Shown here piece after piece: positions 1 to 45,599 of a DNA stretch of 45,599 nucleotides; position 1 is the stretch's first letter, and each line of letters begins with the position of its first letter. The notes below the pieces were generated by a model. That model made no database searches. It saw only the letters and a list, made by a program, of their open reading frames with translations, and had not been told where the DNA came from. The position numbers were made by a program, and so were the translations under genes. Where the stretch lies: NCBI GenBank assembly GCA_035540895.1, contig DATLFR010000057.1:1-45599 (forward strand). Reading direction: 5' to 3'. The DNA is from Actinomycetota bacterium (lineage in GTDB: Bacteria > Actinomycetota > JAICYB01).

Positions 1-17
1 CCCCAGATGAGGACCGT

Positions 18-34
18 GTGTCCCGAACCGGCGA
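18..34. repeat. dispersed REP-like 17-bp repeat, copy 1
   Basis: GTGTCCCGAACCGGCGA differs at one base from two identical copies at 32637-32653 and 32708-32724. Copies 1 and 3 are followed by NCGGGA, so TCCCG...CGGGA can form a small hairpin. All three copies are intergenic. This resembles a repetitive extragenic palindrome; genome-wide abundance cannot be judged here. Confidence 0.45.
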
Positions 35-147
35 ACGGGAGCCGAGCAGACCGGGAACCGGGGCCGAACCTACGCAACGGGAGCCGGGCTCCGGACCGAC
101 GCATCGGGAGCCCGGCCCGCGGACCGGGCAGCGCCGGCTCCCGGGGA

Positions 148-171
148 GGAACGGCGTTCCGGGGCTGTTCC
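148..171. promoter_or_regulatory. candidate IclR operator (GGAAC-N3-GTTCC) with extra half-site
   Basis: The 13-bp perfect palindrome GGAACGGCGTTCC is at 148-160, and a third half-site GTTCC follows at 167-171. It lies 32 bases before the IclR start codon, as expected for autoregulation. IclR-family operators are typically short palindromes of similar build. The same half-sites recur at 9850, 12527 and 31987. That IclR is the binder is an inference. Confidence 0.5.
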
Positions 172-180
172 GCTCTGCGG

Positions 181-186
181 TACGGT
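181..186 (+). promoter_or_regulatory. -10 element (TACGGT) of a probable leaderless IclR transcript
   Basis: TACGGT ends six bases before the ATG at 193, with no ribosome-binding site between. This places the expected transcription start at or next to the start codon. The same hexamer sits at the same distance before the gene at 3128. Confidence 0.4.
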
Positions 187-192
187 AGCCCC

Positions 193-978
193 ATGCCCCC
201 CACGGAGGCGGAGGCTCCCGCCCAGACGATCGCCGCGATCGACCGCGCCACCGACGTCCTGGCCATGTTCGCCGACTCACCCGAGCCGACCCTCGGCGTG
301 ACCGAGATCGCCACCGCGCTCAACCTGTCCAAGGCGGTCGTCTACAGGATCCTGTCCTCGTTCCGGGCGAAGGGGTTCGTCGAGCTGGACGAGTCCACCC
401 GGCGCTACTCGCTCGGCCCCCGGGTGCTGCACCTGGGGCTCTCCTACCTGCGCAGGACCGATGTCCAGAGGCTGGCCCGTCCTCACCTGGAGAGGCTGTC
501 CCGGGAGTCCGACGAGACGGCGACCCTGTCCGTCCGCACGGACGGCACCCGGGTGTACGTCGACCAGGTGACTCCCGTCCGGGACGTGAAGATGGTCGTC
601 CAGCTCGGCTTGGCCGTGCCGCTGCACGCGGGGGCCTCCTCGAAGGCGTTCCTCGCGTTCCTCGACGAGGAGGAGCAGGCGGCGTACCTGGACGGTCCGC
701 TCGCGGGGCTGACCGCGGCCACCGTGACCGACCCCCGGGCCCTGCGCCGAGAGCTGGACGAGATCCGCTCCCGGGGGTACGCGGCCAGCGCGGGAGAGCG
801 GATGGAGGGGGCGGCTTCGGTGGCGGCGCCCGTCTTCGGGTTCGACGGACGCCCGGTCGCGGTGATCAGCGTGTGCGGCCCCGCCGAGCGGTTCGCCGGG
901 ACCGCCGAGCGCGCGGCCGGCCTCCTGCTGGACGCGACGACCCAGCTCTCCCACCAGCTCGGACACGTCCCTACCTGA
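193..978 (+). CDS. IclR-family transcriptional regulator
   Basis: The 261-residue product has the IclR layout. A winged helix-turn-helix lies at about residues 12-75, with the recognition stretch around LSKAVVYRILSSF. An effector-binding GAF-like domain follows to the end. In this family the C-terminal domain binds a small metabolite and releases the dimer from short palindromic operators. The ATG at 193 is chosen because the HTH begins right after it; an upstream in-frame extension would be low-complexity Arg/Gly/Pro sequence. A GGAAC-N3-GTTCC palindrome just upstream suggests autoregulation. It is the nearest regulator to the heme-oxygenase operon, but that operon's promoter carries a different operator type. 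The effector is unknown. Confidence 0.93.
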   Translation: MPPTEAEAPAQTIAAIDRATDVLAMFADSPEPTLGVTEIATALNLSKAVVYRILSSFRAKGFVELDESTRRYSLGPRVLHLGLSYLRRTDVQRLARPHLERLSRESDETATLSVRTDGTRVYVDQVTPVRDVKMVVQLGLAVPLHAGASSKAFLAFLDEEEQAAYLDGPLAGLTAATVTDPRALRRELDEIRSRGYAASAGERMEGAASVAAPVFGFDGRPVAVISVCGPAERFAGTAERAAGLLLDATTQLSHQLGHVPT

Positions 979-1004
979 ACTTCACGACGCGCCGTCGGCA
1001 ACCG

Positions 1005-1034
1005 TTGACACGGTGTCGTGAACCGGGCTAGATT
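1005..1034 (+). promoter_or_regulatory. sigma70-type promoter of the heme-oxygenase operon with overlapping operator
   Basis: TTGACA (1005-1010) and TAGATT (1029-1034) are 18 bases apart. The spacer holds TGTCGTGAA (1014-1022), which with GACA forms an imperfect palindrome. Related half-sites TTCACGAC (981-988) and GTCGTGAA (1047-1054) flank it. The same spacer motif occurs in the transporter promoter at 25044-25072, and a related palindrome occurs at 14457-14477. Confidence 0.6.
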
Positions 1035-1088
1035 ATGCGACGGGGCGTCGTGAAATGCCCCGTCCGACTACGCACCGGAGGTACACCC

Positions 1089-1808
1089 ATGTCCATGGTC
1101 ATCGACCGCATAGAGGAACTGAAGGCGAAGATCCCCACGGAGGTCGTCAACGAGCTGGCCGACGGACCCCTCTCCCGCGTTATGCGCCGCCAGACCTGGC
1201 CGGACCACGCCCGGGCCGAGTACTCCGACTTCGAGCAGGCCCTCGTGAAGGGCACGCTCTCGAAGGAGGGCTACCTCGACCTGCTGGTACAGGTGCTGCC
1301 CGTGTACGAGGCGCTCGAGGCGCGCGCGGAGGAGCTGCGCGACGACCCGGTGGCCGGTCCGATCGTGATCGACGAGCTCAACCGGACCACCGCCATCCGA
1401 GCCGACATCGATTTCTACAAGCAGGTCACCGGCACGACCGAGCTCCCGGAGATCCTCGAGGTCACCCAGGAGTACGTGGACCGGGTCCGCAACTCGACGC
1501 CCGAGCAGTTCGTGGCGCACCACTACACGCGCTACCTGGCCGACCTGTCCGGGGGCGTCTTCATCGACCGCGCGCTGACGCAGGCGTACGGGCTCGAAGG
1601 GACGAACGGCCGCGCTTACTACGTCTTCGACGAGATCGAGGACGCCAACCTCTTCAAGGACGCCTACCGCGGCACCCTCGACCAGCTCCCGCTCGACAGG
1701 GACGGCAAGAGGCGGATCATGGAAGAGGTCCTGCTCGCGTACGAGTTCAACATCGAGATGGTGGAGCAGCTCGGGGTGAAGCACCTCGAGCCGGCTGCCA
1801 CGGCGTAA
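1089..1808 (+). CDS. heme oxygenase (HO-1/HmuO family), paralog A
   Basis: The 239-residue all-helical protein matches the biliverdin-producing heme oxygenase family, which cleaves heme to biliverdin, CO and Fe2+. His40 (in TWPDHARAEYSDF) sits where the proximal heme ligand is expected. The distal helix reads HHYTRYLADLSGG; Asp152 corresponds to the catalytically essential Asp140 of human HO-1. One change is visible: the first glycine of the GDLSGG motif is Ala151. A strong GGAGG precedes ATG 1089. It is the first gene of an operon with a second heme oxygenase-like gene 11 bases downstream and a cupin gene overlapping that one. The physiological substrate could be heme or a related tetrapyrrole; this is not settled by sequence. 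Confidence 0.85.
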   Translation: MSMVIDRIEELKAKIPTEVVNELADGPLSRVMRRQTWPDHARAEYSDFEQALVKGTLSKEGYLDLLVQVLPVYEALEARAEELRDDPVAGPIVIDELNRTTAIRADIDFYKQVTGTTELPEILEVTQEYVDRVRNSTPEQFVAHHYTRYLADLSGGVFIDRALTQAYGLEGTNGRAYYVFDEIEDANLFKDAYRGTLDQLPLDRDGKRRIMEEVLLAYEFNIEMVEQLGVKHLEPAATA

Positions 1809-1819
1809 GGGGAGGGCAC

Positions 1820-2566
1820 GTGGCGGACAGCAACGCCGGGGCCCCCGAGGCCCCGGCTGCCGCCCCGGCCGAGGAGACGCTGGCGAAGCGGCTCTTCGGC
1901 GGGAGCTCGGTCATCCACCGGGAGGCCGAGCGGCGTCCGTTCATGGTCCAGTTCCTCAAGGCCCAGCTCCCCCAGGACGCCTACGTCGAGTGGCTGAAGC
2001 GTCAGTCGTTCGTCTACGCCGCCCTCGAGGAGACCGACCGTGCGCTTAAGGACGACCCGGTCGTCGGGCGCATGCACTCCCCGGAGCTGTACCGGACCGA
2101 CGCCATCGATTCCGACCTCCGCTACTTCGTCGGACCCGACTGGCGCTCGACCGCGACGTGCACGCCCGCCACCCAGGCGTACGTCGACCGGATCGCCTGG
2201 GCTCGTGACGGGTTCCCGCCCGCGTACGTCGCGCATCAGTGGTTGCGCTACATGGGCAACATGCTCGGGCAGGAGATCCTGCGCAAGATCCTCGAGCGTG
2301 CGTACGGGCTGACCGAGGAGGGGACGAACTTCTACCGCTACCCCGAGGTCGGCGACCCACGGACCTTCCTCGGCGGATACCACGCGAGGCTGAACTCCAT
2401 GCCGCTCGGCGACGAGGAGGCCCAGAGGTTCGTGGACGAGGGCACGGAGGCGTTCAGGCTCAACATCGCCTTGACCGACGAGCTCGGACGGGACTTCGGG
2501 ATCGGCGAGTTCTCCGCCGAGGAGACCGAGGCCATCATCGAAGAGCTCGCCGCCGAGCATCCGTGA
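1820..2566 (+). CDS. heme oxygenase-like protein, paralog B with degenerate distal helix
   Basis: This 248-residue protein starts with GTG after GGGGAGGG. After a 20-residue Ala/Pro-rich leader it follows the heme oxygenase fold from end to end. His33 (SSVIHREAE) fits the proximal ligand. The distal-helix signature is altered: GNMLGQ at 146-151 replaces GDLSGG, so the key aspartate is Asn147 and the second glycine of the pair is Gln. In human HO-1, loss of this aspartate abolishes oxygenase activity. The protein may bind heme without opening the ring, run other chemistry, or partner paralog A. The next gene overlaps its stop by GTGA, indicating translational coupling. Confidence 0.75.
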   Translation: MADSNAGAPEAPAAAPAEETLAKRLFGGSSVIHREAERRPFMVQFLKAQLPQDAYVEWLKRQSFVYAALEETDRALKDDPVVGRMHSPELYRTDAIDSDLRYFVGPDWRSTATCTPATQAYVDRIAWARDGFPPAYVAHQWLRYMGNMLGQEILRKILERAYGLTEEGTNFYRYPEVGDPRTFLGGYHARLNSMPLGDEEAQRFVDEGTEAFRLNIALTDELGRDFGIGEFSAEETEAIIEELAAEHP

Positions 2567-3108
2567 GGCTGGACGAGGCCGAGCTCGCCCCCTTCGAGAT
2601 CCCGGACGGGTCGGTCCCCGTCGGCGTCTCGTACCTCCTGAAGGGACCAGTCGGTCGCGACCTCACGCTGCTCGTCGCGTTCCCGGACGGGTGGCAGCGG
2701 ACGGTCCCCGGCCACTACGAGGCGGCCGAGGAGGTCGTCGTGCTGTCCGGGCGCATCGAGATCGGCGACCTCGTCCTCGACGCGGGTGATTGGGGGTTCA
2801 TGCCGTCCGGCTGGCTCCGGACATCGATGCGCACGGTCGGGGAGACCGTCTGCGTGGCCCGGTTCTTCGGTCCGGCCCGGTGGGTGCGGTCCGAGCTCGC
2901 GGCCACCGACGAGGACGCGCGCTCGTGCACCCTGGGGGGGCCGGCGATGAAGCTGCTCGACTGGGACCGGTCCACCTCGTGGTTCGGCGAGGCGCCGGAC
3001 GAGGGTCCGCCGGCCGAGCTCTTGGACCCGTCGGCCCGCACCTGGACATGGGGGGAGCCCGCCGGGTCCGACGGTCCGTTCTTCATCCGCACCTATCCCT
3101 CCCCCTGA
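2563..3108 (+). CDS. cupin-fold protein
   Basis: The 181-residue product contains one cupin-like beta-barrel at about residues 15-105, with the stretch HYEAAEEVVVLSGRIEIGD followed by a GDWGFMPSGW turn. The usual His-X-His metal pair is reduced to a single His (HYEAAEE), so metal binding is uncertain. GTG 2563 overlaps the stop of heme oxygenase paralog B by four bases, so it is probably co-translated. A role in handling heme breakdown products is possible from context only. Confidence 0.65.
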   Translation: MRLDEAELAPFEIPDGSVPVGVSYLLKGPVGRDLTLLVAFPDGWQRTVPGHYEAAEEVVVLSGRIEIGDLVLDAGDWGFMPSGWLRTSMRTVGETVCVARFFGPARWVRSELAATDEDARSCTLGGPAMKLLDWDRSTSWFGEAPDEGPPAELLDPSARTWTWGEPAGSDGPFFIRTYPSP

Positions 3109-3114
3109 CGGGGG

Positions 3115-3120
3115 TACGGT
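3115..3120 (+). promoter_or_regulatory. -10 element (TACGGT), probable leaderless start
   Basis: TACGGT lies seven bases before ATG 3128 and is identical to the hexamer before the IclR gene. No clear ribosome-binding site lies between. It argues that 3128, not the in-frame GTG at 3119, is the start. Confidence 0.35.
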
Positions 3121-3127
3121 GCGTGGC

Positions 3128-4297
3128 ATGCCCAGGTTGGACGACGCCCAGCGGCGAGCCAGGCTGTCCATCCGCCATCACCTGCATCGTCCGGCCGCGA
3201 ACTGCGTGGAGGTGGCGGCGTCCGTGGTCGGCCTGCACTCCTCCGACCCGGTCACGGTCTTCCTGGGCACCCGGGCCCGCGCCCCGCACGTGACCCCGGA
3301 CGAGATCGAGCACGCGCTGTACGAGCAGAGGTCCCTGGCCCGGATCCTGGGCATGCGCAGGACCATGTTCGTCGTCCCGACCGAGACCGCCCCGGTCGTG
3401 CAGGCGGGCGCCGCGCGCGGTCTGGTCGCCGCCCAGCGCACGAGGACGGTCCGGATGCTGGAGGAAGCCGGGCTGACGCGCCGGGGAGACCGGTTCCTGG
3501 ACCGGTGCTCGCAGGACGTCCTGGACGCCCTTCGCGAGATGGGGCCTTCCACGGCCCTGGCGCTGTCGAAGCGCGTACCCGACCTCGCTCTGCAGATGGA
3601 GGTGCACCGCGACGGTCGGCCGCAGGGCAGGACCGGCGTCTCGACCCGTGTGCTGTTCCTGCTAGCCGTGGAGGGACGGATCGTCCGGGCCCGGCCCAAG
3701 GGAGGGTGGACCTCCACGCAGTACCGCTGGGCGCTCGCAGAGGAGTGGCTGGGCACCGACCTGCACTCGTGGGAGACCGCACCCGCTCAGGCCGAGCTGG
3801 CGAGGCTGTGGCTGCGCGCGTTCGGACCCGGCTCCCGTGAGGACATGAGGTGGTGGACGGGCTGGACCGTCCGGGAGACGACGCGCGCCCTGGACGCCGT
3901 GGGAGCCATCGAGGTCGCGCTCAACGCAGGGAGCGGGTACGTGCTCCCCGACGACCTCGACCCGGTCGAACCCCCGCCGCCCCGCGTCGCCTTCCTACCC
4001 GCCCTCGATCCGACGGTCATGGGCTGGAAGGGCCGCGACTGGTACCTCTCCCACCGTGAGGCCCTGTTCGACCGCAACGGGAACGCGGGCCCGACCATCT
4101 GGTGGGACGGCCGGGTGGTCGGCGGGTGGGCGCAGCGAGCCGACGGACAGGTCGTCTGGCGCCTCCTGGAGGACGTCGGCCGCAGCGCCCACCGCGCGGT
4201 GGCCGAGGAGGCGTCCGCCCTCCGCGACTGGCTGGGGGACGTCCGGTTCGTGCCCAGGTTCCGGACCCCCCTAGAACGCGAGCTGTCGAGCGGGTGA
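3128..4297 (+). CDS. winged-helix DNA-binding domain protein (AlkZ/YcaQ superfamily)
   Basis: The 389-residue protein belongs to the winged-helix superfamily that includes the DNA glycosylases AlkZ and YcaQ/AlkX. Tandem winged-helix folds span most of it, and the C-terminal FLPALDPTVMGWKGRDWYL stretch is typical. In AlkZ the catalytic motif is Q-x-Q near the N-terminus. The aligned position here reads GLHSSDP, so those glutamines are absent. It may be a non-catalytic member or use other residues. It stands alone after the heme-oxygenase operon. Confidence 0.7.
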   Translation: MPRLDDAQRRARLSIRHHLHRPAANCVEVAASVVGLHSSDPVTVFLGTRARAPHVTPDEIEHALYEQRSLARILGMRRTMFVVPTETAPVVQAGAARGLVAAQRTRTVRMLEEAGLTRRGDRFLDRCSQDVLDALREMGPSTALALSKRVPDLALQMEVHRDGRPQGRTGVSTRVLFLLAVEGRIVRARPKGGWTSTQYRWALAEEWLGTDLHSWETAPAQAELARLWLRAFGPGSREDMRWWTGWTVRETTRALDAVGAIEVALNAGSGYVLPDDLDPVEPPPPRVAFLPALDPTVMGWKGRDWYLSHREALFDRNGNAGPTIWWDGRVVGGWAQRADGQVVWRLLEDVGRSAHRAVAEEASALRDWLGDVRFVPRFRTPLERELSSG

Positions 4298-4331
4298 TCG
4301 GGGGAGCCCGGCCCGTACGTATCCTGGACGC

Positions 4332-4679
4332 ATGATCTACCTCCGTTACCGCATGAAGCTCGCTCCCCGTGCCCGCCGGGACATGAAGGCGTTCTGGGCC
4401 TGGCTCTCGCAGCGCGAGAGCTGGTTCTACCGCGACCTCCCCATGGTGAAGGAGGTCCGCTGGTACTACAGCGTGGTCGGTGACGTCTACGTGCTCGAGA
4501 ACTGGGCCGCCTTCGACGACGAGGCCGCGTTCGGCGAGTACCGCAAGGCGCTGGCGAACCTGAAGTCCGACGACGACTGGGAGTCGGAGCGGGTGACGCA
4601 GGACGAGTGGTGGGAGTTCCTGGACACGAAGCTGTTCACCGACCTCCCGGTCGAGGTGGGGTTCCGCAGGGAACGGTGA
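4332..4679 (+). CDS. conserved hypothetical protein, possible dimeric alpha/beta-barrel
   Basis: A 115-residue soluble protein rich in Trp, Tyr and Asp/Glu, with no signal peptide or membrane segment. The pattern of short strands and amphipathic helices, with the YYSVVGDVYVLENWAAFDDE stretch, suggests a ferredoxin-like dimeric alpha/beta-barrel, but I do not recognise a named family. GTG of the following GNAT gene overlaps its stop (GTGA), so the two are translationally coupled. Confidence 0.6.
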   Translation: MIYLRYRMKLAPRARRDMKAFWAWLSQRESWFYRDLPMVKEVRWYYSVVGDVYVLENWAAFDDEAAFGEYRKALANLKSDDDWESERVTQDEWWEFLDTKLFTDLPVEVGFRRER

Positions 4680-5089
4680 AGCTCGCCACGTCCGATCCCG
4701 AGATCGCGCGCTGCTACCCGGTGGTGGTGCAGCTCCGTCCCCACTTGAGCGAGGATGCGTTCGTCCCCACCGTACGGCGCCAACAGCTGGGCGGGTACGA
4801 GCTGGCGTTCGTCGAGGACGAGGGCGAGGTGGCCGCGGTGGCGGGTTTCCGGGTCCTCGACAACCTGTTCGCCGGCCGGATGCTGTACGTCGACGACCTC
4901 GTCACCGACGAGCGGCGACGGTCGAAGGGATTCGGCAAGGCGCTCTTCGACGACCTCGTCGAGCACGCGTGCGCGAACGGATGCCTGACGCTCGAGCTCG
5001 ACTCCGGCGTGCAACGGTTCGACGCCCACCGTTTCTACCTGTCCAACCGGATGGCGATCACCTCCCATCACTTCCGGTTGAAGCTGTGA
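4676..5089 (+). CDS. GNAT-family N-acetyltransferase
   Basis: The 137-residue protein matches the GNAT fold: strand-rich core LYVDDLVTDERRRSKGFGKALF contains the acetyl-CoA pyrophosphate-binding loop (RRRSKGFG, residues about 80-87), and a C-terminal LELDSGVQRFDAHRFYL stretch matches the usual final strands. Its substrate is unknown. GTG 4676 overlaps the stop of the preceding gene, and its own stop overlaps the next start, so the three genes form one unit. Confidence 0.8.
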   Translation: MKLATSDPEIARCYPVVVQLRPHLSEDAFVPTVRRQQLGGYELAFVEDEGEVAAVAGFRVLDNLFAGRMLYVDDLVTDERRRSKGFGKALFDDLVEHACANGCLTLELDSGVQRFDAHRFYLSNRMAITSHHFRLKL

Positions 5090-5484
5090 GCGTCCGGGTC
5101 GTCCGACTCGGCTCCCCGAGGGAGCCCGGCGAGGGCGTGAGGCTCGGCACCGTCCGGCGTCCGCCCCGCGGGGTGCGCAAGGAGGACTTCGCCCGGCTCG
5201 ACTACTTCGACCTCTGGCTCCCGGAGCTCGCTCCGAGCGAGCCGCTGCGGGCGTGGATCATGTCCGAGCCGATCACCCCGAAGCGGTGGCAGGGCTACGC
5301 GCGTCGCTACCGGCGGGAGATGTCGTCCGGCACGCCGCGGCGCACCATCGAGCTGCTGGCCGTGCTGTCACACACGTCCGACTTCTCCGTGGGCTGCTAC
5401 TGCGAGGACGCCTCCCACTGTCACCGGTCCCTGCTCGCCGCAGAGCTGAGGGAGGCGGGAGCCTCGATCGCTGAGGAGGCATGA
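5086..5484 (+). CDS. DUF488-family protein
   Basis: The 132-residue product resembles the DUF488 family. The C-terminal GCYCEDASHCHRSLLAAEL segment, with three cysteines and two histidines, is the family signature. The biochemical role of the family is not firmly established. It is the last gene of the 4332-5484 unit, starting with GTG inside a GTGA overlap. Confidence 0.7.
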   Translation: MSVRVVRLGSPREPGEGVRLGTVRRPPRGVRKEDFARLDYFDLWLPELAPSEPLRAWIMSEPITPKRWQGYARRYRREMSSGTPRRTIELLAVLSHTSDFSVGCYCEDASHCHRSLLAAELREAGASIAEEA

Positions 5485-5520
5485 CGTCCGCCTCCCGATG
5501 GGCAGCCCGACCGTGGCTGG

Positions 5521-6624
5521 CTACTCCGGCGGTGCTTGCAGCCACGGCTCCACCAGCGCGGCTCCGGTGACGGCCGGACACTCGTCGCCGTTGGTCAGCG
5601 GGCCCTCCGGGGAGCCCCACCAGTTCTCCCGGGCGTCGAGCGTCAGCCGGACGTTGGGGTTCGTCGAGCTGGTGACCTGGACCGCCCTGCACGTAGTGCC
5701 GACGATCGAGTTCCCCCGGATCGGCACGATGTAGTCGGTCGGCTCGCTCTGTCCGTGCGACACCGACACGTAGGACCGCAACGCGTTCTCGTTGCCGGCC
5801 AGGCGGTTGCGCTCGAACACGATCCGCTCCCGGGCGACGATCGCGTCCCCGCCGTTGACCCCCAGGATCGCCCCCCACTTGTTGCCTTCGAACGTGTTCC
5901 CCCTCACCGTGCTCGAGAACCCGTTCAGCGTGAAGAACCCTCCCAACGAACCGGTGACGACGTTGTCCTCGACCAGCGCTCGGGTGGGGAGCGCCTTGTC
6001 GCCCACCTGCGTCGACTGAACGTCGATCCCGTAGCCGAGCACGCTGACGGTGTTCGCACGGATGACCGCGCTGGAGTCGCGGACATCGATCCCGAACCTG
6101 TGCGCCGCGATCGTGTTGCCCTCGATCAGCGCGTCCATGCCGCGGGTGAAGCTGATCGCCTGTATCCCGTGCGAGAAGGTGGAGTCCCTCACGACGGACC
6201 TCGCATGTCCGGGGGCCTCGCCGCCGACCACGTTCGCCCGCAGGATCGTGCTGTCGGAGATCAGGAGCCGGCCGCCGTAGCTGTAGACCATGTACCCCGT
6301 CGACGGGTCCTCGATGTCCACGGACCGGTGCGTGTCGAAGGTGACGCGCTCGGCGACGAGCGTGGCTCCCGGCATCACGAAGAGGTGGGGCCGGCAGAAG
6401 GCGACGGTGCCGCCCGTCGGACAGTGCCGCGGGGCATCAAGGAAGACCTTGGCGTCGCGGATGGTCAGCGTCGCGCCCGGAGCGACGACCAGGGGCTCGG
6501 TGAAGGTGTGCTCGCCTCCCTCGATCACGGTCGACGTAGCCGTGACGGCGGGGACCTGGGAGGCGGCAGGGAGCGTCGTGACGAGCGAGAGCACGATCCC
6601 CGCAGTGAGCGTCCCCAGCCTCAT
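5521..6624 (-). CDS. secreted right-handed parallel beta-helix repeat protein
   Basis: The 367-residue protein begins with a signal peptide (about residues 1-23, ending near AASQV). The rest consists of short repeats of the type 'x-I-x-x-N-T-I', for example EGNTIAAHRFGIDVRDSSAV, typical of right-handed parallel beta-helix (PbH1/NosD-like) proteins. Such proteins often bind or cleave polysaccharides, but no catalytic residues stand out. Several cysteines (CPTGGTVAFC, and CRAV with DECP) may form disulfides outside the cell. It is transcribed away from the gene at 6778. Confidence 0.75.
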   Translation of the reverse strand: MRLGTLTAGIVLSLVTTLPAASQVPAVTATSTVIEGGEHTFTEPLVVAPGATLTIRDAKVFLDAPRHCPTGGTVAFCRPHLFVMPGATLVAERVTFDTHRSVDIEDPSTGYMVYSYGGRLLISDSTILRANVVGGEAPGHARSVVRDSTFSHGIQAISFTRGMDALIEGNTIAAHRFGIDVRDSSAVIRANTVSVLGYGIDVQSTQVGDKALPTRALVEDNVVTGSLGGFFTLNGFSSTVRGNTFEGNKWGAILGVNGGDAIVARERIVFERNRLAGNENALRSYVSVSHGQSEPTDYIVPIRGNSIVGTTCRAVQVTSSTNPNVRLTLDARENWWGSPEGPLTNGDECPAVTGAALVEPWLQAPPE

Positions 6625-6767
6625 GCGGTGTGGTTCGCCGCAGACGGCCGCGATCCCTGCTCCCGCGACGCCGTCGATCCCCCGGTCGCGACTCGGACCG
6701 GCCCGATCCGGACCCGGCGCAACGATCCGCTACCCTCTGCTCACCAGCGACCATCCACATGAGCTTC

Positions 6768-6773
6768 AGGAGG
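6768..6773 (+). promoter_or_regulatory. strong ribosome-binding site AGGAGG
   Basis: AGGAGG lies four bases before ATG 6778 and ten before a second in-frame ATG at 6784. Either could be used. A TACCCT hexamer at about 6731 could serve as the -10 element. Confidence 0.5.
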
Positions 6774-6777
6774 GACC

Positions 6778-7221
6778 ATGACGATGAGCGACCTTATCGC
6801 GTGCGCCGGCAGCTGGACAGGCACCTACCTGCTCCGCTTGAACCCCGACGACCCCGGCGTCACCTCCGAGACGACGGTGCACGTGGCTCCCGTGCTGAAG
6901 GAGCGGTTCGTGCGGCTCGACCAGACATGGGTCTGGGAGGGGCAACAGCAGGAAGGCACGATCCTCGTGGCCCACGACCCGCAGGCGTCAACGGTCGAGA
7001 TGCACTGGGCGGACACCTGGCACAACGGACACGCGATCATGGTGCTCCGCGGGGGTCCGGACCTCGACGCCACCGGTTCCTACCCCGCCCCATCCGGCCC
7101 GGACTGGGGGTGGCGCATCCGGATCGGCGCCACCCCGGACCGCCTTTCCATCGAGATGTGGAACATCACTCCCGATGGACTCCAGGTCCCCGCCGTGGAC
7201 GCCGATCTCTCGCCTTCGTGA
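6778..7221 (+). CDS. uncharacterised lipocalin-like protein
   Basis: A 147-residue cytoplasmic protein with alternating strands and many Trp residues (SWTGTYLL, TWVWEGQQQEGTIL, WADTWHNG), suggesting a small antiparallel beta-barrel of the DUF1579/calycin kind. There is no signal peptide. I cannot assign a function. It converges on the Rid gene with nine bases between stops. Confidence 0.55.
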   Translation: MTMSDLIACAGSWTGTYLLRLNPDDPGVTSETTVHVAPVLKERFVRLDQTWVWEGQQQEGTILVAHDPQASTVEMHWADTWHNGHAIMVLRGGPDLDATGSYPAPSGPDWGWRIRIGATPDRLSIEMWNITPDGLQVPAVDADLSPS

Positions 7222-7230
7222 GCCGTCCCG

Positions 7231-8361
7231 CTACCCCTGGCTGGGCAGGACGGCCAGAGGGTCGATCTCGATGAGGAACTCCGGACGCAGCAGCGCCTCG
7301 CACACGGCTCCCGTCGACGCGGGGTACGGCTCCCGGAGCAGCCGCTCCCTCACCCCGGCCACCTCGCGGTAGCGGTCCAGCCCGTCGGGGGTGACGTACT
7401 CGATGGTCTTCACGAGGTGCTGCGGTCCCCCGCCCGCCGCCTCGAGCACGCGCAGGATGTTCTCGTAGGTGTACTCGGCCTGCGCGGCCACGTCCCCGGC
7501 GTGCACCGCCCTCTCCGTCTCCGGGTCGAGGGCCGCCTGTCCGGACATGTACAGGACGTCGCCCGCCCGCACGGCCGGAGAGTAGGTGAGCTTGGAGTAC
7601 CGGTCCCAGCCTGGGTTGACCGCGACCGGGTCGTGACGGGAGGCGACCACGTCGAGGGAGATCGACGCGTCCGGGTGCTGCAGCCGGGAGAGCAGGATCC
7701 CGGCCGCGGCCGGGTATACGGGTCCGAGCATCTCCTTGCGGACGCGCCCGGTCCGCTTGTACTCGCCGAGCGTGGCCGGGGTGGTGTAGTCCACCGTCTT
7801 CACGACGTTCGAGAGCGTCAGACCGACCGCACCCAGCATCTCTGCGGCCCGCGCGAAGACGGCCTCGCTCTGTGCGACGAGGTCTCCCGCGCCGGGGGCG
7901 GTGAGCGAGGACAGGTAGACGACGCCCTCCGTCGCGTGTCCTCCCTCGAACGGGCTGCCCGGCGGTCCGGCGGTCACCTCGATCTCGATGAGCGCCTGCG
8001 GCCGCAGCAGACGGTTCACGACGACCGTGCAGACGGCGGGTGCGTGGCCCCCGAAGGTCTCCGAGCGCACGCCCGCCGCGCCCTCGTACTGCTCGATCCC
8101 CTCCGCGGTCACGTACTCGACCACACGGTGCACGTCGGCGAACCCCAGCTCGGCCGCCTCGAGGATGGCGCCGATCTTCGCGTACGCCGTCCGGGACTGC
8201 TCCTCCATGCCGCCACGGACGACGATCCGTCCCGCCTCCGGGTCGTACTCGGACGCGGAGTGTCCGGAGAGCCATGCCCTCCCTCCCAGATCCAGCCCGA
8301 GGGAGAACGTGTAACGGGAGTAGTCGAACCAGGGGAAGCGCTGCGGACGGATGGCGATCAC
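7231..8361 (-). CDS. triple-domain Rid (YjgF/YER057c/UK114) family protein
   Basis: This 376-residue protein is made of three consecutive Rid domains, at about residues 1-131, 132-242 and 243-376. Each has the pattern 'AWLSGH/VYLSSL/LYMSGQ ... VVKTVDY/IEYVT ... PA....'. Canonical RidA deaminases (about 130 residues, homotrimers) use an Arg (Arg105 in E. coli) in a P-A-R-S motif. Here the aligned residues are Val110, Ala near 219, and Ser near 349, so none has it. The three domains could fold as an intramolecular trimer. GTG 8361 overlaps the stop of the LLM oxidoreductase gene. Confidence 0.8.
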   Translation of the reverse strand: MIAIRPQRFPWFDYSRYTFSLGLDLGGRAWLSGHSASEYDPEAGRIVVRGGMEEQSRTAYAKIGAILEAAELGFADVHRVVEYVTAEGIEQYEGAAGVRSETFGGHAPAVCTVVVNRLLRPQALIEIEVTAGPPGSPFEGGHATEGVVYLSSLTAPGAGDLVAQSEAVFARAAEMLGAVGLTLSNVVKTVDYTTPATLGEYKRTGRVRKEMLGPVYPAAAGILLSRLQHPDASISLDVVASRHDPVAVNPGWDRYSKLTYSPAVRAGDVLYMSGQAALDPETERAVHAGDVAAQAEYTYENILRVLEAAGGGPQHLVKTIEYVTPDGLDRYREVAGVRERLLREPYPASTGAVCEALLRPEFLIEIDPLAVLPSQG

Positions 8362-9368
8362 GGGGCCAGCACCTCCAGGATCGCCTTCTGCGAGCTGCGG
8401 GTCACCTCGGGGGGCACGAAGTGCGTCGGCGGCGACAGCTTCATCGCGTCCACCAGCCCCTCGTAGCGACCGAGCTTCTCCCTCACCTCCTCCGGGGTGC
8501 CGGACAGGGTGAGCGCATCGACCATCTCGTCCGGACAGGCCTCCACCATCCCCTGCTCGTCGCCGTTGCGGAACCGCTCCTGGATCCGCCGGGCCTCGGT
8601 CAGGAAACCGTGGAAGTCGAAGAAGTCCTCGTAGGTGCGGACGCTCGCGTAGAAGGCGACCAGGCCGGCCGCCCACCGCTTGGCCTGCCGGGAGTCGTCG
8701 TCTATGACGCAGCACGCCGAGGCGACCACGTCGAGCGCGTCGCGTGCGCGGCCGCCGCGCTCCAGGCCGGCGGACAGGTTCGGCACCAGCCGCTCGGACA
8801 GGTAGGACGGGGAGCCCAGCTCGTGGCCGATCCATCCGTCCCCCACCTCACCGGCCAGCTTCGTCATCACGTCGCCGACCGCGGCGATGTAGATCGGGAC
8901 CGACTCCCGGACGGGTGGGAACGGGCGCTCGTAGCCGCGCAGCGCGATCCGCTCCCACTTGCCCTCGAACGAGATCGGCTCCCCGCGGTGCGCACCCGCC
9001 ATCACGAGGCGGATCACCTCGATCGTCTCCCGCAGGTGCGGGGCGGCCTTGCCGAACCGGGCGTTGTGCCAGTCGACGTTCAGCCGCTGCACCCCGGATC
9101 CGAGGCCGAGCACGAACCGCCCCCCGGTCAGCTCGTCGAGGTCGAGGGCGGTCAGAGCGGTCGTCATCGGGCTGCGCACGAACCCGAGGGCGATCGCGGT
9201 CCCCACCCGGACCTTCGATGTCCGGGTGGCGATGGCGGCCGCGGGCACGAACGCGCTGCGGTGGAGCTCGCTCACCCAGACATCGGAGAAGCCGGCGTCC
9301 TCGGCCGCCCTCGCCGCGTCGGTCAGCTCCTGCAGGCTCTCGCCCCAGGGGGCGTATCCGATCCTCAT
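8358..9368 (-). CDS. LLM-class (probably F420-dependent) oxidoreductase
   Basis: The 336-residue TIM-barrel protein matches the luciferase-like monooxygenase class, in the branch that includes F420-dependent reductases. Visible landmarks are the N-terminal MRIGYAPWGESLQELTDAA, GTAIALGF, and LGLGSGVQRLNVDW. In actinobacteria such enzymes commonly use F420 rather than FMN, but the cofactor cannot be proven from sequence. ATG 9368 overlaps the MaoC stop (ATGA), and its stop overlaps the Rid start, making a three-gene operon. The substrate is unknown. Confidence 0.82.
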   Translation of the reverse strand: MRIGYAPWGESLQELTDAARAAEDAGFSDVWVSELHRSAFVPAAAIATRTSKVRVGTAIALGFVRSPMTTALTALDLDELTGGRFVLGLGSGVQRLNVDWHNARFGKAAPHLRETIEVIRLVMAGAHRGEPISFEGKWERIALRGYERPFPPVRESVPIYIAAVGDVMTKLAGEVGDGWIGHELGSPSYLSERLVPNLSAGLERGGRARDALDVVASACCVIDDDSRQAKRWAAGLVAFYASVRTYEDFFDFHGFLTEARRIQERFRNGDEQGMVEACPDEMVDALTLSGTPEEVREKLGRYEGLVDAMKLSPPTHFVPPEVTRSSQKAILEVLAP

Positions 9369-9856
9369 GGCTGGGTCCTTTCGAACAGGTAGAGCGCGGC
9401 CGCCTCGACGAGGGTGTCGCCGCGCCCGTTCGTGCACGTCATCTCGATCGTCATCAGCCCGCGGGAGCCGCGGTCCTGCTTCTCGACGACGGTCAGCTCG
9501 ACCCCCACCGTGTCGCCGGGCAGGGCGGGGGCGCGGAACCGGACCCGGTCGTACCCCACGAGCGCGACCGTGGTGCGGTCGAAGCGTCCGGTCTGCTCGG
9601 ACAGGCCCCCCATCAGCAGCAGCAGGGCCGCGCCCGGGAGCGGACTGCGTCCGAACGGTGACGCGGCCGCGTACGCCTCGTCCACGAAGAGCGGGTGCGT
9701 GTAGCCACCCGTGGCCACCAGCTGGGAGACGAGCCCTTCGTCCACCTCTCGGGAGGGGGTGGAGAACGTGTCGCCCACGTCGAGCGCGTCGTAGGTGCCT
9801 GTCACGGTCGTGGCGTGGGAGCGGGCAACGTCTCTCCAGCGGTCGCGGTGTTCCAT
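9365..9856 (-). CDS. MaoC-like hotdog dehydratase
   Basis: The 163-residue protein has a single hotdog domain of the MaoC type. The GYTHPLFVDEAYAAASPFG segment corresponds to the 'D/N-x-N-P-x-H-x-D' hydratase motif, with Thr-His-Pro-Leu. Family members hydrate enoyl-CoA or act as thioesterase-like binding proteins. It is first in a leftward operon with the LLM oxidoreductase and triple-Rid genes. The start ATG lies next to the palindromic element shared with the divergent nitrilase gene. Confidence 0.78.
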   Translation of the reverse strand: MEHRDRWRDVARSHATTVTGTYDALDVGDTFSTPSREVDEGLVSQLVATGGYTHPLFVDEAYAAASPFGRSPLPGAALLLLMGGLSEQTGRFDRTTVALVGYDRVRFRAPALPGDTVGVELTVVEKQDRGSRGLMTIEMTCTNGRGDTLVEAAALYLFERTQP

Positions 9857-9874
9857 AATAAGGAACGCTGTTTC
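9850..9874. promoter_or_regulatory. palindromic operator over the -10 region of the nitrilase promoter
   Basis: GTTCC (9850-9854), ATAATAA, GGAAC (9862-9866), then GCT and GTTTC (9870-9874) give N7 and N3 spaced half-sites. CATAAT at 9854-9859 is a good -10 hexamer for the rightward gene. A bound repressor would block that promoter and lies at the start codon of the leftward MaoC gene. A near-identical layout occurs at 31987-32011. Confidence 0.55.
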
Positions 9875-9897
9875 GTTTTCGCGACCACGGGGGTGCG

Positions 9898-10914
9898 ATG
9901 GCGTTCCGGGCGCTCGCCCTGCAGACGACCTGCCGGTCGCTGGTCGGGGTCTCGGATGTGGACGAGGCGCGGGCGGCCATCCGGGCAGCGATCGAGCGCA
10001 TCGGCTCCCAGGTGGCGGGGAGCCTGGCTTTCATCGGTCCGGACTGCCGGCTCGTCGTCCTGCCCGAGTACGTCCTGACCGGACACCCGCTGGGGGAGCC
10101 GATCGAGGTCTGGGCCGAGCGGGCGGCGATCGCGCCGGACGGCCCGGAGTACGAGACGCTCGGCGAGATCGCCCGGGGACACGGCGTCTACCTGGCCGGC
10201 AACGCCTACGAGACCGACCCCCACTTCCCGGGCTGGTACTTCCAGGCCTCGTTCGTGATCTCTCCCGGCGGAGAGGTCGTCCTGCGCTACCGGCGCCTCA
10301 ACTCGATGTTCTCCCCCACCCCGCACGACGTGCTGGACCGCTACCTCGAGCACTACGACGACCTGTTCCCGGTCGCCCGGACGGAGATCGGGACGCTCGC
10401 CTGCATCGCGTCGGAGGAGATCCTCTTCCCAGAGGTCGCTCGGTGCCTGGCCATGAAGGGAGCCGAGGTCTTCCTGCACTCCACCTCGGAGATCGGATCC
10501 CCGCTCCCGACGCAGAAGGACGTGGCGAAGCGCGCCCGGGCGATCGAGAACCTGGCCTACGTGGTCTCGGCGAACACGGCCGGCATCGAGGGTTCGCCGA
10601 TCCCCGCCGGGTCCACCGACGGCAAGTCGCAGGTGGTCGACTTCGAAGGGCGGGTGCTCGTCGAGGCCGGGCCCGGCGAGTCGATGGTCGCGAACGCGAC
10701 GATCGAGCTCGACGCGCTGCGCGCGGCCCGTCGCCGTCCGGGCATGCAGAACCTCCTCGCCCGGAACCGGTTCGACCTCTACGCGCCGGAGTACGCACGC
10801 GGGTCCTTCCATGAGGCGAACGGGCTCGCGGGAGCCGAGCCCGACCGGGCCTACTTCATGCGCGCGCAGCGGCAGGTGATCGACCGCCTGGTCGAGCGCG
10901 GGGTGATCGGGTGA
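9898..10914 (+). CDS. nitrilase-superfamily carbon-nitrogen hydrolase
   Basis: The 338-residue protein has the nitrilase/amidase fold that cleaves C-N bonds with a Glu-Lys-Cys triad. The Glu is Glu57 (VLPEYV) and the nucleophile Cys169 (ACIASEE). The usual lysine in the 'YRK' motif appears as Arg133 (LRYRRLN), an unusual change at a catalytic position. The ATG at 9898 follows a G-rich stretch. GTG of the aldehyde dehydrogenase overlaps the stop, so the pair could hydrolyse an amide or nitrile and oxidise an aldehyde in one pathway. The substrate is not recognisable. Confidence 0.8.
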   Translation: MAFRALALQTTCRSLVGVSDVDEARAAIRAAIERIGSQVAGSLAFIGPDCRLVVLPEYVLTGHPLGEPIEVWAERAAIAPDGPEYETLGEIARGHGVYLAGNAYETDPHFPGWYFQASFVISPGGEVVLRYRRLNSMFSPTPHDVLDRYLEHYDDLFPVARTEIGTLACIASEEILFPEVARCLAMKGAEVFLHSTSEIGSPLPTQKDVAKRARAIENLAYVVSANTAGIEGSPIPAGSTDGKSQVVDFEGRVLVEAGPGESMVANATIELDALRAARRRPGMQNLLARNRFDLYAPEYARGSFHEANGLAGAEPDRAYFMRAQRQVIDRLVERGVIG

Positions 10915-12323
10915 GCCGGACGATCGACGTGGTCAACCCGCGCACCGGACGGGTCGACCACCGCATCGCCGCCACCGACCCCGAGGTGCTGGGCACGCTG
11001 GCCGGGGAGATACGCGAGGAGCAGCGTCAGTGGGAGGCGTCCGGTCTGGACGCCCGCACCGGCACCCTGCTCGAGTGGGCGGACACGGTCCATGCCGCGC
11101 GGGCCGCGCTGGTCGAGGCGCTCGTCGCCGATACCGGACGCCTGGCCGAGTCCCACATGGAGGTGGACGCGGTCGTCGGCTCCCTGCGGCGCTGGGCGGC
11201 CGGCGCCGCGGATGCGCTCGGCTCCCCCGAGCGCCGGGCGGCTTCGGTCCCGGGCGTGGCCGTCGAGCAGGCGGTCCGTCCCTACCCCCTGGTCGGCGTC
11301 ATCAGCCCGTGGAACTTCCCGTTGCTTCTGTCCACGATCGACGCCATCCCCGCGCTGGTCGCCGGGTGCGCGGTGATCGTGAAGCCGAGCGAGATCGCAC
11401 CGCGGTTCGTGGAGCCCCTGCGGGAGACGGTCCCGGACGCGCTCCCGCTCGCGCTCGTCACCGGGGATAGCGAGACGGGCGCCGCGCTGGTCGAGACGGT
11501 GGACGCGATCTGCTTCACCGGGAGCGTGGCGACCGGACGGAAGGTGGCCGAGCAGGCGGCCCGCCGGTTCATCCCGGCCTTCTGCGAGCTGGGCGGGAAG
11601 GACCCGGCCGTGGTGCTGTCCTCGGCCGACCTGGACCGCGCCACCTCGGCGGTCCTGTGGGGGGCGACCGCGAACGCCGGACAGTCCTGCCAGTCGATCG
11701 AGCGCGTCTACGTCGCCGCCGACGTCTTCGAGGAGTTCGTGGACCGGCTCGTGGCGAAGGCGGCCGCGGTCCAGCTCGCCGTCCCGGAGCCTACGTCCGG
11801 ACAGATCGGCCCGATCATCGCCCCCCGCCAGGTGGCGGTGATCGAGGACCACCTCCGCGACGCCGTGGACAAGGGAGCCCGGGTCCTGAGCGGGGGCGAG
11901 GTGGAGCGGGTGGACGGAGGGGCCTACGTCCGGCCGACCGTGCTCACGGAGGTCGACCACTCCATGAGGGTGATGACCGAGGAAACGTTCGGACCTCTCG
12001 TCCCCGTCATGGCGTTCGGCTCGCCGGACGAAGCGGTCCGCCTGGCCAACGACACCCACTACGGCCTGAGCGCGGCCGTCTTCGGAGCCGAGGACGAGGC
12101 GGTCCAGCTCGCCTCCCGGCTCGAGGCCGGCGCGGTCAGCATCAACGACGCGTCGCTGACCGCGCTCGTGCACGACGGGGAGAAGAACTCGTTCAAGATG
12201 TCCGGGCTCGGGGGGTCGCGGATGGGAGCCGCGTCCATCCGCCGTTTCGTGCGGCGCCAGGCCCTGCTGGTGTCGGAGCGTACGGACCCCGACCCCTGGT
12301 GGTACCCGCACCTGAGGGGTTGA
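10911..12323 (+). CDS. NAD(P)+-dependent aldehyde dehydrogenase
   Basis: The 470-residue protein is a full-length aldehyde dehydrogenase. Landmarks are SPWNFP with Asn135 (oxyanion hole), Lys158 in VIVKPS (cofactor binding), the general base Glu226 in CELGGKDP, and the nucleophile Cys260 in NAGQSCQS. All key residues are present, so it is probably active. It is coupled to the nitrilase gene by a GTGA overlap and followed by a hairpin at 12326. The aldehyde substrate is unknown. Confidence 0.92.
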   Translation: MSRTIDVVNPRTGRVDHRIAATDPEVLGTLAGEIREEQRQWEASGLDARTGTLLEWADTVHAARAALVEALVADTGRLAESHMEVDAVVGSLRRWAAGAADALGSPERRAASVPGVAVEQAVRPYPLVGVISPWNFPLLLSTIDAIPALVAGCAVIVKPSEIAPRFVEPLRETVPDALPLALVTGDSETGAALVETVDAICFTGSVATGRKVAEQAARRFIPAFCELGGKDPAVVLSSADLDRATSAVLWGATANAGQSCQSIERVYVAADVFEEFVDRLVAKAAAVQLAVPEPTSGQIGPIIAPRQVAVIEDHLRDAVDKGARVLSGGEVERVDGGAYVRPTVLTEVDHSMRVMTEETFGPLVPVMAFGSPDEAVRLANDTHYGLSAAVFGAEDEAVQLASRLEAGAVSINDASLTALVHDGEKNSFKMSGLGGSRMGAASIRRFVRRQALLVSERTDPDPWWYPHLRG

Positions 12324-12325
12324 GC

Positions 12326-12348
12326 CGGCTCCCGTGACGCGGGAGCCG
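12326..12348 (+). terminator. terminator-like hairpin after aldehyde dehydrogenase
   Basis: CGGCTCCCG and CGGGAGCCG form a perfect 9-bp stem around a 5-base TGACG loop, three bases after the stop codon. No T-tract follows, as is common in high-GC actinobacteria. Confidence 0.55.
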
Positions 12349-12378
12349 CACACGTCCGTCCGCCCCGCCTCCCCGCTC

Positions 12379-12472
12379 CCACGTGTGCGTAGGACGTGTC
12401 GCCCGTGGCACCGAACGCGCACGACTGGCACCCAGACAGGGACCCGGCCTCCACGTGTGCGCAGGACGGGTC
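12379..12472. repeat. pair of 22-bp direct repeats
   Basis: Copies at 12379-12400 and 12451-12472 both begin CCACGTGTGCG and differ at two positions, with starts 72 bases apart. They lie between the terminator hairpin and the promoter of the gene at 12563. Their role is unknown; binding sites or a remnant of local duplication are possible. Confidence 0.45.
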
Positions 12473-12526
12473 ACACGCGAGACGGACGGCGGCCTGCCCG
12501 CCCGTTGACCCTTCGCCTGCCGCTCT

Positions 12527-12551
12527 GGAACAATGTTCCGTACACCGGAAC
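12527..12551. promoter_or_regulatory. GGAAC/GTTCC triple half-site operator
   Basis: GGAACAATGTTCC (12527-12539) is a perfect 13-bp palindrome. GTACACC and another GGAAC (12547-12551) follow, giving the same N3 and N7 spacings seen at 9850. A TTGACC hexamer at about 12504 lies upstream and could be the -35 element of the gene at 12563. Confidence 0.55.
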
Positions 12552-12562
12552 GGGGAGGTGCA

Positions 12563-13015
12563 GTGCAGACGACGAACATCCGCCAGGAGATGCCTCTGCT
12601 CGCGCGCCACGAGGGCATCTGGGAGGGCACCTACACGTTCGTCGACCGTGAGGCGAAGGTGATCGACCGCCACGCGTCCCGCCTCACGTGCTCCTTCCCC
12701 GAAGACCCGTCCACCCCGTACCACCAGACGAACGAGTACACGTGGGAGGACGGGCGGACCGAGCGCATCGAGTTCCCCGCCACCTACGCCGACGGGAGGC
12801 TCCACTTCGACACGGAGCGCATCGACGGCGTGTGCTGGGAGGTGGACGACCACTGCATCGTCCTGCACTGGGTCTACAAGGCGGACCGTTCGGTCACCCT
12901 CTACGAGCTGATCCACCTCGACGACTCTGGGAACAACCGCTCCCGCACGTGGCACTGGTTCAAGGACGGCGTCTGCTTCCAGCGGACGTTGATCGACGAG
13001 CACCGCGTGAGCTGA
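12563..13015 (+). CDS. uncharacterised beta-barrel (calycin-like) protein
   Basis: A 150-residue soluble protein starting with GTG after GGGGAGG. It is rich in Trp, His and acidic residues and shows repeated strand patterns (EGIWEGTYTFVDREAKV, ADGRLHFDTERIDG), suggesting a lipocalin-like barrel, perhaps near DUF3598. An ATG at 12533 lies inside the operator and is rejected as the start. The next gene begins two bases after its stop. Function is unknown; context suggests it belongs with the DUF1838 and TetR genes. Confidence 0.6.
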   Translation: MQTTNIRQEMPLLARHEGIWEGTYTFVDREAKVIDRHASRLTCSFPEDPSTPYHQTNEYTWEDGRTERIEFPATYADGRLHFDTERIDGVCWEVDDHCIVLHWVYKADRSVTLYELIHLDDSGNNRSRTWHWFKDGVCFQRTLIDEHRVS

Positions 13016-13016
13016 C

Positions 13017-13820
13017 GTGCCGACGCCGCCCCCGCTCGACCTGAGCGACCCGGCCGCGAGCATGCGGGCTCTGATCAAGGCCCGCGCCTCCCTGGACGGT
13101 TCGGACACGGTGACCTGGTTCACCGGCAACGTCCACGCCTGGCCCCCGGAACGTCCCGGACCGCCGCTGTTGGGGATAGAGGGGTACAACATCGCCCGGG
13201 CCGTCGAGACCGAGGGGGGCTGGGACCTGCTCACACGGGAGGCCGTCTTCTACCTAGACCCCTTCCGGCGGGAGCCGATCGACGAGTGGGCGAACCCGTT
13301 CACGGGGGAGACCGTAGAGGTCGTCCACATCTTCAACGACCCGGTGAACCAGCGGTTCCGCCTCCAGGGCCCGCACGGTCCGTGGCGCCTCCCCGTCACC
13401 GGGATGGGCGACGACCTCTACTTCAACGTCGACGTCCTGCTCGCGTACCCGTCCCCGCTCCCGCGAGCCGAGTTCCCGGAGCACTCGGGCGACGACACGT
13501 ACCGCGCGGCCGAGCTCTTCCAGTTCTTCTGCAAGACGTCCGAGATCGCCGACGAGGCGAACGTGAACGCGTCTTGCAACGTGTCCTGGACGCGGCTCGG
13601 GCCGTGGCTCCCGTGGATGCGGATGTCCGACCGGCCCGGGATGCTCGTCTACCACTGCCGGGGCAAGAAGCTGGAGGGGGGGTACGGCGCGCTGCCCGAC
13701 TGGATCCGCGAGCGCATCGACCGGGACGCCCCGACGTACCGGGAGGCGCCCCGGGAGCTCACCGAGCCCAACGAGACGAGCTGGACGTACTTCCGCAAGC
13801 TTCTCGCATCACGGGCGTAA
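13017..13820 (+). CDS. DUF1838-family protein
   Basis: The 267-residue protein resembles DUF1838: the core EWANPFTGETVEVVHIFNDP segment and the N-terminal VTWFTGNVHAWPPERPG stretch are characteristic. There is no signal peptide. The family has no established activity that I know of. It starts with GTG one base after the preceding stop and is followed 23 bases later by the TetR gene, which has its own -10 element. Confidence 0.68.
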   Translation: MPTPPPLDLSDPAASMRALIKARASLDGSDTVTWFTGNVHAWPPERPGPPLLGIEGYNIARAVETEGGWDLLTREAVFYLDPFRREPIDEWANPFTGETVEVVHIFNDPVNQRFRLQGPHGPWRLPVTGMGDDLYFNVDVLLAYPSPLPRAEFPEHSGDDTYRAAELFQFFCKTSEIADEANVNASCNVSWTRLGPWLPWMRMSDRPGMLVYHCRGKKLEGGYGALPDWIRERIDRDAPTYREAPRELTEPNETSWTYFRKLLASRA

Positions 13821-13828
13821 CGGACCGC

Positions 13829-13834
13829 TACACT
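13829..13834 (+). promoter_or_regulatory. -10 element (TACACT), probable leaderless TetR start
   Basis: TACACT lies nine bases before ATG 13844, in the short gap after the DUF1838 gene. No ribosome-binding site is apparent between. This would give TetR its own promoter in addition to read-through. Confidence 0.35.
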
Positions 13835-13843
13835 GGCGGTCGG

Positions 13844-14443
13844 ATGCCCAAGATCTCTGCGGCGACCCTTCACGAGCATCGGGCGGAGACGATCGACCGA
13901 CTGCTCGACGCGTGGGGGGAGCTGGTGATGACCCGCGGGTACGAGGGGCTCTCGCTGGCGGACGTGGCCGCGAAGGCCGGGCTCGCCCGGACCGCCATCT
14001 ACAACTACTTCCCGGACCGGGAGGCCTTGCTGTTCGCCTGGACCCATCGCGAGGTCCAGCGGACGATGGAGTCGTTCGAGCGGGAGCTGCAGGACGCGGA
14101 CTCGGTCTCTGACAAGCTCCGCGCGTTCGTCCGTCTGCAGCTGGAGGCGTTCGCCGCCCGCCACCTGCCGCCCGGACAGGAGGTCATGCAGTTCCTGCGG
14201 CCGGAGACGTACAGCCGCTTCCACGAGCACATCGAGCCCGTGGAGCGGGTGCTGACCGGGATCCTGCAGGAGGGGTTCTCCAGCGGCGAGTTCAAGGGCG
14301 GCGCACCGGAGGAGATGGGCCCGATGGTGATGGCCTGCGTGGGAGCCGAGCGCATCCCGATCGCCCAAGGCACCCACGATGTCGGCGACGCGGCCGAGAG
14401 GGTCTCCTCGTTCCTTCTCCGCGCCCTCGGCGCTCCCGCGTAA
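13844..14443 (+). CDS. TetR-family transcriptional regulator
   Basis: The 199-residue protein has the TetR HTH at about residues 15-60 (SLADVAAKAGLARTAIYNYFPDRE is the helix-turn-helix core) and a helical ligand-binding domain after it. It lies just upstream of a palindromic site (14457-14477) in the SDR/acyl-CoA ligase promoter, so local repression is likely. Related sites before the heme-oxygenase operon and the fused transporter suggest a wider regulon; the ligand may be an acyl-CoA or similar, which is inference. Confidence 0.9.
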   Translation: MPKISAATLHEHRAETIDRLLDAWGELVMTRGYEGLSLADVAAKAGLARTAIYNYFPDREALLFAWTHREVQRTMESFERELQDADSVSDKLRAFVRLQLEAFAARHLPPGQEVMQFLRPETYSRFHEHIEPVERVLTGILQEGFSSGEFKGGAPEEMGPMVMACVGAERIPIAQGTHDVGDAAERVSSFLLRALGAPA

Positions 14444-14456
14444 CCGGCCTCCCCGG

Positions 14457-14477
14457 TTCGTGACATAATGTCGCGAA
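14457..14477. promoter_or_regulatory. 21-bp palindromic TetR-type operator over the SDR -10 element
   Basis: The core GACATAATGTC (14462-14472) is a perfect palindrome around a central A. Arms TTCG and CGAA extend it to 21 bases with one mismatched pair. The core includes CATAAT (14464-14469), a good -10 hexamer, so binding would block transcription of the SDR operon. The position directly downstream of the TetR gene supports TetR as the binder. Confidence 0.65.
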
Positions 14478-14499
14478 ACACGGGAGCAGGGGGTCGGTC

Positions 14500-15285
14500 A
14501 TGGGGGCTCTGCGAGACAAGGTGATCGTTGTCACCGGCGCCAGCCGGGGACTCGGCGAGGCGATGGCGTTGGGTTTCGCGAGCGAGAACGCCACGCTCGT
14601 CCTGGCTGCCCGAACGGTTCCCGACCTCGAGCGCGTCGCGGACGCGTGCCGGGAGGCGGGCGCGGGGGACGTGAAGGTGGTGCCGACCGACATCACCTCC
14701 GAGGAGCAGGTCCAGCACCTCGTGGACGAGACCCTGTCCGCGTTCGGACGGATCGACACCTTCGTCGCGAACGCGGGCGCCTCCTACCTGACCTGGACCG
14801 AGGAGCGCTTCGGACACCTCACCACCTACCCGCGCGAGATCGTCGAGCGGTTGTTCGAGCTGAACACCATCGGGACGTGGTTGTGCATGAAGGCGGCCCT
14901 CCCGGCCATGAAGGAGGGATCGAGCTTCATCAACGTGGGTTCGGAGACAGGACGCCTGGCCATGGCCGGCATGGGGTTCTACGCCGTGAGCAAGGCGACG
15001 ATCGACACGATGACGACGATCGCCTCGAAGGAGATGGCCGATCAGGGCGTGCGCGTGAACTGCCTCACCCCCGGGGGCATGGTCGACACCCATCTGTTCG
15101 GCCCGAACAAGATGCCGCCGCAGATGCGGGAGCGCGTCCCCCATCAACCTCCCGACGTGATCGTCCCGGCCGCGATCTGGCTCGCCTCGGACGACTCGCG
15201 CGACGTCAACGGAGCGTTCGTCGTCGGCCGCGAGTTCAACAGCCGACCGGTCGAGGAGACCCGGGCCGCGCTCGTCACCAGCTGA
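14500..15285 (+). CDS. SDR-family NAD(P)-dependent oxidoreductase
   Basis: The 261-residue protein is a classical short-chain dehydrogenase/reductase. TGASRGLG at about residues 12-19 binds the nucleotide, NVGSE provides the catalytic serine, and YAVSK supplies Tyr and Lys. The LNTIGTWLCMKAAL stretch carries the structural Asn. It may reduce or oxidise a hydroxyacyl-CoA or alcohol. It is followed two bases later by an acyl-CoA ligase, forming an operon behind a TetR-type operator. Confidence 0.9.
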   Translation: MGALRDKVIVVTGASRGLGEAMALGFASENATLVLAARTVPDLERVADACREAGAGDVKVVPTDITSEEQVQHLVDETLSAFGRIDTFVANAGASYLTWTEERFGHLTTYPREIVERLFELNTIGTWLCMKAALPAMKEGSSFINVGSETGRLAMAGMGFYAVSKATIDTMTTIASKEMADQGVRVNCLTPGGMVDTHLFGPNKMPPQMRERVPHQPPDVIVPAAIWLASDDSRDVNGAFVVGREFNSRPVEETRAALVTS

Positions 15286-15287
15286 CG

Positions 15288-16823
15288 ATGATCAGGCGCG
15301 GCGGCGCGCAGCTCAACATCGCGGACGGCATCCGCGAGTTCGCGGTCGCCACGCCGGGCGCGACGGCCGTGGTCGACGGAGACCGCGCCCTCACCTACGC
15401 GGCGCTGGACGAGAGAGCCCGCCGTCTCGGCAACCACCTGCTGGGAGCCGGGCTGTCCGCCGGCTCCCGCGTGGCGGTCGTGCTGGGCAACCGTCTCGAG
15501 TACCCCGAGGTGGCGGCCGGGATCGCCCGGGTCGGGATGGTCATGGTCCCCGTCAACCCGCGCCTGACCGCTCCCGAGGTCGAGTACATCGTCGGACACT
15601 CCGAGGCGCAGGCCCTGGTCGTCGACGAGGCGCTCTCCGCGATAGCGGCCGACGCCTCGGCAGGCAAGCACGTGCTGTCGATCGACGGCACGTCGCTCGG
15701 GCCGTCCTACGAGGACGCGCTGGGCGACGCGTCAGCGAACGATGCCGGGATCGAGACCGAAGAGACCGACCCCTTCTGCGTCGCCTACACCTCGGGGACG
15801 ACCGGGAAGCCCAAGGGGGTGGTGATCAGCCACCGCTCCCGGTCGCTCACCTTCTACTGCACGGCGCTCGAGTGGGGGCTCGGACCGGGGCGCCCCACGA
15901 TCGCGGTCGCCCCCATGTACCACGGAGCCGGGTTCGCCTTCGGGTACGGCGCCCTGCACACGGGAGGCGAGCTGTGGATGCTGCGCTCGTTCGACCCGGA
16001 GGCGTTCCTGCACATGGCGGCCGGGAGCCGGGCCCAGTCGGTCTTCCTGGTCCCCACGCACGCGCAGATGATCCGCGCCCACGCCGAGCAGCCCCCCAGG
16101 CTCCCGGACCTGCGGACGCTCTACTTCAACGCCGCCCCCATGCCCCACCCCTTGAAGCTGTGGGTGTCCGAAGCCTTCCCGGGGGTCGGCCTGCACGAGC
16201 TGTACGGCTCGACCGAGGCGGGGATCGTCTCGAACTGCCGGCCCGCCGATGTCCTGCGGAAGCCGGGTTCGGTCGGCCCCCCCTGGTACATGACCGAGAT
16301 CAGGGTGGTCGACCCGGACGGCAACCTGCTGTCCGCTCCTTGCACGGGCGAGCTGTACAGCCGGTCCCCGTTCCTCATGAACGGCTACCTGCACGACCCG
16401 GACGCCACCGAGGCCTGCACGACCCCGGACGGCTTCCTCACCTCCGGCGACGTCGTGAACCTCGACGAGGACGGCTACATCTACATCGTCGACCGCACGA
16501 AGGACATGATCATCACGGGCGGGGTGAACGTCTACCCGCGCGAGGTCGAGGACGTCCTGTTCCGGCACCCCCACGTGAGGGACTGCGCGGTGGTCGGGCT
16601 CCCATCCGAGACGTGGGGCGAGGAGGTGACGGCGTTCGTGGTCGCGCCCGATGCCGACCCCGCCGACCTGGACCGGCACTGCCGCGGGACGCTCGCCGGC
16701 TTCAAGGTCCCCCGCCGCTACGAGATGGTCGACGCCCTACCGCGCAACGCAGCCGGGAAGATCCTGAAGCGGGAGCTGCGGGAGCGTCAGAGCGAGCGGA
16801 CGGAGACCCCGCGCACCGAGTAG
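15288..16823 (+). CDS. acyl-CoA synthetase (AMP-forming ligase)
   Basis: The 511-residue protein is an ANL-superfamily adenylate-forming enzyme. The P-loop YTSGTTGKPKG lies at about residues 164-174, YGSTEAG is the A5-type motif, and TSGDVVNLDEDGYIYIVDR followed by KDMIITGGVNVYP is the hinge. The C-terminal lysine sits in NAAGKILKRELR. It activates a carboxylic acid to its CoA thioester using ATP. Start ATG 15288 gives a two-base gap to the SDR stop. Its 3' end overlaps the convergent secreted-protein gene by 37 bases. The specific acid is unknown. Confidence 0.9.
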   Translation: MIRRGGAQLNIADGIREFAVATPGATAVVDGDRALTYAALDERARRLGNHLLGAGLSAGSRVAVVLGNRLEYPEVAAGIARVGMVMVPVNPRLTAPEVEYIVGHSEAQALVVDEALSAIAADASAGKHVLSIDGTSLGPSYEDALGDASANDAGIETEETDPFCVAYTSGTTGKPKGVVISHRSRSLTFYCTALEWGLGPGRPTIAVAPMYHGAGFAFGYGALHTGGELWMLRSFDPEAFLHMAAGSRAQSVFLVPTHAQMIRAHAEQPPRLPDLRTLYFNAAPMPHPLKLWVSEAFPGVGLHELYGSTEAGIVSNCRPADVLRKPGSVGPPWYMTEIRVVDPDGNLLSAPCTGELYSRSPFLMNGYLHDPDATEACTTPDGFLTSGDVVNLDEDGYIYIVDRTKDMIITGGVNVYPREVEDVLFRHPHVRDCAVVGLPSETWGEEVTAFVVAPDADPADLDRHCRGTLAGFKVPRRYEMVDALPRNAAGKILKRELRERQSERTETPRTE

Positions 16824-17326
16824 GCGTTCGGGTCGACCGCAGGCTCCCCGACCACCTTCACCCCGCCGACCGTGTACCAGACGTGCCCCTCGGCGGGGGT
16901 CGTCCGGCGCGTGCTGGCCGAGATCGACGGTGGGAACAGGCCCACCGTGTCCGGCAGGATCGGGTTGTTGATCGAGGACATGCTGACGTGGACGCCGCAA
17001 TCGTCCCCCGGGTCGACCGTGCGCAAGCCGGCCCCGAACAGGAACGGGTCGAACGACGGGTCGACGTCGCGGCGGTCGCAGAGGACCTCGCCGCCACGCG
17101 TAACGAGGAGGCGACGGAAGACCTCTCCCTCGGCGACCCCGCTCGCGCAGGCGTCGTACGGCGTCGTCTCCCACATCGCGACCTTCACGTCGCCGAGGGT
17201 GGCGTGCGCCTCGTTGACCGTCGCCACCCGGGCCCCCGGTGTGCACGACGACGCCGGTGAGGACGGGGCGAGCACGGCCACGGATGAGACGAGCGAGATG
17301 AGCAGCAGCCGGCGCACGATGTTCAT
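16787..17326 (-). CDS. secreted protein of unknown function, last gene of transporter operon
   Basis: The 179-residue product has a signal peptide (about residues 1-26, with LLLISLVSSVAVLAP and a following ASSC). Mature sequence contains several cysteines (SSCTPG, YDACASG, VLCDRR, DDCGVHV), probably disulfide-linked outside the cell. No family is recognisable. ATG 17326 overlaps the stop of the upstream secreted-protein gene (ATGA). It is the distal gene of the leftward transporter operon and converges on the acyl-CoA ligase. Confidence 0.65.
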   Translation of the reverse strand: MNIVRRLLLISLVSSVAVLAPSSPASSCTPGARVATVNEAHATLGDVKVAMWETTPYDACASGVAEGEVFRRLLVTRGGEVLCDRRDVDPSFDPFLFGAGLRTVDPGDDCGVHVSMSSINNPILPDTVGLFPPSISASTRRTTPAEGHVWYTVGGVKVVGEPAVDPNAYSVRGVSVRSL

Positions 17327-17787
17327 CGGTTGCGGATGTCGGGGTCCTGCCCCGGGTCGCCCACCTTGTTGCCCAGCACGCTCACGCAACCACCTTGCTT
17401 GCCGCTCGCGAACACGTTGACGTTCGCGTTCACGTCGCCGTCGACCGGGACACCGAGGGCGCCCGGGAAGAGTCCGGCCTGGACGTACCCACCCTGGTTC
17501 GTGTACCCGGTGCCTCCGCCGTCGTAGTAGCCGCCTCCGACGACCTCGACGTACCAGCCTTGGCCGCGGACCACGTAGTGCCCGGTGTGGTTGTGCACGT
17601 AGACGACGCCGTGGTTCTGGTCGAGCTCGGGCGAGGAGTGGTCCCAGCTGCGGCGGTTGCCGTCCGGGTCGTGACCGTGCCTGTACCAGGTGTCGCAGCG
17701 TTCGGCTCCCGCGGCGGGGGCGAGCGCGATCCCGAGCGACAGGACGAGTCCGGTGGTGGTGGCGAGTGTCCGGCGACCGAGCTGCAT
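17323..17787 (-). CDS. small secreted Gly/Tyr/Asn-rich protein
   Basis: A 154-residue protein with a signal peptide ending near APAAGAERC. The mature part is rich in Gly, Tyr, Asn and Val (VEVVGGGYYDGGGTGYTNQG), with two cysteines, and ends in a charged tail. I do not recognise the family. ATG 17787 is chosen over 17796 because the GGGAG ribosome-binding site directly abuts the first ATG and spaces correctly to the second. It follows the LivG-PucC fusion gene and overlaps the next secreted gene by ATGA. Confidence 0.65.
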   Translation of the reverse strand: MQLGRRTLATTTGLVLSLGIALAPAAGAERCDTWYRHGHDPDGNRRSWDHSSPELDQNHGVVYVHNHTGHYVVRGQGWYVEVVGGGYYDGGGTGYTNQGGYVQAGLFPGALGVPVDGDVNANVNVFASGKQGGCVSVLGNKVGDPGQDPDIRNR

Positions 17788-17820
17788 CGTTGCCATCTCC
17801 CTTCGACGCTTGTGGTGCGG

Positions 17821-20043
17821 TTATTCGACCCGGCGCGCGGGCTTCCTGCTGGGCGTCTTCCCTCTGGAGCCGGAGCCCTTCGCCGCAGCGGCCTTCTGCC
17901 GTCGCGGCGTCGAAGGACGTCCGTTCGCGCTCGCCGCCTCCACGGGCACGGGCTCGACCGGGGCGGGCACGGCCACCGGGGCGGCGATCGTTGCCTCCTC
18001 GAGCCCGGCCTCCTGCGCGAACCGGCGCGGATCGATCCCGCTCAGCAGCGGTATGCAGCAGGCGAGACCGACGGCCTCGATCGCGAAGACGGTGGCATAC
18101 CCGCCGGGGACGCTGTCCAGGACGCGGTGGGCGACCTCGAAGATGAGCCCGCCTCCGGCCACGGCCGCCCCGTCCGCCAGTGAATGGGCCATCGTCCAGG
18201 CCCCCATGAACAGCGCCGTCCGCTTGGCGTCCGCCATGCCCATCATCAGCGCGAGCGCGGCGACGTTGAAGAGACCCATGGCCACCCCGATGCCGAAGAT
18301 CGAGATCCAGCTCGGCGGAGCGCTCGCGGTGGCCGCGGCGAAGGTGAGGAAGGCGAACGAGAAGACCGAGCCCACCAGACCGATCCGGGCGAGCCGCATG
18401 TACCCCCACCGCTCCGCGACCGGCCGACCCCCGATCCACATGCCGAGCAGGATGCCGGCGGTCATCATCCCGTTGAACGCGCTCGTCTGGCGGACGTTGA
18501 GGCCGAGCACCTCGCCGCCGAAGGGCTCCAGGACGGCCTGCTGCAGGAACAGGAAGAGGGTGGCAGCGATCATGAAGACGAAGAACCGCCGGGCCTGCGA
18601 CATGCGGGCTATCGAGCCGACCGCGTCTCGGAACCGGACGTGCCCGGCGGGGTCGGGCTCGTACGGACCCCGCTCGAGCGCCTTGCGCTCCTGACCCCAG
18701 ACGGCGACCGAGGTGAACGCCACGATGAGCACCCCGGCCAGCGCGAAGAGCGTCTTGATCCCCGACGCGTCGTCGTCGAGCACGCTCCCGGTGAGCGCGA
18801 CGCCGGCGAAGATCCCGGCCATCAGCTCGAAGTACACGATCGAGGCAGCGTGTCCTCGCTCGGCGGGCGGCACCATATCGGCCAGCAGCGCGAAGTAGAC
18901 CGAACCCGCCCCGTACATCCCGACCCCCATGACCGTGAACAACAGGACGCCGACCAGGACGGAGAACGGGGTTATGCCCCGCTGGAGCATGTCCCCGACG
19001 TAGGGGGCCAGCGCCACGGCGAACCCGGCCAGGCAGGCTCCCCCGACGATGTAGGGTCCGCGGCGACGCCCGAGGATCGGGCGGTGGTCGGACATGTGTC
19101 CGATCGGCAGCGCGATCGGCGCAGCCAGGTTGTACGAGGCGAGGACGGCCGCGACCACGAGCAGGCTGATGCCCAGCTCCACCTTCATCACCCGGTTCAG
19201 GACGCCGAGAATCAGCACGGCGGACATCCCGGCCGCGAACTCGCGCAGCCCGAGCCGCATGAGCGTCCAGGTGGAGACGGTCCGCTTCACCGGGGGGGCG
19301 GGGGGCTCGGCGTCGGACGCCACCCGGGCCAGCGCGTCCTTGAACCCTTCGTCGGCCGGGTTGCGCACGCGCAGCCGGGCGGCGGCGTGTCCCCCGAGCA
19401 TCTCCTCCGGGGAGCCCGTCCCGATGACCTGGCCCGCGTTGAGGACGACGACCTCGTCGGCCACCCGTCTCAACAAGCCCGTGTCGTGCTCCACGATCAG
19501 GATCGACCCGCCCGTCTCGTCGCGCCAGCGCAGCAGGATGGCCGCCAGCTCGTCCACCTCGGAGGGAGCCAGCCCGGAGGCGGGCTCATCCAGGATGAGC
19601 AGCCTCGGCTCCCGGGCGGCGGCCACGGCCAGGTCGAGGATGCGCCGCATCCCGGTGGAGAGCTCGGCCACGAAGGTCGTGGCGTGGACCCGGAGCCCGA
19701 ACCGCCCCATGAGCCGGTCCGCCGCCCCCCTGTCCCCCGTGGCCAGCACGGCCACCTCGGAGACCGTGAGCGTCTCCGGCAGCGGGGAGCCCTGGAACAC
19801 GCGGCCCACGTCGCGCGGGGGCGCGGTGCCCACCCGGCGGGTGACCGGCCGTCCGTCCACGAGCACCTCGCCGGCGGTGGATGCGATCTCGCCGCATACG
19901 GCGTCGAGCAGGGTCGTCTTGCCCGCTCCGTTGGCGCCGACCAGGGCGCAGACCCGGCCCGGCGCTATCTCGAGGGTGACCCCGTCGAGCAGGCGCGCGT
20001 CGCCGATCTCGACGACGACTTCGCGCAGCTCGAGCACGCTCAT
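17821..20043 (-). CDS. LivG-type ABC ATPase fused to a PucC/BCD-family MFS transporter
   Basis: The 740-residue protein is a fusion. Residues about 1-225 are an ABC ATPase of the branched-chain amino-acid (LivG) type: Walker A GANGAGKTT (36-44), signature LSTGM (128-132), Walker B LLILDE (148-153), and His in IVEHD. Residues about 255-660 form a polytopic MFS carrier of the PucC/BCD family: LNRVMKVELG (282-291) and SDHRPILGRRRGPYI are hallmarks of that family, otherwise known from light-harvesting and bacteriochlorophyll-associated proteins. A basic Ala/Pro/Lys tail ends the protein. ATG 20043 overlaps the stop of the LivH-LivM-LivF fusion gene (ATGA). Both halves look intact, so it could couple an ATP-driven importer to a secondary carrier. 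Confidence 0.85.
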   Translation of the reverse strand: MSVLELREVVVEIGDARLLDGVTLEIAPGRVCALVGANGAGKTTLLDAVCGEIASTAGEVLVDGRPVTRRVGTAPPRDVGRVFQGSPLPETLTVSEVAVLATGDRGAADRLMGRFGLRVHATTFVAELSTGMRRILDLAVAAAREPRLLILDEPASGLAPSEVDELAAILLRWRDETGGSILIVEHDTGLLRRVADEVVVLNAGQVIGTGSPEEMLGGHAAARLRVRNPADEGFKDALARVASDAEPPAPPVKRTVSTWTLMRLGLREFAAGMSAVLILGVLNRVMKVELGISLLVVAAVLASYNLAAPIALPIGHMSDHRPILGRRRGPYIVGGACLAGFAVALAPYVGDMLQRGITPFSVLVGVLLFTVMGVGMYGAGSVYFALLADMVPPAERGHAASIVYFELMAGIFAGVALTGSVLDDDASGIKTLFALAGVLIVAFTSVAVWGQERKALERGPYEPDPAGHVRFRDAVGSIARMSQARRFFVFMIAATLFLFLQQAVLEPFGGEVLGLNVRQTSAFNGMMTAGILLGMWIGGRPVAERWGYMRLARIGLVGSVFSFAFLTFAAATASAPPSWISIFGIGVAMGLFNVAALALMMGMADAKRTALFMGAWTMAHSLADGAAVAGGGLIFEVAHRVLDSVPGGYATVFAIEAVGLACCIPLLSGIDPRRFAQEAGLEEATIAAPVAVPAPVEPVPVEAASANGRPSTPRRQKAAAAKGSGSRGKTPSRKPARRVE

Positions 20044-23000
20044 CCGCTGACCCCGGCTAGGAAGGTGGCGGGCAGGAGGTCCGACCTCCGCTCCAGCAGG
20101 GCCAGCGGGTCGTCGAAGTCGCGGACCACGCCCTGCGCGACGAGGGCGGCCCGGTCCGAACGCGGCAGGAGCGCGGGCAGGTCGTGGTCCACCACGACGA
20201 CCGCGACCCCGTCGTCGGCCAGCATCCGCAGCATGTCCAGGACGGCGTGGCGCGCCTCGACGTCCAGACCGAGCGTGAGCTCGTCGGCCAGCAGGGCGAC
20301 CGGCCGCCGGTACAGGGTCTGCGCGACGGCGAGGAGGCGCTGCTCCCCCCCGCTGAGCACGCCCACCTTGGACGAGCGCCGATGCGCCAGGGCCGGGACG
20401 AGATCGAGCACGGCATCGGTCGCTGCTGAGAACGAGCTGCCGGTCGGATGGGTGCGGAAGGCGGCGACCCTCAGGTTCTCGAGCACGGTGAGATCGGGGA
20501 AGACGGGTCGGGCTCCCGAGACGAAGGCCAGGCCCACGCCGGCCCGTTCCTCGGGGCGCAGGGTCGTGACGTCCTCACCCGCCACGAGAACCCGTCCGGA
20601 GTCGGAGACGATCAGGCCGGCGGCCAGCCGCAGGAGCGTCGACTTGCCCGCCCCGTTGCCCCCGACGAGCGCGACCAGCTCACCCGACGAGGCGGTGAGC
20701 GTGGCCGACCTCAGGATCGTGGTCAGACCGAAGGTCGCGCCGACCCCGTCCAGGACGAGGGCGGGGCAGGGCTCTCCGTCCTCGACCACGGGGCCGGCCG
20801 CGGGCCGGGCCGCGGTCCGGGCGCGCATGCGGCGGCGGTCGTGCGGCAGGGCGCGGTGCGTCCGGACGAGCCAGAAGACGGCCAGGGCCGCGTAGACGAC
20901 GGTCCAGCCCGCGGCCCGGCGCATCCCGCTGCCTGCGGCGACGAGTCCGAGGTGGCCGGCCGGGATCGTCCCGAGCAGGGCTCCCATCACGACCACGCCC
21001 GACGCGGCGGACCGCACCCCCGGGACGCAGGCCGACGCGGCGAGCCGGGCCGCCTGTCCGGACAGCCACCCCCCGAGCACCGCGACAGCGATCAGCCCTA
21101 GGGCGCCCGCCTCCGGGTCGCCAGTCACGGCGACGGCGAGCGCGAGCGCCCCGATGCCGGACGCGGCGAGCAGTCCCGCCCCGACCCTGGACGGGCCGGG
21201 GAACAGGATCGGGGAGAGCCTCCAGCCGACCACCGCGGAGCCGACGGCGAGCACGGCACCAGCCACGACGGCCCACGGCCGGGCCGCGGAGGGGAGCCCG
21301 AGGTAGGCCCCCCATGCGGCGGGGAGCCCGAAGACGGCCGCCCAGGCGGGGGCCGATCCCAGCGCAGCGGCGGTGGCCGCGGCCCGCACGGACGGCGCGG
21401 CGGCCGCCTCCCTCGTGTCACTGCCCGCGATGCGGGGTCCGGTGCCGTCGGTGGGGCCGGCTCCCGCGAAGGCGCGCGGACCGGACCGGGCCAGCCCCGA
21501 CGCCCGCTCCTTCACCGGCGCGAGCACGACGTCGTCGCCCACGATCAGCCGGACGCACCGGAACCGGGCCGCCTCGATCAGCCTGCTGAGCCCGGCCGGC
21601 ATGAACAGCACCACCACCAGCACGCCGGCCCCGGAGGCGAGCATCGCCCAGGGCCCGGGCAGGGCGAACCGGGCGATCTGGAGGACGGCCGCGCCGAGCA
21701 GGGCGCCGGCCGGGGAGCCGAGCCCGCCCACGACGGCCATCGCGAGCAGCTCCAGCGAACGGCCCGGGTCGAAAGCGCCGGGGGCTATCCCCGCCGGTGT
21801 GGAAGCGAGGTAGAGCGTGCCGGCCAGACCGGCCAGTCCCCCCGAGATCGCGAGCGAGAGCACCCGCGACGTGGTGGGGTCCGATCCGAGCCAGGGGGCG
21901 CGCTGGGGGTCGTCGCGGGCCGCCACCATGCGGGCGCCGAGCACCGACGCTCGCAGTCGGGAGAGCGCGATCGCGGCGACGACGCAGATGCCTCCGCCCA
22001 CCGCTCCCACGACCCCGGGGTCGGTGGGCACGGTTCCCCCTCCCACCCTGAGCAGGGCGACGGGGGCGGCGGCGGCCGCGGCGAGGCCCAGGACGGCGAA
22101 GGACAGCCCGGACTGCCGGCGCGATGCCAGCGCAAGGACCGCTCCCGACCCGGCGAGCACGATCCCGCCCAGCGCGCACTTCAGAGCCCACGGACCCGGC
22201 GTCAACGCCGCGACGGCCGCGCCGAGGCCGGCCAGCCCCCAGTGTCCGAGCGGCACCTCGCCCGCGAACATCCAGGCGGCCGCGACCGCCAGGGCTCCCA
22301 GGGCGAGCGCGGCCGAGGTCGCGTACAGGACGTCCTGGCTGGGTGAGAGGAAGACGGGAACGAGCGCGGCACCGGCCACGGCGAGCCCGGCTCCCAGGCC
22401 GGCCGCTGTCCTGATCGGGAAGGACGTGGAGATCGCGTGCGGGAGGGGCCGCGGCGTGGTGGCCGCCTCCCACGAGGAGGCCCGTCCGGCCGCGGCCTCG
22501 CGTCCGAAGCGTCGGCGCTGCAACGCCACCGCGCCCAGGACGGAGAGGGCGAGGAAGAGGTCGGCCAGTCCCGCGGTGGGGGCCCACCACAGGCAGGCCT
22601 GGTAGGCCACGCCGAGCCCGAGCGCGGCCGCTACGGCACCGGGCAGGCTGCGCAGCCCGGCCAGGACGGCTGGGGTCAGCGCCAGGAGCAGGACGGTGGC
22701 CCCCATCCCCGCGTCCAGGCTGAACCCGAGGACGGGGATGGCGAGGATGCCGCTGAAGGCGGAGACGACGCCGGCGATCGCCCAGACCACCGCACGGACG
22801 ACGTTGGCCGGGATGCCGAGGGCCCGGGCCCGCTCCGCGTCCTGGCCCAGCGCGCAGGCGGCGAGGCCGAACCGGCTCCGGTGGAGGAAGTGATAGAGCC
22901 CGAAGAACGCGAGCGGCATGCAGATCAGGGCGAGCAGGTGTGGCCCGAGGAGGCGGACGGGGAACAGTTCGATCGAGATCCCGAGTTCCACCGTGTAGGT

Positions 23001-23369
23001 GGGGAGCCGCCCGCCGAAGATGAACGGGAGGGCGGCCTGGACGGCTCCGAAGATCTGGGCGAGCCCGACCGTGGCCACGAGCAGGACGACCCGGGGGACG
23101 TCCTGGAGCCGGACCAGCACGGCTCGCTCCGCCAGCAGGCCGAGGACGCCTCCGAGCGCGAGCCCGATCGGGAGCGCCCACCAGAAGCCCCAGCCCGCGG
23201 ACGCGACGAGCATCCCGACCAGCACGCCCGAGACCAGGCCTAGAGCCGGCTGGGCCAGGTTCACGACCCGGGTCGTGCGCCACAGCATGACGATGCCGAG
23301 GCTGTTGAACGCGGCCAGGGATCCCTGGACGAGCCCGAGCGCGATGATCCCTACGGGGAGCCTGGACAT
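20040..23369 (-). CDS. LivH-LivM-LivF fusion, ABC permease/permease/ATPase in one polypeptide
   Basis: This 1109-residue protein joins three subunits normally encoded separately. Residues about 1-285 match LivH, about 315-600 match LivM (ELLAMAVVGGLGSPAGALLGA near 541-560), and about 865-1109 are a LivF-type ATPase with Walker A GGNGAGKST (903-911), signature LSGGEQ (1005-1010) and Walker B ALLADE. An extra hydrophobic block at about 660-835, with perhaps six membrane segments, matches neither permease obviously. The LivG partner is supplied by the fusion gene downstream and the substrate-binding protein by the gene upstream. No strong ribosome-binding site is seen at ATG 23369. Substrate class is branched-chain-amino-acid-like or another small organic acid; not determinable here. 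Confidence 0.88.
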   Translation of the reverse strand: MSRLPVGIIALGLVQGSLAAFNSLGIVMLWRTTRVVNLAQPALGLVSGVLVGMLVASAGWGFWWALPIGLALGGVLGLLAERAVLVRLQDVPRVVLLVATVGLAQIFGAVQAALPFIFGGRLPTYTVELGISIELFPVRLLGPHLLALICMPLAFFGLYHFLHRSRFGLAACALGQDAERARALGIPANVVRAVVWAIAGVVSAFSGILAIPVLGFSLDAGMGATVLLLALTPAVLAGLRSLPGAVAAALGLGVAYQACLWWAPTAGLADLFLALSVLGAVALQRRRFGREAAAGRASSWEAATTPRPLPHAISTSFPIRTAAGLGAGLAVAGAALVPVFLSPSQDVLYATSAALALGALAVAAAWMFAGEVPLGHWGLAGLGAAVAALTPGPWALKCALGGIVLAGSGAVLALASRRQSGLSFAVLGLAAAAAAPVALLRVGGGTVPTDPGVVGAVGGGICVVAAIALSRLRASVLGARMVAARDDPQRAPWLGSDPTTSRVLSLAISGGLAGLAGTLYLASTPAGIAPGAFDPGRSLELLAMAVVGGLGSPAGALLGAAVLQIARFALPGPWAMLASGAGVLVVVLFMPAGLSRLIEAARFRCVRLIVGDDVVLAPVKERASGLARSGPRAFAGAGPTDGTGPRIAGSDTREAAAAPSVRAAATAAALGSAPAWAAVFGLPAAWGAYLGLPSAARPWAVVAGAVLAVGSAVVGWRLSPILFPGPSRVGAGLLAASGIGALALAVAVTGDPEAGALGLIAVAVLGGWLSGQAARLAASACVPGVRSAASGVVVMGALLGTIPAGHLGLVAAGSGMRRAAGWTVVYAALAVFWLVRTHRALPHDRRRMRARTAARPAAGPVVEDGEPCPALVLDGVGATFGLTTILRSATLTASSGELVALVGGNGAGKSTLLRLAAGLIVSDSGRVLVAGEDVTTLRPEERAGVGLAFVSGARPVFPDLTVLENLRVAAFRTHPTGSSFSAATDAVLDLVPALAHRRSSKVGVLSGGEQRLLAVAQTLYRRPVALLADELTLGLDVEARHAVLDMLRMLADDGVAVVVVDHDLPALLPRSDRAALVAQGVVRDFDDPLALLERRSDLLPATFLAGVSG

Positions 23370-23387
23370 GTATGCGTCGTGGAGGTC

Positions 23388-24980
23388 CTAGAAGCGCGTG
23401 TCGGCCGAGTACCGTCTCGGGTCCGGGAACTGGTAGGCCCCGGGGGCGGCGGACCCGGGGTTGCGCGCGGAGGCCGACCACTGGATGCGGGTCACGTCCC
23501 CGATGAAGGCCCGGTCAGGCGAACCCATCTCGAGGAGCAGGCTCGACTGGTTGTCGGTCCTGCCCCTCGTGGCGCTGTAGCGGTACGGCTGCATGGCGCC
23601 GAGCCCCGCTTTGAAGGTGTCCGGTGTCAGGTTGGGTCCGGCGTTGGAGATCCCGAAGACGGCCTGGGCGAGCGCCGCGTAGACGAGCGAGGCGGCCGAC
23701 GGGACGTCGCGGTCCCCGGTCGCCTCGACGTAAGCCTTGTACCACTCCGCGTTGCGGGCGGCGTCGTCGTTCGTCAGGTCCGGGGTGAACTCGGCGTCGT
23801 AGCAGGTGAGGCCCGAGGCGCGCGCCCACTGCACCGCGTTGTACAGCCGGACCATCGCCGTCGTGTCCTGTCCGGAGCAGGGCCAGACGAAGTAGTCCGG
23901 GCTGAACCCGTTCGTCTGCGCGGCGTGGGTGAAGTTCATCGGGGCGCCGGCGTCCGGCATGATGATCGTGTTCACACCCTCCTCGCGCATCCTCGCCACC
24001 ACCCCCGGCGCCTGCTGCTGAGACGTGGCGAGGTCGGAGGCGAGCGATCGGACGGCGCGGGGCGGAACGTTCAGCCCGGCTGCGCGGAGCCGTTCGACCA
24101 TCTTGGGGGCGGAGTCGACCAGCCCGGGGTACTCCACGTAGATGACGCCGTAGACCCGCGGCTCGGTGTTGTTGTACTTCGTGTTCGCTGCATGCCAGGT
24201 CAGGTAGGAGGTGGAGGCCTGCACCTGCCGCTCCCAGGGCAGGCCGGACGGTACGCAGTAGCCGTTCGTCCGCTGGGAGAGCGACCCGCCGAGGTCGTAC
24301 GTGCTCAGGTTGAAGATCCCGGCCTGGGCGAGCCGGGGGCAGATGTAGGAGGAGATCGACCCGTGGGCGGCGATCGCCGCGAACGGCTTCACCTCCTTCG
24401 CGATCTTCTCGGCCGTGAACGCGTAGCTGTCGGGGTACTGCCCGGCCTCGAGCACGACGCCGCGGATCTTCCGGCCGTGGAGCTTGATCGGGTGACCCAT
24501 GAAGCGGGTGCCGTCGTTGTCGTGCGAGTTGATGTACTTGACCAGTCCCATGAAGGCCTTGCCCTCGTCGACGTTGCCGTCGTGCCCGCTGCCCTTCAGG
24601 TACGGGCTGGTCATGGTCCGGTCGCCCTTCCAGTAGTAGGTCAGGACGATCTCGTTGGAGGCGTTGATCCCCGGGACCTGTGGGCCGTCCACGCGCCGGC
24701 CCGTCTCGGTCGCGGAGACCGCACCCCCGGCCACGGACCCCCGGCCGGACCCCGGACCCGAGAGAGGGTCGGCGGTCGGGTCCGCCGGGTTGGTCCCGTC
24801 CGCGAGCAGTCCGTCGGCGCGGGATGAGGTCGAGCCGCCTCGCGACGTCGACGCCGCCTCGTCGACCACGACCCGCTTCGCCGCGGTCAGGGAGGCCAGG
24901 GAGACGACGACGGTGGCGACGGCGAGCAGCGCGCGGTAGTTCGGGTTCGACGACGTCCCCAGAGGCTCAGTCAAGCGCAA
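23388..24980 (-). CDS. type-1 periplasmic (Leu/Ile/Val-like) substrate-binding protein
   Basis: The 530-residue protein has an N-terminal membrane segment (about residues 15-34), a low-complexity Ser/Gly/Asp linker to about 95, and then a bilobed type-1 binding domain of the family that serves Liv-type ABC transporters. Paired cysteines (ICPRL, NGYCV, WPCSG, LTCYD) may form disulfides. TTG at 24980 is the chosen start because upstream ATGs are out of frame. It is first in the fused transporter operon and stands behind a promoter with an operator at 25044-25072. The ligand is unknown. Confidence 0.8.
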   Translation of the reverse strand: MRLTEPLGTSSNPNYRALLAVATVVVSLASLTAAKRVVVDEAASTSRGGSTSSRADGLLADGTNPADPTADPLSGPGSGRGSVAGGAVSATETGRRVDGPQVPGINASNEIVLTYYWKGDRTMTSPYLKGSGHDGNVDEGKAFMGLVKYINSHDNDGTRFMGHPIKLHGRKIRGVVLEAGQYPDSYAFTAEKIAKEVKPFAAIAAHGSISSYICPRLAQAGIFNLSTYDLGGSLSQRTNGYCVPSGLPWERQVQASTSYLTWHAANTKYNNTEPRVYGVIYVEYPGLVDSAPKMVERLRAAGLNVPPRAVRSLASDLATSQQQAPGVVARMREEGVNTIIMPDAGAPMNFTHAAQTNGFSPDYFVWPCSGQDTTAMVRLYNAVQWARASGLTCYDAEFTPDLTNDDAARNAEWYKAYVEATGDRDVPSAASLVYAALAQAVFGISNAGPNLTPDTFKAGLGAMQPYRYSATRGRTDNQSSLLLEMGSPDRAFIGDVTRIQWSASARNPGSAAPGAYQFPDPRRYSADTRF

Positions 24981-25043
24981 CCGCTCGCCTTCCCGCTTCG
25001 CCGGCGCATCCTCTCCATGATGCCGCCCGACGCCCTTCCCGTC

Positions 25044-25072
25044 AGCGTACCTTCACGACATCGCGTCGTCAA
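25044..25072 (-). promoter_or_regulatory. promoter and overlapping palindromic operator of the fused transporter operon
   Basis: On the minus strand TTGACG (25072-25067) and TACGCT (25049-25044) are 17 bases apart. The spacer contains TGTCGTGAA, as in the heme-oxygenase promoter at 1014-1022. The half-sites TTCACGAC (25052-25059) and GTCGTCAA (25065-25072) form an imperfect palindrome. A third CGACGTCG-type element follows at about 25078-25090. Confidence 0.65.
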
Positions 25073-25087
25073 GATAACGACGTCGCG

Positions 25088-25924
25088 TCACGAAGAACCC
25101 GTTCCTGCTCCACCCTCTTCTTCAACGCCCGGGGAGCTCCTGCCGATCAGTCGCCTCGCGGCGCGCACGACGGGCTCGTCGACCATCCGGCCCTCGTCGT
25201 CCACGCACACCCCGCCTCCCGCCGCGTGGAACAGCTCGACGAGACGGCGCGCCCGGGCGAGCTCGTCCGGGGAGGGCGTGAACGCCTCGTGGATCGGCTG
25301 CACCTGAGCCGGGTGGATCGCGGACCGGGCGCCGAAACCCATCCGGCGGAGCTCCAGCGTGCTCGCCCGCAGCGCATCGAGGTCGCGGAAGTCGGTCGAT
25401 ACCGGCGCGATGGGCGCGTCGAGGCCGGCGGCGGCGGATGCGAGGACGACCTGCGCCCGGTGGTACGCGAACTCCGGCTCCCCCGGCGAAGGCTCCACAC
25501 CCAGCTCGACGGCCAGGTCCGCCTCCCCGATGGCGAGCCGCACCACCCCCGGACAGGACGCTATCCCGACCGCGTCCACCAGTCCGGCCGCCGTCTCGAT
25601 GAGGGCGATCACGGACAGCTCCCTCACCTGCTCCACCGACGCGCGGGACGCCTTCGGCACCATCACCCCGTCCGAGCCGAGTCCGGCGATCGCGGACAGG
25701 TCGTCCGACATCGTGGGCCCCGAGTTCACGCGCACCCACACGGGGGGGCCGTCCGCACCACGGGAGCCCAGCCAGTCGCGGACGGTCCGACGGGCGAGCT
25801 CCTTGTTCTCGGGGGCGACCGCGTCCTCCAGGTCGACGATGAGCGCATCCGCCCCGCGGCCGGCGGCCTTGGCCAGCTTCTCCGGCTGGTCGCCCGGCAC
25901 GTACAGATAGGAGCGCGCGCTCAA
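25088..25924 (-). CDS. HpcH/HpaI-family (CitE-like) CoA ester lyase
   Basis: The 278-residue TIM-barrel protein matches the citrate-lyase beta-subunit/malyl- and citramalyl-CoA lyase family. The N-terminal RSYLYVPGDQPEKLAKA, the acidic VDLEDAVAPENK and the ALIETAAGL segments carry the family's metal- and substrate-binding residues. Such enzymes cleave 3-hydroxyacyl-CoA esters such as (S)-citramalyl-CoA. The start is TTG, overlapping the acyl-CoA dehydrogenase stop as TTGA. It is the last gene of an eight-gene operon. Substrate assignment is inference from the context. Confidence 0.82.
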   Translation of the reverse strand: MSARSYLYVPGDQPEKLAKAAGRGADALIVDLEDAVAPENKELARRTVRDWLGSRGADGPPVWVRVNSGPTMSDDLSAIAGLGSDGVMVPKASRASVEQVRELSVIALIETAAGLVDAVGIASCPGVVRLAIGEADLAVELGVEPSPGEPEFAYHRAQVVLASAAAGLDAPIAPVSTDFRDLDALRASTLELRRMGFGARSAIHPAQVQPIHEAFTPSPDELARARRLVELFHAAGGGVCVDDEGRMVDEPVVRAARRLIGRSSPGVEEEGGAGTGSS

Positions 25925-27075
25925 CGCTCCCCCCTCCGCAGCCCCTTGGCGATGACGGTGCGCAGGATGTCGTTGGTCCCCTCGCCGATGGCCATGAGCG
26001 GGGCGTCGCGGTAGAGGCGCTCGATGTCGAGCTCGGTGGAATACCCGTACCCGCCGTGGATGCGCATCGACTCGAGCGAGGCCTTGATCGCCACCTCGGA
26101 CGCGAACAGCTTGGCCATCCCGGCCTCCATGTCCGCCCGCTTGCCCGAGTCCGATCGTGACGCAGCCCACCAGGTGAGCAGGCGGGCCGCCTGCACCTCG
26201 GTGGCCATATCCGCGAGCTTGAGCTGGATGGCCTGGAAATCGGCGATCGGACGTCCGAACGCCTGGCGCTGCTCGGAGTAGGACAGGGCGGCGTCCAGGG
26301 CGGCCTGGGCGATCCCGACCGCGCGGGCCGCGATGTTGATCCGTCCGACCTCGAGTCCGGACAGCACCTGCTGCAGGCCCCGCCCCTCGACGCCACCCAG
26401 CAGGTGGTCGGCGGGGACGCGGACGTCGTCCAACACCACCTCGCACGACTCGGTCCCCTTGTAGCCGAGCTTCCCGATGTCGCGGGAGACCTCGACGCCG
26501 GGTGCGTCCATGTCCACGATCAGCACGCTCATCCCGCGGTGGGGCGGGTCGGCGGTGGGGTCGGTCTTCACGAGCACGGGCAGGATCGCCGCGTGGCGGG
26601 CGTTGGTGATCCAGGTCTTCGTCCCGCGCACGACGTAGTGGTCGCCGTCGCGGGTCGCGCGGGTCGTGATGCCCTGCAGGTCGCTGCCGGCTCCCGGCTC
26701 GGTCAGCCCGATCCCCGTGCGCATCTCGCCCGTGGCGAGCTTCGGGAGCCAACGCTGCTTCTGCTCCTCGGTGCCGTGGTGGTCGATCGTCCAGCACGCG
26801 AGCGAGTGGCTCCCGATCGTGCCGGCCACCCCCATCCAGGCCTTCGAGATCTCCTCGAAGACGAGCGCGAGAGAGACCATGTCCACGCCCAGGCCCCCGT
26901 AGCCCTCCGGGACCGTGAGCCCGAACAGGCCCATCTCCTTCATCTTCTCCACGATCGGCGTCGGGTAGGTGCCGTCGTGCTCCCACTCGCGGGCCACGGG
27001 TGCGATGTGGTCGCGCGCGAAGTCGGCGATCACCTTGCGGAAGAGCTGCTGCTCCTCGGAGAGCTCGAAGTCCAT
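25921..27075 (-). CDS. acyl-CoA dehydrogenase
   Basis: The 384-residue protein is a typical FAD-dependent acyl-CoA dehydrogenase that forms the alpha,beta-double bond of an acyl-CoA. LTEPGAGSD is the FAD-contact loop and the C-terminal HGGYGYSTELDIERLYRD segment is family-typical. The catalytic base is the Glu in IGEGTNDI. The ATG directly follows the TAG of the DUF35 gene, whose end supplies TTGGAGG as ribosome-binding site. It is seventh in the CaiB operon. Confidence 0.9.
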   Translation of the reverse strand: MDFELSEEQQLFRKVIADFARDHIAPVAREWEHDGTYPTPIVEKMKEMGLFGLTVPEGYGGLGVDMVSLALVFEEISKAWMGVAGTIGSHSLACWTIDHHGTEEQKQRWLPKLATGEMRTGIGLTEPGAGSDLQGITTRATRDGDHYVVRGTKTWITNARHAAILPVLVKTDPTADPPHRGMSVLIVDMDAPGVEVSRDIGKLGYKGTESCEVVLDDVRVPADHLLGGVEGRGLQQVLSGLEVGRINIAARAVGIAQAALDAALSYSEQRQAFGRPIADFQAIQLKLADMATEVQAARLLTWWAASRSDSGKRADMEAGMAKLFASEVAIKASLESMRIHGGYGYSTELDIERLYRDAPLMAIGEGTNDILRTVIAKGLRRGER

Positions 27076-27471
27076 CTATCCTCCAACCGGTGTGAACAGG
27101 GGGAGCTTGCGTCCGTCGGACAGGTCCTCCCACACGACGCGCACCCGGGAGCCGCACCCGACCTCGCCCCCGACGATGTTGGTGAGGATCACCGGACCCT
27201 CGTCTAGCCGGACGAGCGCGACCGTGTAGGGAGCCGCGAAGGCGGGGTGGGGGGACCGGTGCACGACCGTGTAGGAGTACACCTCACCCTCCCCGGGCGA
27301 CTCCACGTATGCGAGGTCGGCGGACCAGCACTTCGTGCATAGGGAGCGCGGGTAGTGCTGTGCGTTCCCGCACGAACCGCACCGCTGGACGAGCAGACGC
27401 TCCTCGGACGTCGCCTCCCACCACGGTGCGGTGAGCGCGTCGGGAGGAGCGATCGGGCGCGGCTCGCTCAT
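27076..27471 (-). CDS. DUF35 OB-fold/zinc-ribbon acyl-CoA-associated protein
   Basis: The 131-residue protein has an N-terminal rubredoxin-like zinc ribbon with Cys31, Cys34, Cys45 and Cys48 (CGSCG and CTKC) and then an OB-fold. DUF35 proteins pair with thiolase-like enzymes and stabilise or activate them. The thiolase-like gene lies immediately upstream in the same operon with ATGA overlap (27468-27471), supporting a two-protein complex. Confidence 0.88.
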   Translation of the reverse strand: MSEPRPIAPPDALTAPWWEATSEERLLVQRCGSCGNAQHYPRSLCTKCWSADLAYVESPGEGEVYSYTVVHRSPHPAFAAPYTVALVRLDEGPVILTNIVGGEVGCGSRVRVVWEDLSDGRKLPLFTPVGG

Positions 27472-28610
27472 CGGTCCACCCCCAGGACGACGGTCGAGTG
27501 CGTGGACAGGATCCCGCCCGTCCCGTGGCAGAGCGCGAGCCGCGCGTCCGGGACCTGCCGGGCGCCGCACTCCCCTCGGAGCTGGCGCACCGCCTCCACC
27601 ACGAGAAGGATGCCGAGCATGCCCGGGTGGCAGTACGAGAGCCCGCCCCCGGACGTGTTCATCGCCAGGTCGCCGCCTGGACCGAGCCGCTCGGCCGATG
27701 CGAACGCGCCCCCCTCGCCGCGCTCGCAGAACCCCAGTGCCTCCAGGGTGAGCAGCACGGTGATCGTGAACGAGTCGTAGATCTGGAGGACGTCGATGTC
27801 CGCAGGCGTCGTGCCGCTGCTCTCGAACGCGATGCGTCCGGACAGGTAGGCCCCCGTCGCGGTGAGGTCCGGCATCTGCGAGAACGAGCTGTGCGTGCTC
27901 GACTCCCCGTGTCCGAGCACGACCACCGGCGTCTCCGAGAGGTCGCGGGCCCGCTCGAGCGAGGTCATCACGACCGCCCCCCCGCCGTCGGTGACCAGGC
28001 AGCAGTCGAGCGTGCGCAGGGGCGAGCTGACCGTCGGCGACGCGAGCACGTCTTCCACCGTGAGAGGTCCGTCGCCGTGGCGGTACGCCTTCGGGTTGAG
28101 CAGCGCCCACTCCCGCGCGGCGACGGCGATCTCGGCGAGCTGCTCGGGCGTGGTCCCGAACTCGTGCATGTGACGCTGCGCTGCCAGCGCGTACATCGAC
28201 AGGGGGTTGAGCGGTCCGTACGGGGTCTCGAACTGACCGGCGGGCGTCCGGTCGTCCGGGGTGCCGGCCAGCCTTCTCCGCTTGGCCGAGCGCTGGTCGC
28301 TCCCGTAGCAGATCAGCGCGACCTCGCAGAGCCCGGCCTCTATCGCGGCCGCCGCGTGGGAGACGAAGATCTCGAAGGAGGAGCCGCCGGCCATCGTGGA
28401 GTCGGTCCAGGTCGGGTAGATGCCGAGGTACTCGGCGGCCAGCGTGGCCGGGAACCGTCCGACGCCCGCCGTGAAGAGCCCGTCGACGTCCGGGAAGGCC
28501 AAGCCGGCGTCGTCCAGGGCCGCCTTCGAGGCCTGGGCCAGCAGGTCGAGGGCGGTGCGGCCCGTCACTCCGAGGTCGGACTCGGCGACGCCCACGATGC
28601 ACGCGGTCAC
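27468..28610 (-). CDS. thiolase-superfamily protein of lipid-transfer/retro-aldolase type
   Basis: The 380-residue protein has the thiolase fold, but the region where the nucleophilic Cys of a true thiolase is expected reads STMAGGSSFE, with glycine (residues 75-76) instead. Tyr278 (IYDSF) and Tyr326 (LSYCHPG) lie where the aldolase Ltp2 is thought to use tyrosines. Together with the adjacent DUF35 gene this points to a retro-aldol, not a thiolytic, cleavage of a hydroxyacyl-CoA. GTG 28610 overlaps the MaoC stop (GTGA). The substrate is unknown. Confidence 0.8.
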   Translation of the reverse strand: MTACIVGVAESDLGVTGRTALDLLAQASKAALDDAGLAFPDVDGLFTAGVGRFPATLAAEYLGIYPTWTDSTMAGGSSFEIFVSHAAAAIEAGLCEVALICYGSDQRSAKRRRLAGTPDDRTPAGQFETPYGPLNPLSMYALAAQRHMHEFGTTPEQLAEIAVAAREWALLNPKAYRHGDGPLTVEDVLASPTVSSPLRTLDCCLVTDGGGAVVMTSLERARDLSETPVVVLGHGESSTHSSFSQMPDLTATGAYLSGRIAFESSGTTPADIDVLQIYDSFTITVLLTLEALGFCERGEGGAFASAERLGPGGDLAMNTSGGGLSYCHPGMLGILLVVEAVRQLRGECGARQVPDARLALCHGTGGILSTHSTVVLGVDR

Positions 28611-28984
28611 AGCCGCACCCGCGCGCTCCCCGTGGCCGCCACGCGTTCCCCGACCGTGACCTTGTGCTCGGTCGACACGTGTTCCTCACCGACCTCGGTC
28701 ACCTCGGCCTCGCACCGGACGGTCTCCCCCGCGAACACCATCGACCGGAACCGGAAGCTCAGGTGGGTGATGAACGCCCGGGGGCCGAGGTGGTCGATCA
28801 GTTGCTCGGCCATGAGCGCACCGAGCGCCTGTCCGTCCACGACCGGACCCGGGAGCCCGGCGGCTTCGGAGACCTGCCGGTCGTAGTGCATGCGGTGGTG
28901 GTCCCAGGTCGCGCCGGCGTAGGCCACCATGTCCGCGATCGTGATCGTCCGCTCGAGCGGCGGGAGCGCGTCGCCCGCTTTCAC
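28607..28984 (-). CDS. MaoC-like hydratase (HadB-type half)
   Basis: A 125-residue single hotdog protein with ATWDHHRMHYDRQVSEAAG, the hydratase motif region, and PVVDGQ where family members usually show a His-Gly. It probably pairs with the longer MaoC protein encoded just upstream (28981), as HadA and HadB do in the mycobacterial fatty-acid system. GTG 28984 overlaps that gene's stop, and its own stop overlaps the thiolase start. Confidence 0.75.
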   Translation of the reverse strand: MKAGDALPPLERTITIADMVAYAGATWDHHRMHYDRQVSEAAGLPGPVVDGQALGALMAEQLIDHLGPRAFITHLSFRFRSMVFAGETVRCEAEVTEVGEEHVSTEHKVTVGERVAATGSARVRL

Positions 28985-29472
28985 TTCCGCTCCTTGTAGA
29001 TCAGCGTCTCGGTGTTGCGCGCGATCGGCTCTCCGGAAGCGTCTGTGTAGGTGACCTCAGAGGTCACGACCAGCATCGCCTCCCCAGCCGAGGTGGTTCG
29101 CTCCGTGATGTCGACCAGTCGCCACGTCGTGGTGACGAGGTCGTCGGGACGCAGGTGCCGGTGGAACTCGTAGGCGTTGCCGCCCCTGATCGCGGCCAGG
29201 TGATCGACCGGGAGCCCCCACGTGTGGCCCGCGTAGCCGTCGGGGTCTGGCGGGAGTTCGACGAACTGGTTCGACTCGCAGACGAAGGTGGGGGGCGCGA
29301 CAACGTCGTCGAACCCGTGGTCGCGAGCGTACGCGGGGTCGCGGTACAGCGGGTTGTCGTCGCCCATCGCGCGCGCGAAGTAGCGGATCGCGGCCCGTCC
29401 GACCTCCTCGTTCGCCGTGTAGACGACCTCGCGCCCGATGTGGGTGCGGATCTCGTCGGTGAGCAGAGTCAC
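28981..29472 (-). CDS. MaoC-family hydratase, FAS1-like dehydratase N-terminal type
   Basis: The 163-residue protein matches the FAS1-like dehydratase half of MaoC proteins (HadA-type). YFARAMGDDNPLYRDPAYA and VAPPTFV are characteristic. It likely forms a heterodimer with the 125-residue MaoC protein next downstream and hydrates an enoyl-CoA. GTG 29472 overlaps the MmgE/PrpD stop by four bases. It is third in the eight-gene operon. Confidence 0.78.
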   Translation of the reverse strand: MTLLTDEIRTHIGREVVYTANEEVGRAAIRYFARAMGDDNPLYRDPAYARDHGFDDVVAPPTFVCESNQFVELPPDPDGYAGHTWGLPVDHLAAIRGGNAYEFHRHLRPDDLVTTTWRLVDITERTTSAGEAMLVVTSEVTYTDASGEPIARNTETLIYKERK

Positions 29473-30761
29473 GCCACCGGCTCCCGCGCGAGCGCCGCCT
29501 CGAAGATCTCCTCCACCGAAGCGAGCGACGCGAGCCCGAGCACCGTGTCGGCGAGCCGCTCCACGGGGCCCCCGGCGTTCGCGCGCAGCTTCGCGATCAG
29601 CTCGGCGTCTGACGGGTCGCGCAGCGCGGGAGCCTCGCCCACGCGACCGCCGACCTCGACCCGGCCGGGAGCCTCGGCCGGTGGTCCGGCGAACGACGTC
29701 ACCTCGTAGCGGACCCGTCCCGCCAGCTCGGCCACCTCCGGACGGTCCAGCCGCTCCAACGAGTCGACGGTCAGCTCGCCGTCGGTGGCCAGGACCGCCG
29801 CGCAGAACGGGAGGCTGAACCTGGCCTCGTAAGGGGTCCGGGGCCGGGCCTTCTGCGCAGCCGGCTCGCAGACGATCTCGACCGCGCCGGGCGGCACCCG
29901 GAAGACGAGGTCGTCGTCCGGGAGCGGCAGCAGCGTGCGCAGCGCGTCGAGCGGCGCAAGGACGAGCTGGCACGCCGGGTAGGGCTTCATAGACGTGGCG
30001 AGCATGTCCCAGCGCGATCCGAGGTCGGCGGTCAGCGCGTACGGGTCGACCTCGGCCTGCAGGTACGAGCGGTACAGGCCGTGCTTGCCCTCCAGGATCG
30101 TGTCCGGTCCGTCCGCCCCGGCCGCCGCCAGGCGCGCGGCCATGATCCCGTTCATCGACGCGAGCCCCGGGTGCAGCTGCTTCGTCGAGGAGCCGGTGTG
30201 CAGGAACTCGAGCGATCCGGCGGCCAGGCTCCCGGCGATGCCCAGCGCATGGGTGGTCCGCTCGGCATCCAGCCCAATCAGGCGGGAGGCGACCAGGGCG
30301 GCCGCGAAGACGCCACAGACCGATGTCGCGTGCAGGCCGCGGGAGTGGAACCCGTGCGGGACCGCCGCGCCCAGCCGGACCACCGTCTCGTACCCGGCCG
30401 CGGCGGCGGCCAGTACCTCGCGCCCGGACGCCGTAGGGAAGGCGAGCGCGGCGGGCAGGACGGCGGCGGTTGCGTGCACGAGCGCCGCCGGATGCGTGTC
30501 GTCGAAATCGAGCGCATGGACGAGCGCGCCGTTGGCGAGCGCGGCCATGGGAGCCGATGCGCGCAGTCCGACGCCGAGGACGGGAGCCTCTTCGTCGGAT
30601 GTCCGGACGGCCTGAAGGACCGACGGGACGGCGCCCGTCCGGACGGCGGCCAGCGCACAGCCCACGCCGTCCAGCATGTGCCTCGTTACCTTCGCCTCCA
30701 CCTCCGGCGGGACGTCGTGGAGCGAGAGCGCCCACTCGCTGATGCGTCGGGCGGCGGTCAT
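29469..30761 (-). CDS. MmgE/PrpD-family protein
   Basis: The 430-residue protein belongs to the family that includes 2-methylcitrate dehydratase PrpD and cis-aconitate decarboxylase (IRG1/CAD). Key-region similarity is visible: LDFDDTHP (residues 84-91; compare Asp93 and Thr97 of human IRG1), His96, HATSVCG with His144, and TKQLHPG with Lys194 and His197. Whether it decarboxylates, dehydrates or isomerises cannot be decided. Its position between a CoA-transferase and acyl-CoA hydratases suggests that it makes or processes a di- or tricarboxylic acid. ATG 30761 overlaps the CaiB stop. Confidence 0.82.
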   Translation of the reverse strand: MTAARRISEWALSLHDVPPEVEAKVTRHMLDGVGCALAAVRTGAVPSVLQAVRTSDEEAPVLGVGLRASAPMAALANGALVHALDFDDTHPAALVHATAAVLPAALAFPTASGREVLAAAAAGYETVVRLGAAVPHGFHSRGLHATSVCGVFAAALVASRLIGLDAERTTHALGIAGSLAAGSLEFLHTGSSTKQLHPGLASMNGIMAARLAAAGADGPDTILEGKHGLYRSYLQAEVDPYALTADLGSRWDMLATSMKPYPACQLVLAPLDALRTLLPLPDDDLVFRVPPGAVEIVCEPAAQKARPRTPYEARFSLPFCAAVLATDGELTVDSLERLDRPEVAELAGRVRYEVTSFAGPPAEAPGRVEVGGRVGEAPALRDPSDAELIAKLRANAGGPVERLADTVLGLASLASVEEIFEAALAREPVA

Positions 30762-31954
30762 CGTCCGAACGCCCCCGCCTCCCGCAGGCGGGTCACGGTC
30801 GGTTCGTCGTAGCCGAGGAGTTCGGTGAGCACGTAGGGCTCGTCCTCGCCGCGCGTGGGAGCCCGGCGGTACTCGGTGGGCGGCGGCCCGACGCGCACGG
30901 GGCTGGCCGGCTCGGTGACCGTGCCGAAGGCCGGGTGCTCGACGGTGACGAGCATCCCGCGCGCCTCGGTCTGCGGATCGGCCAGGGCCTGCGCCACGTC
31001 GTTGACAGGTCCGCACGGCACCCCGGCCTCGGTGAGGAGCTTGAGCCATTCGTCGCCGGGCCGGGCGCGGAAGGCGGCGTCGAGGATGGCGATCAGCTCG
31101 TCGCGGTTGCGGCGGCGCGCATCGAAGTCGCGGAACCGGTCGTCGTCGGCGAGCTCGGGCTGTCCGATCGCGGCGGCCAGGCGCTGCCAGAACTTCTCCT
31201 TGGCGCACCCGACGATGATCCACCCGTCGGCGGTCGGGAAGTTCTGGAAGGGGACGAGCGACGGGTGCGCCGAACGCGAGAGCCGCTCCGGCGTGAACCC
31301 CCCGTTGAGGTGCCACGTGGCCGGGTAGCTGAGCATCCCTATCGCGACGTCGAACAGGCTGACGTCGCAGTCGGTGCCGACGCCGTCGCGCCGCGCGGCG
31401 TGCAGACCGGCGAGCAGGGACGTGGCCGCCACGATCCCGCCCATGTAGTCGACGAGGGAGAGACCCGACTTGGCCGGGGGGCCGTCGGGCTCCCCGGTCA
31501 GGCTCATCCACCCCGCGATGCCCTGCAGGATGTAGTCGTAACCGGGCTCGGCCCGCCGGGGCCCGGTCATCCCGAACCCGGTGAGCGAGCAGCAGACGAT
31601 GGCCGGGTTCAGGTGCTTCAGGTCGTCGTAGGTGATGCGCAGCCGCTGCGGGACGTCTCCCCGCAGGTTGGAGTAGACGGCGTCGGACACCCGCACGAGG
31701 TCCTCGAGCACCTCACGCCCCGCGTCGGTGGACACGTCGAGGCTGAGCGAGCGCTTGTTGCGGTTGAACGTCTCGAAGAACAGTGAGTCCTCGCCCTGCG
31801 CGAACGGGGGGACGTACCGCCCGACGTCGCCGCCCGTCCGGGGGTCCTCGATCTTGATGACCTCGGCTCCCAGGTCGGCCAGGTGCAGGGAGCCGAACGG
31901 TCCGGCGCCGTACTGCTCGAGCGCCACGATGCGGACATCCCCCAGCGGCTTCAT
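30758..31954 (-). CDS. CaiB/BaiF-family CoA-transferase (class III)
   Basis: The 398-residue protein is a class III CoA-transferase that moves CoA from a donor thioester to a free acid. Asp169 in SLVDYMGG sits at the same number and motif as the catalytic Asp169 of formyl-CoA transferase Frc. GADLGAEVIKIEDPRTGGDVGR-like N-terminal sequence is family-typical. The ATG at 31954 is preferred over upstream in-frame codons because the family start MKPLGDVRIVALE begins there. It is first in the leftward eight-gene operon and divergent from a MaoC hydratase gene. Confidence 0.88.
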   Translation of the reverse strand: MKPLGDVRIVALEQYGAGPFGSLHLADLGAEVIKIEDPRTGGDVGRYVPPFAQGEDSLFFETFNRNKRSLSLDVSTDAGREVLEDLVRVSDAVYSNLRGDVPQRLRITYDDLKHLNPAIVCCSLTGFGMTGPRRAEPGYDYILQGIAGWMSLTGEPDGPPAKSGLSLVDYMGGIVAATSLLAGLHAARRDGVGTDCDVSLFDVAIGMLSYPATWHLNGGFTPERLSRSAHPSLVPFQNFPTADGWIIVGCAKEKFWQRLAAAIGQPELADDDRFRDFDARRRNRDELIAILDAAFRARPGDEWLKLLTEAGVPCGPVNDVAQALADPQTEARGMLVTVEHPAFGTVTEPASPVRVGPPPTEYRRAPTRGEDEPYVLTELLGYDEPTVTRLREAGAFGR

Positions 31955-31986
31955 CGTCCGTCCAGGATAGTCCCGTCCGGACGCCT

Positions 31987-32011
31987 GTTCCAGTGGGAGG
32001 AACGCTGGACC
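31987..32011. promoter_or_regulatory. GTTCC-N7-GGAAC operator in the CaiB/MaoC divergent region
   Basis: GTTCC (31987-31991), AGTGGGA, GGAAC (31999-32003), then GCT and the degenerate half-site GGACC. The motif TGTTCCA-N6-GGAACGCTG is shared with the nitrilase/MaoC divergent region at 9849-9870. It lies between the two divergent start codons. Confidence 0.5.
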
Positions 32012-32020
32012 GCCCAGCGG

Positions 32021-32026
32021 TATGCT
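32021..32026 (+). promoter_or_regulatory. -10 element (TATGCT), probable leaderless MaoC start
   Basis: TATGCT ends seven bases before ATG 32034, and no ribosome-binding site lies between. The ATG inside the hexamer (32022) is in frame but less likely as a start for this reason. Confidence 0.45.
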
Positions 32027-32033
32027 CTCGGAC

Positions 32034-32552
32034 ATGAACGCGCCGCAGATGTGGACGGGCCGGTACTTCGAGGACTTCGAGGTCGGCGACGTCTACCGCC
32101 ACCCGCTCGGCCGCACCATCACCGAGGCGGACAACATCTGGTTCACGCTGCTGACGATGAACACGAACCAGATGCACTTCAACGCCCACTACGCCGAGAA
32201 GAGCACGTTCGGGAAGTACCTCGTGAACTCGGGCCTCACCGTTGCCATCGTGCTCGGGATCTCGGTCTCCGACGTCAGCCAGAACGCGATGGCCAACCTG
32301 AGCTGGGAGGAGATCAAGCTGCTCCACCCGGTCTTCGTCGGCGACACCCTCTACGCCGAGAGCCTCGTGGTGGACAAGCGGGAGTCGCGGTCCCGGCCGT
32401 ACGCGGGGATCGTGAGCGTCAAGACGCGCGGGCTGAACCAGGACGGCGACGTCTGCCTGACCTGGAAGCGGTCGGTGATGGTCTACAAGCGCGACGCCCC
32501 CCAGGACAAGGGGCACTTCCCCGAGGCGCGGGAGCCGCTGACCGACGACTGA
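32034..32552 (+). CDS. MaoC-family hydratase, itaconyl-CoA hydratase-like
   Basis: The 172-residue hotdog protein resembles the MaoC group that includes itaconyl-CoA hydratases: GRYFEDFEVGDVYRHPLGRT, LTMNTNQMHFNAHYA and a late RESRSRPYAGIVSVKTRGLN are recognisable. Such enzymes hydrate itaconyl- or mesaconyl-CoA to citramalyl-CoA. Divergent from the CaiB operon, which ends in a CitE-like lyase; the three enzymes would be enough for an itaconate-type route. That is inference. A usual His-Gly is replaced by Asn-Ser (VNSGLTV). Confidence 0.75.
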   Translation: MNAPQMWTGRYFEDFEVGDVYRHPLGRTITEADNIWFTLLTMNTNQMHFNAHYAEKSTFGKYLVNSGLTVAIVLGISVSDVSQNAMANLSWEEIKLLHPVFVGDTLYAESLVVDKRESRSRPYAGIVSVKTRGLNQDGDVCLTWKRSVMVYKRDAPQDKGHFPEAREPLTDD

Positions 32553-32594
32553 CGGGCCGTCCCTCGATCGGACGGACCGAGTTCCTTCGCCGTT

Positions 32595-32645
32595 CCGGGA
32601 CACACGGGCTCGCCTCGCGGCTCTCCTGCGCGGCCTGTGTCCCGG
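32595..32645. repeat. inverted repeat between convergent genes
   Basis: CCGGGACACA (32595-32604) and TGTGTCCCGG (32636-32645) form a perfect 10-bp stem with a 31-base loop. It lies in the 231-base gap after the MaoC gene and before the 3' end of the MFS gene, so it could act as a two-way terminator. The right arm is part of the REP-like repeat copy 2. Confidence 0.45.
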
Positions 32646-32724
32646 ACCGGCGACATGCTGCCGCTCCCGCGCACGGACCGCCACCTACCCCCAACCCGGG
32701 CGGACGCGTGTCCCGGACCGGCGA
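32637..32724. repeat. dispersed REP-like 17-bp repeat, copies 2 and 3
   Basis: GTGTCCCGGACCGGCGA occurs identically at 32637-32653 and 32708-32724. A third copy with one change is at 18-34. Copy 3 is followed by TCGGGA, which pairs with TCCCG inside the repeat. Confidence 0.5.
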
Positions 32725-32783
32725 TCGGGACGTGCACGGGAGCCCGCCCCCGAGCTCCCGAGCCCCCGGGTGGAGCGGCGGGG

Positions 32784-34040
32784 TCAGCCGGGCGGCGAGG
32801 GGGACACCTCGGCCCCCGCCGGGGCCCCCGCTCCTTCGGCCCCCGCCGGGGCTCCGTGGGGCGTCCCCGCCGGCGGGGACGCCGCCGCGAACCCGCGCTT
32901 CGATCCCGCGATCAACAGGAGGCCGATGAAGACGCCGCCCGCGGCGGCCGCGAACGCTCCCCGGTATCCGAGCCACGATGCGAGCAGCCCGGAGACGGCC
33001 GCCCCGAACCCGAAACCGGCGTCGAAGAACATGCTGACCGTCCCGACCGCGGAACCGCGCTCCGCCTCCGGGGAGGAGGTCACCGCCATCGAGATCAGCG
33101 CCGGAAAGGCCAGGCCGTGTCCGATCGCGCAGAGAGCGGTGCCGACGAAGAGACCCACGACGTTGCCCACCCCGGCCACGACGAGGAGCCCGACCATGCC
33201 TCCCGTCAGCGCGAGCGCGGCCGCGCGCCGGTAGCCCAGGATGTCCGGGAGCTTGGCTCCCACGGAGCGGATCACCAGGACGATCCCGCTGTAGAGCAGG
33301 AAGGCGACGGCCGAGCCCCTGAGGCCCAGTTCCCGCGCGTACAGGGGCAGGAACGCGGTGAAGGCGACTATGCCGAGCATCATGAAGAAGAGGATCGTCC
33401 CGGGCAGGACGCCGGAGGGGTTTATCAACCGGGCCCGCTGAGCCAGCGCCGCCGCTGGGGGTCGGGTCTCCTGCACGGTCATGCACAGGACGGCCCCGAG
33501 GGCGGCGCATGCGCCGGACACGAGCCAGACCGCGTCGAACCCGGCCAGGCGCAGGACCGTCTCCCCGAAGGCGGGTCCGAGCGCGAGCCCGCCATGGAGG
33601 CCGAGCGAGAAGTAGGACATCGCCTCTCCCCGCCGGGCATCGGGGGCGAGGTCGCTGACCACCGCGACCGCGCCCACGAAGAAGAACCCCTCCCCCGCCC
33701 CCGTGACGGCGCGCAGGAGGACGAGGACGGGCAACGAGTCCGCCAGGGTGTACGCGGCGATCGACGCAGCCAGCGCTCCCGCTCCGCCCACCATGATCAG
33801 ACGGCGGCCCCGCCGGTCTCCCGCCCGGCCGGCGAACGGACGCAGCACGACCGCGGACACGGCGAAGGCGGCGACCGCGATGCCGACCCCGGCGTCTCCC
33901 CGTCCGAGGGGCCCCCTCACGTACAGGGGGATGGTGGGCAGCAGGGCCCCGACGGCGACGAAGTAGGCGAAGGTGGCCAGGACGACCCTCACGAAGAGCG
34001 GGTTGGCCAGGCGCTGGGGGGCGTCGACGGTCGCGGTCAC
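32784..34040 (-). CDS. MFS transporter
   Basis: The 418-residue protein has about twelve membrane segments and the MFS A-like motif GRAGDRRGRRLIMV near residue 70, which marks the loop between helices 2 and 3. It ends in an Ala/Pro/Gly-rich cytoplasmic tail. Related proteins are drug or metabolite exporters of DHA1 type, but no substrate can be inferred. The start is GTG 34040. A hairpin at 34109-34140 separates it from the GH18 gene upstream. Confidence 0.85.
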   Translation of the reverse strand: MTATVDAPQRLANPLFVRVVLATFAYFVAVGALLPTIPLYVRGPLGRGDAGVGIAVAAFAVSAVVLRPFAGRAGDRRGRRLIMVGGAGALAASIAAYTLADSLPVLVLLRAVTGAGEGFFFVGAVAVVSDLAPDARRGEAMSYFSLGLHGGLALGPAFGETVLRLAGFDAVWLVSGACAALGAVLCMTVQETRPPAAALAQRARLINPSGVLPGTILFFMMLGIVAFTAFLPLYARELGLRGSAVAFLLYSGIVLVIRSVGAKLPDILGYRRAAALALTGGMVGLLVVAGVGNVVGLFVGTALCAIGHGLAFPALISMAVTSSPEAERGSAVGTVSMFFDAGFGFGAAVSGLLASWLGYRGAFAAAAGGVFIGLLLIAGSKRGFAAASPPAGTPHGAPAGAEGAGAPAGAEVSPSPPG

Positions 34041-34108
34041 GGGTCCTCGGTCGCTCGGGGGCGGCCCGGGGGCCGCGAGAGACGTCCAGGGTACCCCCCG
34101 GAGAGACG

Positions 34109-34140
34109 GTGGGGGCCCGGCCTATAGGCCGAGCCCCCAC
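34109..34140. terminator. strong hairpin terminator between GH18 and MFS genes
   Basis: GTGGGGGC (34109-34116) pairs with GCCCCCAC (34133-34140). After one C/A mismatch CGGCC pairs with GGCCG around a TATA loop, giving a long stem. It lies just past the stop of the GH18 gene, which reads leftward. There is no T-tract. Confidence 0.65.
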
Positions 34141-34161
34141 TGACAACCCCCCGTGTGTTCT

Positions 34162-35562
34162 CTAGCCCGTGCGGGCGGTGGCGTAGCTGGACAGCACGCT
34201 CTTGTTCCCGGCCCCGTCGTAGGCGAGCACCTTGTAGTAGAACCGCACGCCCTTCTTGTGGCCCGTGTCCGAGTAGGCGGTGGAGGGCGACGCCACCGTG
34301 GCGATCTTCGCGTACCCCGACGAGTGGCTCGTGCTGCGGTGGACCTCGTATCCAGCCAGGCCGCTGCCACCCGTGTCCGTGGAGGCGGTCCAGGTCACTC
34401 GGACCCCGCCGGTGATCGTGGCTGCCTTGACGCTGGCTGGCTTGGACGGCGCCGTCCCGTCTGTGGGCGGCGTCGTCGTCGTCGTGGTCCCCCCGCTGCC
34501 CCATGCTGTCCGGAACTCGCTCCAGACGTTGGCGTCCTCACCGCCGAGCCTCCAGGTGGCGGCGCCGGCCAGTCCGTAGCGGGAGACGACGGGGATCTTC
34601 GCCTTGATCGACTCGCGGTCCTCGTAGTAGACGGTCCGGGTCGACCCGTTGACGCTGTAGGAGTACCAGGGCGCCTTCGCCGTGTCGTCCCAGCGGCGGG
34701 TCGCGCCGTACTTCACGCGGCGAGCCTCGACGTCCTGGTGAACGAGGCCCTCCCCGGAGCTGCCGAGCCAGTCGTAGCCGTAGAGCGGCATCCCCAGCTG
34801 CACCTTCGAGGGAGCGATGGCCGATGCCGTGAAGCGGGCGACGTCGTCGACCCAGGCCAGCGGCGCGACGGGTCCGGCGGTGCTGGTCGACCAGTGGTAG
34901 TCGTAGGCCATGACGCGAGCCCGGTCGACCACCCTGCCCAGAGCCGCGTAGTCCTGGGACCTCGGACCGTCCCAGGTCCCGGGCTCCGACGTCTTCGGGT
35001 GCAGGGCGACCGCGAGCACCTTGCCGCGGCTGCGCAGAGCCGAGCCCAGCTCGGTCATGAACGAGGTGAAGCGGTCGCGGTCGGCTGCGTACATGCTCTC
35101 GTAGTCGATATCGATCCCGTCGTAGCCGTTGTTCACGACGAGGTTCACGAGCGTGTTCACATGCGCCGTCCGGTTCGTGGAGGACGCGAGCATCGTCGAG
35201 ACCCTGGCCGGGTCGAAGTCGTTGTTGATCGTCGGTATGACGCGGACCCCCCGCGATCGCGCCGCGTCGACCACGGTCCTGTCGCCGGCTCCCGGGTACG
35301 CGAGTACGGAGGTCGTCCCACGCATCTCGTACCAGAACGGCGACAGCTCCGAGTAGAGGTCGGCGTTGTCGGTGAAGGACTTGAGCGCCCTGGCCTGGTC
35401 CCAGTACGGGAGCCAGGCGGCGAGCTTCGGTCCGGACGTGGAGGCCGCTGCCGGTGCCGGGGGGAGGATCACGAGCGCCAGGAGGAAGGCCAGACCTGCG
35501 GCGGCCGATGTCCGGCCGGCCTTCGCCCCGAGCGTGCTGATGTGGTTCCGATTTGTCCGCAT
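34162..35562 (-). CDS. secreted GH18-family glycosidase with fibronectin-III domain
   Basis: The 466-residue protein has a signal peptide (about residues 15-41), a GH18 TIM barrel at about 45-365, a Gly/Thr/Pro linker (GGTTTTTTPPTDG), and a C-terminal fibronectin-III domain. The GH18 signature is YDGIDIDYE with catalytic acid Glu155 and Asp148, Asp151, Asp153 in place. The closest relatives are spore-cortex/cell-wall type GH18 proteins as well as chitinases, so either chitin or peptidoglycan-type glycans could be the substrate. Start ATG 35562 has no obvious ribosome-binding site and follows a leader that may be structured. Confidence 0.85.
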   Translation of the reverse strand: MRTNRNHISTLGAKAGRTSAAAGLAFLLALVILPPAPAAASTSGPKLAAWLPYWDQARALKSFTDNADLYSELSPFWYEMRGTTSVLAYPGAGDRTVVDAARSRGVRVIPTINNDFDPARVSTMLASSTNRTAHVNTLVNLVVNNGYDGIDIDYESMYAADRDRFTSFMTELGSALRSRGKVLAVALHPKTSEPGTWDGPRSQDYAALGRVVDRARVMAYDYHWSTSTAGPVAPLAWVDDVARFTASAIAPSKVQLGMPLYGYDWLGSSGEGLVHQDVEARRVKYGATRRWDDTAKAPWYSYSVNGSTRTVYYEDRESIKAKIPVVSRYGLAGAATWRLGGEDANVWSEFRTAWGSGGTTTTTTPPTDGTAPSKPASVKAATITGGVRVTWTASTDTGGSGLAGYEVHRSTSHSSGYAKIATVASPSTAYSDTGHKKGVRFYYKVLAYDGAGNKSVLSSYATARTG

Positions 35563-35660
35563 GGTTGATGCATCGGCCGGGAACGACTCGACCGAATAGT
35601 CCGTTCGGACCAGATGCGGACTCGTCGGCGGGTCACCCAGCCCGGGTTCGCCGCTCGGAG
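35563..35660 (-). promoter_or_regulatory. possible structured 5' leader of the GH18 gene
   Basis: A TAGGCT hexamer on the minus strand (about 35661-35656) could be the -10 element, giving a leader of about 95 bases. The leader contains the short hairpin GTCCG-AA-CGGAC and a CGGG...CCCG pair near GGGTGACCCG. Cell-wall hydrolase genes in actinobacteria can follow riboswitches, but I do not recognise a known class. Confidence 0.3.
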
Positions 35661-35673
35661 CCTAGCAAGGATG

Positions 35674-35698
35674 AGGCCCGGTGCCGAGCACCGGGCCT
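35674..35698. terminator. perfect-stem terminator hairpin after LPXTG gene
   Basis: AGGCCCGGTGC and GCACCGGGCCT form a perfect 11-bp stem with a CGA loop. It lies 28 bases past the stop of the leftward LPXTG gene, ending that operon. A CCTTGTT run follows on the plus strand. Confidence 0.75.
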
Positions 35699-35725
35699 CC
35701 TTGTTCCTGGTACGGGGTGCGATCG

Positions 35726-35962
35726 CTACGAGTCGTGCTCGAGGGGCGTCGCCGGGCTCAGCCTGCGATCGCGCCCACGATGCATCATCAGCGTTCCCAG
35801 CGCGGCGAGCGTGGTCCCCAGGCCGGCGAGCGCCTGGATCGACGCGCCGGTGGACGGGAGGCGCTGCAAGCCTTCCGCTGCGGCGGCCTGCACACCCTTC
35901 GCGGCTGCGGCCCCGAGGACGGCCGCCGCCCCGACGCTGGTCGGTGCGTAGTAGGTGCCCAT
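35726..35962 (-). CDS. LPXTG-motif small cell-wall protein
   Basis: The 78-residue product has a C-terminal sortase signal: LPSTG (residues 35-39), a hydrophobic stretch (ASIQALAGLGTTLAALGTLM), and a basic tail (HRGRDRR). Only about 34 residues precede the motif, and they contain an Ala-rich region instead of a classical signal peptide. AAGGAG precedes ATG 35962. It is the last gene of an operon with a GT2 glycosyltransferase and a coiled-coil protein. It may be a tethered mini-anchor, but export is uncertain. Confidence 0.65.
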   Translation of the reverse strand: MGTYYAPTSVGAAAVLGAAAAKGVQAAAAEGLQRLPSTGASIQALAGLGTTLAALGTLMMHRGRDRRLSPATPLEHDS

Positions 35963-35973
35963 ATCGCGTCTCC

Positions 35974-37569
35974 TTAGTGTCCTTTGACCCAGGTCAGGCT
36001 CTGGCGGCGCAGGACCCACTCCCGGAACAGGGCTTCGAGGTAGAACCACTGCGCTAGGTAGGTCATAACCACATAGGCGGGGAGTGAAACCAGCGCCCGG
36101 CGGACCCCGACCGTCGCCGCCGCCGCCACGGCGGGTATGGCCACCGCGAACAGGGGAGCGGCGACCAGCAGACCGACCCTGAGGTCGCCCCTGAGTGCCC
36201 CCGCGACCCCGTAGGTGAGGAGCAGCGGAACCATCAGCCAGGCGATGACGAGGTCGATCAGCCCGGCCAGGACGAGGAAGCTCAGGGAGGCGCGGCGACC
36301 GATCGCCCGGCGATGGGTGGCCAGGCACTGGAAGAACCCGCCCGCCCAGCGGCGCATCTGCGCCTTGTACAGGGTCCATGTCTGCGGCTCGACCGGGTAC
36401 GAGATCGCGCGAGGGGTGTAGCCGACCCGGAAGCCGGCGAACTGCATGCGCCAGGTGATGTCCATGTCCTCGGCGAGCGTATTGCTCTCGTAGCCGGCCA
36501 CGGCGCGGAGCGCCTGCGTCCGGAAGGCGGCCACGCAGCCGGAGAGGACGAACATCGTCCCGAGCGTCCGCTGGGCCCGCTTATGCACCCGCATCGCCAT
36601 CGCGTACTCGACCATCCGTCCCCTGGCCCACATCCCCTTCTCGAACTGCGGGAGGACGGCCCCGTTCGTGGCGTCCCACCCTCCGTCGAGGTCGGCCACC
36701 AGCCGCTCGACGCACTCGGGGTGCAGGGTGGTATCGGCGTCGATCGAGATGACGTGGTCGGTCTGCACGTGCTGGAGGCCGAGGTTCTGGGCTCCCGCCT
36801 TCAGCCGATTGATCTCCGTGTGCAGCACATCCGCGCCGAGGTGGCGCGCGATCTCAGCGGTGCGGTCCGTCGAGCAGTCGTCGATCACCAGGATCCGGTC
36901 GGGACGCCGCGTCTGCCGGTGCAGGCTCCGGAGGGTGTGTCCTATCCAGGCCTCCTCGTTGTGCGCGGGGATCATGACCGTCACGGTCGACGGCCTCCCC
37001 GGGTCGGGGCGGGGCGGCTGCGGGAGCCACTGCGCGACCTTGCCGCTCATGACGCGCAGGCCGCCGGCCACCTCGGCGACCTCGGCGAGCGTGAGCCCCT
37101 CCTCCCCAAGCAGGCCCCGGTGGACGAGGTCGAGTAGCACGTCCGCGCGCGCGGCCATCCCGCTCTGGGGCACGAGGACCGCGTGGGGCAGGACCCGGGG
37201 GGCCATCCTCCCGAGGCGCGTCCAGCCGCCTGCGGACCGGTCGGCCGGCACGACGAGACCACCCTGGGCGAGCAGCCGCTGGACCTCCGTCCACAGCAGG
37301 GGACGGGGGACCGTGCCGGATGCCAGCAGGGTCACGGGGTCGCTGCCCATGGTCGCAGCGAGGTTGCGGACGAGCGAGGCGAGGGCGGCGGGCGGCCCCG
37401 GCCACTCGGTGAGGACCTGGGCCCTGGCCAGCCCGACCACTGCGTCCGCCTCCTCGGGCGTGGCGACCACGCAGTGGATCCTGTCCTGCGGCAGGGGTAT
37501 ACGGGTGACGGTCTCCCGGAGCAGGTCGGGGCCTCGGCCCCCGCTCACGAGCGCCCAGGCGCCGGCCAC
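35974..37569 (-). CDS. family-2 membrane glycosyltransferase (cellulose/hyaluronan synthase-like)
   Basis: The 531-residue protein carries a GT2 domain at about residues 190-430: IDDCSTD, DADTT (the DxD metal site), EDMD, and QMRRW (the QxxRW-type motif) are all present, so it should be an active processive transferase. Several membrane segments follow at about 430-520. An N-terminal extension of about 190 residues has no clear catalytic motif. GTG 37569 begins three bases after the stop of the coiled-coil gene. The polymer made is unknown. Confidence 0.87.
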   Translation of the reverse strand: MAGAWALVSGGRGPDLLRETVTRIPLPQDRIHCVVATPEEADAVVGLARAQVLTEWPGPPAALASLVRNLAATMGSDPVTLLASGTVPRPLLWTEVQRLLAQGGLVVPADRSAGGWTRLGRMAPRVLPHAVLVPQSGMAARADVLLDLVHRGLLGEEGLTLAEVAEVAGGLRVMSGKVAQWLPQPPRPDPGRPSTVTVMIPAHNEEAWIGHTLRSLHRQTRRPDRILVIDDCSTDRTAEIARHLGADVLHTEINRLKAGAQNLGLQHVQTDHVISIDADTTLHPECVERLVADLDGGWDATNGAVLPQFEKGMWARGRMVEYAMAMRVHKRAQRTLGTMFVLSGCVAAFRTQALRAVAGYESNTLAEDMDITWRMQFAGFRVGYTPRAISYPVEPQTWTLYKAQMRRWAGGFFQCLATHRRAIGRRASLSFLVLAGLIDLVIAWLMVPLLLTYGVAGALRGDLRVGLLVAAPLFAVAIPAVAAAATVGVRRALVSLPAYVVMTYLAQWFYLEALFREWVLRRQSLTWVKGH

Positions 37570-37572
37570 GGT

Positions 37573-38571
37573 CTACCGCCCGTCGATCGCTGGGAGCGTG
37601 CCCCTGGCGTCGCCCACCTGGCGCAGCGGCCGGACGTCGGCGTCGAGCGCGTCGGGTGACATGAGCCTCGTCAGCAGGCGGTCCCGCATCCGGTCGTTCT
37701 GCCTCTCCAGCACCGCCACCCGGTGCTGCAGACGGGCGAGGCGGGTGGCGGCGTCCTCCAGGACCCGCCGGACCTGCGAGGGCTCCAGCCCGTACAGCGA
37801 GCGGCGGAATGGGGTCTCGAGCAGCGCCGACCGCACGAGGAGCGTCTCGAAGTTGTCCCGGGGCTCCCCCTGCCGAGGACGGGCCTCGTTCAGGGCGGTC
37901 ACCACGCGGTCCCACGGGTCCTCGCGGGCGGCCTCGGGCTTCGTCGCCTCCTGGGTGCGGATGTCGACGAGCGTCTCGAGGAGCGCGTCCCACCACTCCT
38001 GCAGGCGAGCCACCTCGTCCTCGAGGAACGAATGGGAGGCGGCGACGAGCGAGAGCCACCCCTTGACGGCCTGCTGATCGAGCCCGCGCATGGAGGTCGG
38101 GAACTCGCGCGTAGCGATCTCGGCGGAGTGCACGGGGGTGAGGACCTGCTCCTCCCGGCGACGGCGGATGCGCTCGGCCTCCTGGATCGCGACGGCCTTG
38201 ATCGCCTCGGCCTCCTCGAGCGCGGCCTGACGGATGGCGGCTACGTCGGCAGCGGCCTCGGCCTGAGCCACGATGGAGCCCGCCTCGGCCCGAGCCCGCT
38301 CGATGATCGCTTCCGCTTCCTCCTGGGCGTCCGCGATGAGCGCGGCTATGGCGGGGTTCAACTCGTGTTCGGCCGTCGTGACCTGGCTGCGAGCCTCGGC
38401 CTCGGCCTGCTTCAGGACGGTCTCCCGCTCGCGCTCCGCCTCCCGGCGGATCGCGTACGCCTCGGCCATGCCCTGGGCGACGATGTCCTCGGCCCGGCGG
38501 CGGGCCTTCTGGATCATGCGACGGCGCGGCAGGTCGAAGCCCTCGTCGCCTGTGCCCTCGCGTCCGTGCAC
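37573..38571 (-). CDS. DivIVA-like coiled-coil protein
   Basis: The 332-residue protein starts with about 140 residues of continuous Ala/Glu/Arg coiled coil. Two DivIVA-like motifs follow: REFPTSMRGLDQQAVKGWL (about residues 156-174) and TPFRRSLYGLEPSQVRRVL (about 252-270). DivIVA proteins bind curved membrane and recruit cell-envelope machinery at poles or septa. This gene precedes a GT2 synthase and an LPXTG protein in one operon. GTG 38571 is the chosen start, with GGGGAGGG upstream; an in-frame ATG lies at residue 19. Confidence 0.75.
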   Translation of the reverse strand: MHGREGTGDEGFDLPRRRMIQKARRRAEDIVAQGMAEAYAIRREAERERETVLKQAEAEARSQVTTAEHELNPAIAALIADAQEEAEAIIERARAEAGSIVAQAEAAADVAAIRQAALEEAEAIKAVAIQEAERIRRRREEQVLTPVHSAEIATREFPTSMRGLDQQAVKGWLSLVAASHSFLEDEVARLQEWWDALLETLVDIRTQEATKPEAAREDPWDRVVTALNEARPRQGEPRDNFETLLVRSALLETPFRRSLYGLEPSQVRRVLEDAATRLARLQHRVAVLERQNDRMRDRLLTRLMSPDALDADVRPLRQVGDARGTLPAIDGR

Positions 38572-38652
38572 GGCCTCTCGGCCCTCCCCAGGTGTCTAGA
38601 CCTTCTGCACTACCGGTGAAGTGGTCCCCCGGGCGGGGGACCACGAAACCTG

Positions 38653-38658
38653 TAGGTT
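38653..38658 (+). promoter_or_regulatory. -10 element (TAGGTT), probable leaderless start
   Basis: TAGGTT ends eight bases before ATG 38667. The GGGGGG run between could be a weak ribosome-binding site, so leaderless initiation is possible but not certain. Confidence 0.35.
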
Positions 38659-38666
38659 CGGGGGGA

Positions 38667-40205
38667 ATGAGGCAGGCGGTCGTCATCGGATCGGGTCACA
38701 ACGGGCTCGTCGCCGCCGCGTACCTGGCCCGGGCTGGCTGGGCGGTCACGGTGCTCGAGCGGCGTGACGTCGTGGGCGGCGCCACGGTCACGGAGGAGCT
38801 GGCCCCCGGCTTCCGCGTCTCAACCGCCTCCTACTCGCTCTCGCTGCTGCGTCCGCGTATCCACGCCGAGCTGGACCTGGCCACGCACGGCCTCGTGATA
38901 CAGCCGAAGGACCCCCAGCTCTTCGCGCCCCTGCCCGGTGGACGGCACCTCCTCGTCTGGCGCGACCCGGCCCGGACCCGGTCCGAGATCGAGCGCATCG
39001 CGCCCGGCGACGCGGACGGCTACGCGCGGTACGGCGCGTTCCTCGACGCGGCGGTTCGGCTCATCCGGCCTGCCTTCGAGGCCCCTGAGCCCCCGGCGCT
39101 GGCCGACCTCGAGCGACAGCTGCCAGAGGAGGTCTTCCGGCATGCCATCGTCGGCTCCGCGTCCGAGACGGTCTCCCGGTTCTTCGCCTCCGACGAGCTC
39201 CGCGGGATCTTCGGGTCCCAGGGGATCATCGGTGCGTCGGTCCCGCCCAGCGCGCCCGGGACGGCCTGGGTCCTGACCTACCACGCGCTCGGGGGCGAGC
39301 TCTGCGGTGCGACCGGCACCTGGGCGTACGTCCGGGGCGGGATGGGCGGCGTGTCCCGGGCGCTGGCCGCGGCCGCCGCCGAGGCCGGAGCCGCCATCCG
39401 GACCTCCGCGCCCGTGGCGCGGGTCGTCCAGGAGCGGGACCGAGTCCGGGGCGTCGTGCTCGAGGACGGGACCGAGATCGGGGCGGACGCTGTCCTCTCG
39501 TGCGCCGACCCGGTGCGGACAGGCGGCCTCATGGAGGCGGTCCCCGAGCGGTACGCGCAGCGGCTGTCCGCCTGGCGGACCGCGAGCCCCGTGGTGAAGG
39601 TGAACCTGGCCCTCCGCGAGCTCCCCAGCTTCGTCTCCTCGCCGGGGACCGAGCCCGCCCCCCAGCACGCCGGGACGATCGAGGTCTCGCCGTCGCTGGG
39701 CTACCTGGAGGAGGCGTACGCGGAGGCGGCCGGGGGCGCCGTATCACGCCGTCCGTGGATGGAGGTGTTCATCCAGTCGGTCACCGACCCGACCCTCGCC
39801 CCCGGAGGCGGACACGTTCTGTCGGCGTTCGCGCAGTACGCACCGTCGGGCCTGTCCGACGCCCTCGGACGCATATCGGACGCAGACCGCGCAGGGTGGG
39901 AGCGTCTCCGTGCCGCGGCCGGGGACGCCGTGGTCGAGACGCTGGCCGAGCACGCGCCGAACCTCCCGGACGCGATCGTCGCCCGGCAGGTGCTCGGACC
40001 TCCCGACCTCGAGGACCGGTTCGGCCTCACGGGCGGGAACATCTTCCACGGCGAGATGACCCCGGAACAGTGCTTCGACGGGCGGTTCACCGCCCGCACC
40101 GGCGTCCGGGGGCTATACCTCTGCGGGTCGGGCGCCCACCCGGGCGGGGCGGTGACCGGCGCGCCGGGGCGCAACGCCGCGCACTGCGCGATGTCCGACG
40201 CCTAG
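38667..40205 (+). CDS. FAD-dependent oxidoreductase, phytoene desaturase (CrtI)-like
   Basis: The 512-residue protein begins with an FAD-binding Rossmann motif (VVIGSGHNGLVAAAYLARAG, residues about 5-24) and keeps the CrtI-type layout: GGATVTEELAPGF, then a C-terminal GLYLCGSGAHPGGAVTGAPG segment that closes the flavin site. Members act on carotenoids, other polyenes or retinoid-like substrates; no carotenoid genes are nearby, so the substrate is open. It overlaps the response-regulator gene by four bases at the 3' end, tail to tail. Confidence 0.85.
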   Translation: MRQAVVIGSGHNGLVAAAYLARAGWAVTVLERRDVVGGATVTEELAPGFRVSTASYSLSLLRPRIHAELDLATHGLVIQPKDPQLFAPLPGGRHLLVWRDPARTRSEIERIAPGDADGYARYGAFLDAAVRLIRPAFEAPEPPALADLERQLPEEVFRHAIVGSASETVSRFFASDELRGIFGSQGIIGASVPPSAPGTAWVLTYHALGGELCGATGTWAYVRGGMGGVSRALAAAAAEAGAAIRTSAPVARVVQERDRVRGVVLEDGTEIGADAVLSCADPVRTGGLMEAVPERYAQRLSAWRTASPVVKVNLALRELPSFVSSPGTEPAPQHAGTIEVSPSLGYLEEAYAEAAGGAVSRRPWMEVFIQSVTDPTLAPGGGHVLSAFAQYAPSGLSDALGRISDADRAGWERLRAAAGDAVVETLAEHAPNLPDAIVARQVLGPPDLEDRFGLTGGNIFHGEMTPEQCFDGRFTARTGVRGLYLCGSGAHPGGAVTGAPGRNAAHCAMSDA

Positions 40206-40615
40206 CGGTCGCGCCAGCGGGGGTCGGCCGGCTGGGCGGCGGCGGCCAGCGCCTCACGCACGACGTCGATGAGCTCGCGGGGGCCGACCGGCTTCAGCAC
40301 GTACGCCTGGGCGCCGCGCGTCCGGGCCATCTGGCGGAAATCCTCGTCGTCCCGCGATGTCATGACCACGACCGGGACGGACGCGTATCGCGTGTCGCGG
40401 CGCAGGTCCCCGAGCGCGGCCCACCCCGTACGGCCGGGCATCATCAGGTCGGTCACGATCAGGTCCGGCGCCCCCTTCCCCTCGAGGTGCGCGATCAGCT
40501 GGTCGCCGTCTCCCAGCTGGGAGACCCGGTACCCCTGCTCGCGCAGGATCCGCGCGCACAGGGTGCGGAAGTCGTCGTCGTCGTCGACGAGCAGCACGTG
40601 CGGAGGTGTCCCCAT
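40202..40615 (-). CDS. stand-alone CheY-like response regulator
   Basis: The 137-residue protein is a lone receiver domain. The phosphoacceptor is Asp56 (VTDLMMPG), the acidic cluster DDDDD is at residues 11-15, the switch Thr is Thr86 (VMTSRD) and the conserved Lys is Lys108 (YVLKPVG). No output domain is attached, so it may act by protein contact. No histidine kinase lies in the window. ATG 40615 is chosen, although the ribosome-binding site is weak; a GTG at 40633 is possible. Confidence 0.87.
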   Translation of the reverse strand: MGTPPHVLLVDDDDDFRTLCARILREQGYRVSQLGDGDQLIAHLEGKGAPDLIVTDLMMPGRTGWAALGDLRRDTRYASVPVVVMTSRDDEDFRQMARTRGAQAYVLKPVGPRELIDVVREALAAAAQPADPRWRDR

Positions 40616-40651
40616 GCCTCGATCATCGCGCACCCCATCCGACGAGCGGCG

Positions 40652-41248
40652 TCACTGGCGCGTCCTTATCCCGAGCGCGCGCAGCTCCAACGCGGCCAGG
40701 GCGTGGTACGCCCCCGACTCGAGGGCGCCGGCGGGATCCGGCGTCGCCCGCCTCAGCTCGCTGAGGGGGCGGTTGGCCACGGCCCGAATCGCGAACAGAC
40801 GCAGGTCGGGAGCGGAGCCCAGGAGCCGACGGGCGGCGGTCGCCTCCCTGACCCACCTGGCGCGACCCGGCAGGTAACGCAGCGCGACGAACGCGATCGG
40901 CAGGACGGCCACGACCACACCGAGGACGAGTGCGAGGGTCATGACGGCCTCCTGCTGGGCGGCTCCCGCACGCTCCAAGGCGCGTCCGGCCTCGGCCGCC
41001 GTGTCCAGCGGGCCGGACAGCAGCCTCCCGACGACGGGGACGCCGGAGACGCTGCTCCCGGCCGACCCGAGCCCCTGCGCTATGCGGGAGCCCCCCTCCT
41101 CGAGCATCCGGCCGGGCTCGACGAGGGCAGCGACGAGGTCGTGCAGCCACATGCCCGTCCGTACCCAGAGATAGGTCCAGGCGGCGACCGCGGCGTCCAG
41201 CGCCATCTGACGGGCGCGCAGCGACGGCGTCTCGGCGTACAGGGTCAT
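40652..41248 (-). CDS. membrane protein of unknown function
   Basis: The 198-residue protein has an N-terminal amphipathic stretch, a middle Gly/Ser/Ala-rich segment, and a membrane segment at about residues 104-124 (LALVLGVVVAVLPIAFVAL). A basic C-terminal cytoplasmic region follows. GGGAGG precedes ATG 41248. It lies between the VOC protein and the response-regulator gene, all leftward, so an operon is likely. No family is recognisable. Confidence 0.6.
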   Translation of the reverse strand: MTLYAETPSLRARQMALDAAVAAWTYLWVRTGMWLHDLVAALVEPGRMLEEGGSRIAQGLGSAGSSVSGVPVVGRLLSGPLDTAAEAGRALERAGAAQQEAVMTLALVLGVVVAVLPIAFVALRYLPGRARWVREATAARRLLGSAPDLRLFAIRAVANRPLSELRRATPDPAGALESGAYHALAALELRALGIRTRQ

Positions 41249-41262
41249 CTGTCCTCCCTGGG

Positions 41263-42096
41263 TCAGGCGGAGCGCAGCACGACCTCCACACCGGCCGGGT
41301 CGGTGACCCGGAGGTCGGTGTCGGTCCGGCGGGGGTCGAGCGGCGACGACGACATGTGGGTCTCGAGGGAGGCGAGATCGGGGACGGTCCAGGTGTAGCG
41401 CACGAGCCCGGTGGCCTCCGGGGGCGCGGTCCGGCCGCGCGCCCACACGTTCGTCCCCAGGTGATGGTGGTAGTCGCCGGCGGCCAGGAAGAGGGCTCCC
41501 GGCAGGGTCCGCTGGGTGACGCGGAGGCCGAGTCCGTCCGCGTAGAAGCGCTCGGCTCCCTCGATGTCCGGCACGTGCAGGTGGACGTGTCCGAGCTGCG
41601 TGTCGGGGTGCAGCGGTCCGGACGCGGGAGCCTCGCCCAGGATCCCTTCGTCGTCGAGCCGCCGGCTGTACATGGCCACCTGGTCCTGCTCCCGGGGCCA
41701 CTCGTCGCGGGGACGGTCGCGGTACAGCTCGATCCCGTTGTTCTCGGGGTCGCGCAGGTAGACGGCCTCGGACACGCCGTGATCGGCTGCCCCCTCCAGG
41801 GGCCAGCCGATCTCGAGGAGCCGGCGGAGTATCGAGCCGAGAGCCGGCCGGTCGGGGACGAGCATCGCGCAGTGGTAGAGCCCGACCGAGGGGTAGGGGC
41901 GGATGGGGGCTCCCGGGTCGTGGGTCAGGCGCACCGTGAACCCGCCGCCGGACGGGGCGAGGAGGAGCTCGTCCTCCCGCCGGTCGGCGTGCAGTCCCAG
42001 GACGTCGGTGTAGAACCGGACGCTCGCCTCCAGGTCGCGGACCCGGAGCTCGTAACCGGCCAGGGAGGCATCGGGAGGCATCTCGTACCCCGACAT
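41263..42096 (-). CDS. two-domain VOC protein, extradiol dioxygenase-like (CatE-type)
   Basis: The 277-residue protein has two vicinal-oxygen-chelate domains of about 120 residues each, as in catechol 2,3-dioxygenases of the CatE type. VGLYHCAMLVPD and GIELYRDRPRDEW in the N-terminal half, and LGHVHLHVPD with NVWA in the C-terminal half, give His, His and Glu candidates for the iron site. It might open an aromatic ring, but related proteins have other substrates. ATG 42096 is chosen because family sequence starts near MPPDASLAGYELRVRDL. Confidence 0.75.
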   Translation of the reverse strand: MSGYEMPPDASLAGYELRVRDLEASVRFYTDVLGLHADRREDELLLAPSGGGFTVRLTHDPGAPIRPYPSVGLYHCAMLVPDRPALGSILRRLLEIGWPLEGAADHGVSEAVYLRDPENNGIELYRDRPRDEWPREQDQVAMYSRRLDDEGILGEAPASGPLHPDTQLGHVHLHVPDIEGAERFYADGLGLRVTQRTLPGALFLAAGDYHHHLGTNVWARGRTAPPEATGLVRYTWTVPDLASLETHMSSSPLDPRRTDTDLRVTDPAGVEVVLRSA

Positions 42097-42185
42097 GCCT
42101 CCGACTCTGGCAGGTCGGCCAACCCCGCGCCATGGGGAGGGAACGCGTGGGCGGCGGCGAATGGACCGGTAGCCCTCCCCCGAGC

Positions 42186-43388
42186 ATGGAGTCACGCGTG
42201 CGCAGAGCCTGGACAGCGTTGATGGCGGCCCTCGTGGCCGCGCTCGTGATCGTCCCCCTCCCGGCGCGAGCCGGAGGACTGTTCACCGAGGTGGTCGCGT
42301 TCGCGACGAAGACCGGGTACAGGGGGGTCGTCGCATGGCAGGCGACGCAGCCCGTCTCCGGTGTCGTGCGGTACGGGACGAGTGCCGGCGCGCTCGACCG
42401 GACGGCGGCTCCCGAGCCCGGGCTCCCGGACACCGCCCAGATGGTGATGTTCGACGGTCTCACGGTCGGCCTCACCTACTACGCGCAGGTGGTCGACACG
42501 CGCACGGGCGAGGCCTCGAGCACGGTGAGCTTCCGGGCGGTGAACGCCTACACCGACCCCGGCGACCCCTACACGATCGACCTGGTCGCCCAGCTGGACA
42601 GCCCGGAGAGACCCGTCGTCGACCGCGGTCCCGACGGCGCCAACCTGGCCGATATAGCGCGCGGCATGGACATCATGGCCGAGCGCACGTGGGACGCCTC
42701 GGACGGGTTCGTCCGGGTCGGGCGCGTCCTCGTGACGGACACGAACCTCGACCACGCCGCGAACGTGCCCTTCTACAACAACGCGCCGTGCGGGTTCACG
42801 AAGGGCAACATGGCGGACTTCCTGATACAGACGACGATCCCCCACGACAGCCACACCTGGAGCGGGTTCGCCATCGAGTCGCCCTGCACCCAGATCTCGC
42901 TCGGGAGGCGCGGACAGCTGCTGGCGACGAGGTGGCGCGACGACCTGCACCTCGGATACGTGGCCACCCACGAGCTGATGCACTACGCCTTCAACTCACC
43001 CGACCTGTACTCGGCGACCGGCCCTGGAGGCTGCGCGAACCCCGACTGGAACGGTTCGATCATGCACAACTCCGGCGGTTGGGCCGGGTCGCGGTGGTAC
43101 CTGACCGAGCTCGACGACGGCACCTCCTTGACCCCGTGCCAGATGACGGGGAGCTCGAGCTGGGCCAGGCTGCGCGGACGCTACGGGCGGGTCCCGGTCC
43201 GCAACGCCACGACCGGCTTCTACAACAGCCACGCGGCGCTGGCCCGGGGCAACCCCGACGGGAGCGCGGTGAAGGCCGGGGGTCTGGAGATCTGGGTCCT
43301 GAAGCGGCTCCCCGGGGGTTCCACCCTCACCCGCTTCGAGTACTCCGAGCCGCCGGGTCCGATCGTCGTCGGGCTACCGCCGCAGTGA
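42186..43388 (+). CDS. secreted zinc metallopeptidase with N-terminal beta-sandwich domain
   Basis: The 400-residue protein has a signal peptide (about residues 8-29) and a fibronectin-like domain at about 32-120. Zinc ligands are His262 and His266 in HELMH, with Glu263 as base and Asp273 as probable third ligand (H-E-x-x-H-x6-D, as in snapalysin-type peptidases). SIMH at 291-294 could be the Met-turn. Cysteines in PCGF, SPCTQ, GCANP and PCQM may form disulfides. Starts at 42132 and 42147 are possible, but the signal peptide fits 42186 best. Its stop is one base from the convergent zinc-ribbon gene. Confidence 0.75.
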   Translation: MESRVRRAWTALMAALVAALVIVPLPARAGGLFTEVVAFATKTGYRGVVAWQATQPVSGVVRYGTSAGALDRTAAPEPGLPDTAQMVMFDGLTVGLTYYAQVVDTRTGEASSTVSFRAVNAYTDPGDPYTIDLVAQLDSPERPVVDRGPDGANLADIARGMDIMAERTWDASDGFVRVGRVLVTDTNLDHAANVPFYNNAPCGFTKGNMADFLIQTTIPHDSHTWSGFAIESPCTQISLGRRGQLLATRWRDDLHLGYVATHELMHYAFNSPDLYSATGPGGCANPDWNGSIMHNSGGWAGSRWYLTELDDGTSLTPCQMTGSSSWARLRGRYGRVPVRNATTGFYNSHAALARGNPDGSAVKAGGLEIWVLKRLPGGSTLTRFEYSEPPGPIVVGLPPQ

Positions 43389-43389
43389 C

Positions 43390-43575
43390 CTACCAGTACT
43401 CCTCGGGGAGCTTGGCCTCGATGGAGCGCAGGTTCTCCCGCGCGCACGCCACGCAGACGTAGGAGACGCGCCGGTCCTCCGTGAGGATGGTCCACCCCGG
43501 CGGGATCGAGTCCTCCGCGCAGGTGACGCTCTCGCCGCAGCGCGAACAGGACACGGTGCGGGAACGGTCCGTCAC
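43390..43575 (-). CDS. small zinc-ribbon protein
   Basis: A 61-residue protein with paired CxxC knuckles, Cys10-x-x-Cys13 and Cys41-x-x-Cys44, plus a single Cys19. It should bind one zinc ion and may act in protein or nucleic-acid contacts. GTG 43575 overlaps the stop of the upstream SDR gene (GTGA), so it is translationally coupled to it. No function is assigned. Confidence 0.75.
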   Translation of the reverse strand: MTDRSRTVSCSRCGESVTCAEDSIPPGWTILTEDRRVSYVCVACARENLRSIEAKLPEEYW

Positions 43576-44342
43576 TTCAGCGTCGCGCTCCCCCCGTCCA
43601 CCACGACGACCGCTCCGGTGACGAACGCCCCCGCCTTCGAGGACAGGTAGATCGCGGTGCCGGCCATATCCTCCGGCTCACCGTGTCGCCCGATCGGGAT
43701 GGACGTCCGGATCGCCTCCCCCACCGACTCGTCGGAGAAGGCCCACTTCGTCATCTGGCTCGGGAACAGTCCGGGCGCGATGGCGTTGACCGTGATGTTG
43801 TCCTGCACGAGCTCCTTCGCCATGTGGCGGGTGAGCTGGTGGATGGCGGCCTTGGAGGCCGAGTAGGAGAAGTTGTCCATCATCGGGACGTGGATCCCGT
43901 CGATCGACCCGATGTTGATCACCCGGGCCGGGTCGCGGTCGGAGGCGGCGGCCCGCAGCTGGGGTCGGAGGAGCCGGGTGAGGTGGAACGGCGCCTTCAC
44001 GTTGAGGTTCCACACCCGGTCGAACGCGTGCATGGGGAACTCGTCGAAGGGGGCTCCCCAGGCGTTGCCGGCGTTGTTGACGAGGATATGGACGGACCCC
44101 TCCCGCGCCTGCAGCTCGCGCGCCAGGTGCTCGACCCCCTCGTCGTTGGACAGGTCGGCGGGGATCGATCCGCATCCGAGCTCCGCGGCGACCTCGTCGC
44201 AGACGTCGGCCTTCCGCGAGGAGATGTAGACCTTGGCTCCCGCCTCGGTGAAGCCACGAGCGATCATCAGGCCGATCCCTCGGGAGCCGCCGGTGACGAC
44301 CGCGGTCTTGCCCTCGATCGAGAAGAGGTCAGAGATGCCCAT
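43572..44342 (-). CDS. SDR-family NAD(P)-dependent oxidoreductase
   Basis: The 256-residue protein is a classical SDR: TGGSRGIG (residues about 17-24), NNAGNAWGAPF, NIGSIDG with the catalytic Ser, YSASK with Tyr and Lys, and a GRHGEPEDMAGTAIYLSS C-terminal segment. It resembles FabG-like reductases or gluconate-type dehydrogenases, with unknown substrate. An AGGAGG ribosome-binding site lies four bases before ATG 44342. It is 36 bases after the end of the antiporter-rhodanese gene, so an operon is likely. Confidence 0.9.
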   Translation of the reverse strand: MGISDLFSIEGKTAVVTGGSRGIGLMIARGFTEAGAKVYISSRKADVCDEVAAELGCGSIPADLSNDEGVEHLARELQAREGSVHILVNNAGNAWGAPFDEFPMHAFDRVWNLNVKAPFHLTRLLRPQLRAAASDRDPARVINIGSIDGIHVPMMDNFSYSASKAAIHQLTRHMAKELVQDNITVNAIAPGLFPSQMTKWAFSDESVGEAIRTSIPIGRHGEPEDMAGTAIYLSSKAGAFVTGAVVVVDGGSATLK

Positions 44343-44378
44343 GCACCCTCCTGTGTCCTGCCGCCCAGGCCCCCAACG

Positions 44379-45599
44379 CTACTGGACCGGCTCCACGTCG
44401 TACCTGGCACGCCAGGCGTCGAGCCCGCCCTGCAGGGCCGAGGCCTGCACGCCGAGCTGGATCAGTCGCCGCGCCGCACGGGCGCTGGTCGCCTCGTCGC
44501 GTCAGGTGCAGTACAGGACGACCGGATGGTTCTCGAGGCGCTCACGGGCCCACTCGTCGACCTGGTCGGGAGGCACTCGGACGTCCCCCGGGATCCGGAC
44601 GCCGTCGTGCTCGTAGGACGAACGGGAACGGACGTCCATCACCACGGGCGGTGCGGGAGACGCGAGCAGGGCCGCGAGCTCCTCGACGGTCGTCCGGGGG
44701 ACGTCCGGGTCCGGACCCTCGAACAGCCCCGTGGCGAGCGATGTCCTCTCCTCGGAGAGGGTCGTCTCGGCGAGGCGCGCCGCGTACCAGGAGGAGAGCG
44801 GCGTCGCCGAGGCGCCGTGCGCGAGCACGGACACCACCACCACCACACCGGTGGCGGCGAGCAGCCGGTCGGAGCCGGGCACGTCCGCGTGGACCACGAT
44901 CAACGCGAACAGGAGCGAGTTGAGCCCGCGGGGGCCGAACCAGGCGATGAAGAGACGAGCGCTGCGCGAGAGCGCCCGGGACCGCGCGACCAGTACGGCG
45001 CCGATGGCGAGGGGCCGGATGACGACGATGGCGAGTACGGCGAGGAGCACCGCAGGCCCTACGGGCACGAGCGGGATCTGCGTGGACAGCAGCGCGCCGA
45101 AGAGGACGAAGGCGACCAGCATCGACATCTCCGCCGCCGACTCGCCGAACTCGAGGAAGCAGTCGCATAGCGACTGGTTCAGCACGGTGACGGCCAGACC
45201 GCCCGCGAAGGCGGCGAGGAAGCCGTCCCCCCCGACCGCGACCCCCGCGACGTAGGCGGCCAGGACGAGCCCCACGCCGAACAGGGACTGGTAGGTGCGA
45301 CGGATGCCGAACGCCGCGTCGGCACGCGACATCAACCAGGCTCCCCCGGCTCCCACGGCGAACCCGGCGGCCGGGCCCACGACGAAGAGGCTGAGCGCGA
45401 ACCGGGCCCATCCTCCGACCCCGCCCACCTCCGCGTTGGCGACGGCGACCAGGACGAGGATCACGGGCAGGACGACAACGTCGTTCGTGCCCGCCTCGAT
45501 GCCGAGCGCGGCTCGCACCGAGCGCGGCAGCCTCCGGTCGCGCAGCACGTCGCGCAGAACGACCGGGTCGGTCGAGGCGAGGATCGCTCCGAGCAGCAG
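44379..45599 (-). CDS. CPA1-type cation/proton antiporter fused to rhodanese domain with in-frame TGA (candidate selenocysteine), 5' end missing
   Basis: The gene runs off the window's right edge. Upstream sequence shows CPA1 antiporter hallmarks: GAILASTDPVV at the edge and GTNDVVVLP further on, then about ten membrane segments. A rhodanese domain follows from about 44740 downward (PVVMDVRSRSSYEHDGV). At 44504-44502 the reading frame meets TGA right after LYCT. The frame then continues without change to TAG 44381-44379, giving 40 residues that match a rhodanese C-terminus (RDEATSARAARRL, then ALQGGLDAW). Relatives usually have Cys where the TGA is (YCTCP). A hairpin at 44485-44471 could serve as SECIS. 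A nonsense mutation or base-call error is the alternative. Confidence 0.72.
44471..44485 (-). promoter_or_regulatory. possible bacterial SECIS hairpin
   Basis: Read on the minus strand, GCGCC and GGCGC pair around a 5-base loop CGUGC whose second base is G. The loop begins 21 bases after the TGA. Bacterial SECIS elements have a short stem, a G in the first two loop positions and a distance of about 16-37 bases. The stem is short, so it could also be chance in a GC-rich sequence. Confidence 0.4.
44502..44504 (-). other. in-frame TGA, candidate selenocysteine codon
   Basis: The TGA directly follows codons for Leu-Tyr-Cys-Thr and is followed in frame by conserved rhodanese sequence. The position corresponds to the second Cys of the CxC active-site motif, so the motif would be Cys-Thr-Sec. 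Confidence 0.6.

Follow-up and report, generated by a model that had tools for sequence, protein, structure and literature searches.

A probable selenocysteine-containing fusion of a CPA1-type antiporter and a rhodanese, with a conserved SECIS hairpin, in bacteria of several phyla

The window, i.e. the whole stretch of DNA analysed here (45,599 nucleotides), represents an entire contig (C57) of an Actinomycetota genome of 2.64 Mb in 245 contigs. At its far end, an antiporter frame on the minus strand runs from 45599 to a TGA at 44504-44502, located right after ...VVLYCT, and continues for 40 more codons (RDEATSARAARRLIQLGVQASALQGGLDAWRARYDVEPVQ) up to a TAG at 44381-44379. When the TGA was read through, two Pfam domains were detected in the window protein, namely Na_H_Exchanger (1.5e-26, residues 1-269) and Rhodanese (8.8e-10, residues 304-398), the latter match containing the TGA. 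The preliminary description of this DNA had proposed an antiporter-rhodanese fusion with an in-frame TGA after LYCT and an open frame to the TAG, and both the frame and the two domains confirm it. The main features are as follows.

44379..45599, minus strand: 3' portion of the antiporter-rhodanese gene, from residue ~126 onwards; its 5' part lies at C83:3-371
44793..45599, minus strand: CPA1 Na+/H+ exchanger domain, C-terminal two thirds (PF00999, 1.5e-26; MjNhaP1/PaNhaP fold in the model of a homolog)
45567..45572, minus strand: TD of the STDP motif, NhaP cation site, conserved in fusions and generic CPA1 proteins
45480..45485, minus strand: ND motif, NhaP cation site, conserved in fusions and generic CPA1 proteins
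45159..45167, minus strand: Cys-Asp-Cys where TM10 begins, on the predicted cytoplasmic side; possible partner motif for the Cys-x-Sec of the rhodanese
44406..44690, minus strand: rhodanese domain containing the TGA (PF00581; NF041203 at 4.4e-22, under its cut-off)
44508..44510, minus strand: invariant canonical rhodanese Cys (C of C-x-U), by alignment to solved rhodaneses (85/85 fusions)
44502..44504, minus strand: in-frame TGA, almost certainly a selenocysteine codon (75 of 85 homologs have TGA, the other 10 Cys)
44471..44485, minus strand: predicted SECIS hairpin, with arms at 44485-44481 and 44475-44471 and the loop (CGUGC) at 44480-44476
44379..44381, minus strand: TAG, the true stop when the TGA is read through; homologs stop ~41-62 codons past the Sec column

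The gene is cut at the end of C57, and its first ~125 residues are encoded on another contig of the same genome (G000:C83:3-371, minus strand); in our reading, the two contig ends appear to join in frame across five common bases, CTGCT. The tetranucleotide composition of the window correlates closely with that of the contigs carrying sel genes (r 0.97-0.99). Among the rhodanese domains detected in the source genome, the antiporter fusion alone holds an internal stop. Elsewhere in the window, a 503-aa ORF (1055-2566, plus strand) contains a heme oxygenase domain at residues 275-474 (6.5e-49), and no Pfam match at 1e-10 was obtained for its first ~270 residues.

Homologs were collected by scanning 84,980 species genomes with two patterns ([SET]LCDCFLE and EM[SAT]ML[LV]AF) and by a phylum search, which together gave 85 distinct fusions with a readable codon at the column of interest. 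This codon is TGA in 75 fusions, TGC in eight and TGT in two, and no other codon was observed; with 75 of the 85 homologs carrying TGA and the remaining ten a Cys codon, the part following the TGA cannot be a product of chance. The rhodanese pattern that had been noticed past the TGA is borne out, and the homologs do not all stop at this position. Fusions with TGA span Chloroflexota, Thermomicrobiota, Actinomycetota, Acidobacteriota, Gemmatimonadota, Myxococcota and one metagenome-assembled genome (MAG) labelled Armatimonadota, and the Nitrospirota members read have Cys at the Sec column. Most of the sources are MAGs, and three records are at chromosome level (CP046147, CP126532 and CP070630). 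On an unrooted maximum likelihood tree, the Sec/Cys label changes at least four times and the Cys members are split into four groups; the natural reading of this unrooted tree is that Sec was repeatedly replaced by Cys across the family. One further fusion (L026, G042 C163) is missing ~120 or more residues from the middle of the antiporter with its frame intact, which may be due either to assembly collapse or to a real deletion.

The preliminary description had also pointed to a short hairpin 21 bases past the TGA and proposed that it fits the geometry of a bacterial SECIS element. Such a hairpin, GCGCC-CGUGC-GGCGC (44485-44471), is present where it had been placed, 16 nt separating the TGA from the stem and the 21 nt being counted to the loop. 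Its CGUGC loop, 5-bp stem, 21-nt spacing and folding energy of -7.9 kcal/mol agree with the bacterial SECIS model as quoted in PMC13188914. A complete 5-bp stem is found in 73 of 74 TGA members, whereas synonymous recoding according to each sequence's own codon usage (1000 trials) kept the hairpin in a mean of 4.2 and a maximum of 12 of the 74. Covariation was found as well: stem pairs have changed in a compensatory manner from C-G to U-A in two sequences and from G-C to A-U in two others. Constraint at synonymous sites is strong in codons 6-10 after the TGA, where the observed codons far exceed their expected numbers (AGC 72/74 vs 18, GCC 63/64 vs 26, CGT 60/74 vs 8, GTG 46/46 vs 21, and GCG 68/70 vs 28), whereas codons 1-5 and 13-15 show roughly the expected numbers; synonymous fixation is thus confined to the hairpin. 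Cys members are without these hairpin codons, five pairs of some kind still being possible in four of the ten. Folding of the single sequence gave no unusual stability for the hairpin region (z = -0.19) and Rfam returned no convincing family match for it, and the significance of the hairpin comes from the comparative test only. In four related Cys fusions from Anaerolineae and one MAG labelled Bacteroidetes (L055, L056, L060 and L062), an imperfect hairpin follows the Cys codon, possibly a relic SECIS left after replacement of Sec by Cys.

A search of the source genome for the Sec machinery, which had been suggested as a check, identified selA, selB, selD and tRNA-Sec. Both selB (355.9 bits, cut-off 242) and selA (524.8 bits, cut-off 268) are located on contig C138, and tRNA-Sec on C213 (76.3 bits) was also called by ARAGORN as tRNA-SeC with anticodon tca. 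SelD (380.6 bits) has one in-frame TGA, in MTEAIRLTAYSHGAGUACKLG; this gene (L165, G000 C144:5853-6776, minus strand), with its TGA in SHGAGUACKLG, represents a second selenoprotein gene of the genome. By our count, selA was detected in 28 of the 32 genomes that carry TGA fusions, in 5 of the 10 that carry Cys fusions and in 24 of the 37 phylum background genomes, and at least one of the four TGA-fusion genomes with no selA match is a 75%-complete MAG. Because the background is high, the presence of selA discriminates only weakly between Sec and Cys genomes; its distribution agrees with the Sec reading and is not strong evidence by itself.

A second selenoprotein family came to light during this analysis, consisting of a rhodanese and a CBS domain (~237 aa) with the motif YCxDxxU-D-[ML]-S-x-R-A-A. 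One of its genes (L025:3489-4199, minus strand; G046 C77:27618-28328) lies just upstream of the antiporter-rhodanese gene in genome G046. TGA was present at the column in all 30 fetched members (L186-L215). Downstream of it, a hairpin of the type GGGCCGCGUGGCGGCUC is strongly conserved, and its compensatory variants include GCUGCGUGGCAGC. The 2026 review of prokaryotic selenoproteins gives the U-x-x-S motif for its rhodanese form 1 and makes no mention of the CBS fusion (PMC13188914). No strong match to this family was detected in the genome of the window. A rhodanese-CBS gene with TGA is present at L213 (G002 C23:21079-21729) in G002, a genome from the family of the window's genome, in which selA was not found (94% complete); either selA was missed by the assembly, or Sec is no longer made, or is made differently, in this lineage.

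Regarding the protein itself, a full-length homolog from G046 (63% identical to the window protein) was modelled with AlphaFold2 from a 56-row alignment (pLDDT 88.5, pTM 0.84). The model predicts a helix bundle, with 13 membrane helices by our count, followed by an alpha/beta rhodanese, and its best PDB matches in Foldseek are MjNhaP1 and PaNhaP, with KefC also matched over ~520 columns. The typical form of the rhodanese loop is C-[T/A/S]-U-P-x-E-A-T-S-A-R, in which the first Cys is invariant (85/85) and falls on the YC of solved rhodaneses when aligned; Sec follows at +2. The earlier proposal that Sec occupies a redox Cys position holds in that some homologs have Cys at this column, but the canonical catalytic Cys is kept and Sec lies two residues further on. 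A second motif, C-x-C, is found at the start of TM10 with both Cys in all 85 fusions. This count carries some bias, since C-x-C formed part of one of the two scan patterns; both Cys are also kept in members from the unbiased protein search and in members with C-Q-C or C-E-C. In generic CPA1 proteins (n=13), Cys is not among the commonest residues at the second position of this motif and the pair was not seen. If the N-terminus lies outside and the Arg-rich loops inside, the helix count would place the C-x-C on the cytoplasmic side, together with the rhodanese.

Taken together, the antiporter-rhodanese gene almost certainly encodes a selenoprotein in which UGA 44504-44502 specifies Sec. Comparative evidence supports Sec decoding as well as the presence of an antiporter that keeps its cation-site motifs and of the two conserved thiol/selenol motifs, and our description as a whole, i.e. 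a Sec-containing antiporter-rhodanese whose gating step is inferred, is very likely to hold. By the same evidence, a 13-helix CPA1 (NhaP-type) cation/H+ antiporter carries a C-terminal rhodanese, predicted to be cytoplasmic, and the UGA is decoded by SelB and tRNA-Sec with the aid of the SECIS hairpin at 44485-44471. In the mechanism that we propose, the Cys-x-Sec of the rhodanese loop may react with sulfane sulfur, peroxides or electrophiles to form a persulfide or selenenylsulfide, and might then exchange with the Cys-x-Cys at the cytoplasmic end of TM10, thereby toggling cation/H+ exchange. Such a redox-gated antiporter would resemble the glutathione-gated KefC but would operate by thiol/selenol exchange. 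Gating of this kind, with the rhodanese C-x-U acting through the C-x-C, is plausible, although somewhat short of probable; the invariance of the C-x-C in fusions together with its absence from the generic CPA1 proteins, the predicted cytoplasmic location of both motifs and the Foldseek match to KefC all point in its direction. It is about as plausible that these proteins form a widespread, unnamed class of cation/H+ antiporters gated by a Sec-rhodanese sensor of reactive sulfur/selenium or peroxide. In the gene neighbourhoods of the fetched fusion loci, we found no conserved partner and none hinting at the signal or substrate.

Rhodaneses act as sulfurtransferases and Sec is mostly found at catalytic sites, which raises the possibility that the rhodanese of this selenoprotein is instead a membrane-tethered enzyme for sulfur/selenium transfer or for peroxide or thiol reduction, the antiporter providing its location or local pH and ion conditions and no gating taking place. 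Retention of the rhodanese-loop Cys beside Sec would fit such an enzyme, and a related rhodanese domain annotated within a DedA family/GlpE membrane protein on a Burkholderia plasmid implies that membrane tethering of rhodaneses recurs. However, this explanation leaves the fusion-only retention of the antiporter C-x-C unaccounted for, and no sulfur-metabolism genes recur in the neighbourhood; we consider it possible, and only slightly less likely than gating. A selenium switch appears unlikely. Decoding and termination compete at UGA in known selenoprotein genes and the antiporter lies entirely upstream of the UGA, so that selenium could allow synthesis of the full protein and its shortage yield a form ending at YCT, which would lack the end of the rhodanese and differ in transport activity; yet the ten Cys homologs do without any switch, and a regulated stop alone would need no Cys at the column. 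Although the source is a fragmented MAG in which a contig end interrupts the gene, a miscalled TGC/TGT or a decaying pseudogene with a real stop is extremely improbable in view of TGA in 75 independent homologs, three of them at chromosome level, and the conserved SECIS, and a read error is untenable because independent assemblies carry the same codon. Genome-wide reassignment of UGA, e.g. to Trp or Gly, would likewise give an in-frame TGA, but is just as improbable, as TGA ends six of nine checked genes in the window and the homologous residue is Cys, never Trp or Gly. Read error, pseudogene and reassignment were thus all rejected on the TGA/Cys column of the homologs and the ordinary TGA stops in the window.

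We compared the Sec-containing fusion with known systems. The CxU rhodanese selenodomain has already been catalogued as form 3 (PMC13188914). The corresponding model, NF041203 (rhodanese_LYCAU, 'rhodanese-like domain-containing protein form 3', CxU), has the same rhodanese fold and a Cys-x-Sec loop with Sec and Cys forms, and is matched by all 56 aligned fusion members; the window protein scores 78.1 bits, under the cut-off of 115, and has the Cys-x-Sec/Cys loop. However, NF041203 is a stand-alone model of 126 residues, whereas the window protein has an antiporter in front. This antiporter shares the 13-helix fold and the TD and ND motifs with CPA1 NhaP proteins (MjNhaP1, PDB 4czb; PaNhaP, 4cz8), and with an Na_H_Exchanger domain, the NhaP fold and both motifs it falls within CPA1/NhaP, exchange activity being predicted. 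In contrast, NhaP and NhaP2-type antiporters have neither rhodanese nor Sec, and the C-x-C pair was unseen in generic CPA1. PRK05326 (NhaP2/CvrA K+/H+ antiporter) is weakly matched by all 56 members, its cut-off of 355 being reached neither by the truncated window protein (112 bits) nor by the full-length homolog (146 bits). KefC (PDB 8bxg, 8by2), a glutathione-gated K+/H+ antiporter, likewise combines an antiporter with a cytosolic regulatory domain, but it belongs to the CPA2 family, has a nucleotide/glutathione-binding domain instead of a rhodanese and contains no Sec. TsoB (rhodanese/DsbD fusion-like) and the YeeE/YedE Sec transporter are also listed selenoproteins (PMC13188914), with other transporter folds, other Sec motifs and no NCBIfam match to the window protein. 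A tblastn search against plasmids returned matches to the rhodanese part only.

No NCBIfam model spans the antiporter-rhodanese fusion, and an antiporter-rhodanese selenoprotein is absent from the open-licence papers searched, which suggests that its domain architecture is new and that it may form a functional class of its own among selenoproteins. Where a role can be guessed, the prokaryotic selenoproteins catalogued to date are mostly redox enzymes, and neither 'antiporter' nor 'exchanger' is used in the 2026 review (PMC13188914). An annotation obeying the ordinary rules for stop codons would shorten the gene by 41 codons, and both Sec and the last third of the rhodanese would be lost. Dozens of bacteria, belonging to several phyla, retain the UGA and its RNA signal in this protein family, which appears to be without a name. 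A Sec-containing antiporter maintained over several phyla would represent a new role of selenium, in the control of ion transport, and C-x-U and C-x-C provide a defined two-motif hypothesis that is open to mutagenesis. If true, gating by a Sec-rhodanese would tie the pH and cation balance of the cytoplasm to sulfur/selenium chemistry.
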